Source: Halorussus rarus (GTDB lineage Archaea > Halobacteriota > Halobacteria > Halobacteriales > Haladaptataceae). Taken from it: a stretch of DNA of 64,000 nt. The translations under genes and the position numbers were made by a program. The stretch's first letter is position 1; the number at the start of each line of letters is the position of its first letter. Shown in pieces: positions 1 to 64,000 of this stretch. Under the pieces are notes generated by a model. It was not told the DNA's origin, searched no databases, and saw only the letters and a list, made by a program, of their open reading frames with translations. The stretch spans positions 248,001-312,000 of the forward strand of contig NZ_QPMJ01000002.1 in assembly GCF_003369835.1 (NCBI RefSeq). The letters are read 5' to 3'.

Positions 1-507
1 CTCGCCGCGTACTACTACGAGGGCCTGTGGCGGATGCAGCAGCGGACCACCGTCACCGACATGCTGTTCTTCCCGGTCATCTGCCGGTACCCCGACAGCT
101 TCACGACGAACGTCCGGTTCGCCAGCGGGTACGTCACCGACGAGTCGGTGGTGTACGAGTCGCCCGCGCACCTCTCGGAGGAACTGGACGCCGACCACGC
201 CGAGACTTACTACGCCGAGAGCCGGTACACCCAGAAGCGGGCGGCCGAGTACATCAGGGAGACCGCCCATATCATCCGCGAGGAGTTCCCCCATCCGGAC
301 GAGTCCTCGTCCGCGGAGCGCGAGTACGGCGGCATCGTCTCGGCGGGCGGGCGGCAGGGGTCGGTCTTCTCGGCGATGCTGAAGCGCGTCGACCCGGACC
401 CCGACCGGTTCGACGACCCGGTCGAGGCGCCGACCCTGGTCCGGGAGGGCGAAGCGGCCCGACGCACCGAGCGGGAGCTGCTCCCGGACGGCGAAGTGCT
501 CGTCTGA
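1..507 (+). CDS. C-terminal part of an unknown protein (5' truncated by window edge)
   Basis: The reading frame is open from base 1, so this is the last 168 residues of a longer protein whose start lies outside the window. Visible residues are rich in Tyr and acidic side chains (LAAYYYEGLW at the edge, CRYPDSFTTNVRFASGYV further on) and end in a charged tail. There is no membrane segment, Cys cluster or nucleotide-binding loop. I do not recognise the family. An internal ATG at 34 exists, but the frame continues upstream without a stop, so it is probably not the start. Codon use is normal for the neighbourhood. Confidence 0.7.
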   Translation, partial: LAAYYYEGLWRMQQRTTVTDMLFFPVICRYPDSFTTNVRFASGYVTDESVVYESPAHLSEELDADHAETYYAESRYTQKRAAEYIRETAHIIREEFPHPDESSSAEREYGGIVSAGGRQGSVFSAMLKRVDPDPDRFDDPVEAPTLVREGEAARRTERELLPDGEVLV

Positions 508-621
508 CCCGACAGGTCCGGACTCGGTCGGGAGAGCCCTGCCGGCGCCCCGGTCGCGCCGTCCGGCCGGCGCGTTAAATTCGTCCGACACGTTTTTCGT
601 GCGACCCCGAGAAGCGACCGT

Positions 622-822
622 ATGGCCGGAGACGCGCGCTGTCCCGACTGCGACGTGTCGCTCGAGGAGGCCGACCTCTTCACCGGGACGGGCGAGTTCC
701 GGGTTCGAACCGACGCCGAGGGCGACGACGTGTTGGCCGCGGTCGGCGTCGCGACGACGCTCGACGTGACCCCGCGGCGCTGTCCGGAGTGCGGCCTCGT
801 CCGCCTGTACGCCGAGGAGTAG
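622..822 (+). CDS. Small zinc-ribbon protein
   Basis: This 66-residue acidic protein has two CPxC knuckles: CPDC near residue 8 and CPEC near residue 54, followed by GLVRLYAEE. The paired knuckles are the usual signature of a single structural zinc site. Haloarchaea carry many such mini zinc-finger proteins; a few have been tied to stress or swarming phenotypes, but most have no assigned role. It stands alone, with the neighbouring gene on the opposite strand ending 140 bases downstream. Function is unknown; a nucleic-acid or protein-binding role is only an inference from the fold. Confidence 0.75.
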   Translation: MAGDARCPDCDVSLEEADLFTGTGEFRVRTDAEGDDVLAAVGVATTLDVTPRRCPECGLVRLYAEE

Positions 823-962
823 CCGTCGGCGCGACGGTCGCGAACCGGACGAAGCGGCGGTGCGAGGTCGGCGCAGGCGACGCGGCACGGAGTCGGCGTT
901 CTGATACTACGCTTGCGCGGGTCGAATCCGGGGTGCGCCACGCCGGGACCGCCGGGAGGAGG

Positions 963-1349
963 TCACCGGGGGTCGGCGTTCTCGCTCGGGTCCGAGGGGT
1001 CGAGCAGGCCGCGTCGGGCGGCCACGTCGAGGGGGACGCTGCTCGCCCGGGGCGAGAGCGTCACCGTGTTGGTCACGGCGTCGAGTTCTATCAGTTCCGC
1101 GTCGAGCAGTTTCGGGAGGTGGACGTGGTGAAGACCGACGAGTGACGCCGCGTCGTCGGTCGCGGGCGGCCCGGTCGCGCCGGAGGAGTCCGCCTCCACG
1201 ACGCCGATCTCGGCGGCCAGGTCGGTGACCGGGACCGGGTGCGGGTGGCCCAGCAGGTGGCGGAGGACGATTCTGCGGTGGGGGTGGGAGAGCGTGCTGT
1301 ACAGGACGTCGAGGTAGTCGTCGGTCGCGGTGTCGTTGGGACTCATCAT
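963..1349 (-). CDS. DUF7344-type winged-helix protein
   Basis: This 128-residue protein opens with a wHTH-like core: DYLDVLYSTLSHPHRRIVL (residues 12-30), then VPVTDLAAEI and LHHVHLPKLLDAELIELD, ending in a disordered acidic tail. The pattern of helix, LSHPHRR, recognition helix and LxHVHLPKL is typical of the haloarchaeal DUF7344 family of small predicted transcription factors, which resemble ArsR/MarR-type wHTH domains. It is followed by, and divergent in function from, an HTH_10 regulator 88 bases upstream on the same strand. Effector and targets are not visible. An extra Met precedes the chosen ATG by none; the start MMSPNDT is the first in frame. Confidence 0.8.
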   Translation of the reverse strand: MMSPNDTATDDYLDVLYSTLSHPHRRIVLRHLLGHPHPVPVTDLAAEIGVVEADSSGATGPPATDDAASLVGLHHVHLPKLLDAELIELDAVTNTVTLSPRASSVPLDVAARRGLLDPSDPSENADPR

Positions 1350-1437
1350 CGCGGACAGTACCGAAGAGCGGCCGGACTGGGAAGGCAGTGTCTTTGAGTG
1401 ATAATGGTCTTCAAATACGCCCCCTTATGCGTTCGGG

Positions 1438-2097
1438 TCACTGCTCCTCGGCCGACGGGTGGAAGAGGACGTGCCGGAGGACCGCGTCGGTCGCGCGCCG
1501 GATTCGCTCGGAGACCGCCTGCTCGGAGACGTCGAACTTCGCTGCGAGTTCCGCGAGGCTGACCTGGCGGGGAACATCGAAGTAGCCGCGGCCGACGGCC
1601 TCGACCAGCGTCTCGTGCTGGACCTCGGTCAGGCCGTGAAGGTCCCTCGCCGCCGACCGGTCGTCGAGCGCGTAGACCCGGTTCAGTCGGTACGTGATGC
1701 CGTGGTCCGCGCAGTAGTTGTGGAACGCGGCGAGCCCGGAGTGGTCCTCGAAGCGGATCCGGAACGTCCACTCGTCGTCGCCGTACGCCTCCAGGATGGT
1801 CGCCTTCGTCTCGGTGATGCCGTGGATGAGCTGCTCGGCGGGCTCCTCCCACTCGATCTTGTAGAGCGCGCTGTCCGGAAGCCGGTCGAGGACGGCGAAC
1901 GACCTGACGTGGGGGTTCGTCTCCATGGTCGACTCGAACGTCGAGAGGTCGTCGCCGTGGCCCCAGACGTACGGCATGACCCGCTTCTCGGCCGGGACGA
2001 CGCGCTCGAGCTCGACCGAGAGGTTCGGGTGCTCGGCGATGAGTCGGCCCAACAGGAACTCGTCGGCGTTGATGGTGAACTCCGCGACGACGCTCAT
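1438..2097 (-). CDS. HTH_10 (Bat-type) transcriptional regulator
   Basis: This 219-residue protein has the layout of the haloarchaeal bacterioopsin-activator-like family. An N-terminal beta-rich sensor module (residues 1-150; starts MSVVAEFTINADEFLLG) is followed by a C-terminal HTH_10 domain with LTEVQHETLVEAVGRGYF, DVPRQVSLAELAAKFDVS and a recognition helix EQAVSERIRRATDAVL (about 155-210). Such proteins bind DNA and respond to unknown signals in the N-terminal module. It lies in a small block of regulators: DUF7344 downstream, FilR1 divergently upstream. The 116-base divergent gap to the FilR1 gene could hold shared control elements. The target is unknown. Confidence 0.88.
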   Translation of the reverse strand: MSVVAEFTINADEFLLGRLIAEHPNLSVELERVVPAEKRVMPYVWGHGDDLSTFESTMETNPHVRSFAVLDRLPDSALYKIEWEEPAEQLIHGITETKATILEAYGDDEWTFRIRFEDHSGLAAFHNYCADHGITYRLNRVYALDDRSAARDLHGLTEVQHETLVEAVGRGYFDVPRQVSLAELAAKFDVSEQAVSERIRRATDAVLRHVLFHPSAEEQ

Positions 2098-2213
2098 ACG
2101 GGGCGGACGGGCCGGACCGCAAAAACCGCTCGCCTACCTGCGTTTGCTCTGCCGTGCTTCGGGGCCGAAGAATCCACCCGATAGGAATTTACCCCGGGAT
2201 GCGAACTAGTACC

Positions 2214-3017
2214 ATGGACAGTGCGCTCGACGAGATCGAGTTCCTCGTGCGCTCGGAGCACCGCGTCGCGGCCGTCGGTGCGCTGGCCGAGCGCCCGCGC
2301 AGTCGGGCGGCCCTCCGGCGGGCGACCGGCGCGTCGTCGTCGACCGTCGGCCGCCTGCTGCGCGAGTTCGAGAGCCGGGGCTGGGTCGTCCGTGACGGCG
2401 GCGAGTACCGGATGACGACCGAGGGGGAGTTCGTCGCCGAGGAGGTCACGAGCCTGCTCGACCGGATGGAGACCAGACAGCAGCTCCGCGACGTGGCGCG
2501 GTGGCTGCCGACCGAGAAGCTCGGCATCACCATCGAGGCGTTCTCCGAGGCGGTCGTCACCGTCGTCGACGAGGCGGAGCCGTACCGGCCCGTCCGCCGC
2601 TACGACGCCCTGATGGAGGACGCCGAGGCGATGCGGGCGTTCGGGACGCCGACGCTCAAGTCGGCCAACGCTGGCGCGCTCTTCCGGAACGTCCGGGCCG
2701 GCATGGACACCGAGATCATCTACCCGACGCCCATCGTGGAGGCGGTGCTGGAGTGGTCGCCGGAGGCGGCGGAGGAGGGGCTCGCGAGCGGCAACCTCAC
2801 CATCATGCTCCACGACGGGCTGCCGTGCGGGCTCACCGTCTTCGACGACCGGGTCGCGCTCACGGGCTACGACCCCGACACCGGCATGCTGCGGGCGATC
2901 GTCGACACCGACGCCGCGGAGGCCCGCGAGTGGGCGACCGAACTCTACGACACCTACCGGGAGGAGGCTCGGCCCCTCGACGCGGAGGCGGTCGAGGTCG
3001 ACTCGGGCGCGACGTGA
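2214..3017 (+). CDS. FilR1-family winged-helix transcriptional regulator
   Basis: This 267-residue protein has an N-terminal wHTH (residues 1-75: DEIEFLVRSEHRVAAVGAL, then RSRAALRRATGASSSTVGRLLREFESRGWV) and a C-terminal domain of the FilR1_middle type (about 120-255). That domain has the family's recurrent pattern of a strand, GAGxDxxI-like region (VRAGMDTEIIYPTPIVEAVL) and the ending GLTVFDDRVALTGYD. FilR1 regulators were named in methanogens; haloarchaea have many paralogues with unknown ligands. I chose the ATG at 2214 because the domain begins there; an upstream in-frame ATG at 2154 would add 20 arginine-rich residues unlike the family. It is divergent from the HTH_10 gene. Confidence 0.88.
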   Translation: MDSALDEIEFLVRSEHRVAAVGALAERPRSRAALRRATGASSSTVGRLLREFESRGWVVRDGGEYRMTTEGEFVAEEVTSLLDRMETRQQLRDVARWLPTEKLGITIEAFSEAVVTVVDEAEPYRPVRRYDALMEDAEAMRAFGTPTLKSANAGALFRNVRAGMDTEIIYPTPIVEAVLEWSPEAAEEGLASGNLTIMLHDGLPCGLTVFDDRVALTGYDPDTGMLRAIVDTDAAEAREWATELYDTYREEARPLDAEAVEVDSGAT

Positions 3018-3100
3018 CGCCACGACGGTCCGACGCGTAGCCCGAGCGGAGCGCCGGCGCGCCCGGTCGGTCGGTGCACCAGGTGCACGCGTTGCAGCGC

Positions 3101-3119
3101 CCGAGTGAAACCCACTCGG
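3101..3119. promoter_or_regulatory. Perfect inverted repeat upstream of the methyltransferase
   Basis: Seven-base arms CCGAGTG and CACTCGG flank a five-base centre, 67-85 bases ahead of the methyltransferase ATG. Thirteen bases further upstream is GTGCAC-CAG-GTGCAC (3074-3088). The placement beyond the downstream end of the FilR1 gene suggests an operator or a stem-loop at the end of the FilR1 transcript. There is no T-run, so a terminator is less likely. The role is inferred. Confidence 0.4.
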
Positions 3120-3185
3120 TGGGCGGATTGCATCAGATAGCTAGGTGTCGGTGCTGACCGTCCCTACTCGGGGAGCTGACCGACA

Positions 3186-4271
3186 ATGACGACAGACGCG
3201 CGAACGGCCCGAGACCCGATCGACGAAGCGAAACTGGACGAACTCATGGAGACGGCGCTGGTCGACTTCGGCGCGACGTTCCACGCCGCGCTGGTCGGCA
3301 TCGGCGACGAGCTCGGCCTCTACGCGGCGCTGGCCGACGAGGGGCCGCTCTCGTCCGACGGGCTCGCCGCGGCCACCGACACCGACGAGCGCTACGTCCG
3401 CGAGTGGCTGCGCTCGCAGGCCGCCGGCGGGTACGTGACCTACGACGCCGAGACCGACCGCTACCACCTCTCGCCCGAGCAGGCGTTCGTCCTGGCCGAC
3501 GACGACAGCCCGGTGTTCGTCCCGGGCGCGTTCCAGATCGGCACCGCCGCGATAGAGAGCGAGTCGAAGCTCGCCGAGGCGTTCCGCACGGGCGAGGGCG
3601 TCGGCTGGCACGAGCACGACGACGGCGTGTTCCACGGCGTCGAGCGCTTCTTCGCGCCGGGCTACGCGGCCGAACTCGCGAGCGACTGGTTGCCGGCGCT
3701 CGACGGCGTGGAGGCCAAATTGGAAGACGGCGGCCGCGTCATCGACGTGGGCTGCGGCCACGGCGCGCCGACCATCATCATGGCCGAGGCGTACCCGAAC
3801 TCCGCGTTCGTGGGCGTCGACTACCACGAGGAGTCGATAGATGTGGCACGGGAGCGCGCCGAGGAGGCGGGAGTGTCCGACCGCGTCACCTTCGAGGTGG
3901 CGATGGCTAAGGAGTACGAGGGCACCGACTACGACCTCGTCACCACCTTCGACTGCCTCCACGACATGGGCGACCCGGTCGGCGTCGCGGCCCACGTCGC
4001 GGGGACCCTCGCCGACGACGGGACGTGGATGGTCGTCGAACCCTACGCCGAGGACCGGGTGGAGGAGAACCTGAACCCGCGGGGCAGGGCGCTCTACTCG
4101 GCCTCGACGATGCTCTGCACGCCGAACTCCATGAGTCAGGAGGTCGGCTACGGACTGGGGGCGCAGGCCGGCGAGGCGAAGCTCCGCGAGGTGGTGACCG
4201 AGGGCGGGTTCACCCGGTTCCGCCGGGTGGCCGAGACGCCGTTCGACATGGTGTTCGAGGCGAAGCTGTGA
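3186..4271 (+). CDS. SAM-dependent methyltransferase with N-terminal winged helix
   Basis: This 361-residue protein has two parts. Residues 10-105 resemble the wHTH/dimerisation front of Rv2258c-type and plant O-methyltransferase-like enzymes (ALVGIGDELGLYAALADEG, then LAAATDTDERYVREWL). Residues about 180-350 form a class I Rossmann methyltransferase: motif I VIDVGCGHGAPT, acidic end of strand 2 FVGVDYHEESID, and motif IV-like TTFDCLHDMGDP. The substrate cannot be read from the sequence. The wHTH part in this class usually dimerises and shapes the active site rather than binding DNA. It stands as a single gene; a perfect inverted repeat lies in its 168-base upstream gap. Confidence 0.87.
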   Translation: MTTDARTARDPIDEAKLDELMETALVDFGATFHAALVGIGDELGLYAALADEGPLSSDGLAAATDTDERYVREWLRSQAAGGYVTYDAETDRYHLSPEQAFVLADDDSPVFVPGAFQIGTAAIESESKLAEAFRTGEGVGWHEHDDGVFHGVERFFAPGYAAELASDWLPALDGVEAKLEDGGRVIDVGCGHGAPTIIMAEAYPNSAFVGVDYHEESIDVARERAEEAGVSDRVTFEVAMAKEYEGTDYDLVTTFDCLHDMGDPVGVAAHVAGTLADDGTWMVVEPYAEDRVEENLNPRGRALYSASTMLCTPNSMSQEVGYGLGAQAGEAKLREVVTEGGFTRFRRVAETPFDMVFEAKL

Positions 4272-4420
4272 CCGTGCGCGGCCTTCGAGAAGGCGGCGCC
4301 GCGGCGACGGCCGGCCGACCCCGATTCGGCGCGACCGGCGACCTCGGACGGCAGTGACCGCTCCATGCCGATTCCGATACTACTAACTCTCGCACGGGGA
4401 AAGTAGCACGCGAGCCAATA

Positions 4421-5566
4421 ATGAGACTGCACGAGTATCAGGCGAAGAGCGTCTTCGCCGATGCAGGGATTCCGACGCCGGACGCGACCCTGGCGTCGTC
4501 CGTAGACGAGGTCGTCGAGGCCGCCGAGGACATCGGCTACCCGGTCGCCGTCAAGGCCCAGGTGCACGTCGGGGGCCGCGGGAAGGCCGGCGGCATCAAG
4601 CTCGCCGAGAGCCGCGAGGAGGCCGAGCAGGTCGCCGACGAGATCATCGGCATGGACCTGAAGGGCTACCGCGTCGAGCGCGTCCTCGTCGAGGAGGCGG
4701 TCGACTTCAAGAACGAGCTCTACGTCGGCGTCACGATGGACCGCGGCGAGGGCAAGCCGGTCGCGATGGTCTCGGCCAAGGGCGGCGTCGACATCGAGCA
4801 GGTCGCCGAGGAGGACCCCGACGCCATCGCACGCGAGCACGTCGACCCGGCGTTCGGGATGCATCCCTACCAGGCCCGCAAGGCGGTCTACGACGCGGGC
4901 GTCCCCCGCGAGGTCGCCTCCGACGTGGCCTCGATCCTGACCACGGTCTACCAGCTCTGGGACGACCGCGACGCCAGCGAGGTCGAGATCAACCCCGTCA
5001 TGATCACCGAGGACGACGAGGTCGTCGCGGCCGACGCCGTGATGAACATCGACGACGACGCGCTGTTCCGCCAGCAGGACCTCGCCGAGATGGAGGAGGA
5101 GGCCTACGAGGACGACCTCGAACGCAAGGCCGGCGAGTACGGCTTCGACTACGTCCGGCTCTCCGGTAACGTCGGCATCATCGGCAACGGCGCGGGCCTC
5201 GTGATGACGACGCTCGACCTCGTGGACTACTACGGCGGCAAGCCCGCCAACTTCCTCGACATCGGGGGCGGCGCGAAGGCCGAGCGGGTGGCCAACGCGC
5301 TCGACATGGTGTTCTCCGACGAGAACGTCGACGCGGTCGTGTTCAACATCTTCGGCGGCATCACCCGCGGCGACGAGGTCGCCAAGGGCATCAACGACGC
5401 GCTCGGGCAGTTCGACGAGATCCCCAAGCGCGTGGTCGTCCGACTCGCCGGCACCAACGCCGAAGAGGGCCGCGAGATCCTGAACGACGACCTCGTCACG
5501 GTCGAGGAGACCCTCGAGGACGCGGTGCAGCGTGCGGTCGAATTTTCCGAGGAGGAAGCACAATGA
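4421..5566 (+). CDS. sucC: Succinyl-CoA synthetase (ADP-forming) beta subunit
   Basis: This 381-residue protein begins [20 protein letters not shown], the classic SucC start. It continues with an ATP-grasp domain ([12 protein letters not shown] near residue 50; EINPVMI near 190) and a C-terminal CoA-ligase domain ([30 protein letters not shown]). The enzyme interconverts succinyl-CoA and succinate with ADP/ATP in the TCA cycle as an alpha/beta assembly. The stop overlaps the start of sucD by four bases (ATGA), indicating translational coupling. Length matches the family. A TATA-like stretch (CCGATACTACTAAC, near 4372-4386) lies about 40 bases before the ATG. Confidence 0.97.
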
Positions 5567-6432
5567 GCGTTCTAGTCGATTCGGACACCAGAGTCGTCGT
5601 ACAGGGCATCACCGGCGGGGAGGGCAAGTTCCACGCCGAGCAGATGATGGAGTACGGCACCAACGTCGTCGCCGGCGCGGTGCCGGGCAAGGGCGGCCAG
5701 GAGGTCGCCGGCGTCCCGGTGTACGACACCGTCGACGAGGCCGCCCGCGAGGAGGACGCCGACGCCTCGGTCGTCTTCGTCCCGCCCGCGTTCGCGGCCG
5801 ACGCCGTCTTCGAGGCGCTGGACGCGCCGCTCGACCTCGTGGTCGCCATCACCGAGGGCATCCCCGCCCAGGACATGAGCAAGGTGTACAAGCGCCTGGG
5901 CGAGGTCGACACCCGTCTCATCGGGCCGAACTGCCCGGGCATCATCACTCCCGGCGAGTCGAAGCTCGGCATCCTGCCCGGCAACATCTTCGAGTCGGGC
6001 GACGTGGGCCTGGTCTCGCGGTCGGGCACCCTCACCTATCAGGTCGTCGACAACCTCACCTCGCGGGGCGTCGGCCAGACCACCGCCATCGGCATCGGCG
6101 GCGACCCCATCATCGGCACCGACTTCACCGACGCGCTCGAGCTGTTCGAGAACGACCCTGACACGAAGGCGGTCGTGATGTGCGGCGAGATCGGCGGCGA
6201 GGACGAGGAGGAGGCCGCCCGGTTCATCGCCGAGAACATGGACACGCCGGTCGCGGGCTTCATCGCGGGCCGGACCGCGCCGGAGGGCAAGCGCATGGGC
6301 CACGCCGGCGCCATCGTCTCGGGTAGCGGCACCGGCACCGCCGAGAGCAAGATCAACGCGCTCAACGACGCGGGCGTCCCGGTCGGCGACACCCCCAACG
6401 AGGTCGCCGACCACATCGAGGACTTCCTGTAG
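5563..6432 (+). CDS. sucD: Succinyl-CoA synthetase (ADP-forming) alpha subunit
   Basis: This 289-residue protein has a CoA-binding Rossmann fold at the N terminus ([22 protein letters not shown]), the [10 protein letters not shown] and [20 protein letters not shown] blocks, and a C-terminal ligase domain. [17 protein letters not shown] carries the active-site histidine that is phosphorylated in catalysis. It forms the alpha/beta enzyme with the overlapping sucC product. Length and motif order match the family with no odd features. It is the last gene of a two-gene operon; 204 non-coding bases follow. Confidence 0.97.
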
Positions 6433-6636
6433 CGCGACCGCGCCCGGTCCCCCGTTCTGCCGGGGGCGTCCGGGTTCTCCGTCCCGGTCCGGGCGCTCAG
6501 TTCTGCCGTTTCGCAACCCCGTCAGGGTCTCTTTCCTGACTCGGTACCCCCGTCGCTGCTACCGTTTAGTTCTTCGCGTCGGGGCACTCGCGGACACGGG
6601 CACAGCCCTTAGGTGCGCCACGCCCCAATCGGACGT

Positions 6637-6879
6637 ATGGAAGCACCAACTCCGCTGGAGTCCGCGGCGGACGAACGAGAGGACGTCACCATCGCTCGAC
6701 GCGGGTACGAGGGGGAGAACGTCCTCGTCGTCGACTTCGGCCCCGGCGTCGAGGCCAAACTGGACGTCGTGGGCGAGACCGGCATCGTCGTCGCCGGCGA
6801 CCGCCAGTTCGAGTTCGAGATGCCCGAGGACGCCACCGACGTCTCCACCAACGCCGGGATGCTCATCATCCGGGAGTAG
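6637..6879 (+). CDS. Small beta-rich haloarchaeal protein (DUF7127/Hsp20-like)
   Basis: This 80-residue acidic protein is made almost entirely of alternating short strands (VTIARRGYEGENVLVVDFGP, AKLDVVGETGIVVAGDRQFEFEMPED, GMLIIRE). The order suggests a small beta sandwich reminiscent of the Hsp20/alpha-crystallin fold, without the full ACD signature. It matches a conserved short haloarchaeal family I associate with DUF7127; that name is from memory and uncertain. I chose the ATG at 6637 over one eight codons earlier because the family begins with the acidic stretch. It stands alone, convergent with the MscS-like gene. Confidence 0.72.
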   Translation: MEAPTPLESAADEREDVTIARRGYEGENVLVVDFGPGVEAKLDVVGETGIVVAGDRQFEFEMPEDATDVSTNAGMLIIRE

Positions 6880-6928
6880 CGTCGGCCGGGCCGTTCTACC
6901 GAGCGAGTCCGATTTTTCCGCCGAGGCG

Positions 6929-7609
6929 TCACCCGTCAGTCGTCGTACCGTCGGTCGGTTCCGACTCGTCGATCGTTCCAGTACCGTCAGCGGTCGCCGA
7001 ACCGTCGACCGGAGGCGATCCGGAGTCGCCAGCCGTCGGCTCGGAATCACCGGCCGGCGACCCCGCCCGCGCCTTCTTCGTCCAGCGCTCCTCGACCAGG
7101 CTGTTGCCCAGGACCAGCGTGTCGCCGCCGTCGACCGCCAGTCTGGTCTTCCGGAGCCCGATCTCGCGGACCACGCCGGTCTCGTCGGCGGTGACCACCG
7201 CGTCGCCGGGTTCGAAGTCGGGGTCCCGCAGGAGGTAGACGCCCGAGACCGTGTCGGCGATCATGTCCGAGAGCGCGTAGCTCACCCCGAGCGCGACGAA
7301 CCCCGTGGCGGTCCCGAGGCTGGCGGCGACCTCGCCCATGCCGAGGATCTTCAGGAGCGCGAGCGCCGCGCCGAACCACATGAAGACGCCGGCGACCGCG
7401 GCGAACAGGTCGGCGACGAGTTCGTCGGCGTAGACGCGGTCGAGCGCCGACCGGACCAGCGACAGCGCGACCCTGATGCCGGCGTAGGCCACGACGAAGA
7501 ACAGGAGCGCCGTGACGAACGTCGGAATCGCGTCGACGAACCCGGCCCGGAGTTCCGCGAGCGACTCCGCGACGATTCCCCCGAACCCTCCGCCCTGTGA
7601 GACGTTCAT
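6929..7609 (-). CDS. MscS-family mechanosensitive channel (small type)
   Basis: This 226-residue protein has three hydrophobic segments (about residues 27-52, 65-92, 98-120) followed by a beta domain: LLRDPDFEPGDAVVTADETGVVREIGLRKTRL and LVLGNSLVEERW (about 125-175). This is the MscS pore-lining helix and beta-domain arrangement without the large C-terminal cage. The last 45 residues are a disordered Thr/Ser/Asp/Gly tail. Such channels release solutes on osmotic downshock. The ATG at 7609 starts at the domain edge; an earlier in-frame ATG would add an Arg-rich leader. It is a single gene. Confidence 0.88.
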   Translation of the reverse strand: MNVSQGGGFGGIVAESLAELRAGFVDAIPTFVTALLFFVVAYAGIRVALSLVRSALDRVYADELVADLFAAVAGVFMWFGAALALLKILGMGEVAASLGTATGFVALGVSYALSDMIADTVSGVYLLRDPDFEPGDAVVTADETGVVREIGLRKTRLAVDGGDTLVLGNSLVEERWTKKARAGSPAGDSEPTAGDSGSPPVDGSATADGTGTIDESEPTDGTTTDG

Positions 7610-7719
7610 ATTCGGCCATTCTCCGCCCCGTGACAAGAACGCTCGGGCGGGACGCTCCGGCGAACGTGCGTGCAGTCGAGAGAACAAGGTCTGCTATCGA
7701 GACGGCGGTTCGAGGCTGG

Positions 7720-8082
7720 CTACCGATTCAGTTCGCCGAGACACTGCCCGCAGTACTTCGCGCCGGTCATGTTCGACGCGCCGCAGGTCGAGCAGGTGAA
7801 CGCGCCGAGCGCGTAGTCGTCGGCGGTCGAGGCGGGAGCGTCGGCCGTCGACGCGGGGTCGTCGTCCGCGTCCGCTCCGCGTCCGTCGGCGCGGATCGGG
7901 CCGCGGTTCAGCGCCTCGGCGGCGGCGTTCGAGACGTCCCGCGGGGCGTCGTCGCGTTCGGCCAGCGCCAACAGTAGGGCGTCGTCGCGCATCTTCTCGA
8001 GGCCGCGCATCATGGCGAGGAACAGCACCGTCGGCCCGGCGATCACCAGGCAGGCGACCATCAGTCGGAGGGCGAGGTTCAT
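7720..8082 (-). CDS. Membrane-anchored zinc-ribbon protein
   Basis: This 120-residue protein has an N-terminal transmembrane helix (residues 3-25, LALRLMVACLVIAGPTVLFLA), a charged middle, an Ala/Asp/Ser-rich linker (about 70-90) and a C-terminal zinc ribbon FTCSTCGASNMTGAKYCGQCLGELNR with four Cys. The ribbon probably sits in the cytoplasm or acts as a protein-protein contact. No partner is visible: the neighbours are an MscS-like channel gene on the same strand (111 bases downstream) and a DUF7511-type gene upstream. The function is unknown. Confidence 0.8.
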   Translation of the reverse strand: MNLALRLMVACLVIAGPTVLFLAMMRGLEKMRDDALLLALAERDDAPRDVSNAAAEALNRGPIRADGRGADADDDPASTADAPASTADDYALGAFTCSTCGASNMTGAKYCGQCLGELNR

Positions 8083-8239
8083 GTTCGACTGGCGTGAGCA
8101 TCCCCTATTAATTCTACCGGTTCATTGAAGTGGCTCGCCTGCGAGGCTACGCGTCCGCGGACGACCCTTCCCGCTCGGCGAACGACCAAATCACCGAGGG
8201 CTGGCGGCGGGCGGGGCGTCGAAAGAGGACGAGGGCCGG

Positions 8240-8467
8240 TCAGCGGGCCGATTCGAGGTCCACGAAAACGTCGTCGTCGGCCGTGAGCCACGTGGACATG
8301 CGCTCGACGCTGGAGAGGCCGTCGGGGTAAACGGTCCGGCGGTCGGGCCTGTCCTCGTAGTCGACGACTACCGAGGAGAGAACGACGTCGGGTCGGTCGA
8401 GGCGCGGTTCGTGCTGGCGACCATCGGGGGCGTCCCGGTCGGTGCGGGTGTGGGGGTCCGTGCTCAT
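8240..8467 (-). CDS. DUF7511-type small haloarchaeal protein
   Basis: This 75-residue protein has a conserved C-terminal core: VVLSSVVVDYEDRPDRRTVYPDGL, then SSVERMSTWLTADDDVFVDLESAR. I recognise this as the haloarchaeal DUF7511 pattern (a strand, a DRxTxYP turn and the MSTWL motif). The first 25 residues are polar and disordered. There are no catalytic motifs or membrane segments; the function is unknown. It is divergent from the ABC ATPase gene, with the iron-box palindrome in the 245-base gap between them. Confidence 0.78.
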   Translation of the reverse strand: MSTDPHTRTDRDAPDGRQHEPRLDRPDVVLSSVVVDYEDRPDRRTVYPDGLSSVERMSTWLTADDDVFVDLESAR

Positions 8468-8649
8468 GATGCTCCGAGCGCGTCTGCGGGTTCGCCGAGG
8501 AATGATTAAGGATTTTCTATGAGGAATATATATCCGACCGAAGCGGACTGAACTCTCGGTATCCCCCGTTCGCGGCCGGGTCGGGCGGATAGTCGTCCCG
8601 ACGATGCGGTCGCGGTGCGCCGGTCCGCCGCCGAAAGCAAAATCTTATG

Positions 8650-8665
8650 TTTAGGACCGCCTAAA
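8650..8665. promoter_or_regulatory. Iron-box-like operator (DtxR/SirR/Idr type)
   Basis: TTTAGG-ACCG-CCTAAA is a perfect palindrome with six-base arms. It resembles the TTAGG/CCTAA half-sites bound by DtxR-family iron regulators, which in haloarchaea (SirR/Idr) control iron uptake. It lies 48 bases before the ABC ATPase ATG and next to the AT-rich AAAATCTTATG stretch that can serve as a TATA element, so bound repressor would block initiation. The assignment is by pattern only. Confidence 0.65.
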
Positions 8666-8712
8666 ATCACGGCTGACGATGCCGCCCGGGGCGACAAGAC
8701 TGGTGATACTCG

Positions 8713-9588
8713 ATGTCCGCGCACTCTGAATCTGAAGACGACACGGCCGAGAACCGAGCGAACAGCCGACACCTCGGCGAGGGACGGCCCGACGGGGAGT
8801 CGGAACCGTCGAGCGTCCTCCACGCCGAGGGGCTGGAACTCAGCTACCCCACGTCCGAGGAGCCGGTCGTCGAGTGCGACCGCATCGACGTGCCGGAGGG
8901 CGAGATCACCGCGCTCGTCGGCCCGAACGGTTCTGGCAAGAGCACGCTGCTGAAGGGGCTCTCGAAGCACCTGCAACCCGACTGCGGGTCGATCGTCCTC
9001 GACGGGCGCGCCATCCAGGAGTACGGCGACAAGGAGCTCGCCCGCGAGCTCGGCCTGCTCTCCCAGGAGAACAGTTCGCCCGGCAGCATCACCGTCGAGG
9101 ACCTGGTGTACCACGGCCGGTACCCCCACCGCGGGTTCTTCGACTCCGTGACCGACGAGGACCGCGAGGCGGTCGAGCGCGCCATCGACCTCGCGGGCGT
9201 CGAGCACCTCCGCGACGAGGAGGTCGGCAACCTCAGCGGCGGCCAGAAGCAATTGGCGTGGATCGCGATGGTGCTCGCCCAGGACACCGACGTCCTGCTG
9301 CTCGACGAGCCGACCACCTTCCTCGACCTCCACCACCAGCTGGCCGTGATGGAGGTCGTCAGGGAGCTCAACGAGGAGGAGGGCGTCACGGTCGCGGTCG
9401 TGCTCCACGACATCGCCCAGGCCGCGCGGTTCGCCGACTACCTCGTCGCGCTGAACGACGGCGAGCCCTACGACTGGGGGCCGCCCCGCGAGGTCGTCAC
9501 CGAGGACCTGCTGGCCGACGTGTTCGAGGTCGACGCCGCGGTGACCTACACCCCCGACCCCGAGATCGTCCCGAAGCGCTCGCTGTAA
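8713..9588 (+). CDS. Iron/siderophore-type ABC transporter ATP-binding protein
   Basis: This 291-residue protein has Walker A GPNGSGKST (residues 70-78), a Q-loop LLSQEN, signature LSGGQKQ, Walker B VLLLDEPTTFLDL and an H-loop LHD. The H-loop and LDLHHQ pattern match the FecE/BtuD subgroup that energises iron-siderophore, heme or cobalamin import. The first 35 residues are a disordered acidic tail. No FecB or FecCD partner is present within several kilobases, so it must work with a permease encoded elsewhere. The iron-box palindrome upstream suggests repression when iron is plentiful. Confidence 0.9.
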   Translation: MSAHSESEDDTAENRANSRHLGEGRPDGESEPSSVLHAEGLELSYPTSEEPVVECDRIDVPEGEITALVGPNGSGKSTLLKGLSKHLQPDCGSIVLDGRAIQEYGDKELARELGLLSQENSSPGSITVEDLVYHGRYPHRGFFDSVTDEDREAVERAIDLAGVEHLRDEEVGNLSGGQKQLAWIAMVLAQDTDVLLLDEPTTFLDLHHQLAVMEVVRELNEEEGVTVAVVLHDIAQAARFADYLVALNDGEPYDWGPPREVVTEDLLADVFEVDAAVTYTPDPEIVPKRSL

Positions 9589-9714
9589 GGCGGTGTATCG
9601 CACCGGTCGTCCGGGCATCTTCTCGCCGTCGGTCGTCGCGTTGTCGTTTCCCCGAGCCGGCGGTCTCGACGCTTCGGGGATGAAGTACAAGGACTCGCGG
9701 CGCGATTCCAACGT

Positions 9715-10059
9715 ATGGAGCTCCGAGAGACTGCCGAGAACCGTGGAAAGCTCGCCCGCTTACTGTTCGCCGTCGTCCTGGCGGTCGTAGCCGCCGTTTC
9801 GCTCCGGAAGGGGAAGCGGGCGACGGGCGTACTCGCTGGCGTCGGCGCGCTCGCGCTGGGGTACAGTTCGACGACCGACTCCGACGAACTGGCGCCCGAG
9901 GCCGACGAACTGGCGGAGACGGTCGATATCGGCGGGTCGAGCGAGGACGCGGAACTGCGCTGCGCGATCTGCGGCGAGCCCATTCGCCTGGGCCAGCGGC
10001 GGGGACCGGACGAGAACGACGACACCGCTCACGAGGCCTGTATCGAGCAGGCCCAGTGA
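9715..10059 (+). CDS. Small membrane protein with C-terminal zinc-binding motif
   Basis: This 114-residue protein has two short hydrophobic segments (residues about 15-30 LLFAVVLAVVAAVSL and 37-50 GVLAGVGALALGYS). An acidic linker follows, then a C-terminal CAICGEPI...DDTAHEACIEQ stretch in which C-x2-C and H-x2-C could hold a zinc ion. It is a single gene downstream of the iron-type ATPase with no evident functional link. I do not recognise a named family; the function is unknown. Confidence 0.72.
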   Translation: MELRETAENRGKLARLLFAVVLAVVAAVSLRKGKRATGVLAGVGALALGYSSTTDSDELAPEADELAETVDIGGSSEDAELRCAICGEPIRLGQRRGPDENDDTAHEACIEQAQ

Positions 10060-10193
10060 GGGCGGCCCGCATCTGCCGTGCCGTCGCGTGACCCCGCCGA
10101 AGCGAGAGGGGTCCGACTGGGCCGCCCGGTCGCGGAAATCGTACGCCGACGCTCTGACTCGAACGACGCGTCGCTTCGCGCGTCCGGGACGAC

Positions 10194-10583
10194 CTAGAAG
10201 TCCTCGGCGGTGTCGATGCCGACGACGATACCGCGGTCCGCCTCCTCGAACCGCACGTCGGCGTCGTGGGCGTCGGCGAACGCGAGTCGCGCCTGCTCGG
10301 TGTGTGCGTACTCGACCGCGTCGGCGAGGTCGCCCTCGAAGTCGAACTCCTCGCGCAGGTCGTCCCACACGGATCCGGGAACGCGATACGCCCGGGTGTC
10401 GTCGACGGTCGCGTGGTCGTACTCGCGCTCGAACTCGGAGTGGCGGCCGATCAGGTCGGCGTGGAGGACGACGAGCGCGTCCGCGACGGTTTCGGCGTCG
10501 ACCCCGTACCGGTCGGCTGCCCGGTCGAGCACGCTGTCGTCGACGTGTGCCTCGCCCGCGTCGGAAGTGGCGTCGTCGGACAT
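10194..10583 (-). CDS. Acidic haloarchaeal protein of unknown function
   Basis: This 129-residue, very acidic protein starts MSDDATSDAGEAHVDDS. A helical segment VLDRAADRYGVDAETVADALVVLHADLIGRHSEFERE (about 17-53) is followed by YRVPGSVWDDLREEFDFEGDLADAVEYAHTEQARL. The DAETVADALVVLHADLIGRHS region looks like a compact alpha domain. No Cys, membrane segment or catalytic motif is visible. An in-frame upstream ATG (10667) would add 28 Arg-rich residues, so 10583 is preferred. Function is unknown. Confidence 0.7.
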   Translation of the reverse strand: MSDDATSDAGEAHVDDSVLDRAADRYGVDAETVADALVVLHADLIGRHSEFEREYDHATVDDTRAYRVPGSVWDDLREEFDFEGDLADAVEYAHTEQARLAFADAHDADVRFEEADRGIVVGIDTAEDF

Positions 10584-10703
10584 CGGTTCGGGGAGAGAAC
10601 GGGAGCCTGCGGTTTCCGGCTTTCGGGCGAATCGGAGACGCACTCGTTCTTCGCGTCGTCGTTTCACGAAGAGAGACGGCTGGAAGACGGACGGGGCGGG
10701 ACG

Positions 10704-10856
10704 CTATTCGGGGGCGACGACCGCACTACACCCCACGCATTCCGCGTAGATTCCCGTCGTCCCGTCGGTTCTCTCGTACTCGATTAGCTTCGACGGGGCG
10801 GCGATGACTACCCCACATTCCGGACAGGTGCCTAGCAACGTCGTGGTTGATGACAT
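10704..10856 (-). CDS. Mini zinc-ribbon protein
   Basis: This 50-residue protein has CPECG (residues 11-15) and CVGC (about 42-45) enclosing a short beta hairpin (KLIEYERTDGTTGIYAEC). One zinc site is expected. It is similar in kind to other tiny haloarchaeal zinc-finger proteins with unknown partners. The ATG at 10856 is chosen because the ribbon begins a few residues later; an upstream in-frame ATG (10892) adds 12 residues. It is a single gene. Confidence 0.68.
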   Translation of the reverse strand: MSSTTTLLGTCPECGVVIAAPSKLIEYERTDGTTGIYAECVGCSAVVAPE

Positions 10857-11199
10857 GGGTGACTGAGCGACTGGGTCGCCACGAGCGGACAACTCGACTC
10901 AACTCACTTAGCGTTTTGTCAGACGGAGGGTCGTCCGATGAGAAATCGTCGAAAGGATAACGGGGAGAGTACAGGACCGCCAGTGTGACGCACGTACTCC
11001 ACCCATACCGTAGCGCCGCGCGTTCGTACAGCAGCGAGGGAAACCGGGTAGACGGGGGATTCGAACCTCACCGAGCCGTTCCCGGCGTGCGGCGCTTCGC
11101 GCTGTTCCGGGCGTGCGACTCGTCCGGTTCGAATCCTTCGAGAACCAGTCGACGGTGCGCGGACTCCTCGCTGCGCTCGTCGCGTTGCGCCGTCAGAAG
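10857..11199. other. 343-base non-coding stretch with tRNA T-arm-like fragments
   Basis: I see no convincing gene here. Two T-arm-like sequences occur: on the minus strand GAGGTTCGAATCCCCC (11054-11069), and on the plus strand CCGGTTCGAATCC around 11124-11136. Both contain the TTCGAAT/TTCGAAx core seen in the adjacent tRNA-Val. Neither has a full cloverleaf. They could be decayed tRNA 3' ends left by integration events or short local duplications; this is a weak inference. Confidence 0.4.
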
Positions 11200-11274
11200 T
11201 GGGTCGGGGCAGATTCGAACTGCCGACCTGCTCCGTGTGAAGGAGCTGTCATAACCGGACTAGACTACCGACCC
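11200..11274 (-). tRNA. tRNA-Val (anticodon CAC)
   Basis: Read on the minus strand, the acceptor arm GGGTCGG (11274-11268) pairs perfectly with CCGACCC (11207-11201), followed by discriminator A. The anticodon stem GCTCC/GGAGC encloses the loop TTCACAC, giving anticodon CAC (valine). The T-arm is GGCAG-TTCGAAT-CTGCC, with perfect stem pairing. The D-arm region TAGTCTAGTCCGGTTATGAC follows the acceptor stem. The 75 bases include the discriminator, and CCA is not encoded. No intron is visible. Confidence 0.96.
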
Positions 11275-11278
11275 GGGC

Positions 11279-11317
11279 GTCCCAAGGTTTCGCCTTCCGG
11301 GACTTAAGACTTACTTT
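11279..11317 (-). promoter_or_regulatory. tRNA-Val promoter and leader hairpin
   Basis: Immediately upstream of the tRNA (reading the minus strand) is an AT-rich stretch whose plus-strand form is ACTTAAGACTTACTTTA (11302-11317), a plausible TATA region about 30 bases before the tRNA 5' end. Between them, 11279-11303 can fold with arms GTCCC/GGGAC and AAGG/CCTT around a TTTCG loop. The hairpin would lie in or beside the pre-tRNA leader. Confidence 0.45.
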
Positions 11318-11361
11318 ACGGTCGGAAAACTGACGGCCGGAGCGGGGCGACCCCGGCAGGG

Positions 11362-11595
11362 CTACACTCGCCGCCGCGCCGCGCGAAGCGCGCTTCGCGC
11401 CCGGGTCGCGGCCGCGTCCTCGGTCCGTTTCAGTTCGGTGCGCCACCGCTCGGTGCGGGTCGGTTCCTCGCGCTCGCGGCCGGCGGCCTTCCGGAGTCGT
11501 CGCTCGACCGGTCGGAGTTCCTCGCGCAGGCCGCGGCCGAGGTGGCCGCCCGCGCGTCGGGCGTAGTACCAGGCGTCCTCGAAGTGCTTGTTCAT
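11362..11595 (-). CDS. DUF7553-like basic helical protein
   Basis: This 77-residue protein starts MNKHFEDAWYYARRAGGHL and continues with an amphipathic, Arg/Glu-rich helix (LGRGLREELRPVERRLRKAAG) and a basic C terminus (ATRARSALRAARRR). The N-terminal HFEDAWYYxxRAGxHLxxG motif is one I associate with the haloarchaeal DUF7553 family. It is unusual in being strongly basic in an acidic proteome, which may reflect nucleic-acid or membrane contact. The C-terminal codons fall in a perfect 20-base palindrome (11381-11400). Function is unknown. Confidence 0.75.
   Translation of the reverse strand: MNKHFEDAWYYARRAGGHLGRGLREELRPVERRLRKAAGREREEPTRTERWRTELKRTEDAAATRARSALRAARRRV
11381..11400. repeat. Perfect 20-base palindrome inside a coding gene
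   Basis: GCGCGAAGCG followed by CGCTTCGCGC, with no loop, lies in the last codons of the basic helical protein and encodes part of its Arg/Ala-rich tail. It is similar in character to the other in-frame palindromes of this window. Confidence 0.7.
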
Positions 11596-11755
11596 CGTTC
11601 GCACACCATTATGTTCCTACGGCGAGGACAGATATAGCTCTTGTCCTCAACGGGGCCCCGAGCGGCTCCCATGTACCCCGATTCGGTGCAGGGAGCGACC
11701 CGACGCGGCGCTCCGTGTCACAAACTGTTTATCGGGCGGCGGCCACAGTGGGCGT

Positions 11756-12763
11756 ATGTTCAGGCGGCTCTCGATACCGACGCCGTTCCAGATCGGCCCC
11801 GTCAACGCCTACATCGCCGGGCGGACGCTGGTCGATCCCGGACCGGGGAGCGAAGAGGCGTGGGCGGCGCTGCTCGACGGCCTCGAGGCCCGCGAACTCG
11901 GCCCCACCGACGTCGAGCAGGTGCTGGTGACCCACCCGCACCCCGACCACTTCGGGCTGGCGAGCCGGCTCCGCGAGGCGGGCGCCCGGGTCGTCGCCAG
12001 CCCGATGACGGCCGACATCATCGCCGACTTCGAGGCCCGCCTCGACTACGAGCAGTCGTACTTCGTGGAGTTCTTCGAGCGCCACGGGATGGCCCGCTCG
12101 ACCGCCGAGACCGTCACCGACCTGCCCGAGTCGTTCCTCCGGGTCGCCCCCGGCGTCGAGACCGACGTCGTCCTCGAGGACGGCGATGCCGTCGAGGTCG
12201 CCGGCACCGACGTGACCGCCGAGGCGGTGGCGGGCCACGCCCCGGGCGAGACCATCTTCACCTACGAGACCGACGACGGCGAGGACTGGGCCGTGGTCGG
12301 CGACCAAGTCCTCCCGGACATCACGCCCAATCCCCTGCTCCAGCCCCCTGTCGAGGAAGGGGGTGAGCGAACCACCGGTTCGCGATCCTCGTCGGACCGT
12401 TGGTCCGACGGCGGCGAGCGCCCCCGCGTCCTCCCGGCGTTCAACCGCTCGCTGGCCGACCTCCGCGAGCGCGAGTTCGACCGCTTCCTGCCGGGCCACC
12501 GCGAGGTGATCGAGAACCCGAGCGAGCGCATCGACGAGGTGCTGGCCGCCCACGAGGAGCGCACCGAGAACGTGAAAGAGATCGTCGCCGAGGGCCCGAC
12601 CACCGCGGTCGAGGTGATGAACGACCTGTTCGACGACCTGCCCGCGACCGAGTACTTCTCGGGGATGAGCGAGGCGGTCGGCCACCTCGACGTGCTCGAC
12701 GAGCGCGGCGAGGTCGAGCCCCGGGAGCAGGGCGGCGTGGTCGTCTGGGAGGTGACGGCGTGA
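11756..12763 (+). CDS. MBL-fold metallo-hydrolase (glyoxalase II-like)
   Basis: This 335-residue protein has the metallo-beta-lactamase metal motif THPHPDHFGL (about residues 60-69), a second-site region AGHAPGETIFTY (about 162) and FLPGHREVI near 245. The C-terminal 80 residues form the helical/winged tail seen in LACTB2-like enzymes (ERTENVKEIVAEGPTTAVEVMNDLF). LACTB2-type proteins are thioesterase- or ribonuclease-like; the substrate is not readable. ATG 11756 starts at the domain edge. The stop overlaps the next gene's GTG by four bases, suggesting a two-gene operon. A Gly/Ser/Arg-rich insert (residues about 197-222) is encoded by three consecutive hairpins. Confidence 0.88.
   Translation: MFRRLSIPTPFQIGPVNAYIAGRTLVDPGPGSEEAWAALLDGLEARELGPTDVEQVLVTHPHPDHFGLASRLREAGARVVASPMTADIIADFEARLDYEQSYFVEFFERHGMARSTAETVTDLPESFLRVAPGVETDVVLEDGDAVEVAGTDVTAEAVAGHAPGETIFTYETDDGEDWAVVGDQVLPDITPNPLLQPPVEEGGERTTGSRSSSDRWSDGGERPRVLPAFNRSLADLREREFDRFLPGHREVIENPSERIDEVLAAHEERTENVKEIVAEGPTTAVEVMNDLFDDLPATEYFSGMSEAVGHLDVLDERGEVEPREQGGVVVWEVTA
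12344..12410. repeat. In-frame triple hairpin insert in the MBL gene
   Basis: Three stem-loops follow each other: CCCCCT/AGGGGG with an 8-base loop (12344-12363), GCGAACC-ACC-GGTTCGC (12367-12383) and CGTCGGACC-GTT-GGTCCGACG (12390-12410). They encode a low-complexity stretch (PPVEEGGERTTGSRSSSDRWSD) between the conserved LLQPP and RPRVLPAFNRSL segments. The arms are perfect. The segment keeps frame, which suggests insertion tolerated in a surface loop. Confidence 0.75.
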
Positions 12764-14517
12764 ACGACCTCCAGGCGGTCGCGCTCGGCGAGGAGACCGC
12801 CGACCTGGTCATCACGGGCGGCCGGGTCTGCCTGCCCGAGAAGGGGGAGTTCCAGTCCCGCGACGTCGTCGTGGTCGACGACCGAGTCGCCGCGCTTCCC
12901 GAGGACGCCGACCCCGTCATCGGCGAGGACACGCGGGTCATCACCGCGACGAACCGCGTCGTCGCGCCCGGATTCGTCGACGCCCACACCCACCTCGACC
13001 TCCACCAGACGTTCGAGAACGCCTACCACTACGCGATAGAGGGCGGTACCACCACGGTCGTCTCGGAGGTCACCGGCTACGGTCCGGCGTTCGGCCCCGA
13101 GGGCGTCGAGCAGTTCCTCGCGGCGACCGCCTACCTCCCGGTCCGCGTCCGGGCGGTGGTCCCGCCCCAGCCGCTGCTCGACACCTTCGAACCCCGGCGG
13201 GCCGACGACGAGGAGGCCGACGACCTCGGGGACCTGCTGGCCGACGACCGCGTCGTGGGCGTCGGCGAGACCGACTGGATCCACGCGGTCGGCCGCGACA
13301 CCCCCGCCGAGCGGCTCTACGAGCGCGCCGACGCCGAGGACAAGACAGTCACGGGCCACGCCGCCGGCTGCTCGGGCGAGAAGCTCGCGGCGTTCGCGAC
13401 CATCATCGACGACGACCACGAGGCCATCACGGGCGAGGACGTCGTCGAGCGCGTCGAGAACGGCGTCCACGTCGTCGGGCGCTACGGCTCGATCCGCGAC
13501 GACGTCGCGGCCATCGGCGAGGCCTACCCGGAGGTGCCGACCGCCGAACTCTCGCTGTCGACCGACGGGATGTGGCCCCGCGAACTCATCGACGAGGGCG
13601 ACATGGACGCGGTGGTCCGCCGGGCCATCGAGGAGGGCGTCGACCCCGCCGACGCCATCCGGATGGCGACGCTCAACCCCGCCCGCCACTTCGGGCTCGA
13701 CGAGGAGGGCGTCGGCTCGCTCTCGCCGGGGAGCGTCGCCGACGTCGTGCTCATCGACGACCTCGACGAGGTCACCGTCACCACCGTGATCAGCGGCGGC
13801 GAGGTCGTCTTCAACAAGGGCGAGTCGAAGGTCGCGGCCCGGACCCACGAGTACCCCGACCGCTTCTACGACTCGGTGAACGTCCCGACAGACCCCGACC
13901 GGTTCCGGGTGCCGGCCGACGCCGTCAACGAGGCCGGCGAGGTCCGGGCCATCGAGCACCGACGCGGGCTGGTCACGGGCGAGACGACCGTCTCGCCGCG
14001 CGTCGAGGCCGGCGAACTCGTCGCGGACCCCGAATCCGACGTGCTGAAGGCGACCCTGCTCGACCGGAATCCGCACGACGACGACGGGTCCGATCCGGAG
14101 GACAAGCCGAGCTTCACCGGTTTCGTCACCGGCCTCGGTCTCGATTCGGGCGCGGTCGCGACCAGCGTCGTCTGGGAGACGACCGGCGTCCTCGCGGTCG
14201 GGACGAACGACGCGGCGATGCGGGCCGCGGTCGACCGCGTCGCAGAGATGGGCGGCGGCTGGGCGGTCGTCGAGGACGGGGAGGTCGTCGCGGAACTGCC
14301 GACCCGGGTCGCCGGGGTCTGCTCGGACCTCGAAGTCGAGGAGACTGCGAAACTCTACGACGCCGTCGAGGCGGCGCTCCGGCGGCTGGGCGCCGAGGGC
14401 GACCGTCCCATGCTGGCGCTCCAAACTATGACGTTCGCGGGCGTGCCGGCGCTGAAACTGTCGTTCTCTGGCTACGCCGACATCCTCGACCGCGAGGTCG
14501 TGGGCCTGACGCCCTGA
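12760..14517 (+). CDS. Adenine deaminase-type amidohydrolase
   Basis: This 585-residue protein has a composite amidohydrolase domain: DLVITGGRVCLPEKGE, then APGFVDAHTHLDLHQ with the HTH metal motif at residues 76-78, LSTDGMWPRELI near 268-279 carrying the metal Asp, and MATLNPARHFGLDEEGVGSL. The C-terminal domain (about 395-585) includes VGTNDAAMRAAVDRVAEMGGGW and MTFAGVPALKLS, typical of the bacterial adenine deaminase family. The predicted reaction is adenine to hypoxanthine; a specificity variant is possible because the usual HIESS motif is HLDLH here. Start is GTG 12760, overlapping the MBL stop by four bases. Confidence 0.85.
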   Translation: MNDLQAVALGEETADLVITGGRVCLPEKGEFQSRDVVVVDDRVAALPEDADPVIGEDTRVITATNRVVAPGFVDAHTHLDLHQTFENAYHYAIEGGTTTVVSEVTGYGPAFGPEGVEQFLAATAYLPVRVRAVVPPQPLLDTFEPRRADDEEADDLGDLLADDRVVGVGETDWIHAVGRDTPAERLYERADAEDKTVTGHAAGCSGEKLAAFATIIDDDHEAITGEDVVERVENGVHVVGRYGSIRDDVAAIGEAYPEVPTAELSLSTDGMWPRELIDEGDMDAVVRRAIEEGVDPADAIRMATLNPARHFGLDEEGVGSLSPGSVADVVLIDDLDEVTVTTVISGGEVVFNKGESKVAARTHEYPDRFYDSVNVPTDPDRFRVPADAVNEAGEVRAIEHRRGLVTGETTVSPRVEAGELVADPESDVLKATLLDRNPHDDDGSDPEDKPSFTGFVTGLGLDSGAVATSVVWETTGVLAVGTNDAAMRAAVDRVAEMGGGWAVVEDGEVVAELPTRVAGVCSDLEVEETAKLYDAVEAALRRLGAEGDRPMLALQTMTFAGVPALKLSFSGYADILDREVVGLTP

Positions 14518-14550
14518 GGAGCGCCACCCCGCGTGACGACCTGCGCTCCC

Positions 14551-14829
14551 TCACTCCTCCAGCATCTCCTCTTCGGCGCCGGGGTCGCTCCCGCTCGCCT
14601 CCGGGGTCGACGCCTCCGCCGACGCGTCGGGGGTCTCGCTCTCGGGGTGCTCGCGGATGGTCCGGATCTGCTCGTACGGGAAGAAGTTGCGGCCGGTCTC
14701 GCGGTCGAGCCACACGCCGGTGTCGTAGAACTCCAGCCTGTGGCCGCTCACCGGGGACGTGACCTCGCGCTTGCCGCCCTGCTCGCCGTGTCGCTGGACG
14801 AGGTAGACGGAGTAGGTACTCTCGGGCAT
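14551..14829 (-). CDS. Small haloarchaeal protein, unknown function
   Basis: This 92-residue protein has a compact N-terminal beta part (YSVYLVQRHGEQGGKREVTSPVSGHRLEFYDTGVWLDRETGRNFFPYEQI, about 5-58) and an acidic disordered C terminus (PDASAEASTPEASGSDPGAEEE). The beta part contains no Cys or catalytic signature. I do not recognise a named domain. ATG at 14829 is chosen because the conserved-looking segment begins there; an upstream ATG at 14925 would add 32 basic residues. Confidence 0.7.
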   Translation of the reverse strand: MPESTYSVYLVQRHGEQGGKREVTSPVSGHRLEFYDTGVWLDRETGRNFFPYEQIRTIREHPESETPDASAEASTPEASGSDPGAEEEMLEE

Positions 14830-14950
14830 CCCACGGGAGATTCGACGCTCCGGGCGAAAAGTGTGGGGGTGATTCCCCAGTTCGGCGACCAATTTTGTCG
14901 GCGGCGGCTTCAGCGTCGGAGCCACGGCCCGGCGAATGCAGAGCCTGCGA

Positions 14951-15262
14951 CTACCGCGACCGGAGCAGGGAGAACGGTCCCTTCGATTCCTGCTCGGCTG
15001 TCTCCCGCTCGACCGCCTCGCGCGCCCGTCGGGCTCGGATGCGGTTGAACGCGATGCCCCCGGCGACGACCAGCGCCAGCACCGCGGCCGACCGGAGCTT
15101 CGGCCCCATGCTGGGACGACCGGTCGACCCGCCGTCCGTGGTCGCCCCGGACGCCTCCGACGATCCGCCTGTGCCGAGCGAGAACGACCGTCCCTCGTCG
15201 CCGCCGGGATTCATCGACCAGCTGAACTCGGAGTCGTGGAAGTGAATCTCGAGGATTCCCAT
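14951..15262 (-). CDS. Single-pass membrane protein, unknown
   Basis: This 103-residue protein has a His-containing start (MGILEIHFHDSEFSWSMNPG), a Gly/Ser/Thr-rich linker, one transmembrane helix (about residues 58-72, LRSAAVLALVVAGGIAF) and a charged cytoplasmic tail (NRIRARRAREAVERETAEQES). The N-terminal IHFHDSEFSW part resembles a small ordered beta motif. Function is unknown. It is upstream of the preceding small gene on the same strand, with a 121-base gap. Confidence 0.72.
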   Translation of the reverse strand: MGILEIHFHDSEFSWSMNPGGDEGRSFSLGTGGSSEASGATTDGGSTGRPSMGPKLRSAAVLALVVAGGIAFNRIRARRAREAVERETAEQESKGPFSLLRSR

Positions 15263-15425
15263 GCCCCGGTGATTCGCCGAGCGCGAACTTAGCGGTTGGG
15301 GCGGGCGGCCCCGACGGCGCAGCGAGCCTACAGCCCCCGAGAGTGGCCGTGCCGCGCACTCGTACCCCCGACGCCGCCCCGACCCGAAGTAGAAGTTTCA
15401 TTAGCGCGTGGCCGCATCTCCCGGT

Positions 15426-16490
15426 ATGAACCAGTCGAACCGGGAGTTCCTCGAGAGCCTGCTGACGACGCCGAGTCCGTCGGGGTTCGAGGCCGACGTC
15501 CAGCGCGTCTGGGTCGACTACGTCTCGGAGTTCGCCGACGAGGTCCGGACCGACGAGTACGGAAACGCGGTCGCCGTCGTACGCGGCGGCGACCCCACCG
15601 TCGCGTTCACCGGCCACGCCGACGAGATCGGGCTGATGGTCAACAGCGTCGACGAGGACGGCTTCGTCCGGCTCTCGCGGGTCGGCGGCACCGACCGCAC
15701 CGTCACCAAGGGCCAGCACGTCGAGATCCACACCGACGACGGCGTGGTCCGGGGCGTCGTCGGCCAGACCGCAATCCACCTCCGGGACACCGGGGAGGAC
15801 GAGATCGAGGACGTGGCCGAGCAGCACGTCGACATCGGCGTCGGGACCGAGGCCGAGGCCCGGGAACTCGTCGACGTGGGCGATCCCATCACCTTCGACA
15901 CGCCGGTCCGGAAACTGGAGGGCACCCGGATGGCGGCCCGCGGGATGGACAACCGCGTCGGCATCTGGGTGGCCGCGGAGGCCGCACGGCGCGCGGCCGA
16001 GGCCGACGTCGACGCCACGGTGTACGCGGTCAGCACCGTCCAGGAGGAGCTAGGCAAGCAGGGCGCCAAGATGGTCGGGTTCGACCTCCCGGTCGACGCC
16101 GCGCTCGCGGTCGACGTCACCCACGCGGTCGACTCGCCCGACATCGCCGACGAGCGCGACCAGCACGGCGAGGTCGAACTCGGCGACGGTCCGGTGATCG
16201 CCCGCGGCTCGTCGAACCACCCCGAAGTGGTCCGGACCGCCCGCGAGGCCGCCGCGAGCGAGGACCTGCCGGTCCAGTTGCAGGCCTCGGGGCGCTCGAC
16301 CGGCACCGACGCGGACGCCTTCTACACCTCGCAGGGCGGCATCCCGTCGCTGAACGTCGGCCTGCCGAACCGCTACATGCACACCCCGGTCGAGGTCGTC
16401 GACACCGAGGACCTCGACGCCGCGGCCGACCTGCTGGCGGCGTTCGCCGCGGAGTCGGCGGGCCGCGACGGGTTCGCGGTCGACATCTAG
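15426..16490 (+). CDS. M42-family aminopeptidase (glutamyl aminopeptidase/TET-like)
   Basis: This 354-residue protein begins NREFLESLLTTPSPSGFE and has the M42 metal ligands in order: FTGHADEIGLMV (first His), GMDNRVGIW (bridging Asp), STVQEELGKQGA (catalytic Glu pair) and VDVTHAVDSPD, with the final NRYMHTPVEVV near residue 318. A PDZ-like domain (about 75-155) interrupts the catalytic fold as in the family. M42 enzymes cleave N-terminal residues from peptides in large cytosolic particles. ATG at 15426 is preferred over one six codons upstream. Confidence 0.93.
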   Translation: MNQSNREFLESLLTTPSPSGFEADVQRVWVDYVSEFADEVRTDEYGNAVAVVRGGDPTVAFTGHADEIGLMVNSVDEDGFVRLSRVGGTDRTVTKGQHVEIHTDDGVVRGVVGQTAIHLRDTGEDEIEDVAEQHVDIGVGTEAEARELVDVGDPITFDTPVRKLEGTRMAARGMDNRVGIWVAAEAARRAAEADVDATVYAVSTVQEELGKQGAKMVGFDLPVDAALAVDVTHAVDSPDIADERDQHGEVELGDGPVIARGSSNHPEVVRTAREAAASEDLPVQLQASGRSTGTDADAFYTSQGGIPSLNVGLPNRYMHTPVEVVDTEDLDAAADLLAAFAAESAGRDGFAVDI

Positions 16491-16613
16491 GACAGTTCAT
16501 CATCTCCAACCGTTCTCCGGACGCTACCTTTCTTAATCAGGCCGAATCGCCCACTGGCTTCGAATACGATAAGTACCAGTTGTCGAAACGATGACCCGGT
16601 AAGAACGTTACAG

Positions 16614-17930
16614 ATGGCTATCAACGACGCAGTCCGGCACGTCGGTCCGGACACGGACACCGCTGCCGGCGAGTTCTGGCGACACGCGTTCGAGCACCTG
16701 GTCGAACACCTCCCCGAACCCGCGTTCCTCGTCGACGGCGGCGGGGACATCGTCCAGTGGAACCGGGGCGCCGAGGAGATGACGGGGTACCCGGCGGAGG
16801 AGGTGATCGGCCGGCACGCCTACGACGTCTTCGGCACCGAGGGCGAGGACGAGACGCTGGCCGAGACCGTGATCCGGACCGGCGAGGTCATCCGCGAGGA
16901 GGAGATCCGATCCGCGGCGACCGCCGACGGCGAGCGGGCCCACGCAAGGGCGTTCGGCGTACCCGTCACCACGCCGGAGGACGAGGTCGTGGGTGCGGTG
17001 GAAGTCCTCAATCGCGTGACCGAACTCGTCGAACAGCAGGAGACGATGCGGAATCTCCAGGCCCAGATGACCGACGAGGTCGAGTCCGCGGTCGACGAAC
17101 TCCGGGAGTCGACCGCCGACGTCTCCGAGGACTCCCAGCGGGTCAGCGACCTCGCGGACGAGCAGGAGGAGAACCTCCGGGAGGTCCAGTCGGAGGTGTC
17201 GTCGCTGAGCGCCACGGTCGAGGAGATCGCGTCGAGCGCCGACGAGGTGAGCACCCGGAGCACCGAGGCGAAGGAATCGGCCGAGGAGTCGGTCCAGAGC
17301 GCCGAGCGCACGCTCGAGACCGTGGACACCGTCACGTCGGAGTCGGAGGCGGTCGCGGCCGACGCCCGCGAGCTGGAGGACCGCGTCAACGACATCGGCG
17401 AGGTGGTCGAGGTCATCGACGACATCGCCGACCAGACCAATCTGCTCGCGCTCAACGCCAACATCGAGGCGGCCCGCGCCGACGGTGACGGCTCCGGGTT
17501 CACCGTGGTCGCCAACGAGATCAAGGAACTCGCCGAGCGGTCGAAGGACCGCGCGGACGAGATAGAGGAGATCGTCGCGGAGGTCCGCGAGACGACTCAC
17601 GACACGGTCGAGAAGATCGAGGCCAACGACCGGCGACTCGACGAGGTCGCCGACGACGTCGAGACGGTGGTCGAGAACCAGCGGGCCATCGTGGCCGCGG
17701 TCAAGCAGACCGACGACGGCGTCTTCCAGATCGCCGACACCACCGAGGAGCAGGCCGCGAGCGCCGAGGAGATCGCCAGCATGACCGACACGGTCGTCGG
17801 CCAGGCCGGGGACGTCTCCGACTCGGTCGAGGGCATCGCGGCCGCCAACGAGGAGCAGACGGCGATGGTCCGGGAGATCGCGAAGAGCATCGAGTCGCTC
17901 GAGGCGTCCATCGAGGACGTGACGGAGTAG
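16614..17930 (+). CDS. Soluble PAS-containing methyl-accepting transducer (Htr-like)
   Basis: This 438-residue protein has no transmembrane segment. Residues 24-135 are a PAS domain ([23 protein letters not shown]). Residues 140-438 are a long coiled coil with the chemotaxis signalling tip [20 protein letters not shown] and [17 protein letters not shown] (about 271-310), where CheA/CheW bind. Clusters of adjacent Glu/Gln in the flanking helices are likely methylation sites. It is expected to sense a cytoplasmic signal through PAS (possibly redox or a small molecule) and feed the archaellum switch. It is a single gene. Confidence 0.94.
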
Positions 17931-18004
17931 TCCGGCGACCTCGATGCTCTCGGCGACGCCGTCCGGGAGCGACGATTTACGGTCCCGCCGGTCGAACCAC
18001 CGGT

Positions 18005-19300
18005 ATGGAGATTCCCTACGCCGACTCGACCCTCGACGTCGCGTTCCCCGACTGCGACGTGACGGTCGCGGAACCGCCGGGCGGCGACCCCGTCGACCCG
18101 TGCGAGGCCGCCGCGGAAGCGCTCGCCGACCCCCACGGCCCGCGCCTGCGCGAGCGGGTCGGCGCCGACGACGAGGTCGCCGTCGTCGTGACCGACGTGA
18201 CCAGGGCGACGCCCGACGACGTGCTGGTGGACGCGCTGGTCGAGGAACTCGGCGCGGCGGGCGTCGAGCGCGACCAGATCACCATCGTCGTGGGGCTCGG
18301 CCTCCACCGGCCGATGACCGACGACGAACTCCGCGAGGCGCTGGGCGAGTACGCCGACCTGGCCGAAAACCACGACGCCGGGGCCGCCCGCAGAGTCGGC
18401 GAAGTCGAGGGACCGGACGGCGAGTCCGTCGCGGTCGAACTCAACCCGACCGTCGCGGACGCCGACGCCGTGGTCTCGACCGGGATGGTCGAACCCCACC
18501 AGTACGCCGGGTTCTCCGGCGGCGCGAAGACGGTCGTGGTCGGCGGCGGCGGCGAGTCGCTCATCGGGTACACCCACGGCCCGGGGATGCTGGCCCAGGA
18601 GGGCGTCCGCCTGGGCCGGGTCGCGGGCAACCCCTTCCGGGAGATGCTCGACGAGGCCGGCGACCTCGTCGGGGTGGACTTCTGCCTGAACGTCACCCAC
18701 GCGCCGGCAGGGAGTCTCGTGAGCGGAGCGAACGAGACCTCGGAAGTCGAGCGGAGCGAGTCTTCCGGTGTCCTCGGCGCCAGCGCGGGCGACCACCGAG
18801 CGGTCGTCCGGGACCTCGCCGACACGGCGAGGGCGGCGCTGTCGGTCGGCGTCGAGGGTGGCTACGACGCGGTGGTCGCCGGCGTCGGCGCGCCCAAGGA
18901 CGCCAACCTCTACCAGGCGACCCGGGCCGCGACCTACGTCGCGCTCGGCGATTACGACCCCCTGCGGGCCGACGGTCGGCTGGTCGTCCCGGCGCGCTTG
19001 CAGGAGGGCGCGGGCGAGGGCACGGGCGAGCGGCGCTTCTACGAGTGGCTGAGCGGGGCCGAGAGCGCCGAGGCGCTCTACGAGGAGATGCGACGGGGCT
19101 ACGACCCCGGCGCCCAGCGCGCCTTCGTCGTGGCGCGGGTCCTCCGGGAGTACGACCTCTCCGTGACGAACAGCGAACACCCCGAAATCGTCGAGGACTG
19201 TCTGATGCACGCCCGCGAGTCGGTCGAGGACGCGGTCGAACCGGGCAGCGACGTGCTGGTGGTCCCGGACGCGCTCGACACGCTGCTGGTCGAGAAGTAG
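18005..19300 (+). CDS. LarA-type DUF2088 protein (lactate racemase homologue)
   Basis: This 431-residue protein carries the LarA N-terminal domain with VVTDVTRATPDDVLVDALV, GLHRPMTDDELREALGEY (one of the LarA His motifs) and FSGGAKTVVVGGGGESLIGYTHG (the FSGGxKxxxPG region). The second domain covers about 290-431. True LarA uses a nickel-pincer cofactor made by LarB/C/E; none of those genes is in this window, so the reaction could be another 2-hydroxyacid racemisation. Residues around 237-255 are a Ser/Glu insert encoded by two hairpins. Confidence 0.85.
   Translation: MEIPYADSTLDVAFPDCDVTVAEPPGGDPVDPCEAAAEALADPHGPRLRERVGADDEVAVVVTDVTRATPDDVLVDALVEELGAAGVERDQITIVVGLGLHRPMTDDELREALGEYADLAENHDAGAARRVGEVEGPDGESVAVELNPTVADADAVVSTGMVEPHQYAGFSGGAKTVVVGGGGESLIGYTHGPGMLAQEGVRLGRVAGNPFREMLDEAGDLVGVDFCLNVTHAPAGSLVSGANETSEVERSESSGVLGASAGDHRAVVRDLADTARAALSVGVEGGYDAVVAGVGAPKDANLYQATRAATYVALGDYDPLRADGRLVVPARLQEGAGEGTGERRFYEWLSGAESAEALYEEMRRGYDPGAQRAFVVARVLREYDLSVTNSEHPEIVEDCLMHARESVEDAVEPGSDVLVVPDALDTLLVEK
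18714..18767. repeat. In-frame double hairpin insert in the LarA-type gene
   Basis: The first hairpin has arms GTCTCGT and ACGAGAC (18714-18738) around the 11-base loop GAGCGGAGCGA. The second has arms CGGAAG and CTTCCG (18741-18767), and its loop contains the same GAGCGGAGCGA (18749-18759). The region encodes SLVSGANETSEVERSESSG, a low-complexity stretch in an otherwise conserved protein. Reuse of the same loop points to a common element rather than chance. Confidence 0.75.
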
Positions 19301-19327
19301 CGGAACGGGCCGACGGTAGAGCCGTCG

Positions 19328-22090
19328 TCACCGGGCCGCCGACGTCCCGGTCGGCCGCTCGTGCTCGTCGCCGATCTCCTCGAGCACCCGGTCGTGGAAC
19401 TCCTGCAGGACGGCGCTCTCGTCCTCGGCCAGCACCACGTCGCTGGCCATCAGGGTGGCGAGGCCGAACGCCCTGGGCGTCGGGACGTCGACCCGGTTGG
19501 TGACCACAGACACCTCGCCGGCCTGGACGTCGGCGAGCACGTCCTCGATGGCCGACACGGCCAGTTTGTCCTCGATTATCTCGCGGTAGGTCTCCTCGAC
19601 GACCGCGAACTCCTCGAGGTCCTGGGCGAACCCCAGCAGCATCTCGCTGGAGACCTGCTGCTCGCTGGCGGACTTCTCGTAGCCCTTGTAGCGCTTCAGG
19701 ATCATCAGCGACCGGGTGGCGTTGATGCGGAAGTACCGCTGGAGGAGCTCGGTCCCGTCGAGCGCGGCCCGGAGGTCGCTCCGGACGTCCTCGGGGCGGA
19801 CGTCACGGAGAATCTCGGCCACGTCGACCTTCCGGTTGAGCGGCATCGACACCGTGAAGCCGTGGTCGGCGACCGCCAGCGAGACGTTGGTGTTGGCGGC
19901 GTTGGCACAGCGGTAGGCGACGACCCGCGAGAGGCCGTCGTTGAACTTCCGGCCGTAGTTCGAGTGGACGTAGTAGTGGCGCTCGTACTCGTCGCGGTCG
20001 AGTTCGACCTCGACCGCGAGCCGGCTGTCGGTGCTGACGCTCCCGGTGCCGGCGTACCGGAGCTGCTCGTCGAACATCCGGGCGATTGCCCGGACGCTGT
20101 TCTCGTCCAGCGGGAACTCCCGGAGCCACACCCGGACCGCGGGCTTGCCCCGCTTCTCGAACCGGTCGAGGAGGTCGCCCTGGAACTCGAGGATGGACCG
20201 GCCGAGGTCGTACGACAGCGGCAGCCGCTCGGAGAACCACGACGGGACCGTGGGCCGGGCGTTCGTCCGGTCGGCGTACACCTTCGACCCGCGGCGGTAC
20301 CGGAACTCGAAGTGCTGGCCGCCGAGGACGAACACGTCGCCCTTCTCTAAGGTGTCGAGGTACGACTCGTCGAGGTCGCCGACCCACTCGTTGTCGGCGC
20401 GGGTGAACACGTCGCACGTGAACGAGTCGGGGATCGTCCCGATATTTGTCATGTAGATGACCCGGGCGAGCCGGCCCCGTTTCCCTATCAGGGGCTCGCC
20501 CACCTCGTAGTCGGGGTAGTGGTACTCGCCGTCCGGCGGGTCGTTCTCGTCGCGCCAGATCTTGGCGTAGACGTTCTTGTCCTCCAGCCCCTCGTAGTCG
20601 GAGGTCAGGTACCGGAACAGGGTCTCGAACTGGTCGTCCGAGAAGTTCCGGTAGGGGTAGGCCCGGCGGAGCGTCTCGCGGACCTCCCGCTCGGGCCGGA
20701 CGTCGTTGATGGCCATGCCGTAGACGTGCTGGACCGCCACGTCGTAGGCCTCCTCGGGGACGAACACCCGGTCGACGAACCCCTCCTCGGCCTTCTTGAG
20801 CATCACCGCGCACTCGACGAGCTCGTCGCGGTCGAGCGCGATGACCCGCCCCGCGACGGTCTGGCCGAGCTGGTGGCCCGCCCGGCCGACGCGCTGGAGC
20901 AGCGAGGCGACCGACTTCGGCGAGCCGACCTGGACCACGAGGTCGACGTGGGGCATGTCGATGCCCAGTTCCAGGCTCGTGGAGGTCGTCACCACGTCGA
21001 GCGCGCCCGCCTTGAGGTCCTCCTCGATGGACTGGCGGGCCTCCTTCGAGAGGCTGCCGTGGTGACAGCCCGAGTTGTCCTCGTCGTAGACGGCGTAGCG
21101 CTCCCGGAGGTTGTGGAGGACCCGCTCGGCGCCCGACCGGGTGTTGGTGAACACCAGGGTGTTGGTGTGCTCGGAGACGAGGTCGTCGAGCTGGTCGTAG
21201 AACCGCTCGTTGACCACGTCCCGGGGCGTGGCGATGAGGTCGTCGGTCGGACACTGGAGTTCGATGTCGAACTCCCGGACGAACCGGGTGTCGACGATCT
21301 CGCAGTCGCGGGCGCGGCCCGGTCCCGACTCCCCGCCGGCGTCCGCCCGGCCGACGAGGAAGTCCGCGATGTCCTCGAGCGGTTCGACGGTCGCCGAGCA
21401 GCCGATGCGGGTCGGCGACGACTCGACCATGTTCTCGAGTCGCTCCAGACTCACCGCGAGGTGGGTGCCCCGCTTGCCGTCGGCGAGGCTGTGGATCTCG
21501 TCGACGACGACGTACTCGACGGTCTCGAGCTTCCGCTTGAACTTCGGGGAGTTGAGCAGGATGGCCAGCGTCTCGGGCGTCGTGTTGAGGATGTGGGGCG
21601 TCTCCTCCAGCATCTTCCGGCGAGCCGCGTCGTCGGTGTCGCCGTGCCGGATGGCGTGGCGGACCGACGGCTCGCCGTCCATCCGGGCGGCGATGCCCTC
21701 CAGGGGCTCGGCCAGGTTCCGGTGGATGTCGTTGGCCAGCGACTTGAGCGGCGAGACGTAGAGGCAGTACACCGAGTTGTCGAGCCCGTCGGGCTCCTCG
21801 CGCTCCCGTCGGAACAGCTCGTTCAGGATGGCGGTGAAGGAGCTGAGCGTCTTCCCGCTGCCGGTCGGCGACGCGATGAGGGCGTTGTCCCCCTCGTGGA
21901 TGAGCGGGATGGCCTCCTTCTGCGGCGGCGTGAAGAACCCGCCGTTGTCGGGGACGTACGCCCCGAACTGGTCGACCCACCACTCCCTGACCGCCGGTTC
22001 CAGCGATTCGAGGACGTCGGCGTCGTCCACCGCGACCGACTCGGCGTCGAAGTCGAACTCCCCGCGCGCCAGTAGCTCGCGCGCTCCCAT
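19328..22090 (-). CDS. Lhr-type DEAD/DEAH helicase
   Basis: This 920-residue superfamily 2 helicase has motif I SPTGSGKT (near residue 70), motif Ia CLYVSPLKSLANDI, motif II VDEIHSL, motif III GCSATV, motif IV LVFTNTRSGAERVL, motif V TTSTSLELGIDMPHVDLV and motif VI LLQRVGRAGHQLG. The long C terminus continues with winged-helix and helical-bundle domains as in Lhr helicases, which act in DNA repair/replication restart. The chosen ATG 22090 lies just before the first conserved segment; the longer frame adds 35 Arg-rich residues. Confidence 0.94.
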   Translation of the reverse strand: MGARELLARGEFDFDAESVAVDDADVLESLEPAVREWWVDQFGAYVPDNGGFFTPPQKEAIPLIHEGDNALIASPTGSGKTLSSFTAILNELFRREREEPDGLDNSVYCLYVSPLKSLANDIHRNLAEPLEGIAARMDGEPSVRHAIRHGDTDDAARRKMLEETPHILNTTPETLAILLNSPKFKRKLETVEYVVVDEIHSLADGKRGTHLAVSLERLENMVESSPTRIGCSATVEPLEDIADFLVGRADAGGESGPGRARDCEIVDTRFVREFDIELQCPTDDLIATPRDVVNERFYDQLDDLVSEHTNTLVFTNTRSGAERVLHNLRERYAVYDEDNSGCHHGSLSKEARQSIEEDLKAGALDVVTTSTSLELGIDMPHVDLVVQVGSPKSVASLLQRVGRAGHQLGQTVAGRVIALDRDELVECAVMLKKAEEGFVDRVFVPEEAYDVAVQHVYGMAINDVRPEREVRETLRRAYPYRNFSDDQFETLFRYLTSDYEGLEDKNVYAKIWRDENDPPDGEYHYPDYEVGEPLIGKRGRLARVIYMTNIGTIPDSFTCDVFTRADNEWVGDLDESYLDTLEKGDVFVLGGQHFEFRYRRGSKVYADRTNARPTVPSWFSERLPLSYDLGRSILEFQGDLLDRFEKRGKPAVRVWLREFPLDENSVRAIARMFDEQLRYAGTGSVSTDSRLAVEVELDRDEYERHYYVHSNYGRKFNDGLSRVVAYRCANAANTNVSLAVADHGFTVSMPLNRKVDVAEILRDVRPEDVRSDLRAALDGTELLQRYFRINATRSLMILKRYKGYEKSASEQQVSSEMLLGFAQDLEEFAVVEETYREIIEDKLAVSAIEDVLADVQAGEVSVVTNRVDVPTPRAFGLATLMASDVVLAEDESAVLQEFHDRVLEEIGDEHERPTGTSAAR

Positions 22091-22367
22091 CTTGGCGGAC
22101 CGTTGGGGGCGGGTACTTAAGACGGTTTGGTCGCCGGAGTGAAAGTGAAACCGACGCCTCGAACGCCCGACGGGACCGTCCGGCGGACGCTTCACCCGTG
22201 CTCGCGTCCGGTCGGTCCAATTCCGGCCGGCGCTGCAAGCAGGACGTTCTGGAATTTGATTTAATACTTTGGCACCCGGTGAAAGTGTACCTCGCGGGTT
22301 GATGGACTCTATTCGGTGTTGGACGCAGACAGCTGTAATTTCGTATATTTATAAATAAGCCCCGCGC

Positions 22368-23171
22368 TCAGCCGACGACGCCGTATCCCGCGAGGAGCAC
22401 CCAGATTCCGACCGCCGCGAGGACGAACCCCGCAGGAATCCGCCAGAGGCCGAACGTCCGGGACCGGACCAGGTCCGCCTGCTGGCGGTCCGAGACCAGG
22501 AACATCGGCTCCTCACGCTCGTCGGCCTCGCGGATCTCCATCTGCTCGGGGGTGCTGGGCGCGACCGCGTCGCCGCGGGGGTGGACCGTCCCGTAGACGT
22601 ACACCTCCTCGCCGGGCTTCAGGAGGTGCTGGTGGTAGCGCCGGTCGCCCTCCTGGTTGCCCCAGTCGAGCGACTCGATGAGCGGCGCGTCCGACCGGCC
22701 CGGCGTCGAATCCGAGGCGAGGAACTCCCGAACCGGCTCGGGCGGGTCGTCGGGACCGCCGACCTCGATGGTCCCCTCGGCGAGTTCGTCGAGGTCGAAG
22801 TCGGCGCCGTCGGGCCGGACCCGGATCGTCCCGGTGTCGTCCTCGACCGCGAACGCCGACACCGACGCGACGCCGCCGCCCACGGTGTGCCAGTCGGAGT
22901 GCTTGCCGCTCTCGTCCCACTCCTCGATCTCCCAGTCGGCGGCCAGACAGGTCTCCTCCGTGAACGGCGCGCGCATCGTCTCCCCGTCGACGGGTCTGGC
23001 TGCCCCCGTAATCTCGGTCGGACCGGGGTCGACGTGCCAGATGTCGGTGGTCGGGGTCTCCCGCATGAGTTTGCGCTGACGGTACCGCGTCAGTCCGCCG
23101 TACAGCAGGTACGCGCCGGCCGCGAGCGCGGCCAGCGAGAGGACGGTCCAGAACGGGGACGGGGAGGGCAT
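22368..23171 (-). CDS. GIDE-domain membrane protein
   Basis: This 267-residue protein has a transmembrane helix at residues 8-25, a soluble middle and a second helix near the C terminus (about 244-264, IPAGFVLAAVGIWVLLAGYGV). The middle contains GAARPVDGETMRAPFTEETCLAADWEIEEW and GTIRVRPDGADFDLDEL, matching the GIDE/MULAN domain known from mitochondrial MAPL/MUL1. The RING finger of the eukaryotic proteins is absent. Function in archaea is unknown. The AT-rich 22346-22357 segment (TATTTATAAATA) 11 bases past its stop may be a T-rich terminator. Confidence 0.82.
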   Translation of the reverse strand: MPSPSPFWTVLSLAALAAGAYLLYGGLTRYRQRKLMRETPTTDIWHVDPGPTEITGAARPVDGETMRAPFTEETCLAADWEIEEWDESGKHSDWHTVGGGVASVSAFAVEDDTGTIRVRPDGADFDLDELAEGTIEVGGPDDPPEPVREFLASDSTPGRSDAPLIESLDWGNQEGDRRYHQHLLKPGEEVYVYGTVHPRGDAVAPSTPEQMEIREADEREEPMFLVSDRQQADLVRSRTFGLWRIPAGFVLAAVGIWVLLAGYGVVG

Positions 23172-23263
23172 ATTCGGGCGCCGATATGTAGGCGCACCCC
23201 GAATAACTGGCGGTCGCCGCCCCGCCCGAAGCGATTATCCCACTCCGTCCCCGGGAGTCGAAC

Positions 23264-24052
23264 ATGCAGGTCACGTTCCTCGGCACGGGTAGCGCGATGC
23301 CGACCGGCGAGCGGTACCAGACCGGCATCGTCGTCGGCGACGAGGCGGCCGACCGGCGCGTGCTGGTCGACTGCGGCAGCGGCGTGCTCCACCGCCTCCA
23401 GCAGTCGGGCATCGGCTACGAGAACGTCTCGACGGTCCTGTTGACCCACCACCACCTCGACCACGTGGCCGACCTCCTGCCGCTGCTGAAGGCCCGGTGG
23501 CTCGCGGGCGAGGAGCACCTCGAAGTCGTGGGCCCGTCGGGCACGAAGGCGCTGGTCGACGACCTGCTCGGCGTGTTCGACTACCTGGAGGGGCGGATGG
23601 ACGTCCGAGTCCGGGAGGTCGGCGCCCACGAGTTCGAGGTGGCCGGATTCGACGTCGAGGGGTACGAGACCCGCCACTCGGTGCCGTGCCTGGCCTACCG
23701 GTTCGACGACGTCTCCGAGTCAGGCTCGAAGGCTCGCGGGACTTCGTCCCGCGGTGGGTTCACCTACAGCGGCGACAGCGAGGCGTTCGCCGGCCTCCCG
23801 AACTTCGCCGACGGCTGCGACGCGCTGGCCCACGACTGCTCGTTCCCCGACGACGTGGACGTCGACAACCACCCCACGCCGACCCAGCTCGGCGAGGCGC
23901 TGGCGGAGTCGGGCGCCGACATCGGCCGGGTCTTCCTGACCCACCTCTACCCCCACACCGAGGGCCGCCACGAGGAGATGCTCGACTCCATCGAGGCGGT
24001 GTACGACGGCGACGTGCGGTTCGCTGATGACCTCCGAACCGTCGAGCTGTAG
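23264..24052 (+). CDS. MBL-fold hydrolase, RNase Z-like
   Basis: This 262-residue protein starts MQVTFLGTGSAMPTGERYQ, the RNase Z/ElaC-type opening. It has metal motif THHHLDHVADL (about residues 65-75), HSVPCLAYRFDD near 138, a YSGDSE aspartate motif near 168, DCSF near 194 and FLTHLYP near 225. The flexible arm needed for tRNA is not obvious, so it may act on another substrate. Residues about 150-163 are a Ser/Gly insert formed by a perfect hairpin. Its 3' end is followed by a degenerate copy of itself. Confidence 0.87.
   Translation: MQVTFLGTGSAMPTGERYQTGIVVGDEAADRRVLVDCGSGVLHRLQQSGIGYENVSTVLLTHHHLDHVADLLPLLKARWLAGEEHLEVVGPSGTKALVDDLLGVFDYLEGRMDVRVREVGAHEFEVAGFDVEGYETRHSVPCLAYRFDDVSESGSKARGTSSRGGFTYSGDSEAFAGLPNFADGCDALAHDCSFPDDVDVDNHPTPTQLGEALAESGADIGRVFLTHLYPHTEGRHEEMLDSIEAVYDGDVRFADDLRTVEL
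23735..23753. repeat. In-frame hairpin in the RNase Z-like gene
   Basis: CGCGGGAC-TTC-GTCCCGCG: perfect eight-base arms with a three-base loop. It encodes part of SGSKARGTSSRGG, a loop insert between the conserved YRFDD and FTYSGDSE elements. It belongs with the other in-frame palindromes. Confidence 0.75.
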
Positions 24053-24111
24053 GCTCGACATCGTTCGGAGGAATCAGCGTCGCGGACGACTCGCGAACCG
24101 TCGAGTTGGAG
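24021..24111. repeat. Degenerate duplication of the RNase Z-like gene's 3' end
   Basis: The last 32 bases of the gene (24021-24052) reappear at 24080-24111 with about 25 of 32 positions equal by eye, including an uninterrupted CGAACCGTCGAG. The stop codon is GAG in the copy. The stretch between them (about 24034-24072) can pair imperfectly (CCTCCGAAC.. with ..GTTCGGAGG). This looks like a local duplication or gene-end replacement. Confidence 0.6.
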
Positions 24112-24194
24112 AACGGGGCGGGCCTGTCGAGAGCCTCCCGGCGATACCGGCCGTGCGCCAAACTGTTTTCCCGCGACGCCGCATCTCGTACGGC

Positions 24195-24530
24195 ATGACC
24201 GACCAGTGTCAGTACCTGGAGTACCGACCGCTGTCGGCGGCGGGTGGGTCCGGCGATGGCGAGGGCTCCGACGGCGCCGGCAGTTCTGACGCCGAACCCC
24301 GGGCCTACTGCACCGCAGCCGACCGGTTCGTCCAGGCGATGCGGGCCGACGTCTGCAACCGGCGGTACGGCCTCGACCCCGAGACGGACTGCGAGTTCTA
24401 CCGCGAGGTCGAGGGGTTACCCGAGGCGCCGGGCGACGAGGGGGCAGCGGCAGGGGCCGACGCGGGCGGCCAAGGAGGTGCGGAAGACGGGAGCGGCCCG
24501 GGATACGCTGACGGCGCGGGAGGCGACTGA
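24195..24530 (+). CDS. Small Cys-containing haloarchaeal protein
   Basis: This 111-residue protein has an ordered N-terminal half (MTDQCQYLEYRPLS, then RAYCTAADRFVQAMRADVCNRRYGLDPETDCEFYREVEG, about 34-75) with four Cys that could bind metal, and a long Gly/Ala/Asp-rich tail. It ends two bases before the BKACE gene, so the two are likely co-transcribed. I chose ATG 24195; earlier in-frame ATG 24027 falls inside the duplicated 3' end of the preceding gene. Function is unknown. Confidence 0.74.
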   Translation: MTDQCQYLEYRPLSAAGGSGDGEGSDGAGSSDAEPRAYCTAADRFVQAMRADVCNRRYGLDPETDCEFYREVEGLPEAPGDEGAAAGADAGGQGGAEDGSGPGYADGAGGD

Positions 24531-24532
24531 GG

Positions 24533-25372
24533 ATGGCCTACGCGGACTACCTCGACGGCGAGCCCGTCGTCATCACGGCGGCGCTCACCGGCGGGGTCCA
24601 GGGCAAGGAGGCGAACCCGAACCTGCCCGAGACCCCCGAGGAGATCGGCCGAGCCGCCGCCGAGTGCGAGGAGGCCGGCGCGGCCGTGGTCCACCTCCAC
24701 GCCCGGCGGCCCAACGGCGAGCGGTCGTTCGACCGCGAGCGCTTCCAGGCCACCACCGACGAGGTGCGCTCGCGGACCGACCTCGTCGTCCAGCACTCGA
24801 CCGGCGGGACCGCCGCGCCGCTCGAAGCCCGCCGGCAGTCGCTCCGGACCGACCCGGCGCCCGACATGGCCAGCCTCGACATGGGGCCGCTGAACCGGTA
24901 CCGCCACCTCACCAGCGAGAACACCCGGGCGATGGTGGACTCGCTGTACGACGAGATGAAGGAGCGAGGTATCAAGCCCGAACTGGAGGTGTTCAACGAC
25001 GGCCACCTCAACGAGGTCCGGGGGCTGCTGGAGCGGCGCGACCTCGACGAGCCGGTGTACGCGACGCTCATCTTCGGCGGCGGCACCACGTCGCCCCCCT
25101 CGCCCCGGAACCTGCTGAACGCCGCCGACAACCTGCCCGAGGGCGCGCTGTTCAACACGCTCGGATTCGGCCCCCATCAGCTCCCGCTCACGACGATGGG
25201 TGTCCTGCTCGGGGGTCACGTCCGGGTCGGCCTGGAGGACAACGCCTACTTCCGGAAGGGCGAACTCGCCGAGAGCAACGCCCGGCTGGTCGCCCGGACC
25301 GCCGACCTGGCCCGGACGCTCGGCCGCGACCCCGCGACACCCGACGAAGCTCGCGAGATACTGAATCTGTGA
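24533..25372 (+). CDS. BKACE-family beta-keto acid cleavage enzyme (DUF849)
   Basis: This 279-residue protein has the family's TIM-barrel signatures: VVITAALTGGVQGKEANPNLPET, the metal-binding VVHLHARRPNG (two His on one strand), VVQHSTGGT, PELEVFNDGH and GHVRVGLEDNAYFRKGELAESNARLV near the end. BKACE enzymes condense beta-keto acids with acetyl-CoA, yielding a CoA ester and acetoacetate; the substrate varies and cannot be read. It follows the Cys-containing small protein gene by two bases. A tandem degenerate copy of its last codons follows the stop. Confidence 0.9.
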   Translation: MAYADYLDGEPVVITAALTGGVQGKEANPNLPETPEEIGRAAAECEEAGAAVVHLHARRPNGERSFDRERFQATTDEVRSRTDLVVQHSTGGTAAPLEARRQSLRTDPAPDMASLDMGPLNRYRHLTSENTRAMVDSLYDEMKERGIKPELEVFNDGHLNEVRGLLERRDLDEPVYATLIFGGGTTSPPSPRNLLNAADNLPEGALFNTLGFGPHQLPLTTMGVLLGGHVRVGLEDNAYFRKGELAESNARLVARTADLARTLGRDPATPDEAREILNL

Positions 25373-25401
25373 GGAACCGACGAGATTCTGCATTTGTGAG
25401 G
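25353..25401. repeat. Tandem degenerate copy of the BKACE gene's 3' end
   Basis: GCGAGATACTGAATCTGTGAGG (25353-25374) is echoed as ACGAGATTCTGCATTTGTGAGG (25380-25401), about 18 of 22 bases equal, at a 27-base offset. Each copy carries an in-frame TGA (REILNL and DEILHL), so readthrough of the first stop would meet the second. It is a small imperfect tandem duplication. Confidence 0.6.
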
Positions 25402-25478
25402 GGTCGGTGACGGACGCGTCACCAGCTTACCACTCCGTCCGGCAAGGCTGAAGGCCGCGCTCGGGCTACGTCCACGCG

Positions 25479-25610
25479 ATGACCGACACCGACGCGCCGC
25501 CGCTCGCGAGCAGCAACTACGTCACGAACACCTGCATCGAACGCCCGGGATCCGGCGTCGACGAGGAGGTCCCGGGAAGCGAGTTCGTCGCCCCGCCGGA
25601 GGGCGAGTGA
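25479..25610 (+). CDS. Possible 43-residue protein or gene remnant
   Basis: ATG 25479 opens a frame whose TGA overlaps the ATG of the downstream esterase by one base (TGATG), as in a coupled operon. The peptide has a single Cys and a neutral/acidic composition (NYVTNTCIERPG in the middle, EFVAPPEGE at the end). It could be a real mini-protein or the remains of a larger gene that sat before the esterase. No family is recognised. Confidence 0.4.
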   Translation: MTDTDAPPLASSNYVTNTCIERPGSGVDEEVPGSEFVAPPEGE

Positions 25611-26281
25611 TGGCGGGACGCAACCCCCACGCGGGCCACGACGACCCCCACGCCGGACAGGACGTCGCCACCGCCGGAGCAGACCTCGAAGACGCCGACG
25701 CCGCGGTGGTGTTCGTCCACGGCCGAGGTGCGACCGCCCAGAGCATCCTCCAGATGGCCGGCGAGTTCGACGCCGAGGGCGTCGCCTACCTCGCGCCCCA
25801 GGCCCGCGGCCGGACCTGGTACCCCAACTCGTTCATGGCGCCCATCGAGGACAACGAGCCGAGCCTCTCGTCGGCGCTGGACTGGCTGGGCGACCTCCGC
25901 GAGCGGATAGCGGACGCCGGCATCCCGGCCGAGCGGACGATGTTCGTCGGCTTCTCGCAGGGCGCCTGCCTCTCGAGCGAGTTCGTCGCCCGGAACGCCC
26001 GAGGGTACGGCGGGCTGGCCGCGCTCAGCGGCGGGGTCATCGGGCCGGACGGGACCCCGCGTGACTACGACGGAACTCTGGACGGGACGCCGGTGTTCCT
26101 CGGCTGCAGCGACAGCGACCCCCACATCCCGCTGGAGCGCGTCCACGAGACCCGCGACGTGTTCGAGGACCTGGACGCAGACGTCGAGGAGCGCATCTAC
26201 GAGGGGATGGGCCACGGCGTGAACCGGGACGAGACCGAGTACGTGACTCGGATGGTCGAAGACCTGGCGGACGCTGAGTGA
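25610..26281 (+). CDS. Alpha/beta-hydrolase (phospholipase/carboxylesterase type)
   Basis: This 223-residue protein has the nucleophile elbow GFSQGACLS (about residue 110, Ser in GxSxG), an early VVFVHGRGATAQ oxyanion-type loop, GCSDSDPHIPLERVHE with the catalytic Asp and GMGHGVN with the catalytic His. These are the features of the carboxylesterase/acyl-protein thioesterase family. Its own start overlaps the stop of the 43-residue frame. Substrate is unknown. It is followed by the glutaredoxin gene with a possible GTGA overlap. Confidence 0.88.
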   Translation: MAGRNPHAGHDDPHAGQDVATAGADLEDADAAVVFVHGRGATAQSILQMAGEFDAEGVAYLAPQARGRTWYPNSFMAPIEDNEPSLSSALDWLGDLRERIADAGIPAERTMFVGFSQGACLSSEFVARNARGYGGLAALSGGVIGPDGTPRDYDGTLDGTPVFLGCSDSDPHIPLERVHETRDVFEDLDADVEERIYEGMGHGVNRDETEYVTRMVEDLADAE

Positions 26282-26355
26282 GGAAGGAACGCGCCGGTAC
26301 CGGTTGCGACGTCGAACCGTCACCGATACCAACCGACGGAGCCTTCGATTCCGAC

Positions 26356-26604
26356 GTGAGCGAGCACACGGTCACCGTCTACACCCGCGAAGCGTGTCAT
26401 CTCTGCGAGGACGCCATCGAAACGGTCGACGAGGTCGCCGACGAGGTCGACGCCGAGGTGTCTGTCGAGGTGGTCGACGTCGACGAGGACCCGGAGCTCC
26501 GCGAGGAGTACGGCGAACGCGTCCCCTACGTGCTCGTCGACGGGAGGCCGCAGTTCAAGTACCGGGTCGACGCGGTCTCGCTTCGGTCGCGCCTCGGCGA
26601 CTGA
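26356..26604 (+). CDS. Glutaredoxin-family protein
   Basis: The thioredoxin-fold domain starts right at this GTG: VSEHTVTVYTREACHLCEDA, with active-site CHLC, then VSVEVVDVDEDPEL and RVPYVLVDGRPQF (cis-Pro). The 82-residue form matches a compact glutaredoxin-like reductase. A longer form from GTG 26278 overlaps the esterase stop by four bases and adds a 26-residue tail that looks disordered; which start is used cannot be decided by eye. In this class the substrate is usually a protein or small-molecule disulfide. Confidence 0.85.
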   Translation: MSEHTVTVYTREACHLCEDAIETVDEVADEVDAEVSVEVVDVDEDPELREEYGERVPYVLVDGRPQFKYRVDAVSLRSRLGD

Positions 26605-26605
26605 C

Positions 26606-27034
26606 TCAGAGCCGGGCCGCGGCCAGCCGGTCCGCCAGCGACCGGACCCCCGAGAGGGCCCGGGGAAGGGCGGCCGTGCCGGCGACGGAGACCGCCGCAC
26701 TCGTCGCGACGACGGCCCACGGGGTCCCGACCGCGGCGTCGGTGGCCGCCCCGAGGAACGCCGCCCCGGCGACGGTCGCGCTGTAGTAGGCCGACCGCAG
26801 GGGCAGGGTGTAGGGGTCGCCGGGCCGGGGCCACTCGCCGACGTCGATCCACCCGCCCCGGAACGTCGCGGCCGCGACGGACGAGACCGCGATAGCGGTG
26901 AGGCCCGCGAGCGCGACCGGCCCCTGCGGGGTCGCGAACAGCAGGAGCACGAGCGCCGGAATCGAGAGCGTCGATATCTCCAGGCCGGCGAAGAAGAGGT
27001 GGTCGAGCCAGCGCTCCCATCCTTCCATCGCCAT
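26606..27034 (-). CDS. Four-helix membrane protein, unknown
   Basis: This 142-residue protein has about four hydrophobic segments (residues about 14-32, 40-56, 80-97, 105-120) and small loops. MAMEGWERWLDHLFFAGLEI starts it; the second Met is also plausible. It ends convergently one base after the glutaredoxin gene and starts four bases after the pelota stop, so it probably shares the pelota transcript. No functional motif is visible. Confidence 0.76.
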   Translation of the reverse strand: MAMEGWERWLDHLFFAGLEISTLSIPALVLLLFATPQGPVALAGLTAIAVSSVAAATFRGGWIDVGEWPRPGDPYTLPLRSAYYSATVAGAAFLGAATDAAVGTPWAVVATSAAVSVAGTAALPRALSGVRSLADRLAAARL

Positions 27035-27038
27035 CGGT

Positions 27039-28106
27039 TCACTCCAGCCGGTACCGCAGCAGCGCCGCGATGCCGCCGAACCCCGCGAGCTGGTCGCCCG
27101 GCGCGAACTCTCCGGAGAACACCGTCACCTCGCCGCCCTTCTGCTCGACGGTCGTGATGAGCTCGTTGACGTCGAAGGGCCACTCGCCCTCGGCGCCGCG
27201 CTCCTCGCGCAGGCGCTCGTCGAGCAGCAGGAGGTGCTCGACCGCGCCGAAGTCGGTGGCCTCCTCGACCTTGTCGGGGCCGTAGGCGACCTTCGCGCCC
27301 TCGCCGATGCGCCGGGTGAGCTCGTCGATGAGCTCGGCCTCCTCGGCGATGCGGGTGTCCTTCTGGACCTCCTCGACCGCGCCGCGCTTGAGCACCTCGT
27401 GGACGCCCCGGTCGCCGACCGCGCTGGTGTCGACGGTCGTGATCTTCTCGGTGAGGTCGGGCGCGTTCTCCTCGACGTAGTCGAGCGCGTCCTGCTTGGT
27501 GAACCCCGGCCCGGCGAGGATGATGGCGTCGACGTCGAGTCGGCCGAGCGCGCTGGTGAGTTCGGCGAACAGCTCGTCCCGGCCGCGGGCGTACTCGCCC
27601 TTCCCGGTGGTGCCGGTGAACTCGGCGCGCTCCTCGGTGCCGTACTGGGCGACGGTGTGGATGTGGGCCTGGCCCTCCTCGACGGTCACGATGGCGACGT
27701 CGGGGTTGTCGGTGGCCTCCTCTGCCTCCTCGAGCCGGTCGAGCTGGTCGGGCTTCCACACCTTCTCGACGTCGATCTCCTTGTTCTCCTCGACGTTGAG
27801 GGTGTGATGCATCCCGAGCTGGTCCTCCCGGCTCGCGCCCTCGATGACGCCGCTGATGCGGAGCCTGTTGGCGAACTTGTGGAACTCGACGTCCTCGACG
27901 TCGAGCGTGACGTGCATGTGCTCGCGCTCGCCGCCGGTGTCGCGCATCTGGTCGTCCTTGCGCTGGATGCGCCGGGTGGTGTCGCCCGAGACCAGGTCGC
28001 CGGGTTCGAGGACGTAGGTGAGGTGCCAGAGGTCGTCGAGGCTCTCGGGGACGAGCGTGATGCGCTCGCGGCCTCCCTCGACGCGGTGACGGTCGGTTAC
28101 TCTCAT
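27039..28106 (-). CDS. pelA: mRNA surveillance protein pelota (Dom34)
   Basis: This 355-residue protein has the expected three domains: an N-terminal Sm-like part ([33 protein letters not shown], 1-125), a central eRF1-like domain (about 130-255, [16 protein letters not shown] and [15 protein letters not shown]) and a C-terminal domain (about 260-355, [29 protein letters not shown]). The GGQ hydrolysis motif of eRF1 is absent, as it should be. Pelota enters stalled ribosomes and, with ABCE1, splits them. The rescue partner RqcH is encoded about 10.8 kb away on the same strand. Confidence 0.97.
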
Positions 28107-28416
28107 ACGTTAGCGTGGTCCGGCGGCCGATAAGTGACCTGCGGTCGCTCCGTCCCGATTCCCAGCCGCGACCCGGCGCGGGGGTCCGGCAGTCCGGGTC
28201 CGATAGTCCGGCACGGTTTTATCGAAACCCTTCGGGACGGACAGTAGTGGCGTGAGTAATACGTGGTGCGAATTGACCATGCGCCTTCTTATCATATATG
28301 GTATTTAGTGGCGCATGTTGAATATAGGGCGTGTATTGCTCGGAAGTCACTACTATGAGCTTGCGGTGGCACCCTGCCACCAGATTTAGCTAATCGAGAC
28401 TGGTATCCTATCGGGT
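28107..28416. other. 310-base non-coding gap with two inverted repeats
   Basis: No gene is seen. The pelota promoter side is GC-rich; the rest is AT-rich and marks the left edge of the accessory block. It contains a 40-base inverted repeat (28278-28317) and a perfect hairpin GGTGGCA-CCC-TGCCACC (28365-28381), 36 bases before the DUF4177 gene ATG. Confidence 0.55.
28278..28317. promoter_or_regulatory. Inverted repeat with perfect CATGCGCC/GGCGCATG ends
   Basis: Perfect eight-base arms CATGCGCC (28278-28285) and GGCGCATG (28310-28317) enclose an AT-rich centre that includes the nearly symmetric TCATATATGGTA. An operator for a dimeric regulator or the end of a mobile element are both possible. 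It is 99 bases before the DUF4177 gene ATG. Confidence 0.5.
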
Positions 28417-28635
28417 ATGGCTTCGAACAGGCCGCCCGAGTGGGAGTATCGCGTCGTCGAGCCGCCACGCGAACCCTCACAAAAAGAAGCCTGTGACCCG
28501 ACAGGCCTGCTCAACGAGGTTGCTGACGATGGCTGGGAACTCGACGAGACCATCGACTACGTCGGCGGTGGAACCAAGTTCTTCATCTTCAGGCGACCTA
28601 CTTCCGAAGCTGACACGGAGTCCCACCATGAGTGA
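28417..28635 (+). CDS. DUF4177 domain protein
   Basis: This 72-residue protein has the DUF4177 pattern: WEYRVVEPPREPSQ, a helical LLNEVADDGWELDETIDYV, then KFFIFRRP. It is a small alpha/beta domain of unknown function. Its last codons overlap the start of the next gene by eight bases, so the two are translated from one message and probably act together. It sits at the left edge of the AT-richer accessory block. Confidence 0.82.
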   Translation: MASNRPPEWEYRVVEPPREPSQKEACDPTGLLNEVADDGWELDETIDYVGGGTKFFIFRRPTSEADTESHHE

Positions 28636-29659
28636 CTCCGGCGGGTCAAACGAAGTTCGAACCGCGAACACGCTTCGGGAACGCATCGAGTTGAATCGGC
28701 CGTACAGCTGGTTCCTGTTCGGCGGCAATCGGCTCGTCGTCACCAGCTTGGTCGCAGTGAGCGTCTTCGTCGCCTTCATTCTCGTCAGCATCGTCGCCTT
28801 CCCCTCGTTGCAGGTCCTGCTTCGGTCGTCAGACACCATCGAGACCATGTTCTCGGCCACGATCGGCACCATCGTCACTGGGACGACCCTCGTGGTCACC
28901 ATCAGCCAGCTCGTCATCTCGCAAGAAAACGGACCGTTGGGCGACCAGCGCCAGCGGATGAGCGACGCGATGGACTTCCGGACCTACGCCACCAACCTCT
29001 TCGAGGACCCGCCCGAAGCCGACCCGGCGCAGTTCCTCGGGCAGCTCCTCGAAGCGACCGAGCGTCGGGCCGACGCCCTCGAAGCGCAACTCGCAGACAA
29101 CGACGATGAGGACCTCCGCCAGCAGGTCGCGGAGTTCCTCAACAGCCTTCGGAATAACGTGGACACAGTCGTGGACGAACTCGACGAGGCGCAGTTCGGC
29201 ACGTTCGACGTGGTGGCGTCGGCACTCGACTTCAACTACGACTGGAAGCTCTACCAGATCGAACGCCTCACCAGCGAGTTCGCCGACAGCCTCGATGAGG
29301 ACGACCAGGAGGCGTTCCACGACCTGGAGACAGCGCTGACCATGTTCGGGCCGGCCCGCGAGCAGATCAAGACGTTGTACTTTCAGTGGGAGCTGATCGA
29401 CCTCTCGCGGTACATCCTGTACGCGGCGGTCCCGGCGCTTGTCGTGGCTGGGTCGATGGTCGCGTTCGTCGGCGGCGAGACGGTCCCGGGCGTGACGCTC
29501 GGTGTCCCAAACATCACGTGGGTGGTTGGAGCCGCTTTCACCATCACGCTCGTGCCCTTCCTGACATTCCTCTCGTACATTCTCCGCATCGTGTTCGTGG
29601 CCAAGCGCACGCTCGCAGTTGGCCCGTTTGTCCTCCGGCAATCGTATACGAGCGATTGA
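28628..29659 (+). CDS. Four-helix membrane protein coupled to the DUF4177 gene
   Basis: This 343-residue protein has two N-terminal transmembrane helices (about 29-58 and 77-97) and two C-terminal ones (about 262-285 and 290-318), separated by a 165-residue soluble, helical, acidic middle (ATERRADALEAQLADNDDED). The GTIVTGTTLVVTISQLVISQE segment near residue 80 is conserved-looking. No enzyme motif is visible. ATG 28628 lies inside the DUF4177 frame (8-base overlap); the longer in-frame ATG 28493 would run through the whole DUF4177 gene and is unlikely. Confidence 0.8.
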   Translation: MSDSGGSNEVRTANTLRERIELNRPYSWFLFGGNRLVVTSLVAVSVFVAFILVSIVAFPSLQVLLRSSDTIETMFSATIGTIVTGTTLVVTISQLVISQENGPLGDQRQRMSDAMDFRTYATNLFEDPPEADPAQFLGQLLEATERRADALEAQLADNDDEDLRQQVAEFLNSLRNNVDTVVDELDEAQFGTFDVVASALDFNYDWKLYQIERLTSEFADSLDEDDQEAFHDLETALTMFGPAREQIKTLYFQWELIDLSRYILYAAVPALVVAGSMVAFVGGETVPGVTLGVPNITWVVGAAFTITLVPFLTFLSYILRIVFVAKRTLAVGPFVLRQSYTSD

Positions 29660-30008
29660 GGAGTTGACGCCGGGAGAAACAGCTTTCAACGGTTGCAGAG
29701 ACGGAGAAATTGAAGGACAAGATCATCCAATCAATACGCACAGATTAGTTAGTCTTGGACAACTGTTTTCGCAGTCTGTTACGCACAATACGCACCACGG
29801 ATGGGTCACTGATACTCTTACTCCACCGAACGAATTTCCCGTGAGTTGAGGCGATTAATGCAGAGCGTAAATGTCTTGCACTCACTATTGACCCGGCAGT
29901 GTCGCGCCATACTAATTCCGAACTCCAAGAAGGAAACTCATCGAAGATGTCCAGGGAGTCGGTCGTCCGGGCATCAATCGGTCACCTTAAATCGACTCTT
30001 CGGGTGGC
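29660..30008. other. Non-coding stretch after the membrane gene
   Basis: I see no convincing gene. The region is AT-richer than the genome and contains CAATACGCAC twice (29732-29741 and 29786-29795) and a TACGCAC fragment between them. This could be a degraded mobile or replicon remnant; the evidence is thin. Confidence 0.35.
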
Positions 30009-30161
30009 ATGAACGTTTCAATCGATACCGTGTATGGCGACACCGTCGCGATTCACAGCAGGGAGGTGACCGATACTGCGAGCGGGAGGAGGATTATCCC
30101 GATCGCGACCGCCACCACGATCGGCAAATACGTTGGGTCGATTGCGTCGAGTCAGAATTGA
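30009..30161 (+). CDS. Possible 50-residue protein
   Basis: ATG 30009 opens a frame with a plausible fold-like pattern (MNVSIDTVYGDTVAIHSRE, then RRIIPIATATTIGKYVGSIA). An AT-rich CTTAAAT lies about 20 bases upstream. The codons look normal. It might be a gene fragment of a longer protein. No family is recognised. Confidence 0.38.
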   Translation: MNVSIDTVYGDTVAIHSREVTDTASGRRIIPIATATTIGKYVGSIASSQN

Positions 30162-30182
30162 TTCGACCGGCGTCGAACCGTA

Positions 30183-30983
30183 TCAATCCCATGGGGAATC
30201 ATCGGGGTCGACGATGCGTTCGCGCTCCTCGATGGCATCGAGTTTTGCCACGTCCTCGTCGTCGAGTTCGAGGGCGAGACTCAGCCAGTTCTCTCGAAGG
30301 TGGTCTGTGGTCGTCGCTCTGGGGATAGCGGTCACGTTCTTCTCCCGAAGCCACGCGAGGCTGACCTGTTGGGGTGTCGCGCCGTGTTTCCTCGCGACCT
30401 CCTGTAACTCCGTAACGTGTTCGACATCGCCACGAGCGATGGGCGAGTAGGCCACGAGTTCCACGTCCACACCGTCTTGGGAGCAGAATTCCCGCAGGTC
30501 CTCCTGCGGGAACAGCGGGTGCATCTCGACCTGATTCGCAAAAATCGGCGCGTCGGCGACGTCGATGGCCTCCTCGAGCGAGTCGACAGTAAAGTTACTC
30601 ACGCCAATTTCCTCGATGAGGCCTTCCTCTCGGAGTGTTGCGAATGCATCGAGCGTCTCCACCGGGTCGTACTTGCCCGTGGGCCAGTGGACGTACAGGA
30701 GGTCCACGTACTCTAGACCGAGGCGGTCGAGGCTCTCCTCGGCGCTGTGTCGGACGCCGTACTGGTCGAGGTCTGCCGGCGGAACCTTGGTGGCCACAAA
30801 CAGATCGTCGCGAGCCACGCTCGACGCGGCGACAGCATCGCCCACCGCCTCCTCGTTGTAATACGCCTCGACCTGCTCGGTAGTGTCGATGTGCCTGTAT
30901 CCGACGTCGAGAGCCTGTTTGACGTTCTCGTAGCACTCATCGTAGTCCGCATGGTTGTAGGTGCCGATGCCAAGCATCGGCAT
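30183..30983 (-). CDS. Aldo/keto reductase
   Basis: The 267-residue core starts MPMLGIGTYNHADYDEC and has the AKR (beta/alpha)8 signatures: GYRHIDTTEQVEAYYNEEAVGDAV (catalytic Asp and Tyr region), LFVATKVPP (Lys), LLYVHWPTGKYD (His), IGVSNFTVDSLEEAI, NQVEMHPLF, LVAYSPIARG and VTAIPRATTTDHLRENW. It reduces carbonyls with NADPH; the substrate is unknown. The frame stays open for another 202 codons upstream, with a hydrophobic segment, so the real start may be earlier. Confidence 0.88.
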   Translation of the reverse strand: MPMLGIGTYNHADYDECYENVKQALDVGYRHIDTTEQVEAYYNEEAVGDAVAASSVARDDLFVATKVPPADLDQYGVRHSAEESLDRLGLEYVDLLYVHWPTGKYDPVETLDAFATLREEGLIEEIGVSNFTVDSLEEAIDVADAPIFANQVEMHPLFPQEDLREFCSQDGVDVELVAYSPIARGDVEHVTELQEVARKHGATPQQVSLAWLREKNVTAIPRATTTDHLRENWLSLALELDDEDVAKLDAIEERERIVDPDDSPWD

Positions 30984-31391
30984 CCCGCGGGTCGAGGCTG
31001 GGGAGTAGTTGGCGACGTCTGCGTCGATGCCGGTTGTCGGTACATCAACGGCCCCGGTGCTGTCGGAGTTCCGCTCTTCGCCGGCATTCCGCGTTCGGCG
31101 TTCGACCTGCTCCGTGTTCACCACGGGACTGAGCCGCTCGGTCCTCCCTTCGTCCGCTATACCTCCGGTTCCGACGGGTGGCATCCGCTGGCGTATCTGG
31201 ACCAGGGCGTCGGTTAGGTCCCCCTGTTCGCGCTCCGCCTCCCCGGCGCTCTCACTGCTATGGCGCCGTTTGGCCAGCAAAAAGGCCACGAGAAACGCGA
31301 GAACGAACGGGGTGGCCTTCCGCAGAAGATCACCGCGGTCATCCTGAATCTGTACGTGCCACTTTCGAGTATCAGTCCCTCTACGGAGCAC
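30984..31391 (-). other. In-frame N-terminal extension of the aldo/keto reductase with a membrane helix
   Basis: No stop separates this stretch from the reductase. From a GTG at 31391 it would add about 136 residues: RKWHVQIQDDRGDLLRKA, a transmembrane segment (PFVLAFLVAFLLAKRR) and a charged low-complexity region (DLTDALVQIRQRMPPVG to DSTGAVDVPTTG). It could be a membrane anchor fused to the enzyme or a separate small membrane gene joined by loss of a stop. An ATG at 31184 is another option. The 208 bases from 31392 to 31599 hold no gene I can support. Confidence 0.5.
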
Positions 31392-31599
31392 GAGGTATTC
31401 TTTGACGACGACGTACTTCGGAGTTCTGGCAGGGACGGTCGACTCGTGGAGGTGACCGGTTCGTTTCGGCTCCGGTTCCAACGTCGGGATTGGTGTGCTT
31501 CCTCGGTGCGGCGGCCGCCGTGAGTGGTGTCGCTCACTTCGCTTGTGTTTTGCCGGGTCGGCAGTACATTTGAGGCACTGGAAACCCAACGGCCGTCAA

Positions 31600-32133
31600 A
31601 TGCGGACCATCGTCGAGACACTCCAACCGGAAGTTCCCTACCGCGTAAGACAGCGGGTCGGTCCCTGTCTCACTCGACTTGCGCGAACTCTCGGGCAGCC
31701 CGAGTTCCGCCTTCGCGATACCGGATACGTCGGTACCGTCCAGCAGCCGCTGGACGAGTTCACGGAGACGCTCCAGGAACACGGGTTCGAGTGGGACCCG
31801 CTGGCGTGGTATCACCAGCCGCCGGTGGGGGCGGAGCCGAACGGTAGCTGGACGTATCGACGGTCCTTGCTGGCCGACAGACAGATTCACGTCATTCTCA
31901 TCGCCCACTCGCCGGAGTACATCGACGTGTTCGCCCACGAGGAGTACAACTGGCTACGACACCCGATCAAACACCTCCGGCAGGTCGGCATCGAGCGGGA
32001 AGCCGGTAGTCGTCAAATACGGCGGTGGATCGAGAGTCACGGCATTGCGATCGACGCCAAATCGCGTCGCCGACGAGGGATCGCACACAGAGTGATAGAC
32101 CTCCACAAGTACCTCGCGTCCATCATCCGATAG
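31600..32133 (+). CDS. Unknown protein in the accessory block
   Basis: This 177-residue protein starts MRTIVETLQPEVPYRVRQRV and contains FRLRDTGYVGTVQQPLDEFTETLQEHGFEWDPLAWYHQPP and QIHVILIAHSPEYIDVFAHEEYNWLRHP, followed by a basic C terminus (SRRRRGIAHRVIDLHKYLASIIR). No catalytic or binding motif is recognised. Composition is less acidic than most proteins here. The ATG at 31600 is preferred over an upstream one inside the divergent promoter region. Confidence 0.7.
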   Translation: MRTIVETLQPEVPYRVRQRVGPCLTRLARTLGQPEFRLRDTGYVGTVQQPLDEFTETLQEHGFEWDPLAWYHQPPVGAEPNGSWTYRRSLLADRQIHVILIAHSPEYIDVFAHEEYNWLRHPIKHLRQVGIEREAGSRQIRRWIESHGIAIDAKSRRRRGIAHRVIDLHKYLASIIR

Positions 32134-32382
32134 TGCGAATCCGATTCATACCTTCGAAGAATAGTAGCGAGTCGGTCCGCACGCGGTGTTTTCCAGGAAT
32201 CGGCTCTTGATAACTCGGTGTTCGTCGTCCCCGGTTTGCCGATGATGTGATAGCGGTGGGATTATCGCTAATTTGGAGTGATCGAAGTTCCTGCGGCGAC
32301 CCTGCAAGTTCGCCGAACAGAAATAGTAACACCGCTGGAGAGTAGGCGTCATGCATAACCGTCACAGACGCAAACTGAAGCT

Positions 32383-32565
32383 ATGGCGTATCAGACCACA
32401 ATCGGCTGGTCTCTCCTGTCCTCAGGCATCGTGAGCATCATTCTCTGGCTCATTCCTGGCGACTCGGTCTGGTGGGGAGTCGGCCTGCTCGTCCTTGGGA
32501 TGGTCGTGCTTTATATCCGCCGAGACGACGTCTCCGAAGCGTTCTCGGCACTAACCGAGTCGTAA
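32383..32565 (+). CDS. Two-helix small membrane protein
   Basis: This 60-residue protein has two hydrophobic segments (about residues 7-24 and 30-45: LLSSGIVSIILWLIPGD and WWGVGLLVLGMVVLYI) and a short charged tail (RRDDVSEAFSALTES). It is typical of small haloarchaeal membrane proteins of unknown function. The 249 bases upstream contain no gene I can support. The following 230 bases are AT-rich, with a stem-loop. Confidence 0.68.
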   Translation: MAYQTTIGWSLLSSGIVSIILWLIPGDSVWWGVGLLVLGMVVLYIRRDDVSEAFSALTES

Positions 32566-32772
32566 TCTCTTGTCCAGCCAGCATCAACGAAGGCCATTAC
32601 AATGGAGATGAGGCAACTGTCGACTAAACTTGCCTTCGATTAGAATAATGAGCTTGCTAATAGTGCCCTCTATTCAGCACGCCGCTTCTGACAACTGTCG
32701 GTCAAGTCGTTGGTGGAAGTGATAGGTTCACGCTCTGTATTACGGACAGTCGATTCCATCCTATCCGCAGGT

Positions 32773-32792
32773 GAGGGTTTCAACAAGCCCTC
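32773..32792. repeat. Stem-loop beside the DUF4013 gene stop
   Basis: GAGGGTTT-CAAC-AAGCCCTC: eight-base arms with one G-T pair. It lies 7-26 bases past the stop of the minus-strand DUF4013 gene, so it could be a terminator for that gene. Stem-loops of this kind also occur at the ends of IS200/IS605-type elements, but no transposase is present. Confidence 0.45.
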
Positions 32793-32798
32793 CGGCAC

Positions 32799-33485
32799 CT
32801 AACTGCTGGCCCGCCCGACAAGCCGCGCCACCACGACGACCACGTAGAAGCCGGCGGCCAGCGCGACCACCTCGCCGGGCCGGCCCAGCGCCGCGAGCGA
32901 GCCGAGGCCGACGACCGCGAGGCCCGCGACCACCAGGGCCGCGACCCAGCCGACGAAGTACCTACCGTCGCGCGCGCTGCGGATCAGCCGGCCGCGGTCG
33001 ACGCCCGACCGGAGGCGACCGGTCTCGGCCACCCCGGCCAGCGCCGCCGGCAGGAGGTAGGCGAACGAAAGCGAGACGAACAGGACCACCGTGCCAGCGC
33101 CGAAGACGAAGAGGGTCGTGCCGACCGCCTCGGGGCGGGCGCCCGCGCCAGCCCCGCCGACCGTGACCGCGAGCGCGGCGGCGGGGACGAACAGGTACCC
33201 GACCGCGACGGCGAGCGCCCGCGCGCCGTCGGCCGCGAGCCCCCGGAAGTCGGCGAACCGGGGCGGCGCGTCGGCGGTCGGCGGCGTCTCGCCTTCCGAC
33301 GCGGCGCTTTCGCGGACGACGGCCAGCGCGTAGCCGGCCAGCAGGACGACCGGGACGAGCGCGAGAACCGCGAGGACGCCGAGACGGGTGAGCAGGCCGG
33401 CGGCGACCGCCAGGATGGCGCCGACGACCAGCGTCTCGTCGGCCTCCTCGCCTCGGACCGGGTAGGTCAGCGCCTCGCGGAGCAT
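32799..33485 (-). CDS. DUF4013 membrane protein (copy 1)
   Basis: This 228-residue protein has five or six transmembrane helices: starts MLREALTYPVRGEEADETLVVGAIL, continues LVPVVLLAGYALAVVRE and has a Phe/Asp-rich loop RFADFRGLAADGARALAVAVGYLF. This layout (a charged loop with RFxDFRGL followed by ALxVAxxY) is the DUF4013 pattern. Function is unknown. It is paralogous to the next gene (32799 and 33568 starts), suggesting a tandem duplication. Confidence 0.83.
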   Translation of the reverse strand: MLREALTYPVRGEEADETLVVGAILAVAAGLLTRLGVLAVLALVPVVLLAGYALAVVRESAASEGETPPTADAPPRFADFRGLAADGARALAVAVGYLFVPAAALAVTVGGAGAGARPEAVGTTLFVFGAGTVVLFVSLSFAYLLPAALAGVAETGRLRSGVDRGRLIRSARDGRYFVGWVAALVVAGLAVVGLGSLAALGRPGEVVALAAGFYVVVVVARLVGRASS

Positions 33486-33567
33486 GGCGGAGGGTTCGAA
33501 CGCGAAAAGTTAGGTCTGACTACTCGCGGTCGGCGACGGGGTCGCGTCCCCGCGGTGGATGCAGGGA

Positions 33568-34323
33568 CTACGCCGTGACCCGCCGGTCGCCGTCGACGGT
33601 CCCGCCCCGGCCGGTCGGGGTCGCGTCGCGGTACCCCTGGCCGTAGAGCGAGAAGGCGACCGTGTTCGCGTAGAACGCCACGAACGGCACCAGCGCCCAG
33701 CCGACGAACGGGATCGAGGCGAGTCCGCCGACGAGGCCGCCGGCGACGAGGTGGACGACGAGCGCGGACAGCCAGCCGGTCGCGTACGAGCCGCTGGTCG
33801 CGACCGCTCCGATCTTCCGGAACTGGAACGCCGCGCCGAGCCGACCCTCGACCGCGAGCCGGGCGAGCGCGGCGGGCAGGACGTACCACGCGGCCAGCGA
33901 CGAGAGCGCGGCGAGCGCGAGGCCGCCGAGCACGACGACCACGCTCAGGAGGTCGGGGCCGACGTTGGCGACGGGCTCGACCACGGTCGACGGGTCGGTG
34001 ACGGTCGACGAATCGAGCACCGTGTTCTCGACCGAGACGATCAGCAGGCTCGCCAACACTGCGGTCAGCAGCAGTATCGGCAGCGCGAAGTACGCCAGCG
34101 TGACCGCGATGGCCTTCAGTCCCTCTCGGAGCAGGTCGCCCCAGTCGTCGAACGACGGCGCCCGGTCGCCCGCGTAGGTCCGCGCGAGGATCCGCTGGAG
34201 GTAGCCCGCGACGAGGACGGCCGGCACCAGCAGCCACGACAGCAGGGTGAGCAGGCCGCCGATGAGCAGGGATTCGGTTCCGTCGTCGCTATCCACGAGG
34301 TATCTGAGTGCTGTTTCGAACAT
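33568..34323 (-). CDS. DUF4013 membrane protein (copy 2)
   Basis: This 251-residue membrane protein shares the start and helix order of the neighbouring copy: FETALRYLVDSDDGTESLLIGGLL, then LVPAVLVAGYLQRIL, and the loop RAPSFDDWGDLLREGLKAIAVTLAYF. The conserved acidic loop with a W/F-D-GL pattern again fits DUF4013. It differs at the C terminus. The two copies lie 82 bases apart in the same direction and could form one transcript. Confidence 0.85.
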   Translation of the reverse strand: MFETALRYLVDSDDGTESLLIGGLLTLLSWLLVPAVLVAGYLQRILARTYAGDRAPSFDDWGDLLREGLKAIAVTLAYFALPILLLTAVLASLLIVSVENTVLDSSTVTDPSTVVEPVANVGPDLLSVVVVLGGLALAALSSLAAWYVLPAALARLAVEGRLGAAFQFRKIGAVATSGSYATGWLSALVVHLVAGGLVGGLASIPFVGWALVPFVAFYANTVAFSLYGQGYRDATPTGRGGTVDGDRRVTA

Positions 34324-34531
34324 GGTGAACTCCCGAGCGCGCTTCGATTTCCGCGGAGAAGGTGGCTCGCTACCGTAGAGACGCGCGCTACAGGCTTAAC
34401 CGTTGTGTCGCCGGCGTCGCGTATCGGACAGTAGTACGACCGGGCGGAACGTCGGCCGAGGGGTTCCCGGAATCACCGTTGAGCGGACCCAGCAACCAAA
34501 CGGCTATCCGTCCGAAGTATGTGGCATCGAT

Positions 34532-35056
34532 ATGCCCTCCATGAGGCGACGAACGCTTCTCGGGTCTGTGGGGACAGTCGCGCTCGGCGGTCTCGCAGGT
34601 TGCTCGAGTCTGGGAACCCAGGAGCCGCCAGCCGGAAGCCTACGGTTCGAGAACGACCACGACCTCCCCCACTCGATTACCGTTCGCGTCACGGGCGTCG
34701 GAGCCCGGCCGGGGGACGACAACTCGCCCGAAGGCGAGGTCGCGGCTCCCCCGAACCAGCGGACGCTGACCGCGTCGACGACCGTGTCGCCGGGCGACCG
34801 CCGGACCTACGAGAGCGTCTTCACGGAACCCGTCTGGTATGCAGTCCAGTTCACGGTCGACGACCGGGAGCCGTCCAATAATACGGGTAGTACCACGTTC
34901 CATCCGGCACCGCCGGACCGTCGATACGGACATTTCCTGTCGGGGACCGTCTATGAGTCCGGCGGGTTCTCGTGGGGAATCAGCAGCACGGAGAACCCCG
35001 GTCGCTTCACGTTCGGTAGCGACGGTGGAAAACGAAAAACGGGGAACACCCACTAG
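34532..35056 (+). CDS. Tat-secreted lipoprotein, unknown
   Basis: This 174-residue protein has a twin-arginine signal (SMRRRTLLGSVGTVALGG) and lipobox LAGC at residue about 28, then a mature beta-sandwich-like domain (GSLRFENDHDLPHSITVRVTGVG, RTLTASTTVSPGDRRTYESVFTEPVWYAVQFTVDD) that resembles haloarchaeal Ig-like surface lipoproteins. The protein is expected on the outer face of the membrane. ATG 34532 is chosen because the RR motif follows by six residues; ATG 34541 is also possible. Confidence 0.82.
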   Translation: MPSMRRRTLLGSVGTVALGGLAGCSSLGTQEPPAGSLRFENDHDLPHSITVRVTGVGARPGDDNSPEGEVAAPPNQRTLTASTTVSPGDRRTYESVFTEPVWYAVQFTVDDREPSNNTGSTTFHPAPPDRRYGHFLSGTVYESGGFSWGISSTENPGRFTFGSDGGKRKTGNTH

Positions 35057-35093
35057 TCTGGGAGTATCCGAGAACGGAGCCAGACGACTTGTG

Positions 35094-35915
35094 TCACCGG
35101 GCGAGTTCCATTGTTCGGAAGCGAATGTAGCCGACAGTGAGCACACCAGACAACCAGCAGAAGAGCAGTACGAGCATGAACCACCACTCAAGGAAGAACA
35201 CCGTCGCGTCACTCGTCCCATGGATGATGTGGCCGCTGAGGGCACCGTAGGCTGTCGATGGACTGAATCGGTACGCCAGATCATAGAGCTCGGGCATCGC
35301 CCCGAACCCAAGCACGGATTCCACGAGATACGCAGTAAGACGCCTCGGATCAAAGACCAGCGGTAGTACCCAGCCAAGAACGAACACGAGATACGTGCTT
35401 AGCGCCGCCGCTAACGCCTGTCCTCGGCTTCTAGCGAGCGCTGAAATTCCCGTGCCAATGCCCGTCCAAACGGCGCTGAAATACAATGTCACTGCAAAAA
35501 ACCCGAGATAGGTGCCGAGAGGGAGGCGGTTGAGATGCACAACCAAGAGGACTGCACCGAGGCTGAACGCGGCAGTTACACTGAGCGTGGTGACGATGAG
35601 TCGCCCAATGAACTTCCCGAAAAGAACGTCAAGACGGGTGTTTGGGAGGCCGAGCAAGTAGATTCCACTACCGGATTCCAACTCGCCAATAATCGCATTA
35701 TAGCTCGAGATGAGGACTGCCAGTGGGAACAGGAGTGTAATCAGGGTACCCAGACTCGATAAGGCACGGATTATCGGCGTGAACTCCGTGGTGGTCTGAG
35801 ACTGGGTCAGGATCGACAACGCTGTTATTGCTGTAATGACGCCAGTAAGCATCCAGAGCACGTTCGAGCGTCGCACATCCCGGAATTCCTTGCCGGCGAT
35901 CGCCCGCCAATTCAT
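35094..35915 (-). CDS. ABC-2 type transporter permease
   Basis: This 273-residue protein has six predicted helices and the ABC-2 (NosY-like) pattern: starts MNWRAIAGKEFRDVRRSNVLWML, an extracellular loop with ESGSGIYLLGLPNTRLDVLFGKF and GTGISALARSRGQALAAALSTYLV. Its GTA-like partner is the preceding ATPase gene, whose stop overlaps by four bases. Together they should form a homodimeric-type exporter of unknown substrate (drug, lipid, peptide or copper). Codon use is more AT-rich than in the core genome. Confidence 0.9.
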   Translation of the reverse strand: MNWRAIAGKEFRDVRRSNVLWMLTGVITAITALSILTQSQTTTEFTPIIRALSSLGTLITLLFPLAVLISSYNAIIGELESGSGIYLLGLPNTRLDVLFGKFIGRLIVTTLSVTAAFSLGAVLLVVHLNRLPLGTYLGFFAVTLYFSAVWTGIGTGISALARSRGQALAAALSTYLVFVLGWVLPLVFDPRRLTAYLVESVLGFGAMPELYDLAYRFSPSTAYGALSGHIIHGTSDATVFFLEWWFMLVLLFCWLSGVLTVGYIRFRTMELAR

Positions 35916-36856
35916 GCGTTCCTCTCCATCTGAACCTGGCCGTCGTTGTCACACTCGTCGGTGTTCGTGTAGGCTTCAAACATCTCCTCGAGGGAGGCTG
36001 GCTCGGAGAGAATATCTGCTACGCCTTCGTGTTCTTGGAGATGCATCACGACGTCTGCTTTGACGCCCCGGTTTGCACAGACCACGTGTAGGTTCCGACC
36101 ATCGACGTCGACGTACTCGACGCCCGGTACTGATTCGAGTGTGAGGCTCTGAGGCTCGGAGCGGAGGACCACGTCGATGGTCGCGTGCGTGAAGACTGAC
36201 TCTCGGAGATTTTCGATAGAGTCTTCGACAACCAGATCACCTTCTCGAAGAATGCCAACGCGATCACAGACGGCTTCAACTTCGGGGAGGATATGACTGG
36301 AGAAGAACACGGTCGTTCCCGCCGCCGCTTCCTCCCGGATTACCGCCCGGATTTTTCGCATCCCACTGGGGTCCAATCCTGAGGAGGGTTCATCGAGGAT
36401 CAACAAATCAGGGTCACCAACCAGTGCCATTCCGAGGCCCAGTCGTTGTGCCATTCCTTTTGAGTACTCACCAACAGCTCGGTCAGCATCGCTTTGGCGA
36501 AGACCAACGCGATCGAGGACGGCATCAATGTCAGTTCTCGAGTCCTTACACGCGTTCGCGAATTCGAGATGCTCGTGTCCCGTGAGGCGCTCGTATCCCG
36601 TTGCATTCTCGGGGAGAATTCCGATATGCTTCCGGAGTTCGTGAGCGTCAGTCTGCGTATCGTACCCGAGGACACTGGCCGTGCCGGTCGTCGGATGGAG
36701 GAAATTAAGGAGGAGATTGATCGTCGTTGATTTCCCGGCGCCGTTTGGACCGAGGAAGCCGTACACCTCGCCTTCCTCAACGCAAAGGTCCAGGCTGTCG
36801 ACCGCGAGTACATCTCCGTATCGCTTCGTCAGGTTGGTCGTTTCAATCGCTGTCAT
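35912..36856 (-). CDS. ABC transporter ATP-binding protein (ABC-2 partner)
   Basis: This 314-residue protein has Walker A FLGPNGAGKST (near residue 38), Q-loop LPENATGYERLTG, signature YSKGMAQRLGL, Walker B LLILDEPSSGLDPSG and H-loop FFSSHIL. The C-terminal 90 residues form the substrate-independent regulatory tail common in ABC-2 ATPases. It drives the overlapping permease. ATG 36856 is chosen because the conserved domain begins within four residues; the frame opens 15 codons earlier. Confidence 0.93.
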   Translation of the reverse strand: MTAIETTNLTKRYGDVLAVDSLDLCVEEGEVYGFLGPNGAGKSTTINLLLNFLHPTTGTASVLGYDTQTDAHELRKHIGILPENATGYERLTGHEHLEFANACKDSRTDIDAVLDRVGLRQSDADRAVGEYSKGMAQRLGLGMALVGDPDLLILDEPSSGLDPSGMRKIRAVIREEAAAGTTVFFSSHILPEVEAVCDRVGILREGDLVVEDSIENLRESVFTHATIDVVLRSEPQSLTLESVPGVEYVDVDGRNLHVVCANRGVKADVVMHLQEHEGVADILSEPASLEEMFEAYTNTDECDNDGQVQMERNA

Positions 36857-37094
36857 CCATGAACGGGTGAGTGCTCCGCCCCCAAGTAAGGCCCAGACCA
36901 TTTACGCCGATTCCGGCCCGTATACGTCCGTACACCCAATTTTGGAAATTTTTGATACGGCCATACACCCGGTGAGTAGTGATTATTTTCAGGGCCAGAC
37001 CTGCCAATCCGGGGTACCGTCAGATCTGAAGAGAGGAACGGTTCGTGCTAGCTCCATTCAGCGAGGTTCTCGGGTAGCGCAGTCCTACCTAACG

Positions 37095-37102
37095 TATAAA
37101 TA
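37095..37102 (+). promoter_or_regulatory. TATA element of the 37126 gene
   Basis: TATAAATA is centred about 28 bases before the ATG at 37126, the spacing of a leaderless haloarchaeal promoter. It is AT-rich against a GC-rich background. Confidence 0.6.
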
Positions 37103-37125
37103 ACTACATGTGAGAGTAGTAATTC

Positions 37126-37872
37126 ATGGCTGGCGATCCTGCTGCATTGCTGACGAAGACGCAACGTCAGCGAATTCGCGAGCGGTTCGCGTCATTGGAC
37201 GACGAACAAACGAGACGCGACCAACAACGCATTCGTGACAGAGTTGCGGCTGGCATCCATGATTTTGAACTCCTCGTTGAGTATCCCGATAAGCAACTGC
37301 AGATGGCTCTGGATGAGTATACTGATGCAGAATTACGTGAAGCACTCGCAAGTAGCCAGATAGTACTTGAACGGATTCGTGAGAACCGCGGCCTCGAGCG
37401 CGACGAAATACGAGCGCACGCAGAAGAACAGACTAGAGTCCAACAAGCGGAGAGTACAGATCTGCAAACACTGGAGCGCGTCGAGTTCGAAACAGACGCG
37501 GAACGCCGTCGTCGGCTTCGAGACGAGCTCTACGGAGAACAAGAACCGAGTGTCTGGGGACAACGAGCCAATCGCTTCATCCAAGTTGCGTTCAGTGTAT
37601 TTCTTCCGGGACTTCTCCTTTGGGCACTTGAGGATACTCTTCAATCGGTGGTGTCGTTCCCGTATGCTCCACTCTGGAACGTCCTATTCGCCATCAGCTT
37701 CCTCGCCCTCGCCGGTGCATTCCTAATTAAGAGCGCACAACTCACAAAGCACGTTCTCATCCCCCCAGTCCGTACACTACTCACTACCCCCCGTGCCGCG
37801 CTCTCCAGCCTCCGTGACCGTCTCATCTCAACGCCCATCCGAACACTCCGGAAGTCCTGGAATAACCTATGA
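37126..37872 (+). CDS. Conserved haloarchaeal helical membrane protein, unknown
   Basis: This 248-residue protein starts MAGDPAALLTKTQRQRIRER, a start I associate with a recurrent haloarchaeal family of unknown function. The first 150 residues are helical and charged (RDQQRIRDRVAAGIHDFELLVEYPDKQLQMALDEYTDAEL). Two transmembrane helices follow at about 165-185 and 195-215. The C terminus is basic. No enzyme motif is visible. It has its own TATA element and is in the AT-richer block. Confidence 0.75.
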   Translation: MAGDPAALLTKTQRQRIRERFASLDDEQTRRDQQRIRDRVAAGIHDFELLVEYPDKQLQMALDEYTDAELREALASSQIVLERIRENRGLERDEIRAHAEEQTRVQQAESTDLQTLERVEFETDAERRRRLRDELYGEQEPSVWGQRANRFIQVAFSVFLPGLLLWALEDTLQSVVSFPYAPLWNVLFAISFLALAGAFLIKSAQLTKHVLIPPVRTLLTTPRAALSSLRDRLISTPIRTLRKSWNNL

Positions 37873-38195
37873 ACAAATCCGTGAGAGGGATGACACCGAC
37901 ACGGAGGCGGGAGTTTTCCTGAAGATGATTTAGGCGTTTCCGGCACCCCAGTAGACGGCAATTTCGCCATCAGCAAATCGTTCGGAGGACGCGAGTGACA
38001 CATCCCTCCGAGTGAGAGCTTCAGGACTTTGTAGAGGATTTCACCGTCACGTACGACACCGGCCTGCACTTCTCCGCCTTCATTTGCTCGCGTTATCCCA
38101 GAATACATATTACTTTTCGTACAGAATCAGTTAGTAGTGTCCGTTCACAGCCCGTCCTTCAGGAGTGGAGGCTGAGACGCACGTCAAGGCTCGTT
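37873..38195. other. Non-coding stretch between two accessory genes
   Basis: A minus-strand frame starting MYSGITRANEGGEVQAGVV (ending inside the upstream gene region) has no family resemblance and overlaps the C terminus of the preceding gene, so I do not call it. No repeats or promoters are convincing. The stretch may contain remnants of a lost gene. Confidence 0.35.
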
Positions 38196-38378
38196 GTGAG
38201 CGCCGTCGCTGTCTTTGTTGCGCTTCGTCTTACTCATGGCTTCGTGTTAGGGCTCGGCGTGGCGATTGTGCTGGCAATACTGCTGGATATTTCATGGTGG
38301 CTACACAACCGCTATGCTACGCAAAGCGAGTATACGCCCACTACACTTAGCGATGTCCCGAATTACTGCGTCGGGTGA
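38196..38378 (+). CDS. Possible 60-residue membrane protein
   Basis: From GTG 38196 the frame encodes one or two hydrophobic segments (VSAVAVFVALRLTHGFVLGLGVAIVLAILLDISWWLHNRY) and a short polar tail. An in-frame stop lies 36 bases upstream. Start and expression are unsure. It could be a fragment of a larger membrane protein. Confidence 0.4.
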   Translation: MSAVAVFVALRLTHGFVLGLGVAIVLAILLDISWWLHNRYATQSEYTPTTLSDVPNYCVG

Positions 38379-38420
38379 CCGTGATACCCGAAAAGTACGT
38401 GCTGGTCGGTTCTATCCGTT

Positions 38421-38693
38421 CTAGGCTATGGCGATCGCTGCGCCTACGAAGAACGCGACGACTGCGGTCCCAAGAAGGGCCGCCGAAGGCCGGTTACTCC
38501 CTCTTGGTTCTTGTTCGAACGGTTCCCATTCAAGCAGGATTCCGAGACCGATAACGATAGCAGCACAACCACCAACGAAACCGGGTACGGACCATAGCGA
38601 AAGTCCGCTTTGGACTATCGCGCCTGCTGATTCAAACGCGAGCAGTATTCCCGTGATTAATGGCGCAGCACCAACCGCTTTTTTGGAGGGCAT
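38421..38693 (-). CDS. Small three-helix membrane protein
   Basis: This 90-residue protein has three hydrophobic segments (GAAPLITGILLAFESAGAIV, VPGFVGGCAAIVIGLGILL and ALLGTAVVAFFVGAAIAIA) and short charged loops (EWEPFEQEPRGSNRPS). It is the last gene of the accessory block before rqcH. Function is unknown; similar small membrane proteins are common in haloarchaea. Confidence 0.7.
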   Translation of the reverse strand: MPSKKAVGAAPLITGILLAFESAGAIVQSGLSLWSVPGFVGGCAAIVIGLGILLEWEPFEQEPRGSNRPSAALLGTAVVAFFVGAAIAIA

Positions 38694-38881
38694 ACATCAA
38701 GCTTGTCGGCTCATAACACGTAACCGTTGTCATCACGTACACCCTCTCCGCTGATTTTCTCAGTTCACATTTTAAATGGAGGGTCGATTCGCGGCGTCGT
38801 TGGCGAAGTTATTGGCTGTCGTTCCACGCCTAAACAAGCCGAATCGTGGATTCGTGTTCGACGTACCGCGAACCAGCCGGT

Positions 38882-41005
38882 CTACTCCTCCTTCATCCGA
38901 CTGCCGCCCGGCGGCAGGAACTCCTGGATGAGGTCGGGGCTGGCCACCTTCCGGACGAACGAGGTGTCGGCGAACCGCTCGCGGAACCGGCGGTAGATGC
39001 GCTTGGCGACGTCGCCCTGGGCGTACCGGCCGGGTTCGACCTCGACGTGGGTCTCGACCCGCGGCACGACTGCGGAGGGCGGACCCCCGAGCACCCGGGT
39101 GTGGGGCTCGCAGGCGATGCCGACAGCGACCCCGACCGCGACGTCCCGGAAGTAGGTTCGGTCGCCCCGGATGGCGAACCCGCCCTTCTCGAGGTACTCG
39201 CCGCTCTCTGGCGTCTTGCTCACCTGGTCGGGCGTGACCACGTACGCGTCGCCCGAGAACCGGCTGTCCTTCCAGACCGACGAGTACGACACCGCGAACT
39301 GGGCGGCCTCCCGCTTGCTCTGGTCCGGAACGTCCACGTCCCGGGAGGGCTCGCTCGGGTCGGAGGTCTTCAGGATGGTGACGGGGCCGCCGTGGGCCTG
39401 CGTGTGGAAGAACAGGTCGTTGCCCTCCAGGTACTTCTGGACGAGCTCCTCGTTCTGGTCGGCGTTGCGCCCGCCGATGACCAGGAAGTCGTCGCCGGTC
39501 CGGAACCACCGGAAGCGCTCGTACCACTGCTCCTGCTTCCGGATGGGGATAGACGGCTCCGAGAGCCAGTCGACGTCCTCCCGTTCTTCGTCCTCGTCGC
39601 CCGCGTCACCGTCGCCGTCTCCGGGCTCGCCGGCGTCGGCCTCCCACTCCTCCTTGCGCTGGCGGACCTCCTCTAAGTCCTCGCGGGTGTCCTCGATGGC
39701 GGCCATCGCGCCCTCCTTCTTCTCCTCGATGCGCTTGGCCTCGGTGTAGAGCCGGTCGGCGTTCTTCTCGACCCCCGTCTCGGCGTCGAGTTCGACCGAC
39801 GTCCCGTCGAGGTTCACCGTGACCATCCCCTCCTCGGGGTTCACGCCCTCGACGGCCTCGGCGGCCTCGATGCCCCGCTCGGCGCCCTCCTCGAACCGGG
39901 CCTCGATCTCCTCCCACGAGGTGCCCTCGTCGAGCGCGTTCCGGACCGTGGTGAGGATGTCGTCGGCCAGGCCGTAGTGGCCGTAGAGCCGTTCTGCCTT
40001 CTCGCGTTCGGCCTCGGCGTCGCGCTCGAATCCCTCGATTGCCTGCTCCTGCTGCTCGATGATGCGCTGCTGCTTCTCGATCTCGGCCTCGAAGTCGGGG
40101 CGCTGGTCGCCCACCTCCTGCTCGCTGGCGCTCTCGCCCTCGTAGTCGACGTTGGCGAAGTAGAAGTCGACCGCCTCGTTGAACGTGTCGAACGACTCGG
40201 CGTCGCGGTCGGCGTACTCCTCCAGCGCGACCGGGGTGACGTCGACCAGCCGGTCGTCCTCCCGGTAGACCCGCGGGTCGAAGTCGCGCTCGCGGACCTG
40301 GTCGGCCAGCCGCCGGACGGCGTCGAAGACGGCCTCGTAGTCCTCGTCGGTGGCGTCGTCGATGGACGTTCCCTTCTCGATGCCCGCACGGGTGCAGACC
40401 TCCTCGGCGTAGAGCCCGCCGAAGTTGAGCTGGGTCGCGAGGGTGCGCACGATGTCGGTGTCCGACTCCTCCATGTGGGCGACGAAGGTGTCGTAGTCGA
40501 CGTCGAGCGGGTTGACGCGCTCGTCGGGGAACTCGTACTGGCTCCCCGGCGCGACGGTCCGGGACTTGAGCCGGACCGTGTCGAGGCTGTCGACGACCTC
40601 GCGGTTCTCGTCGAGCACGGCGATGTTACCCTGGCCGAACAGCTCCGCGACGATGGTGGTGTCCTCGTCGTCGCGCTCGAAGTGGAACTGGAGGATGCGG
40701 TCGAAGCCGTACTGCTCGACGCCCGCGAAGTCGGCGCCCGACAGCCGGTTGCGCAGCATCATGGCGAAGTTCGGCGGGCGACCCGGCGCGTCGGGCACGT
40801 TCTCGGGCGCCGAGACGTAGGCGCGCTTCAGGTCGCCGACTTCCACGATGAGCTCGACCCGGCCCCGGTCGAAGTCTCGCATCTTGAGCCGCAGGAGGTC
40901 GTCGTCGTAGAGGTACGCCTTGTCGAGCTTCGCGCCCTCGTAGGTCCCCAGCTCGGCCACGACGGCCGCGAGGTCGATGCTCGACAGTTCCCGCTTCTGG
41001 TCCAT
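38882..41005 (-). CDS. rqcH: Ribosome rescue protein RqcH (NFACT)
   Basis: This 707-residue protein has the NFACT order: NFACT-N start MDQKRELSSIDLAAVVAELG with PPNFAMMLRNRLSG near 80, a helical coiled-coil middle (DFEAEIEKQQRIIEQQEQAI, about 295-460), an NFACT-R domain (WYERFRWFRTGDDFLVIGGRN and DLFFHTQAHGGPVTILK, about 500-550) and a C-terminal basic end. It adds Ala tails to stalled nascent chains on large subunits. A Glu/Asp-rich linker at about 455-490 is disordered. Confidence 0.97.
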   Translation of the reverse strand: MDQKRELSSIDLAAVVAELGTYEGAKLDKAYLYDDDLLRLKMRDFDRGRVELIVEVGDLKRAYVSAPENVPDAPGRPPNFAMMLRNRLSGADFAGVEQYGFDRILQFHFERDDEDTTIVAELFGQGNIAVLDENREVVDSLDTVRLKSRTVAPGSQYEFPDERVNPLDVDYDTFVAHMEESDTDIVRTLATQLNFGGLYAEEVCTRAGIEKGTSIDDATDEDYEAVFDAVRRLADQVRERDFDPRVYREDDRLVDVTPVALEEYADRDAESFDTFNEAVDFYFANVDYEGESASEQEVGDQRPDFEAEIEKQQRIIEQQEQAIEGFERDAEAEREKAERLYGHYGLADDILTTVRNALDEGTSWEEIEARFEEGAERGIEAAEAVEGVNPEEGMVTVNLDGTSVELDAETGVEKNADRLYTEAKRIEEKKEGAMAAIEDTREDLEEVRQRKEEWEADAGEPGDGDGDAGDEDEEREDVDWLSEPSIPIRKQEQWYERFRWFRTGDDFLVIGGRNADQNEELVQKYLEGNDLFFHTQAHGGPVTILKTSDPSEPSRDVDVPDQSKREAAQFAVSYSSVWKDSRFSGDAYVVTPDQVSKTPESGEYLEKGGFAIRGDRTYFRDVAVGVAVGIACEPHTRVLGGPPSAVVPRVETHVEVEPGRYAQGDVAKRIYRRFRERFADTSFVRKVASPDLIQEFLPPGGSRMKEE

Positions 41006-41097
41006 GCGTCGTGATTGCTCGTTCTGGCGGAAAGGCCTATCGCTACGGCGTGTACGTTCGTCGTGGTGCCGGTGTCAACAGAGGGAGCGGGCGGCCC

Positions 41098-42774
41098 TCA
41101 GTGGTCTGCCTCGTGGGGATTCAGCTCGGTCCCGTAGTTCGCGGCGTGGTCCTCGTAGTCGATGAACCGCGGAGCGTCCGGGTCGAAGGGTCGCTCCAGC
41201 GACTCGAACGCCTTCTTCTTGTCCCAGTTCTGGAGCCCGCCGACCGCGCTCCGGTCCTCGAGGTCGTGGTAGTCGAGGTCCGGTTCGGTCAGTTCCCACG
41301 CCTCCATGCCGGTCTCGGTCCGGACGATGACCGACGAGTACTCGTCGGAGCTGCCGACCGAACCGACGGTGAGGTCGGCGCAGTAGCCCGTGAAGTCGGC
41401 GCACTCGTCGCAGCCCTTCAGCGCGGCGTCGTGGAAGTGCTCGATGTCCTCGGCCAGCCGGAGGTCGCCGTCGCGGTCGTAGACTCGCATCTCGCCATCG
41501 AGCACGTCGAGCTTGCCGATGTCCTCGGGCTGGATGTCGCGCTTCTCCGCCAACTGGTCGCCGATAAGCCGCCGGTAGTTGAAGTTCTTCGTGCACATCA
41601 GCGCGACGGTGTAGTCGACGGCCCGGGCCATCGCGTTCTGGGACCCGTACTCCCACTCGAAGTCCTGCAGGGCTCGAATCCCCTCGATCTCGCAGGGCGT
41701 CCCCACGAGCGCCAGGCTGAGGTCCTCGGGGTCCCTGACGGGCAACTTCTCCTCCCACTGCGCGAGGTCGAGATCCCCCAGCGCCATCGTCTGGTTGTAG
41801 AAGCTCCCGGCGTTCGCGACCAGCCCCTCGCGGGTGGTCGCGAGGAAGCTCTCGGCCTTCCAGGGCTCCTCGTCGGATTCCGTGGCGACGAGCGCGCCGT
41901 CGATCTCGCCGGCGTCGAGCAGGTGGCACAGGACCGACGTGACCACGCCGCCGTCCTGGGCGCCCTCGCGCCAGTCGTCGGTCACCCGCGCGGAGAACTC
42001 CGTGATGGGGTCTCCCGCGCCCTTCACGTTGTCCTCGCCGCCGGTGATTTTCCACTGGCGCTCGTACCGCAGCCCGCCCCGCGGGCAGAAGTCCCAGCAC
42101 AGCGAGCAGCCGGTGCACATCTTCACCAGCTCCGGGAGGTCGTCGTCGCCGATGCCGATGGAGTCGGAAGGACAGGCGGCCACGCAGGTCCCGCACTGGA
42201 TGCACCGGTCCTCCTCGATGACCGCCTCGTCGAGCTCCATGAACCAGGTCTTGTCGTCGGGCGTCTCGATGTCGTTCATCTCCGCCCGGATGCCGTACCC
42301 GGGCGTGTCGAGGTCCGCCCCCTCGGGCATCCCGACGCGCTCGACCGGGTCGCCGTCGTCGACGTCCTGGCTCTCGCCCGCGGCGGGCGTCGTGAACTCG
42401 ACGTCGCCGAGGTTCCCGTCCGCGTCGACGTTCGCGGGCGTCGTCCCGCCGTCAGAGGCAAGCTCTGACGAGCCTTCGTTCACTTCGCTCGCGAAGACGC
42501 CGTCTGCCACTGGCTCGGCCGCCGACTCGGGTTCGGGGTTCGCGTCAGATTCCGCCTCCGTGCCGACCGCGTAGGGACGCGACTCGTCGGCTGGCCCGAT
42601 CTGGTCGCCCGGAATCGTCCCGTGTTCGGACGCCGGCCGGTGGGTCCGGACGCCCTCGGCGCGTGGGACCGTTCGCTCGGCGTCGGCATCCGTATCGACG
42701 TCAGGAACGCCGGGCAGCGGCTCGTCGGCCTCCGCGCCCTCCCGCTGGTCGCTCTCACCAGTCCCGTCAGTCAT
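41098..42774 (-). CDS. FrhB-like coenzyme F420 oxidoreductase with two 4Fe-4S clusters
   Basis: This 558-residue protein has an acidic disordered N terminus (1-165), a ferredoxin domain with CIQCGTCVAACP (Cys 191, 194, 197, 201) and CTGCSLCWDFCP (Cys 220, 223, 226, 230), and a C-terminal FrhB/FdhB domain (about 270-540: LSLALVGTPCEIEGIRALQDFEW, CTKNFNY, GCDECADFTGYCADLTVGSVGS). FrhB-type domains bind FAD and F420. It overlaps the siroheme reductase gene by eight bases, so the two proteins probably work as one electron pathway. Residues about 93-110 are encoded by a double hairpin. Confidence 0.9.
   Translation of the reverse strand: MTDGTGESDQREGAEADEPLPGVPDVDTDADAERTVPRAEGVRTHRPASEHGTIPGDQIGPADESRPYAVGTEAESDANPEPESAAEPVADGVFASEVNEGSSELASDGGTTPANVDADGNLGDVEFTTPAAGESQDVDDGDPVERVGMPEGADLDTPGYGIRAEMNDIETPDDKTWFMELDEAVIEEDRCIQCGTCVAACPSDSIGIGDDDLPELVKMCTGCSLCWDFCPRGGLRYERQWKITGGEDNVKGAGDPITEFSARVTDDWREGAQDGGVVTSVLCHLLDAGEIDGALVATESDEEPWKAESFLATTREGLVANAGSFYNQTMALGDLDLAQWEEKLPVRDPEDLSLALVGTPCEIEGIRALQDFEWEYGSQNAMARAVDYTVALMCTKNFNYRRLIGDQLAEKRDIQPEDIGKLDVLDGEMRVYDRDGDLRLAEDIEHFHDAALKGCDECADFTGYCADLTVGSVGSSDEYSSVIVRTETGMEAWELTEPDLDYHDLEDRSAVGGLQNWDKKKAFESLERPFDPDAPRFIDYEDHAANYGTELNPHEADH
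42450..42496. repeat. In-frame double hairpin in the FrhB-like gene
   Basis: The first hairpin has arms CGTCAGAG and CTCTGACG with loop GCAAG (42450-42470). The second (42474-42496) has arms CTTCG and CGAAG around a 13-base loop that contains TCACTTCGCTC, close to the reverse complement of the 11-base loop in the LarA-type gene. They encode VFASEVNEGSSELASDGG in a disordered region. Confidence 0.7.
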
Positions 42775-44473
42775 CTGTCGCCACTCCCTTCGAAACGGGG
42801 GCGTCGGCCCCGCGCATGACGGTCCTGAGCCGGTCGTTGTCGACCCGGCGGGTCCACTCGTAGAAGCGCTCACCGTCGGTTCGCTCCTCGGCATAGACCC
42901 CGAACAGTTCCTCGAGCGCCGGAATCACGGCGTCGGCCGGGACCGCGGTCTCGACCCAGTCGAGGAACGCGTTGTCGGTCCCGAGGCTCCCGCCGAGGCC
43001 GAAGTCCATGCCCTCGACCACCGCGTCGTCCTCGCCGTTGGTGCTGTCCGCCGCGTCCTCGACCTTGACCGTCTCGCCCCGGAAGCCGATGTCGGCGATC
43101 TGGGGCTGGGCGCACGAGGCCGAGCAGCCCGACATGTGCATCCGGACCACGTCGAGGTCCTCGGGGGTGTCGATGCGCTCGTCGAGCTCCCGGGCCCAGC
43201 GCTTGACGCGCTTCTTGGTCTCGATGATGCCGTAGTTGCAGAACTCGCTGCCGGTGCAACCGACCGCGCCCCGCGAGAAGGGGCCGGGGTCGGGCCGGTA
43301 GTCCGCGGCGAACGGTTCGTCGAGCAGGTCCGCGACGTTCTCCTCTGGGACGTGGGTGACCAGGAAGTTCTGGTCGGTCGCGAGCCTGACGGTCGTCTCG
43401 TCGGTCCCGTACTCGCGGGCGGCACGGGCCATCTCGGCGAACTCGTCGCCGCCCATCCGCCCGCCCACGACGTTGAATCCCACGTACTGTAGCCCGTCCT
43501 GCTTCTGGTCGTGGACGCCGACGTGGTCACCGGCGTACCCTTCGGTCAGGTCCCGACCCCGTGTCGGCAGGTCGACAGCGCACCGGTCGCGGACCGCCTC
43601 CTCGAAGGTGTCCGGTCCCAGCTGCTCGACCAGATACCGCATCCGACAGACGCCGCGGTTGTGGCGGTCGCCCAGCTCCTTGAACGCCTGGGCGACCGCC
43701 CGGCAGAACTCCACGGCGTCCTCGGGCGGGACGAACACGTCGAGCGGCGAGGCCATCCGCGGCCCGTCCGAGAGACCGCCGCCGACCCGGACGTGGAAGC
43801 CGTAGCAGTCGGTCCCGTCGACCGTCTTGCGGGCGGGGACGAGTCCCACGTCGTTGATCTGGGACTGGGCGCAGTCCCGGCGGCAGCCGGTGACGGTTAT
43901 CTTGAACTTCCGCGGGAGGTTGGCGTACTCGCGGTTGCCCGTGAAGAAGTCCGAGACCGCGTCGACCACGGGCTGGGCGTCGAAGCACTCGTGGTCGCTG
44001 ACGCCGGCGACCGGACAGCCCAGCACGTTCCGGGCCGAGTCGCCGCAGCCCTGGACGGTCGTCAGGCCGACCTCGTCGTAGCGGTTCCAGATGTCGGGGA
44101 CGTCCTCGATCTCGAGCCAGTGCATCTGGACGTCCTGCCGGGTGGTGACGTCGAGGAACGCGTCGCCCCACAGTTCGTTCTGGTCGGCGCCGCCGTACTC
44201 GTCGGGCGCGGTCGCGTACTCGTCGGCGACCTCGCCGACGATCTCGGCCTGCTCGGGCGTGAGCCGACCGCCGGGTACCTTGGTCCGCAGCATGAAGTAC
44301 CCGCGGTGGGTCCCGTGGGTGTACAGCCCGGCCCACTTGAGTCGCTCCCACTCGCCCTCGCCGGCCCGCGCCTCGATCTCGTCGAACGACAGCCCCTCCG
44401 CGGCGTACGTCTCGACGTCGTCGAGCACGTCGAGCGGATGCTTGCGCTGTTTCCACTGTTCGACCGTGTTCAT
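42767..44473 (-). CDS. Siroheme nitrite/sulfite reductase
   Basis: This 568-residue protein has two ferredoxin-like/siroheme repeats. It carries the cluster ligands C406, C412, C450 and C454 (C-x5-C and C-x3-C, in GCTGSEFC and SGCSASC) that bridge the 4Fe-4S centre and siroheme, and TGCRRDCAQ near 196. Six electrons reduce nitrite to ammonia or sulfite to sulfide. Motifs alone do not fix the substrate. Its neighbour is the FrhB-like protein, a plausible electron donor. ATG 44473 is chosen because the domain begins there. Confidence 0.93.
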   Translation of the reverse strand: MNTVEQWKQRKHPLDVLDDVETYAAEGLSFDEIEARAGEGEWERLKWAGLYTHGTHRGYFMLRTKVPGGRLTPEQAEIVGEVADEYATAPDEYGGADQNELWGDAFLDVTTRQDVQMHWLEIEDVPDIWNRYDEVGLTTVQGCGDSARNVLGCPVAGVSDHECFDAQPVVDAVSDFFTGNREYANLPRKFKITVTGCRRDCAQSQINDVGLVPARKTVDGTDCYGFHVRVGGGLSDGPRMASPLDVFVPPEDAVEFCRAVAQAFKELGDRHNRGVCRMRYLVEQLGPDTFEEAVRDRCAVDLPTRGRDLTEGYAGDHVGVHDQKQDGLQYVGFNVVGGRMGGDEFAEMARAAREYGTDETTVRLATDQNFLVTHVPEENVADLLDEPFAADYRPDPGPFSRGAVGCTGSEFCNYGIIETKKRVKRWARELDERIDTPEDLDVVRMHMSGCSASCAQPQIADIGFRGETVKVEDAADSTNGEDDAVVEGMDFGLGGSLGTDNAFLDWVETAVPADAVIPALEELFGVYAEERTDGERFYEWTRRVDNDRLRTVMRGADAPVSKGVATDD

Positions 44474-44744
44474 AGTGGTCCTCTCCCCTCCGCCCTCCAC
44501 TGACAGGTGTTACCACGTGTCGAAAGCATTCGTCGAATCCCACGCGCGCCACCGACCATTAAGGTCGCGTTTCGGCGAGTACTGGCGCGGCCCCGAAACA
44601 GCGGATGCATTTGCTGGTACCTCGCACGCCGGCGTCGAGCGACCGCCCGACTGAAACGGGACGTCGAAGCATCCGTCGGAGGTTCCAGCCAGAATCGCCG
44701 CGACCCTCGTCCAGGGTCCCACCCGGTGACGGACCGACCCGGCG

Positions 44745-45614
44745 TCAGACCTCGACGTCCATCCCGTCGCGCCCGAACTCGATGCCGAGGTCGGCGTACT
44801 CCGCGGCGACGTCGGCGTACTCGTCGGGGCGGCGCCGGTAGATCTCCTCGATCTCGGTCAGGACGGTCCGGTCGGGGCCGACGGTCCGGACCTGCTCGAG
44901 GGTCTGGTCGAAGGTGGTCTGGTGCTCGCTCTCCTCGGCCCACAGCTCCTCGCTCAGGATGGGGTCGCCCGTCGGCGTCTCGCGGAACATCCCGCACTCC
45001 TTGACCCAGAGGTCGAGGTCGTGGGGCACCTTCTCCAGGTCGAGGAACGTCGTCTCGTCGGGGAAGACGAGCGCCGAGGACTCGCCGTCGCGGAAGAGGT
45101 AGCCCATCGCGGCGTCCTCGGGGCCGCCGGGGTCGAGGGGCGCGCCGATGCCAGTCACCTCGATTCCGTCGCCGAGCGTCATCGTCTCGCCGTCGCCGAT
45201 GAACTCGAACTGGGCGTACCCCCGGTCGTCGTACTGGGCCTCGATGTCGAGCGACTCGGCGATGCGGTCGTAGGTGGTCTCGCTCATCACCACGGTCGCG
45301 GGGTCCTCGTTGTCCCAGTTCTCCAGCGGGAACTGCGGCCGGCCGATGGCCTGGACGACCCGGAGGCCGCCGACGTGGTCCATGTGGTGGTGCGAGACGA
45401 AGATGTACTCGACGTCCGCGACGTCCTCGCGGTTCAGCATCGCCCAGATGGACTCGGGCGCGTCGACCACGGCGTCGGCGTCGCGGACGAGCGTGGAGTT
45501 GCCGTACCTCGCGTGGGGGATGCCCTCCTCGCGGGCGGGGTCGCAGACCCGGCAGTCGCAGGTCGGCATCGGCGTCTGGGAGTCGCCGCCCGACCCCAGG
45601 AGCGTGATGTTCAT
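44745..45614 (-). CDS. MBL-fold hydrolase of the PhnP/GntR-type
   Basis: This 289-residue protein starts MNITLLGSGGDSQTPMPTCDCRVCD, with a Cys cluster (CDCRVC) like the zinc-binding loop of PhnP-type phosphodiesterases. The metal motif FVSHHHMDHVGG is at about residue 92, and ALVFPDETTF near 195 carries the bridging Asp. The C-terminal region holds AEESEHQTTFDQTLEQV. Substrate is likely a cyclic nucleotide or phosphonate-like ester, but this is not readable. ATG 45614 matches the domain start. Confidence 0.87.
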   Translation of the reverse strand: MNITLLGSGGDSQTPMPTCDCRVCDPAREEGIPHARYGNSTLVRDADAVVDAPESIWAMLNREDVADVEYIFVSHHHMDHVGGLRVVQAIGRPQFPLENWDNEDPATVVMSETTYDRIAESLDIEAQYDDRGYAQFEFIGDGETMTLGDGIEVTGIGAPLDPGGPEDAAMGYLFRDGESSALVFPDETTFLDLEKVPHDLDLWVKECGMFRETPTGDPILSEELWAEESEHQTTFDQTLEQVRTVGPDRTVLTEIEEIYRRRPDEYADVAAEYADLGIEFGRDGMDVEV

Positions 45615-45696
45615 GGAGTCGGTACCCGACGCGCGGAGAAAGGTCCAATGGCTGGGCTGCGAGCCCCGACAATCGGAGCGAGATTCGTGCAAGGCA

Positions 45697-46326
45697 CTAC
45701 TGTTCCGCGAACAGCTGACTCCGCAACTTCTCGGCGGTCCCGGTGAACCGGACCTGCCCGATCACCGCCGCCACGACCGCGCCCAGCGAGTTGTACGTCA
45801 GGTCCAGTACGGTGTCGTCGAGGCCGTGCTGGGCCAGCGGCATCGTGAGTCCCGTCGACGCCGACACGACGTCGAGGGCGAACTCGAACAGCTCCCAGAC
45901 CACCCCGAACGCCAGGACGAGCACCAGGATGAAGACGAACCCGTACCGGTGGGGAAGGTTGATGCGGTCGGTGTGGAGGTCCACCGCGCGGACGGAGACG
46001 TAGCCGGCGCCCGCGACCAGCGAGGCCGACAGCGAGTGGGTCAGGTGGTCCCACCAGTCGAGGTGGGAGTACAGTCCCGCCGACCCCAGCGTGTGGAACA
46101 GGACGGCCGACGTGATCCAGAGGCCGAGCCACGGGTCCAGCGGGAGCTCGTAGTTGCGCTCGAGCAATGCCGGCAGGAGCGTGATCAGGAACGCGATGGT
46201 GCCGTTGACGATGGCCTTCGGCTGGCCCGCGACCGCGCCGTAGCCGACGACGCCGAGCAGCACCGCCTGCATCACCCGCATCAGCCGGCGCTGGTTCGCC
46301 ATCGAGGGGCGCGGGAGCGGGCTCAT
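45697..46326 (-). CDS. YjdF-like (DUF2238) membrane protein
   Basis: This 209-residue protein has five or six helices and the YjdF pattern: a hydrophobic N-terminal pair, GLYSHLDWWDHLTHSLSASLVAGAGYV (about 85-112; the WDxLTHxxS element) and FGVVWELFEFALDVVS (about 138-153; the VWELxE element). Function is unknown. It starts inside the stop of the next upstream gene (4-base overlap with 46323-46943), forming a pair of coupled membrane genes. Confidence 0.78.
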   Translation of the reverse strand: MSPLPRPSMANQRRLMRVMQAVLLGVVGYGAVAGQPKAIVNGTIAFLITLLPALLERNYELPLDPWLGLWITSAVLFHTLGSAGLYSHLDWWDHLTHSLSASLVAGAGYVSVRAVDLHTDRINLPHRYGFVFILVLVLAFGVVWELFEFALDVVSASTGLTMPLAQHGLDDTVLDLTYNSLGAVVAAVIGQVRFTGTAEKLRSQLFAEQ

Positions 46327-46943
46327 CGGCCCACCAGGTCCTCGATGGCCCGCCAGAGCTCGCGGTCCCGGCGCGTGAAGTAGACGTCGAACAGCACGCC
46401 CGCCGCGAACCCGGCGAGGGTCACCCAGACGAACTCGTTCATCAGGGCGTCGTTGGTCGAGAGCATCGAGGTGCCCAGCAGGCGGTCGGCGTTCCACCGA
46501 ACGATGGTCCAGGCCGCGGCCGACGCCATCGTCGTCAGCACGACGAGGAGCACCGCGAACAAGCGGGTGACCTCGAGTTTTGTGAACATGTCGAGTTCGA
46601 CCGTGACGAGCAGCGCGACCCCGGCGACCGAGAGGTAGTAGGTGAACGTGCCGAGGTCGCCCGCCAGCAGCGCGGTCCCGAGCATCGGGGCCACCACGAG
46701 CGCCAGCAGCTCCCACGGGAGCATCACGCGCCACTCCCGGTACGCGACGGGCGGCACGAGGACGATGAGGCCCGCGGCGGCGACGAACGCCAGCCAGAGC
46801 ACGTCGAGATCGAGCGCGCTCTCCGCGAGCACGAGCGCGAGCACGCCGACCACCAGCCACGACGCGAGCGCGTTCGTCCGGCCGTCCCGGAACAGGCGTT
46901 CGACCGCACTGCCGGACTCGACCCGGCGGTCGCTTCGGGTCAT
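46323..46943 (-). CDS. Membrane protein coupled to the YjdF-like gene
   Basis: This 206-residue protein has six hydrophobic segments (among them LASWLVVGVLALVLAESAL, WLAFVAAAGLIVLVPPVAY and WVTLAGFAAGVLFDVYF). A basic N terminus of 25 residues precedes the first. No catalytic motif is visible. Overlap of the stop with the next gene's start and the four-base gap to Elp3 point to one transcript of Elp3 and two membrane genes. Function is unknown. Confidence 0.77.
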   Translation of the reverse strand: MTRSDRRVESGSAVERLFRDGRTNALASWLVVGVLALVLAESALDLDVLWLAFVAAAGLIVLVPPVAYREWRVMLPWELLALVVAPMLGTALLAGDLGTFTYYLSVAGVALLVTVELDMFTKLEVTRLFAVLLVVLTTMASAAAWTIVRWNADRLLGTSMLSTNDALMNEFVWVTLAGFAAGVLFDVYFTRRDRELWRAIEDLVGR

Positions 46944-46947
46944 CGCG

Positions 46948-48603
46948 TCACAGTCGCTTCGAGACGTACGGGCCGTCCTGGTGGTAGCCCAGCTTCTCCC
47001 GGTAGTACTCCCGGGCGCCGATGCCGGAGATGACGCTGACCTTGTCGTAGCCCGCGTCTGCCGCCATCTCCTCGGCCTTCCGGAGGAGCTTCCGACCGTA
47101 GCCCTTGTGCTGCCAGTCGTGGCTCTCGTCTCCCACTTCGACCATCGGACCGTACACGTGGAGCTCGCGGACCAGCGCGGCGTCTTCGAGCTCCCGGCGG
47201 ACCGGGTTGCCGGGGAAGCGCAGGCGACAGAAGCCGATCAGGAGGTCCTTGTCGGGGTCCTCGTAACTGATGAAGTGCTCGGTGCCGCCCGCGGCCTCGT
47301 ACGTCGTGACGTCGAGCTCGACGGTTTCGGGGTTCTCGTCGTTCATCCCGACCTCGCGGCACCGGATGCAGTCGCAGGTCCAGCCGTGGTCCTCCATCTT
47401 CTGGCGGGCGAGCTGGCGGAGGTTCGACTTCCAGACGCCGGCGTCGATGAAGTCGGCGGGGATGTCGCGCTGGACGCGCTGGAGCCGGGTGTACTTCGGG
47501 ATCATCGACTTGATCTCGGCGACGAGTTCGGCCGCCTCCTCGTTCTGGAGCGGTTCGTACTCGTCGCGGTGCCACCAGTCGTAGGTCGCGGTCCCGCGGA
47601 CAACCAACGTCGGGTAGATCTTGAGGTAGTCGGGCTTCCACTTCTCGTCCTCGAACAGCCGCCGGAAGTCCTCCAGGCACATCTCCCGGGACATGCCGGG
47701 CTGGCCGGGCATCATGTGGAAGCCGACCTTGAACGCGGCGTCGCGCAGGCGCCGATTCGCGTCGATGGACGCCTGCACGCCGTGGCCGCGGTGCATCTCG
47801 CGGTTGATGCGCTCGTAGGTGGTCTGGACGCCGACCTCGACCTTCGTGCCGCCGAGGTCGAGCATCCGGTCGATCTGCTCGGGATCGCACCAGTCGGGCT
47901 TGGTCTCGAAGGTGGTGCCGATGTTCCGGATGTCGTTGGTCTCGTTCTCGGCGATGACGTCCTCGAGGTAGCGGAACTCCACGTTCTCGGGGTCCTCCGC
48001 GAAGCTCTCGCCCTCCGCGGGTTCGGGCTCCTTCCCGGTGTCGTAGTCGTTCATCGCCTCCAGCGCGCGCTTGACGAACCACTCCTGGTAGTCGTGGCTC
48101 CGGGCGGTCATCGTCCCGCCCATCAGGATGAGCTCGACCTTGTCGACGGGGTGGCCGATCTCCCGGAGCTGTTCGAGGCGGAGCGTGACCTGGCCGTAGG
48201 GGTCGTAGTCGTTCTGGACGCCGCGGGCGGCGGCGGGCTCGTGGCCCGTGTAGCTCTGCGAAGAGGAGAACTCGGAGCCCGGCCCGCCCGGACAGTAGAG
48301 GCACTTGCCGTGCGGGCACTGGTGGGGGCTGGTCATGATGGCGACCGGCGAGACGCCCGAGGCGGTCCGGACCGGCTTGCGCTGGAGCACCTCCTGGAGG
48401 TCCTCCCGGCGATCCTCGGGGGCGTGGTCGAGCAGTTCCGAGTTCTTGGGGACCTTCGGGGAGGAGTGCTCCGAGCAGACCTCGAGCTTCTCGCTCTCGA
48501 GGTCGTCGCGCTCGACCTCCCCGTCGAGGATGCGCTCGACGAGCTCCTCGCAGACCCGCTCGAACGCCTCGGTCTCGGTGGCGTCCGGCGTCTCGGTACT
48601 CAT
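46948..48603 (-). CDS. elp3: tRNA uridine-34 carboxymethylation enzyme Elp3
   Basis: This 551-residue protein has a radical SAM domain with CPHGKCLYCPGG (C-x4-C-x2-C, about residue 97-108), KVEVGVQTTYERIN, GFHMMPGQPGMSREM and a C-terminal GNAT domain (LRFPGNPVRRE and HDWQHKGYGRKLLRKAEEM). Archaeal Elp3 acts alone on wobble uridine of tRNAs using acetyl-CoA and SAM. The N-terminal 60 residues are helical and acidic. The length matches the family. Two membrane genes follow on the same strand. Confidence 0.96.
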   Translation of the reverse strand: MSTETPDATETEAFERVCEELVERILDGEVERDDLESEKLEVCSEHSSPKVPKNSELLDHAPEDRREDLQEVLQRKPVRTASGVSPVAIMTSPHQCPHGKCLYCPGGPGSEFSSSQSYTGHEPAAARGVQNDYDPYGQVTLRLEQLREIGHPVDKVELILMGGTMTARSHDYQEWFVKRALEAMNDYDTGKEPEPAEGESFAEDPENVEFRYLEDVIAENETNDIRNIGTTFETKPDWCDPEQIDRMLDLGGTKVEVGVQTTYERINREMHRGHGVQASIDANRRLRDAAFKVGFHMMPGQPGMSREMCLEDFRRLFEDEKWKPDYLKIYPTLVVRGTATYDWWHRDEYEPLQNEEAAELVAEIKSMIPKYTRLQRVQRDIPADFIDAGVWKSNLRQLARQKMEDHGWTCDCIRCREVGMNDENPETVELDVTTYEAAGGTEHFISYEDPDKDLLIGFCRLRFPGNPVRRELEDAALVRELHVYGPMVEVGDESHDWQHKGYGRKLLRKAEEMAADAGYDKVSVISGIGAREYYREKLGYHQDGPYVSKRL

Positions 48604-48662
48604 TACGTGCTATTTGGTCGGGTCGGCGGGATAAGGGTGTCGTCTACGGGTACGGGACGGAA

Positions 48663-49301
48663 TCACGACGCCGCCGACCCCGGCTCCGCGCGGAACTCCC
48701 CGCCCGTCTGCCACCAGAACACCCCGACGACCAGCGCGGCGATTATCAGGAACGCGCCGACCGACTGCGGCCAGTCGTGGGCGTCCAGGTAGACCCGGTT
48801 GGGCACCATCACGACCGGAATCGCGAGTGTCGGCCAGAATCGGCGGTCGACCAGCGTCAGGTAGAGCGTCGGCATCAGCGCCATGGTGACGTGGCCCGAG
48901 AAGTTCCAGAACGGCGAGAGCGCGACGTAGGGAATCGTCGCGACGACGAGCGCCTGGAGGTAGCCCGGAACCAGCGCGCCCCAGTCGTAGCGGCGCCACA
49001 CCAGCCACGTCGTCGCGGCGGTGAAGAGGACGCCGCCCGCGACCAGCGCGTCCACCTGCCACGCGTTGCCCTTGGTGACCTGATAGAGACCCTGGCCCGT
49101 GACGAGGACGTACGCCAGGGTCGGGACGAGCGAGAGGACGCCGGCACCGAGGAACGCGGCGAACCGCCGCCACAGCGCCGACCGGTCGGCGTCCTGGAGC
49201 GCCCACTCGTGGTGTATGGTGACGAGTGCCCCGACGCCGACCATCACGGCGGGGTGGAAGACGTAGGGGTAGAGCTCCATCGCCGTATCGAGCGCGTCCA
49301 T
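48663..49301 (-). CDS. PAP2-like membrane phosphatase
   Basis: This 212-residue protein has six helices and short versions of the PAP2 motifs: NFSGHVTMALMP (SGH) and NRVYLDAHDWPQ (R-x5-H). These are the catalytic elements of membrane phosphatases that act on lipid phosphates. The first PAP2 motif (K-x6-RP) is not obvious, so it may be inactive. ATG 49301 is chosen since the first helix begins right after it; an upstream ATG 49358 adds 19 residues. Confidence 0.68.
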   Translation of the reverse strand: MDALDTAMELYPYVFHPAVMVGVGALVTIHHEWALQDADRSALWRRFAAFLGAGVLSLVPTLAYVLVTGQGLYQVTKGNAWQVDALVAGGVLFTAATTWLVWRRYDWGALVPGYLQALVVATIPYVALSPFWNFSGHVTMALMPTLYLTLVDRRFWPTLAIPVVMVPNRVYLDAHDWPQSVGAFLIIAALVVGVFWWQTGGEFRAEPGSAAS

Positions 49302-49424
49302 GCGTGGGGCTACGGTCCCGGGCCGGAAAACCGCGGTGGCGACGGCGTCCGGGGTCACCGACGCCGTCGACCGTCGATGGCCCTGCTCCTCGTCCGGGGG
49401 CGACCGCTCCGGGCCCTGAGAAAT

Positions 49425-49434
49425 CTATTTATCG
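49425..49434 (+). promoter_or_regulatory. TATA element of the 44-residue membrane protein gene
   Basis: CTATTTATCG lies about 26 bases before the ATG at 49456, the spacing of a leaderless haloarchaeal promoter. It stands out as AT-rich between GC-rich flanks. Confidence 0.55.
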
Positions 49435-49455
49435 AAGCGTCACAAAATGTAAGAT

Positions 49456-49590
49456 ATGAGTAACGACCACGTCACCAAGCCGGACCCGTCGGCGTTCGAC
49501 GACATGCACCTGCTCTGGAAAGTGTTCTGGGTATTCGCCGGCGCGCTTCTGATTCTCTTCTGGGCGGCCGTACTGCTTGGCGGCCTGTGA
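49456..49590 (+). CDS. 44-residue single-pass membrane protein
   Basis: The frame from ATG 49456 encodes a charged head (MSNDHVTKPDPSAFDDMHLL) followed by one hydrophobic helix (about 20-40, VFWVFAGALLILFWAAVLL). An AT-rich TATA element supports transcription. It may be a small integral protein of a respiratory or transport complex; such proteins are frequent but the sequence does not identify it. It lies alone between a phosphatase and a DHH/OB protein. Confidence 0.6.
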   Translation: MSNDHVTKPDPSAFDDMHLLWKVFWVFAGALLILFWAAVLLGGL

Positions 49591-49648
49591 GGGAGCCGTC
49601 ACCGAATAAGTGGACTGCGAAGAAGAACCGACTGCGGTCGTCTCCGTC

Positions 49649-51805
49649 CTACAACTGCTCGCTGACCGCCGCGACCACGGCGTCGAGCGCCGCGTCGCGC
49701 TCGCCCGCGAGGAACTCGACGGCGCCGTCGCGGGTGCCCGTGGCCGAGATGCCCGCCTCCGGTGCCGCCTCGGCGGCGGCCGCCGCGACGTCGCGGGCGT
49801 TGACCCGGCCGTCGCTCCGGATGTGGATCTCGTCCTCGTCGACGCCGAGGGTGACGTGGTCGTCGCCCGGCGCGCCCGCGGCGCCGAGCTTCTGGCGGTG
49901 GATGGCGTCGAGCAGGAGCGCGGTCGGCGGGAAGTCGAACCGGTGGGTGAACGCCTCGGTGTCGAGGACGGTGAACGAGACGTCGTTCTCGCCCCGGATC
50001 GAGAGGTTCGGCTCGACGGTGTCGAGTTCGGTCTGGAGCTTCTCGCGGAACTGCTCGCCGACGTGCTCGGCGAGGTCGCGCTTCTCGTGCTCGAACAGCA
50101 GGTCGGTGATGAGCTCGCGCTTGTCCTCGTAGGACTGGTAGTACGCCTCAAGCGCGACCGCCTCGCGGAGCGCGGTGACGTGGTCCTCGTCGTAGTCGGC
50201 CTCGGCGGCGAGGTCGACGTACGCCTCGGGGGCGTCCTCCCAGTAGCTGACCGCCGGGAGGTGGGCGACGTCGTCGCGGGCGTCGGTGTTGACGTGGGCC
50301 GCGACGTTCGCGCCGAGGACGCCCGCGGTCAGGTCGGCCGCGTCGGCGTCTTCGAGGTAGGGGTTGACCGCCACGCCGGCGAGGTCGGCCACGCCCTCGT
50401 CGGGGTACGTCGCGTCGACGACGACCCGCGGGGCGTCGTAGATGTCCAGCAGCTCGAACCCGTCGGCGGACTCGGCGGTGCTACCGGCCGCGACGACGAC
50501 GAACAGCGGGAGCTTCTCGTCGTGGCGCTCCCTGTTGTCGAGCATCGTCGTCACGTCCTTGGTCGCGTCGGCCATGTCGTAGTCACCGCCCTCGAGCGGC
50601 CGGCGGTCGAAGAAGTGGTACTCGGCGTCGCTCTTGGCGTGCTCGTCGCGGACCAGCGGCAGGACCGCGCGCTCGATGGCCGCGCCGGCGACGTAGCCCT
50701 CGGCGGTGGCGTTGTGCCGGACGATGACCGGCCGGGACTCCATGACCGCGCGCCGGACGGTCTCGGCGGCGTCCCGGATGCGGTCGTGGACCGCGGCGAC
50801 AGACTCGTGGTCGGCCAGCAGCTCGACGTCGTCGGGACGGGCCTCGGCGCGGAGCGCGTCCTCCAGTCGGGTCTCGACGGTCTCGCGGTCCTCACCGGTC
50901 AGCTTCTCCAGCTCCTCGGTCTCGACCTGGAGCTCGTTGTGCCGGAGCTCGACCTCGCCGTCGAGCCGGACGTGATCGCCGGTCTCGACCTCGGGGTAGG
51001 CCCGGACGCCGGCCTCGACGAACGCGGCGCAGTCGACCGTCGCGGTCTCGTCGCGGACCTCGAACACGGTCGGGCCGCTGGTCTGGCGCGCGCCGACGAC
51101 CTCGCCCTCGATGCGGACGTCCTCGCCCACGCGGTCGCTCAGACTCTGGATCTCGACGCGGACGGGGTCGGAGTCGGCGTCGCTGGCTTCGGACTCCGCG
51201 GCCGATTCGGCGTCGGTCGTCGAGCCCGTTCCGGTCGCCGAGTCGGATGCGGATGCGGAGCTTGACCCCGCTTCGGACTGCTGCGCGCTCGCAGATTCCG
51301 ACTCTTGCTCGGCGGACGACTCGGACGCCGACTCGCTCGCGCGGTCGACCGTTCCCGCCCCGGCGCCGTCGGTGGTCGCCTGCTGGTCGTCGCTCTCGTC
51401 GCCCTCGTCGCCGTCGTCGAACTCCTCGGGGAGGACGGCACCCCGCTCGGGGTCGTCGACCAGCTTGCCGCGGAACTCGCGCTCGGACTGGCGGATCGAC
51501 CAGCCGAGGTCGACGTTGCCGTTGTCGCGGACGCCGGTGACCTCGACGAACACCTCGTCGCCCTGGTCCCAGTCGAGCGAGTCGAGCCGCCGGTCGAGCT
51601 CGCTCTTGTGGAGCAGCCCGGTCACCCGGTCGCCGATGTTGACGAAGACGCCGAACTCGGCGAAGCCGTCGACCGTTCCCCTGTAGTACCGTCCCGACGT
51701 CAGTTGATTCGGATTGTTGCCTGTGAACTCGAAGAGGACGTCCTGCTCGTGGCTCTGGCAGATGGCGCCGTCGGCAGGAGTCCCGCAGATGATACACGAA
51801 CCCAT
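49649..51805 (-). CDS. S1/OB-fold protein with RecJ/DHH-like domain (degenerate)
   Basis: This 718-residue protein has a zinc knuckle (CIICGTPADGAIC, residues 5-16), an S1 domain (GRYYRGTVDGFAEFGVFVNI, 38-100), a long Ser/Glu/Ala-rich linker (about 130-213), an OB-fold (VRIEGEVVGARQTSGPTVFEV, 230-300) and a RecJ/DHH-like C-terminal part (about 355-718). In the latter the usual Asp/His acid motif reads VRHNATAEGY (362-371), so the nuclease centre looks lost or altered. It probably binds single-stranded nucleic acid. Confidence 0.83.
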   Translation of the reverse strand: MGSCIICGTPADGAICQSHEQDVLFEFTGNNPNQLTSGRYYRGTVDGFAEFGVFVNIGDRVTGLLHKSELDRRLDSLDWDQGDEVFVEVTGVRDNGNVDLGWSIRQSEREFRGKLVDDPERGAVLPEEFDDGDEGDESDDQQATTDGAGAGTVDRASESASESSAEQESESASAQQSEAGSSSASASDSATGTGSTTDAESAAESEASDADSDPVRVEIQSLSDRVGEDVRIEGEVVGARQTSGPTVFEVRDETATVDCAAFVEAGVRAYPEVETGDHVRLDGEVELRHNELQVETEELEKLTGEDRETVETRLEDALRAEARPDDVELLADHESVAAVHDRIRDAAETVRRAVMESRPVIVRHNATAEGYVAGAAIERAVLPLVRDEHAKSDAEYHFFDRRPLEGGDYDMADATKDVTTMLDNRERHDEKLPLFVVVAAGSTAESADGFELLDIYDAPRVVVDATYPDEGVADLAGVAVNPYLEDADAADLTAGVLGANVAAHVNTDARDDVAHLPAVSYWEDAPEAYVDLAAEADYDEDHVTALREAVALEAYYQSYEDKRELITDLLFEHEKRDLAEHVGEQFREKLQTELDTVEPNLSIRGENDVSFTVLDTEAFTHRFDFPPTALLLDAIHRQKLGAAGAPGDDHVTLGVDEDEIHIRSDGRVNARDVAAAAAEAAPEAGISATGTRDGAVEFLAGERDAALDAVVAAVSEQL

Positions 51806-51859
51806 CTTATACGCGAGCAAAATAGCCCCGGCCTAAAACTGTTGTCGAAACTGACCCGG

Positions 51860-52111
51860 CTACTCGTCGGCGCCGCCGGGCTCGAACGCCTCGGCCCCCG
51901 GCAGGTCCGCGACGCCCTCGTGGACGCCGACGTACTCGGCGTCGTCGACCGCCCGCTCGAACTCCTCGACGCTCCGGTACTCCCGAATCGCCAGCACGTG
52001 GCCATCCTCGACCGCGAAGACGATCTCGTCGGTCCCGTCGTCGTGGCGGTACTGGTCGCCCTTCTGCGGCCCGGCGCGGTCGGCGGAATCGCTCCCGTCG
52101 TCAGGTGTCAT
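51860..52111 (-). CDS. Small haloarchaeal protein, unknown
   Basis: This 83-residue acidic protein has a beta-rich core YRHDDGTDEIVFAVEDGHVLAIREY, followed by a helix SVEEFERAVDDAEYVGV and an acidic end. It may be a small dimerising domain. The ATG at 52111 is chosen over a longer Arg-rich open frame. Its neighbours on the same strand give no clue. Function is unknown. Confidence 0.7.
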   Translation of the reverse strand: MTPDDGSDSADRAGPQKGDQYRHDDGTDEIVFAVEDGHVLAIREYRSVEEFERAVDDAEYVGVHEGVADLPGAEAFEPGGADE

Positions 52112-52224
52112 CGATGGAGTGGCAACGCGGAGACCCTTGAAAGTGACCGGCGAGTCGCGTCCGACCGCGGCGAGCCTCTCGAGAACTCGAACGAGTACGA
52201 CGAACTGCCGGGCGAGTCCGACCC

Positions 52225-52488
52225 CTACTCGAACACCGGGCTGTCGTCCTCCAGCGCCTCGATGTCGTCGGCGATGGCCCGGACCTGCTCGGGGAACAGC
52301 GCGACCTGCACCTCGTTGCCGTCGTCGTCCTCGCAGACGAGCTTCACGCGCTTGTCGCCGAACTCCCGCGCTTCCGCGGACTCGACGTCGAACAGTTTCG
52401 CGGTGCCGGACTTGTTCGAGGGCCCGACGTTCTTGATAGCGCCGTCCTTCAGTTCGACCATGAAGTCGTCGAGGATGAGGTTGAGCAT
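52225..52488 (-). CDS. Small haloarchaeal protein, unknown
   Basis: This 87-residue acidic protein starts MLNLILDDFMVELKDG and contains strands (TAKLFDVESAEAREFGDKRVKLVCEDDDGNEVQVALF) and a helix (PEQVRAIADDIEALED). It looks like a small alpha/beta domain with regular strands, without a catalytic motif. An in-frame ATG further upstream (52647) adds a hydrophilic Arg-rich stretch, so I prefer 52488. Function is unknown. Confidence 0.7.
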   Translation of the reverse strand: MLNLILDDFMVELKDGAIKNVGPSNKSGTAKLFDVESAEAREFGDKRVKLVCEDDDGNEVQVALFPEQVRAIADDIEALEDDSPVFE

Positions 52489-52739
52489 TCGATGGGGGTT
52501 CGGCGTGTGGTGCCTTATAGGTGGGAGAGTCAGGCGTGGAGTGGAGGATTTCGTATAGTAACTGGCGATACATGACCGTAGCCGCTGGAAAGGACTTGGT
52601 GCTGGAGTCGACTGGCGAAAAGCAGAGGAGCTAGCTACTACCGTCACAAATGAGTTTCCGCACCTGCACCGCGACCGCGGGCCTCGTCCCTCCCCAGCCT
52701 CGACGGCCGCCTGAACGCGGCCGCCTCCCTCGCGCGGCG

Positions 52740-52762
52740 TGGCGGCTCACGAGGAGCCGCCA
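52740..52762. repeat. Perfect 9-base-arm hairpin in non-coding DNA
   Basis: TGGCGGCTC-ACGAG-GAGCCGCCA lies 51-73 bases beyond the stop of the YIP1-type gene. The arms are perfect. No T-run follows, so an ordinary terminator is not certain. It resembles the in-frame palindromes in size and GC content but is outside coding DNA. Confidence 0.5.
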
Positions 52763-52812
52763 GCGCGCGCCGCGATGGAGATGGACAGAGAAATCGAGTG
52801 CTCGTGTAGAAC

Positions 52813-53466
52813 TCAGCCGAGCGCGACGCAGAACTCCCAGCCGAATTCGACCACCCGGAAGCACACCTCGCTCGCCCGGACGACGACCATCTCGTCGAGC
52901 GCGGCCAGCCCCCTGAAGGCGTAGCCGAACACCAGCACCGCGGGGATCGCGCCCGCGACCAGCGCCCGGAGTGCGGAGGTGTCGTGGACCGTCCGGAGGC
53001 CGACGACGAACAGCGCCGCGCCGTAGACGGCGCAGGCGACTCGAAGCGTCGGAGACGGAACTCCGGCGAACACGCAGGGCGCGGTGGCGTAGGCGAGGGC
53101 CTGCACGGTCTCGCTGGTGCCCCCGCGGTCCGGCACGACCGCCATCAGGAGCACGGTCTGGAGCGCCGCGGTCAGGTGGAGCACCGCGGGCGCGACGAAC
53201 AGCGCGGCCAGCGAGAGCGCGAACAGCGCCGAGAGCGCGGGCATGCCGCCGTACACCGGGGCCGCACCCGGAACGAGCGCGAAGCGAGTCGCCTCCTCGA
53301 CGACGACCACCGCCACCGCGAACACGAGCCCCGGCGCCTGGTCGCCCGGCGCGACGCCGCGCTCGAAGAAGCGTCGGGGGTTGACGAGCACCTCGAACCA
53401 CGCGCGGGCCACGGCGACGGGTCCGCGGTCGCGCCCGCCGGTGGGGTTCTCGACCCATTGGGTCAC
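52813..53466 (-). CDS. YIP1-family membrane protein
   Basis: This 217-residue protein has five predicted helices and the Yip1 pattern: a short N-terminal soluble start (AWFEVLVNPRRFFERGVAPGD) ahead of LVFAVAVVVVEEATRF, then ALQTVLLMAVVPDRGG with Tyr/Ala-rich YATAPCVF, and a C-terminal AIPAVLVFGYAFRGLAALDE. In this family the NPRRFFE start is characteristic. The function in archaea is unknown. The C-terminal 25 residues include two Cys, unusual for the family. Confidence 0.82.
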   Translation of the reverse strand: MTQWVENPTGGRDRGPVAVARAWFEVLVNPRRFFERGVAPGDQAPGLVFAVAVVVVEEATRFALVPGAAPVYGGMPALSALFALSLAALFVAPAVLHLTAALQTVLLMAVVPDRGGTSETVQALAYATAPCVFAGVPSPTLRVACAVYGAALFVVGLRTVHDTSALRALVAGAIPAVLVFGYAFRGLAALDEMVVVRASEVCFRVVEFGWEFCVALG

Positions 53467-53555
53467 GCTCGACCCTCCTCGTCCCGCTGGGCCGCTGCCG
53501 TGCTCCCGGTCCGGGTCGGAGTCGGTTCATTCAGCACGGTCGGTTCACGAGTGGA

Positions 53556-54140
53556 CTAGTCGGTCCGGAGAGTATGACAGTTCCGACATCGCGCCTCGTA
53601 GGACTCCTCGGCGCCCACGACGATGGTCGGGTCGTCGACGTGGGCTGGGTCGCCGTCGACGAACCGCTGGTTCCGGGTCGCGGGCTCGCCGCACTCCGCG
53701 CAGATGGCCTGGTACTTGTCGACGTACTCCGCCAGCGCGACGAGTCGCGGCAGTGGTTCGAAGGGCTCGCCCCGGAACGTCTGGTCGGTGCCCGAGACGA
53801 TGACGCGCCGGTCGTCGGCCGCGAGGAACTCGCAGACCTCGACCAGGTCCTCGGAGAAGAAGTTGGCCTCGTCGACGGCGACGACCGCCTCGCCGTTGAG
53901 CGCCTCGGGGATGTCCCAGACGCCGTCCTCGGGGTCGACGACCGTCGCGTCCCACTGGCGGCCGTTGTGCGACCCCACGGTGGCCTCGCCGTAGCGGTCG
54001 TCCAGCGAGGGCTTGAACGCCGCGACGTCCTGGCCCGCGATCTCGGCCCGGCGGAGCCGTCGGAGCAGTTCCTCGGTCTTCCCGGAGAACATGCACCCCG
54101 TGATGACCTCGACCCACCCGCTGTTGGTTATCTTGTGCAC
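53556..54140 (-). CDS. tdk: Thymidine kinase
   Basis: This 194-residue protein has the TK1-type P-loop ITGCMFSGKTEELLRRL (residues 13-29), the DEANFFSEDLVEV catalytic segment (about 90) and a zinc motif CAECG...CRNCHTL in the lasso domain. It phosphorylates thymidine with ATP. Length and motif order are standard. It is a single gene; the upstream neighbour is a possible 47-residue frame. Confidence 0.96.
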   Translation of the reverse strand: MHKITNSGWVEVITGCMFSGKTEELLRRLRRAEIAGQDVAAFKPSLDDRYGEATVGSHNGRQWDATVVDPEDGVWDIPEALNGEAVVAVDEANFFSEDLVEVCEFLAADDRRVIVSGTDQTFRGEPFEPLPRLVALAEYVDKYQAICAECGEPATRNQRFVDGDPAHVDDPTIVVGAEESYEARCRNCHTLRTD

Positions 54141-54252
54141 GTCGATTGTGCGCTCAATCGAGGGAGAAAAGGGTTGCCGATTCGAGCCGCGGGCGCCGCG
54201 GTCGAGTGCGCGGCAGTCGGCGAGGCGAGCGCGCCACGGCGCGCAGACCGCG

Positions 54253-54396
54253 TTACAGGGTCGGCTCGGGCTCGGCGACCGGAACCGACGGCGTCGGGTC
54301 GCCGCGGTCCAGGATGTCGTCGACGATCTCGCCGAAGTCCGGCGCCTCGCGGTCGTCTCGCGGTTCGTCCGACGGGTAGTGCGGTACCACTGTCAC
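54253..54396 (-). CDS. Possible 47-residue acidic protein
   Basis: From GTG 54396 a frame encodes VTVVPHYPSDEPRDDREAPD and FGEIVDDILDRGDP followed by an acidic end. It has a helical core and acidic composition typical of this proteome and no competing gene on either strand. The start codon is uncertain and no family is recognised. The flanking 100-150 bases hold nothing else. Confidence 0.42.
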   Translation of the reverse strand: MTVVPHYPSDEPRDDREAPDFGEIVDDILDRGDPTPSVPVAEPEPTL

Positions 54397-54540
54397 GATC
54401 GGCCACCTCTTCGTCGCACACTAGCCGGTTCCAACGAAAAAGTAGTTACTATCGCTTTCACGCCGAGAGCCCCGCTAGGCTACGGAGCGTCGTTCGCTGG
54501 TCGACTCGGGAGCGCCTCGAGCTCGGCCGCGGCCGACTGC

Positions 54541-55560
54541 TTACTCCCCGCGCTCGCCGACCCGCACGAGCTGCTTGCCGACGTTCTCGCCCTCGAACAG
54601 GCCGAGGAAGGCGTCGGGCGCGCTCTCCAGCCCCTCGGTGACCGTCTCGCGGTACCGGATCTTGTCGGCCGCGACCCACTCGGCGAGCCGCCGGGTCGCC
54701 TGCTCGAACCGCGGCGCGAAGTCACCGACGAGGAACCCCTCGACCCGGGCCCGGGTCTCGATGAGCTTGCCGAGCTTCCGCGGTCCTGTGGGTAGCTCCT
54801 CGGCGTTGTACAGCGATATCTGGCCGCAGACCGCGACCCGGGCGTCGACGTTCAGCTTCGAGAAGACCGCGTCGGTGATGGGCCCGCCGACGTTGTCGAA
54901 GTAGCTGTCGACGCCGTCGGGCGCGGCCTCGTCGAGCGCCGCGCGGTAGTCGTCGGTCTCCTCGTAGTTGATGCCGGCGTCGAAGCCGAGGTCGTCTTCC
55001 AGGAACTCGACCTTCTCGTCCGAGCCGGCGAAGCCGACAACCCGGGCGCCCGAGCGTTTGGCTATCTGGCCAGCGACTGACCCGACCGCGCCGGCCGCGC
55101 CCGTGACGACGAACGTGTCGCCGGCCTTGGGTTCGGCGACCTCGCACGTGCCGAAGTAGGCGGTGCGGCCCGGCATCCCGAGCACGCCCAGCGCGGTCGA
55201 GACGGGGCCGAGGTCGGGGTCGACTTCTCGGAGGTCGGTCCCCGGCGCGGTCGCGTAGTCGGCCCACTCCAGATTGCCCGTCACTACGTCGCCCGCCTCG
55301 AAGCCGGCGCCGTTGGACTCGACGACTTCGCCGACCACGCCGGCCCGGAGCGGCTCGCCGACGTCCCAGGGCTCGGCGTACGACTCGCCGGCGTCCATCC
55401 GGCCGCGCATGTAGGGGTCGACCGAGAGGTAGAGCGTCCGGACCAGCGCCTCGCCCGGGCCCGGGTCGGGCGCGTCCTCCTCGACCAGTTCGAAGGTGTC
55501 GCGGTCGGGCGTGCCCTCGGGTCGCTTCGCCAGCAGGTACTTGCGGTTGGTCTCGGCCAT
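54541..55560 (-). CDS. NADP-dependent medium-chain oxidoreductase (zinc-independent)
   Basis: This 339-residue protein has the leukotriene B4 12-hydroxydehydrogenase/curcumin reductase pattern: VRTLYLSVDPYMRGRM, a nucleotide-binding VTGAAGAVGSVAGQIAK (AxxGxxG), and GVDSYFDNVGGPITDAVFSKL. It should reduce alpha,beta-unsaturated ketones with NADPH. No zinc ligands are present. The length is typical. The next gene upstream is an FMN reductase-type protein on the same strand; the 99-base gap leaves co-transcription open. Confidence 0.93.
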   Translation of the reverse strand: MAETNRKYLLAKRPEGTPDRDTFELVEEDAPDPGPGEALVRTLYLSVDPYMRGRMDAGESYAEPWDVGEPLRAGVVGEVVESNGAGFEAGDVVTGNLEWADYATAPGTDLREVDPDLGPVSTALGVLGMPGRTAYFGTCEVAEPKAGDTFVVTGAAGAVGSVAGQIAKRSGARVVGFAGSDEKVEFLEDDLGFDAGINYEETDDYRAALDEAAPDGVDSYFDNVGGPITDAVFSKLNVDARVAVCGQISLYNAEELPTGPRKLGKLIETRARVEGFLVGDFAPRFEQATRRLAEWVAADKIRYRETVTEGLESAPDAFLGLFEGENVGKQLVRVGERGE

Positions 55561-55659
55561 ACCCGTACCGAGGGCGACCGCGGGGAAGGAACCTGTGGTC
55601 GCGGCAGCGTCGGTCGGGAAGGCGCAAGTGGAAACGTCGGTGTCGTACCCGTCTCCGAC

Positions 55660-56244
55660 TCACTCGGCGCCGATGTTCTCCTCGCTCTCGGGCGTCGGCG
55701 GACAGGGCTCGATGAAGGCGTAGTCGACCACCTCGCGGCCGAGCTCCAGCACGCGCTCCTCGAGCTTCTCGTCGGTGAACTCCCCGTCCCGGATGGCCGA
55801 GTGCGAGCGCGGGACCGCGGCCTGGTGGGGAAGCACCCACGCGTCGAGCGCCCGGCAGACCGACCGGAGGTGTTCGAGCGCCGTGATGGGGAAGGCCCCG
55901 CCGGACACGGCGAGCAGCCCCACGGTCGTGTGCTCGAACTCGTCGAACCCCGAGTAGTCTAGCGCGGTCTTCAGCACCGACGAGTACGACCCGTGGTACA
56001 TCGGCGTCCCGAGCACGACCGCGTCGGCCTCCCGGAGCTCTCGGGTCAACTGGGGCGCGTCGCCCGCCTCGGCGTCGTCCCGGTCCGGGTCGTACGCCGG
56101 CAGGTCGTAGTCCCGCAGGTCGAGGAGGTCGGGCTCGCCGCCCCGCTCGGCGGCCCCGTCGAGCGCGCGCTCCAGCGCCGCCCGGGTGACGCTCTCGTCC
56201 CGGAGGCTCCCGCTGACCGCGACCACGTGGGGCGTCTCTGGCAT
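55660..56244 (-). CDS. NADPH-dependent FMN reductase-type flavoprotein
   Basis: This 194-residue protein has flavodoxin-like motifs: VVAVSGSLRDESVTRAAL (phosphate-binding loop), VVLGTPMYHGSYSSVLKTALDY (GTPxYHxSxxxxLKxxLD element) and LLAVSGGAFPITALEHLR. It transfers electrons from NADPH to FMN or an FMN-using partner. Length fits the family. It is upstream of the MDR oxidoreductase gene; no iron- or sulfur-reducing gene is adjacent. Confidence 0.91.
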   Translation of the reverse strand: MPETPHVVAVSGSLRDESVTRAALERALDGAAERGGEPDLLDLRDYDLPAYDPDRDDAEAGDAPQLTRELREADAVVLGTPMYHGSYSSVLKTALDYSGFDEFEHTTVGLLAVSGGAFPITALEHLRSVCRALDAWVLPHQAAVPRSHSAIRDGEFTDEKLEERVLELGREVVDYAFIEPCPPTPESEENIGAE

Positions 56245-56562
56245 GTCCGGTGCATCGGCCGCGAGCGACTAATAGACGGGGGAGCGGGAGAGAGACGACC
56301 ACGGCAGTCTGTGGCAGCGGTCAGACACAACAGATTCGAGAGAGGATATTGGGATTCTGATACGTCCGCCGAACGAAAGGCGAAACCGACGGCAGGAGCG
56401 TCGGATAAGATTAGACACTTTTCATATAGATACGCGAGATGGGTAATTTCGGTCTGTCCGCCACACATCGGTACGGCCCGGTCGCGTGGACTATGGACCG
56501 GTGAATCCGCTATATGCGGTTCATAGCAGGCGATTTGAAGGGGAACGTCCATTCTCCGCTCG
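56245..56562. other. 318-base non-coding promoter region of the PstS gene
   Basis: No gene is seen. AT-rich motifs include CATATAGATA near 56423-56432 and the symmetric CCGC-TATAT-GCGG at 56507-56519, about 45-55 bases before the PstS ATG. The former is 30 bases ahead of nothing coding; the latter is a candidate TATA or phosphate-related element. Assignments are by pattern only. Confidence 0.45.
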
Positions 56563-57756
56563 ATGACGTTCGACACGTCAGAGAACGGGGGAGAGGTTTC
56601 GCGGAGAAAGTACCTCGCGGCTGTGGGGGCGGCCGGGAGTCTCGCGGTAAGTGGCACTGCGATGGCACGACAGGACGGGGGTAATCAGGGTCCCCTGCGG
56701 GTCGGGGGCTCCTCGACCGTGTACCCGATCACGAGCCAGGCCGGCTCGGTGTGGAACTCCAACCCGCCGGCCAGCGACGAGGAGTACTGGGGGCCGAGCC
56801 AATGGAGCATCGACACCGACGTGAACTACGCCGACTTCTGGGCCAGCCGCTACGGCTTCGAGTCGGGCGAGGGGGCGAGCCTGCCGTTCAACGTCACGGT
56901 CGGGCTGAGCCACTCCGGCACCGGGCTGGAGAAGCTCCGGAACGGAGTCCTCGACATCGGCGACGCGAGCGCGACGGTCGCCCAGGAGTTCCCCGACGCC
57001 GGCGAGGAGGAACTCGGTAGTTTCGTCGACCACGTCGTGGGGGTCGACGCCCAGCCGCTGGTCGTCAGCAGGGAGATCTACGACGCGGGCGTCACGGAGC
57101 TCACGCTCCGGCAGGTCCAGCAGATCTACCGCGGCGAGATCGCGAACTGGTCGGAGATACCCTCCTACGAGGGCGAGGACAGGGAGATCCAGGCCGTTGG
57201 ACGCGCCGAGGGGTCGGGCACCGACACTTCCTTCCGCGCCAACGTCCTCGGCGGGCCGAACGCGCCGATGGAGGGCACCGACGTCCGACGGGGTCAGAAC
57301 CAGCAGGTCCAGACGCTGGTCGCGCAGTCCGACAACGCCATCGCGTACATCGCGCTGGCGTTCGTCGACGAGCAGCGGGTCCCGCCGGTCGCGCTCACCA
57401 TCGAGGGCACCACCTACGAGTACGGCAGGAACCTCGGCGCGCAGGACTACCCGCTCAACCGCGACCTCCACTGCTACACCTGGCAGGACACCTCGCCGAA
57501 GGAGGCCGCGTTCATCCTGACGATGCTCTCGGACCTGGGCCAGGAGCGGTACGTCGCCGCGAACAACTACGTGAAGCTGCCGACGGACCGACAGGAGGAG
57601 CAGGTCGCCAAGCTGCCCGAGCCCGAGCAGGGCTCCCCGCAGGACTACATCGGCGGGTCGGGTCAGACGACCGCCAGCGACGGTCAGGCGACCACGACCG
57701 CGGGCGCGGGCGGCAACGAGACCGAGACCGACACCCAGACGACGACCTCGCAGTAA
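56563..57756 (+). CDS. PstS-type phosphate-binding protein (Tat-exported)
   Basis: This 397-residue protein has a twin-arginine-like signal (SRRKYLAAVGAAGSLAVSG), then the phosphate-binding motifs: VGGSSTVYPIT (about 48-58) and GRAEGSGTDTSFR (about 210-222). No lipobox is obvious, so it may be released or held by other means. The last 40 residues are a Thr/Gly/Gln-rich tail. No pstC, pstA or pstB is adjacent, so the permease must be elsewhere. Phosphate limitation is the likely inducer. Confidence 0.9.
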   Translation: MTFDTSENGGEVSRRKYLAAVGAAGSLAVSGTAMARQDGGNQGPLRVGGSSTVYPITSQAGSVWNSNPPASDEEYWGPSQWSIDTDVNYADFWASRYGFESGEGASLPFNVTVGLSHSGTGLEKLRNGVLDIGDASATVAQEFPDAGEEELGSFVDHVVGVDAQPLVVSREIYDAGVTELTLRQVQQIYRGEIANWSEIPSYEGEDREIQAVGRAEGSGTDTSFRANVLGGPNAPMEGTDVRRGQNQQVQTLVAQSDNAIAYIALAFVDEQRVPPVALTIEGTTYEYGRNLGAQDYPLNRDLHCYTWQDTSPKEAAFILTMLSDLGQERYVAANNYVKLPTDRQEEQVAKLPEPEQGSPQDYIGGSGQTTASDGQATTTAGAGGNETETDTQTTTSQ

Positions 57757-57841
57757 GGTCCCCTGGCGCGGGCCGACAGGGACCGTCTTCTCGCCGGACC
57801 CGGCGGACATTATTTCCGCGCCGAGCGCCAACTCGGCGGCA

Positions 57842-60781
57842 ATGGACACCATTCGGTCACCGCGACCCGCCGCCGACCCGCTTCGCGTCCTCCTCGCGGG
57901 GCCGGACTCGTGGCTCGGGACCGTCCGACCCGCGTTCGCCGAGTCCGACTCGTACACAGTTCGGACCGCCGGGACGGCCGACCGTGCGGTAGCGACGGCG
58001 ACGGAGTCAGACGGCGGCGTCGACTGCGTCGTCGTCGCTCGGCAGATCGGCGAGACGACCGGGCTCGAACTGCTGTCGACGCTCCGGTCGAGCGGGGTCG
58101 ACGTCCCGTTCGTCGTGGCGCCGACCGACGGCGGCGAATCGCTCGCGAGCGACGCCATCGCCGCCGGGGTCGCCGACTACCTCCCCGCCGACGCCGACCC
58201 GCCGGTCCTCCGGCGCCGGTGCCGCGAGGCGGTCGAGCGCCGCGCCGCGGAGCGCCGGCGGCGCGACAGGGCCGACCAGTTCGAGTCGCTGTTCGCCGCG
58301 CCCGACCGGTTCGTCGCGGTGCTCGACGCCGACGGGACCGTCGTCCGGGCCAGCGAGGCCGCGCTCGACTACCTGGGCGCCGAGGAGGACGCGGTCCTCG
58401 GCAAGCGGTTCTGGGGGCTCCCGTGGACCGACGACGAGACCAGGCCGCTCCAGCGGGCCGTCGGGCGGGCCCGCCGGGGCGAGTACGCCGACTTCGAGGC
58501 CGGCCTCCCGAACGGGGACGACGAGCGCCGGTTCGAGTTCGCGGTCCGCCCGGTCACCGACGACGCCGGCGAGGTCGTCCGCATCGTCGCGGAGGGCCGC
58601 GAGGTCGCCGAGCGCGTCCGGCTGGAGGAGGAGCTCCGGCGGTCCGAGGAGCTCCACCGGGTCACGCTCAACAACATGACCGACACCGTCCTCGTGACCG
58701 ACGACGAGGGCGCGTTCACCTACGTCTGCCCGAACGTCCACTTCATCTTCGGCTACAGCGCCGAGGAGATCTACGACCTGGGCACCATCGACGCGCTGCT
58801 CGGCGAGGGCCTGTTCGACCGCGACCGGCTCGACGACCGGGGCGTGCTGACCAACGTCGAGTGCACCGCGACAGACAAGGAGGGCCGCGAGCACACCCTG
58901 CTGGTCAACGTCCGGCGGGTCTCCATCCAGGGCGGCACGACCCTCTTCAGCTGCCGGGACATCACCAAGCGCAAGCAGCGCGAGCGGGCGCTCACCCAGC
59001 TCCACCGGACGAGCCGGGACCTGCTCTACGCCGAGACCGGGTCCGAGATCGCCGACCGGGTCGCGTCGGACGCGGCCGCGGTGCTCCCGTCGGCCGCCGC
59101 GGCGGTCTACCGGTTCGACCGCGACCGGAACGCCCTCTATCCCGCGGCGGTCACGGACGAACTGGAAGCGAGACTCGGGACGCCGCCCGACCTGCGCCTC
59201 GACCGCGACACGGCGGTCGGCCGGGCGTTCATCGACGGCGAGACGCGGACCCGGGCGGACGGCCCGGACGATTCCGCCGACCGTAGCGACCGGCCCACGG
59301 GGAGCGAGTTCCTCTCGGCGCTCGGCGACTACGTCGCGGTCCCGCTGGGCGACCACGGCGTCTTCATCGCGGTCGCGACCGACGACGACAGCTTCGACGA
59401 GGTCGGCGAGGAGGTCGCCGAGCTGCTGGCGGCGACGACCGAGGCGGCGTTCGACCGGGTGGCCCGCGAGTCCGAGCTCCGCGAGCGCGACCGGGAGCTC
59501 CAGGCCCGGAACCGCCGGCTGACCCAACTCAACCGGGTGAACGAGTTCATCCGGGAGATCGACCAGGCGCTGGTGAGCGCGGAGTCCCGCGAGCGGATCG
59601 AGACCGCGGTCTGCGAGCGGCTGACCGCCGACGACCGGTTCGCGTTCGCCTGGATCGGCGAGACCGCGGGGTCGGGTCGGACCCTCCGGCCGCGGGCGTG
59701 GGCGGGCGACGACCGGGGCTACCTCGACGCCGTGGCGCTCGGGCCCGAGGCCGACGCCGAGACCGCGGAGCCCAGCGTCCGGGCGGCCCGGGAGCGCGAG
59801 GCGGCGCTCGTCTCGAACGTCGCCGACCGGCTCCGGGCCGACCCGTGGTGCCAGGAGGCGGTGTCGCGGGAGTTCCAGTCGGTGCTGTCGATTCCGCTGG
59901 CGTACGACGGCGTGCTGTTCGGGACCCTGAGCGTCTACGCCGACAGCCCCGACGCCTTCGACGAGATGGTCCGGTCGGTGCTGTGCGAACTCGGCGACAC
60001 GGTCGCGTCGGCCATCAACGCGGTCCAGCGCAAGGAGGCACTCGAGAGCGACGCGGTCGTCGAACTCGAGTACCGGAGCGCCGACGCGGGCGACGTCCTC
60101 CACCGGCTCGCCCGCGAGACCGGCGCCTCGCTGGCGGTGGCGGGCGACGTGGTCCGGGACGACGACACGACACTCGTCTTCGCGACCGTCGCCACTGGCG
60201 ACCCCGCCGACGGGGTCGGAGACGGCGACTCGGAGGGGACCGGCCGCAGCCGACTCGACGCCGTGGTCGCGACCGCGGAGGAACTCGTGGACGTCGCGGG
60301 CGCGGAGGTGATCCGCGAGTCCGACGACGGCGGCCTCGTCGGGCTCCGGCTCCGCGGCGACTTCGTCGCGACCGTGCTGGCGGACCACGGCGCGGCGCTC
60401 GACCGGATGCGGGCGACCCCCGACGGCCTCTCGCTGACCCTGGTCGCGCCCCGGTCGGTCGGCACCCGGGCGATAGACGAGGTCGTCTCGAACGCGTACG
60501 ACGACGCCGAACTTGTCGCCCAGCGCGAGCGGACCCGGCCGACGGACGCGACCCGGCCGTCCGACCGGTTCCGCGACGACCTGACCGAGCGCCAGCTCGA
60601 GGTCGCCCAGACGGCGTACCACGCCGGCTTTTTCGACGCCGACCGGGACGTGACCGGCCGGGACGTGGCGTCGATGCTCGACGTCTCCCACACCGCGTTC
60701 TACGACCACGTCCGCCGGGTCCAGCGGAAGCTGTTCGCGTCGCTGTTCGAGGGCCGGCCGCGACCCGCCGAGGTTGAATAG
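57842..60781 (+). CDS. Large Bat-like sensor-regulator (receiver/PAS/GAF/HTH_10)
   Basis: This 979-residue protein has an N-terminal receiver-like domain (13-120) in which the phosphate-accepting region reads CVVVARQIGETTGLELL, lacking the Asp, so it is a pseudo-receiver. Two PAS domains follow (about 145-250 and 270-380, with YVCPNVHFIFGYSAEEIYDL), then two GAF domains (about 390-540 and 575-735), a Bat-type region (740-905) and a C-terminal HTH_10 (LTERQLEVAQTAYHAGFF and DVASMLDVSHTAFYDHVRRVQRKL, 915-970). It should sense redox, light or small molecules and bind DNA. Its stop codon lies inside a perfect inverted repeat. Confidence 0.94.
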   Translation: MDTIRSPRPAADPLRVLLAGPDSWLGTVRPAFAESDSYTVRTAGTADRAVATATESDGGVDCVVVARQIGETTGLELLSTLRSSGVDVPFVVAPTDGGESLASDAIAAGVADYLPADADPPVLRRRCREAVERRAAERRRRDRADQFESLFAAPDRFVAVLDADGTVVRASEAALDYLGAEEDAVLGKRFWGLPWTDDETRPLQRAVGRARRGEYADFEAGLPNGDDERRFEFAVRPVTDDAGEVVRIVAEGREVAERVRLEEELRRSEELHRVTLNNMTDTVLVTDDEGAFTYVCPNVHFIFGYSAEEIYDLGTIDALLGEGLFDRDRLDDRGVLTNVECTATDKEGREHTLLVNVRRVSIQGGTTLFSCRDITKRKQRERALTQLHRTSRDLLYAETGSEIADRVASDAAAVLPSAAAAVYRFDRDRNALYPAAVTDELEARLGTPPDLRLDRDTAVGRAFIDGETRTRADGPDDSADRSDRPTGSEFLSALGDYVAVPLGDHGVFIAVATDDDSFDEVGEEVAELLAATTEAAFDRVARESELRERDRELQARNRRLTQLNRVNEFIREIDQALVSAESRERIETAVCERLTADDRFAFAWIGETAGSGRTLRPRAWAGDDRGYLDAVALGPEADAETAEPSVRAAREREAALVSNVADRLRADPWCQEAVSREFQSVLSIPLAYDGVLFGTLSVYADSPDAFDEMVRSVLCELGDTVASAINAVQRKEALESDAVVELEYRSADAGDVLHRLARETGASLAVAGDVVRDDDTTLVFATVATGDPADGVGDGDSEGTGRSRLDAVVATAEELVDVAGAEVIRESDDGGLVGLRLRGDFVATVLADHGAALDRMRATPDGLSLTLVAPRSVGTRAIDEVVSNAYDDAELVAQRERTRPTDATRPSDRFRDDLTERQLEVAQTAYHAGFFDADRDVTGRDVASMLDVSHTAFYDHVRRVQRKLFASLFEGRPRPAEVE

Positions 60782-60819
60782 TAAACATCGTCGGGGCGCC
60801 GCACGGTTTACTATTCAAC
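60773..60819. promoter_or_regulatory. Perfect 14-base inverted repeat overlapping the Bat-like gene's stop
   Basis: GTTGAATAGTAAAC (60773-60786, containing the TAG stop) and GTTTACTATTCAAC (60806-60819) are exact reverse complements around a 19-base centre. The second arm ends 43 bases before the ATG of the rubrerythrin-like gene. A stable AT-rich hairpin at the stop could end transcription; a long symmetric site could instead be an operator, possibly for the adjacent Bat-like protein. Confidence 0.7.
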
Positions 60820-60862
60820 ACAACCACCCATGACGCCGCGCCGCTTTAGCAATTTTTACCGG

Positions 60863-61012
60863 ATGACTCACAGAGACGTCGAGTACGAATCGGACGCCGA
60901 CAGCGAGTACGAGTGCATGGCGTGCGGCGCCATCGCGCGGGCGGCCAGCCACCCCGGGACCTGCGCCGACTGCGGGAACGCGATGCGGAACCGGCGGATG
61001 CCCTACGAGTAA
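60863..61012 (+). CDS. Rubrerythrin-like (DUF7129-type) mini-protein
   Basis: This 49-residue protein has CMACGAI and CADCGN knuckles separated by 13 residues (the rubredoxin-like pattern [28 protein letters not shown]). One metal (Fe or Zn) should bind the four Cys. Rubredoxin-like mini-proteins of this type are common in haloarchaea; an electron-transfer role is possible. ATG 60863 is preferred over 60830 because the family begins with a short acidic run. It is followed by gdhB with a 16-base gap. Confidence 0.83.
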
Positions 61013-61028
61013 CTCGGTTTCAGTACTC

Positions 61029-62318
61029 ATGGCCACCAACACGCTCGGAGACGAGGACGCGGACGACTACGCGGAGACCGAATCGGCGCTCGAGACCGCC
61101 CTGCGACAGCTCTCGGCGGCGGCCGCCCACGTCGACGTCGACGAGGGCGTCATCGAACGCCTGAAGCACCCGACCCGGGTCGTTGAGGTCGGGGTGCCGC
61201 TGAAGCGCGACGACGGCACCGTCGAGGTGTTCACGGGCTACCGCGCCCAACACGACGACGTTCGGGGCCCCTACAAGGGCGGCCTGCGCTTCCACCCGGA
61301 GGTGACCGCCGAGGAGTGCGTGGGCCTGTCGATGTGGATGACCTGGAAGTGCGCCGTGATGGACCTCCCGTTCGGCGGCGGGAAAGGGGGCGTGGTCGTA
61401 AATCCGAAGGGGCTCAGCACCGGCGAGAAGGAGCGGCTCACCCGCCGGTTCGCCGAGGAGATCCGCGACACCATCGGGCCGAAGCGCGACATCCCGGCGC
61501 CGGACATGGGGACCGACGCCCAGACGATGGCGTGGTTCATGGACGCCTACTCGATGCAGGAGGGCGAGACGACCCCCGGCGTCGTCACCGGCAAGCCGCC
61601 GGTCATCGGCGGCAGCGAGGGCCGCGAGGAGGCGCCCGGCCGGTCGGTCGCCATCATCGCCCGGGAGGCCGTGCGGTACTACGGCAAGGACGTCGACGAG
61701 TCCACGGTGGCGGTCCAGGGGTTCGGCAGCGTCGGCGCGAACGCCGCCCGCCTGCTCGACGACTGGGGCGCCGACGTGGTCGCGGTCAGCGACGTCAACG
61801 GGGCGGCCTACGACATCGGCGGTCTCGACACCCACGCGGTGCCCTCCCACGAGGAGGAGCCCGAGGCCGTGATGACCTACGACGCGCCGAACACGCTCAC
61901 GAACGAGGAGGTGCTGGAGCTCGACGTGGACGTGCTGGTCCCGGCCGCCGTCGGCAACGTCATCACCGCCGACAACGCCGACGACGTGCAGGCCGACATC
62001 GTGGTCGAGGGCGCCAACGGGCCGACGACGTCGGCGGCCGACACCGTGCTCGAAGAGCGCGGAGTCCCCGTGATCCCGGACATCCTGGCGAACGCGGGCG
62101 GGGTGACGGTGTCGTACTTCGAGTGGCTCCAGGACATCAACCGCCGGCAGTGGTCGCTCGAGCGCGTCAACGACGAGCTCGAATCACACATGCTCTCGGC
62201 CTGGGACGACGTCCGGACCGAGGTCGAGGCCCGCGACATCAGCTGGCGCGACGCGGCCTACGTCGTCGCGCTCGAACGCGTCGGCGAGGCCAAGTCCAGC
62301 AGAGGGCTCTGGCCGTAG
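61029..62318 (+). CDS. gdhB: Glu/Leu/Phe/Val-type glutamate dehydrogenase
   Basis: This 429-residue protein has the GDH signatures [29 protein letters not shown] (catalytic Lys), the nucleotide-binding [17 protein letters not shown] and VPAAVGNVI. It interconverts glutamate and 2-oxoglutarate with NAD(P) and ammonium. Length is typical. The gene lies 16 bases after the rubrerythrin-like gene on the same strand. Several haloarchaeal GDH paralogues exist; the cofactor preference cannot be read here. Confidence 0.95.
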
Positions 62319-62499
62319 ATCCGGAATGACGATAGAGTAGGACCGTTCAGCGTCGAGTCAGTCGGCGTCGAACTGAACGTCGTGGAGCGAGCGTCGGAGA
62401 CGGCGGGCGCATCGGGTTCGCTCCACCGTGGAGTTTGCTTGCTCGGCCGAAGCCGATGCGCCGGGTCAGGGGCGGGAATGCGGTCGGACGAGAGCGCGG

Positions 62500-63936
62500 T
62501 CAGTTCGATTTTCCGAGGCTCGTCACGCGACCCGCGAACAGCGGCGTCTCGGTCGGCCTGTCGCGGATGTAGAACAGGAACGGCCGGTCGACGGTCATCT
62601 CCGCCTGTCTGGCCGGCGCGCTCTCGGCGATGATGGCAGCCGTCGCGGCCGCGGCCTCGGTGCCGCGCTCGTCGACGGTCACGAAGCTCTGGTGGACGAC
62701 GTCGTCGAGGTACAGGCCGCCCTCGCCCTCGACCATCCCGGCGAAGTCGGCGTTCCCGGAGAACGCCGCCTCGACGCCGAGCGCCCGGAGCGCCTCGACC
62801 AGGCTGAACGCCGACTCGACCTCGAACTTCGGGAGCGCGAGGTCGACCAGCGCGGCCTCGGCCCGGTCGAGCATGATGGCCAGGCGGTCGACCGTCAGCG
62901 CCTCCTCGAACGCCTCGAACTCCCCTTCCGCGGGGAGGACGACGACCATGCTGGTCTGCTCGTTGGCGTAGGGGAGCTCCACGAGCTGGTGGCCGCCGAC
63001 CGCGGCGTAGCTGGTCTCGATCGACCGGTGCATCGTCGGCACCTCGACCGTCGTCCCGTCGAGCGCGGTGAACGGCCGGGGTTCGGTCTGCTCCTCGGAG
63101 AAGGGGACGCGCCAGCGCGCCGAGAAGTAGACGGCGTTCGTCAGCACCAGGCGGGTCGTCGCGTCGATGGAGTCCCGCGGCAGCAGGTCCTCGATGCGGT
63201 CGTTCGTGTGCTCGGCGACCCACGCGTTGATGCGCTTCCGGGCGTCCTCGGGGGCGCCCGAGAAGTCCGCGAGCTGCAGGCCCGCCCGGTAGTAGGCGTC
63301 GAGCAGGTCGAGGTACGCCTCCCGGAAGGGGTAGCCCTCCTGGCCCCACGCCGAGTTGGCAGTGGTGAGTTCGAAGGCCGGCCCGGCGTCCTTCTCCCGC
63401 TCGGTCATCACGCGCCCGCTGGCATCCTCGCCGTCGGCGTTACGGCGCTCGAATTCGGCCGCCAGCGCCGCGAACGCCGCGTGGAGATTCTCGCCGTCGA
63501 GTTCGTAGCCGAGCGCGTCTGCCATCTGCGTCCGCGTCTCGCCCCGCGCCCCGGCGTAGGTCATCGCCATCGCGACCGAGACGCTGTACGGCGAGACGAA
63601 CAGATTGGCCGCGTCCTGCTGCTCGCGCAGCACGCCGAGCAGGTCGAGCGCGAACCCGACGTTGCCCCGGAGCTGGTCGGCGAGCAGGTCGGCGGAGAGG
63701 TCGGGGTCGGTGACGAAGTCGACCCGCGGGAACGGCGGGGCGTCGAGGTCGTCGAAGCCGGGAGCGTCCGCCGCGGTCGTCTCGTCGCCCGGCGGATCTT
63801 CGGGGGTCGGGGTGTCCCCGCTTCCGGGACTGGTCGACGTTCCGGTCGTCTCGGGGTCGTCGCTGCCCGTACAGCCGGCGAGCCCCGCGAGGAGGGCGCC
63901 GGTCAGCGCGAGCGTCTCGCGGCGTCGGAGGGTCAT
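62500..63936 (-). CDS. Serpin (Tat-exported lipoprotein)
   Basis: This 478-residue protein has a Tat signal RRRETLALTGALLAGLAGC with lipobox Cys 22, a disordered Thr/Pro/Asp-rich spacer (23-70) and a full serpin domain (about 85-478): NLFVSPYSVSVAMAMTYAGA near 111, TNAVYFSARWRVPF near 266, LPYANEQTSMVVVLP near 321 and the hinge DERGTEAAAATAA (422-434). The reactive loop continues IIAESAPARQAEM; by counting from the hinge the P1 residue is about Ser 439. Alanine-rich small hinge residues are those of inhibitory serpins. Confidence 0.93.
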   Translation of the reverse strand: MTLRRRETLALTGALLAGLAGCTGSDDPETTGTSTSPGSGDTPTPEDPPGDETTAADAPGFDDLDAPPFPRVDFVTDPDLSADLLADQLRGNVGFALDLLGVLREQQDAANLFVSPYSVSVAMAMTYAGARGETRTQMADALGYELDGENLHAAFAALAAEFERRNADGEDASGRVMTEREKDAGPAFELTTANSAWGQEGYPFREAYLDLLDAYYRAGLQLADFSGAPEDARKRINAWVAEHTNDRIEDLLPRDSIDATTRLVLTNAVYFSARWRVPFSEEQTEPRPFTALDGTTVEVPTMHRSIETSYAAVGGHQLVELPYANEQTSMVVVLPAEGEFEAFEEALTVDRLAIMLDRAEAALVDLALPKFEVESAFSLVEALRALGVEAAFSGNADFAGMVEGEGGLYLDDVVHQSFVTVDERGTEAAAATAAIIAESAPARQAEMTVDRPFLFYIRDRPTETPLFAGRVTSLGKSN

Positions 63937-64000
63937 ACTCCGCCGTACCACCCTGCGTTGTAAACGTCTTCTGTAGGGTGAAGGGAGCGCTTCAGTCACC

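Follow-up and report, generated by a model that had tools for sequence, protein, structure and literature searches.

The window, a 64,000-nucleotide stretch of a Halorussus rarus contig, carries on its minus strand two overlapping genes, one coding for a siroheme reductase (P0002) and the other for an FrhB-like flavoprotein (P0001). Their features are listed in Table 1, where all coordinates are window positions. The stop codon of the reductase gene occupies 42767-42769 and the start codon of the FrhB-like gene 42772-42774; as ATGACTGA is common to both genes, the overlap is exactly 8 nt. Homologues back both starts: homologous reductases begin with MN(T/S)VE, and most of the 25 loci compared have an ATG for the FrhB-like protein at −8 or −11 relative to the reductase stop. 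The initial annotation had described two same-strand genes with an eight-base overlap, a siroheme reductase with cysteines C406, C412, C450 and C454, and an FrhB-like protein with two 4Fe-4S motifs and a C-terminal FrhB domain, and the open reading frames, the shared ATGACTGA, the Pfam matches and the cysteines themselves bear out this description in full.

Table 1. Features of the gene pair, in window positions.
Feature	Position	Strand	Evidence
Putative aFsr-alpha: NirA/aSir-type siroheme reductase (P0002), 568 aa	42767..44473	-	ORF and translation; Pfam NIR_SIR, 185 bits; fold match to NiR/NirA, TM 0.80-0.83
Putative aFsr-beta: FrhB-like F420H2-oxidase-type flavoprotein with N-terminal dicluster ferredoxin domain (P0001), 558 aa	41098..42774	-	ORF and translation; Pfam; fold match to F420 enzymes
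8-nt gene overlap ATGACTGA: reductase stop and FrhB-like start	42767..42774	-	Sequence; overlap of the same kind in homologous loci
P0002 K189-F-K191, anion-binding lysines; the nas group and plant NiR have Asn at the K191 position	43901..43909	-	Alignment; PMC13381448
P0002 non-catalytic half: C153, C197 and C201, retained or missing as a set; possible additional metal (Fe-S) centre	43871..44017	-	Sequence comparison
P0002 catalytic siroheme-[4Fe-4S] cysteines C406, C412, C450, C454	43112..43258	-	Invariant in 174/174 haloarchaeal sequences
P0001 residues 1-110: N-terminal extension, acidic and little conserved, probably disordered	42445..42774	-	Conservation profile; composition
P0001 residues 115-166: conserved pre-ferredoxin segment, NV..G.L....FTxP ... 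TPxYxIR..M.D; low pLDDT	42277..42432	-	
P0001 residues 184-233: two [4Fe-4S] ferredoxin motifs	42076..42225	-	Pfam Fer4 families; cysteines
P0001 FrhB_FdhB_N domain, including FAD helix motif QDGG (residues 273-276)	41779..41997	-	Pfam, 78 bits; QDGG conserved in alignment
P0001 VGSVGS loop (470-475); S472/V473 at the FrhB S209/V210 positions	41350..41367	-	Alignment against PMC3591093
P0001 FrhB_FdhB_C domain; its four cluster cysteines are C361, C394, C455 and C458	41290..41718	-	Pfam, 114 bits; alignment

P0002 shares its overall fold and its catalytic cysteines with tobacco Nii3, spinach 2akj and M. tuberculosis NirA (1zj8), whose electron donor is ferredoxin and for which we know of no FrhB partner. 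Its active site is marked by Tyr51, Cys143 and Lys191 and lacks the NasD/plant-NiR signature (the Asn of RKxN together with Phe and Gly); in tobacco NiR, for example, Phe and Asn take the places of Tyr51 and Lys191. In P0002-like proteins we take the Tyr and Cys to be equivalent to Tyr69 and Cys161 of M. tuberculosis NirA. The three positions split the groups without exception: Tyr/Cys/Lys occurs in every paired sequence covering the site and in proteins of the type of L118, a second sulfite-type NirA that this genome also encodes, while Phe/Gly/Asn occurs in 22 of 22 nas-linked sequences. The nas-linked NirA of the same genome is a different paralogue, 43% identical to P0002; like haloarchaeal NasD generally, it has siroheme and [4Fe-4S] in common with P0002 but lies near nasA and carries the Phe/Gly/Asn markers, and the corresponding Haloferax mediterranei enzyme is ferredoxin-dependent (PMC2483277).

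P0001 is the only FrhB_C protein of the genome. Two CxxCxxCxxxCP motifs (C191/194/197/201 and C220/223/226/230) form its ferredoxin part, and it keeps the FAD motif QDGG, the four cluster cysteines and the loop near F420, where S209 and V210 of FrhB adjoin the coenzyme (PMC3591093). Sequence searches found only F420 enzymes as the closest solved relatives, namely the F420-reducing CODH subunit 8riu_B, Fsr and FrhB, and Foldseek likewise placed F420 enzymes at the top (E 1e-28 to 1e-19), ahead of the ferredoxin-fed HCAR (5e-16), which the sequence search did not find at E 0.001. Grouping with unrelated FrhB paralogues, an outcome that had been named as telling against F420 use, was thus not seen; the nearest relatives are proven F420 enzymes. 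In a tree of FrhB relatives the haloarchaeal clade has a support of 100/99, and the nearest outside group is ambiguous among FpoF, Fsr-N and FrhB. The picture is mixed for the F420- and FAD-contact residues, whose inspection had also been advised: QDGG, the cluster cysteines and S472/V473 are kept, but K75 of the FrhB FAD loop is replaced by F325, and 163-IGKGK of FrhB, whose two lysines have been proposed as contacts of the F420 phosphate, reads D-G-E-M-R, so that the lysines are not both kept. Among 112 paired homologues, 69 have K at position 428; another 25 have E428, and in 24 of these there is an R430 instead.

The pair is present in approximately 82 of the 292 haloarchaeal genomes sampled; the nearest named relative is Halorussus salinisoli. 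Haloferax mediterranei has the pair as well, on pHME505 (WP_004060645.1 and WP_004060643.1). The initial annotation had called for a check of conservation across Halobacteria, and conservation holds: the two genes lie side by side at 79 of 80 named loci, and their co-occurrence is perfect among 61 genomes, 31 having both and 30 neither (Fisher p 4e-18, shared ancestry ignored). The recurrence of the adjacent pair is real and far beyond chance. Among the gene neighbours at 80 loci, the FtsY/prefoldin site was the only recurrent one (42/80 and 35/80), and genes of sulfur or nitrogen metabolism did not turn up. The genome also encodes CofE, the F420 ligase (289.3 bits, cut-off 180.65), and NpdG, an F420H2:NADP oxidoreductase (255.6 bits, cut-off 149.8). 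The part of the original proposal that envisaged an F420H2-oxidase-type FrhB subunit and a siroheme reductase as a conserved pair in a host with F420 enzymes is therefore supported.

The further suggestion that the pair is a divided Fsr did not stand up. Methanogen Fsr (7np8, 7npa; PMC10229431) resembles it in that the N-terminal half is a dicluster ferredoxin followed by an FrhB domain with FAD and one cluster, that P0001 contains an Fsr-N-like F420H2 oxidase part, and that the proposed electron path is the same. Fsr, however, is a single chain with a Dsr-type catalytic half bearing extra clusters, whereas here two genes are separated by a stop codon and the catalytic subunit is a NirA/aSir-family protein (TM 0.36 to Fsr, against about 0.80-0.83 to NiR/NirA); because its catalytic half is NirA/aSir-type and not Dsr-type, the pair is not a split copy of the methanogen enzyme. 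The best match of P0001, the Ca. Ethanoperedens CODH subunit 8riu_B (148 bits, TMt 0.79; PMC11493965), also combines a dicluster ferredoxin with an F420-reductase domain, although its partner is CODH and electrons flow towards F420. A closer counterpart is aFsr, an assimilatory siroheme sulfite reductase dependent on F420H2 that Susanti and Mukhopadhyay predicted for haloarchaea in 2012 (PMC3448663). This putative halobacterial enzyme has the same make-up, with a siroheme subunit of aSir type and an F420H2 dehydrogenase subunit resembling Fsr-N, and the same proposed reaction. Our pair has an aSir/NirA-type subunit, an adjacent FrhB with two N-terminal [4Fe-4S] motifs and a halobacterial host, and is indistinguishable from aFsr by anything examined here. 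The two-gene F420 idea, published with that proposal, is hence not new. Our literature search found no assay of enzyme activity or F420 use for any aFsr.

We consider it probable, at roughly 0.6, that the two genes encode the two subunits of this predicted haloarchaeal aFsr, a siroheme sulfite reductase that would depend on F420H2. The subunits would form a complex in which F420H2, regenerated for example by NADPH:F420 oxidoreductase, would reduce the FAD of the FrhB-like subunit. From there, single electrons would travel by way of that subunit's own [4Fe-4S] cluster and the two in its N-terminal ferredoxin domain, and so reach the siroheme-[4Fe-4S] centre of the NirA-type partner. With six electrons, this partner may reduce sulfite to sulfide.

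The initial annotation had left the substrate as nitrite or sulfite. Judging from gene content and active-site residues, sulfite is the likelier of the two, because the genome has its own nitrite reductase beside NasA and the paired and nas groups differ at three active-site positions; for the first of these reasons, nitrite is less likely to be the substrate in the cell. A reductase built alike and also driven by F420H2, but acting mainly on nitrite, or on both nitrite and sulfite in the manner of ANME group II Fsr and Methanocaldococcus Fsr, would agree with the closest NCBI model and one public record, both of which use the name ferredoxin-nitrite reductase. F420-dependent nitrite reduction is proven in relatives of Fsr (PMC9295563, PMC13381448), and an Fsr with Lys at the K191 position reduces both nitrite and sulfite (PMC13381448), which makes the Lys alone compatible with nitrite activity. 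One genome (G193) has NasA with the paired protein as its only siroheme reductase and no nas-type NirA. Yet the Halorussus rarus genome and most paired genomes checked retain, besides the pair, a nas-type enzyme that has Phe/Gly/Asn, as in plant NiR, at the positions of Tyr/Cys/Lys in the paired protein, and NasA is missing in six of the seven genomes in which the pair provides the sole siroheme reductase. We regard nitrite as the main or joint substrate as unlikely. With L118 present, the pair is not the only option of the Halorussus rarus genome. A PAPS-reductase-domain (CysD-like) protein was dropped as a marker of sulfate assimilation; all 27 of 27 genomes have it, even the ones that lack any siroheme reductase, and it is thus uninformative.

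The donor, too, could be different. HCAR, which matches the P0001 model, shows that the fold can be fed by ferredoxin, and the nitrite reductase of Haloferax mediterranei uses a [2Fe-2S] ferredoxin (PMC2483277); the FrhB-like subunit might have lost F420 use and work as a ferredoxin-dependent flavoprotein like HCAR, or its ferredoxin domain might draw on cellular ferredoxin. The incomplete retention of the phosphate-contact lysines in P0001 would fit such a loss, but 8riu_B, experimentally F420-reducing, likewise deviates from the IGKGK and KY motifs, and proven F420 enzymes stand well above HCAR by both sequence and fold, leaving a ferredoxin-fed reductase quite improbable. That the two proteins are merely co-transcribed and the FrhB-like subunit serves other acceptors is suggested by orphan relatives that have no reductase neighbour (L096, L121 and L143). 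This we hold to be very unlikely in the face of the perfect co-occurrence, the near-constant adjacency with overlap, and a second, diverged pair built from the same two protein families (type B).

Some type B matches showed open frames of 1237-1349 aa, but a natural single-chain fusion was rejected on finding TAG ATG between the genes in L128 (G025), itself one of these matches, and in L120, as it was in L133-L135, where the genes are separate; no fusion is claimed. A rhodanese-fused form of the pair was also seen. We suggest tentatively, as a combined proposal that is possible but rather doubtful, that haloarchaea have F420H2-dependent sulfite reductases of two subunits in two diverged families, one being aFsr and the other having a two-rhodanese catalytic subunit that may be fed sulfite by a sulfurtransferase reaction, and that C153/C197/C201 bind a second metal centre in many NirA-type enzymes, among them those of the nas group.

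Taking the pair to be aFsr, our analysis adds to the 2012 prediction the fold evidence, a rhodanese-fused relative, a survey of how the pair is distributed and the active-site differences that set it apart from the nas group. According to a 2021 review, only one F420-dependent reaction had, to its authors' knowledge, been reported in halophilic archaea (PMC8305020), and F420 use there is accordingly an open question, for which the pair is a conserved, adjacent-gene candidate. A direct test is feasible in Haloferax mediterranei, which has the pair and in which purification and expression work has dealt with the assimilation of nitrate and nitrite. If the proposal is true, the coupling of an F420H2 oxidase to a siroheme reductase would have arisen with two different kinds of catalytic protein, and the usual label of ferredoxin-nitrite reductase would be corrected.

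We predict that P0002, a NirA-type siroheme reductase, and P0001, an FrhB-like flavoprotein, form a two-subunit F420H2-dependent sulfite reductase, a reading to which we give a probability of about 0.6; its main rivals are nitrite use by the pair and feeding of the pair by ferredoxin. The overlap of the two genes, described in the initial annotation, was confirmed, as they lie on the same strand and share 8 bases (ATGACTGA). P0002 contains NIR_SIR and NIR_SIR_ferr domains with catalytic cysteines C406, C412, C450, and C454, while P0001 starts with an acidic N-terminal part some 170 residues long, followed by a dicluster ferredoxin domain (C191/194/197/201 and C220/223/226/230), FrhB_FdhB_N, and FrhB_FdhB_C, the only FrhB_C match in the whole genome. 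In the N-terminal part, a variable acidic extension is followed, before the ferredoxin domain, by conserved NV..G.L....FTxP and TPxYxIR..M.D, a possible docking segment. A mechanical scan also offered longer starts (GTG 44500, ATG 42894), which lack homologue support, as homologues start at or near the shorter ones. The surrounding genes code for NFACT, metallo-beta-lactamase-fold, and Elp3-like proteins, none with a clear link to sulfur or nitrogen.

Coordinates of the pair and of related loci
Feature	Position	Strand
P0002, NirA-type siroheme reductase, 568 aa	window 44473-42767	minus
P0001, FrhB-like protein, 558 aa	window 42774-41098	minus
P0001 residues 1-166	window 42277-42774	
C153, C197, C201 of P0002, non-catalytic half	window 43871-44017	
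NirA-type paralogue L118 (own genome C2:1404969-1406777)	L118 5970-7781	
Haloferax mediterranei pHME505 reductase (WP_004060645.1)	L261 6954-8660	
Type B pair family	L120 3489-7154, L122, L123, L126-L142	
Type B pair, Natronococcus occultus plasmid 2	L263 2541-11134	
Orphan FrhB of the P0001 kind	L121 6059-7342, L143 4801-6084, L096 5983-7398	

Conservation of the pair across Halobacteria, a check proposed in the initial annotation, was borne out. Close relatives of P0001 occur in about 82 of 292 haloarchaeal genomes, and 79 of 80 named loci place the reductase gene directly before them on the same strand; the assembly with the exception (L096) has, on a different contig, the complete pair L077. 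A search of 61 genomes with the paralogous reductase showed that each of the 31 carrying paired-type FrhB also carries a paired-type reductase, and that the 30 lacking this FrhB lack the reductase as well (Fisher p 4e-18, uncorrected for shared ancestry). Halorussus salinisoli carries the nearest named relative, and the pair is absent from all six sampled congeners (G024, G147, G162, G172, G176, G274), so its distribution within the genus is patchy. The orphan FrhB genes adjoin no siroheme reductase; at L143, the gene upstream codes for an FAD-dependent dehydrogenase-like protein.

With respect to the electron donor, P0001 is closest in sequence, among solved structures, to 8riu_B (a CODH subunit that reduces F420), Fsr (9tn7, 7np8, 7npa), 8rja (an Fwd subunit that reduces F420), and FrhB. 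The fold ranking from a predicted model (residues 110-558, pLDDT 79.7) followed a similar order, and HCAR (5dqr), which is fed by ferredoxin, came later (E 5e-16). P0001 keeps the FrhB cluster cysteines (C361, C394, C455, C458), the FAD-helix motif QDGG, and, as S472/V473, the FrhB residues S209/V210 that sit beside F420 (PMC3591093). Two further features are more ambiguous. The FrhB turn 163-IGKGK, whose lysines have been proposed to contact the F420 phosphate, is V-L-D-G-E-M-R in P0001 (position 428 is K in 69 of 112 paired homologues, with E428 and R430 instead in 24), and FrhB K75 is replaced by F325. Since 8riu_B, for which F420 reduction is proven, differs from FrhB at both places too, these changes are no strong argument against F420. 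The genome encodes the F420-0:glutamate ligase CofE (289.3 bits, cut-off 180.65) and an F420H2:NADP oxidoreductase (255.6 bits, cut-off 149.8).

The case for sulfite over nitrite comes from the three NirA-type proteins of this genome and their relatives. L119, directly upstream of nasA-, nasB-, and mobA-like genes, is the obvious nitrite reductase. L118 carries RKWK, precedes a CbiX-like gene, and showed no FrhB neighbour in this genome; sulfite-type NirA proteins of its kind are widespread in haloarchaea. Among 174 haloarchaeal sequences, three positions separate the paired and L118 groups (Tyr/Cys/Lys) from the nas group (Phe/Gly/Asn in 22 of 22); in the paired group, Tyr was scored in 78 sequences reaching that far, Cys in 100, and Lys in 99. 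Tobacco nitrite reductase aligns with Phe, Gly, and Asn, and M. tuberculosis NirA presumably carries the equivalent of the paired-group Tyr/Cys. The latter reduces sulfite and contains a Cys-Tyr bond, according to a title cited in PMC11237513, and the Lys/Asn difference has been discussed for Fsr and plant NiR (PMC13381448). Lys is nevertheless compatible with nitrite use, because Fsr with Lys reduces both substrates. The pair is the sole siroheme reductase in 7 of 31 paired genomes; six of these lack NasA, and the seventh (G193) has it, so nitrite use may occur there.

The initial annotation had proposed a divided Fsr-like enzyme in which F420H2 feeds nitrite or sulfite reduction. Its main idea is sound and already published: Susanti and Mukhopadhyay proposed aFsr, an aSir-type alpha with an Fsr-N-like beta subunit, for haloarchaea in 2012 (PMC3448663), the only paper returned by a full-text search for aFsr and haloarchaea; no assay was found in the literature searched. 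The split-Fsr wording should be corrected, as the catalytic half of methanogen Fsr is Dsr-type whereas P0002 is NirA-type; its model (pLDDT 90.2) gave TM 0.80-0.83 to NiR/NirA and 0.36 to Fsr. In current records, such as that of Haloferax mediterranei pHME505, the reductase appears as ferredoxin--nitrite reductase and its partner as Coenzyme F420 hydrogenase/dehydrogenase beta subunit C-terminal domain. The first name is probably misleading for the pHME505 reductase, which is 77% identical to P0002, keeps all the sulfite-type markers, and has an FrhB partner.

Many haloarchaea carry a second, diverged pair (type B), in which an approximately 800-aa protein combining two rhodanese stretches with a NirA part is directly followed by an FrhB of about 41-50% identity. 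The fusion has been noted in PMC11237513, in passages that do not mention an FrhB neighbour. Paired-type and type B FrhB form one clade apart from the sampled methanogen-type FrhB and Fsr-N (support 100/99). Type B reductases keep Lys191 in 21 of 21 and Cys143 in 9; one (L124) adjoins a CysD/PAPS-domain protein and siroheme-synthesis genes. At L263, nosZ, nosD, and an ABC transporter gene follow directly downstream of a type B pair. As the copper centre of NosZ requires sulfide, sulfur supply is conceivable.

Finally, TGC197xxxC201AQ in the non-catalytic half of P0002 mirrors the catalytic SGC450xxxC454AQ. C153, C197, and C201 are all present in each of the 99 paired-group sequences that could be read; the triad is complete in 21 and wholly absent in 10 of the L118 group (none mixed), present in 19, absent in 2, and mixed in 1 of the nas group, and present in 20 of 21 type B sequences (absent in 1). 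Being kept or lost jointly suggests, from sequence, that the three are candidate joint ligands of a metal centre, although the sequences are related and independent losses are fewer than the counts. This pattern suggests that haloarchaeal NirA-type proteins may hold an extra metal centre that is absent from plant nitrite reductase.
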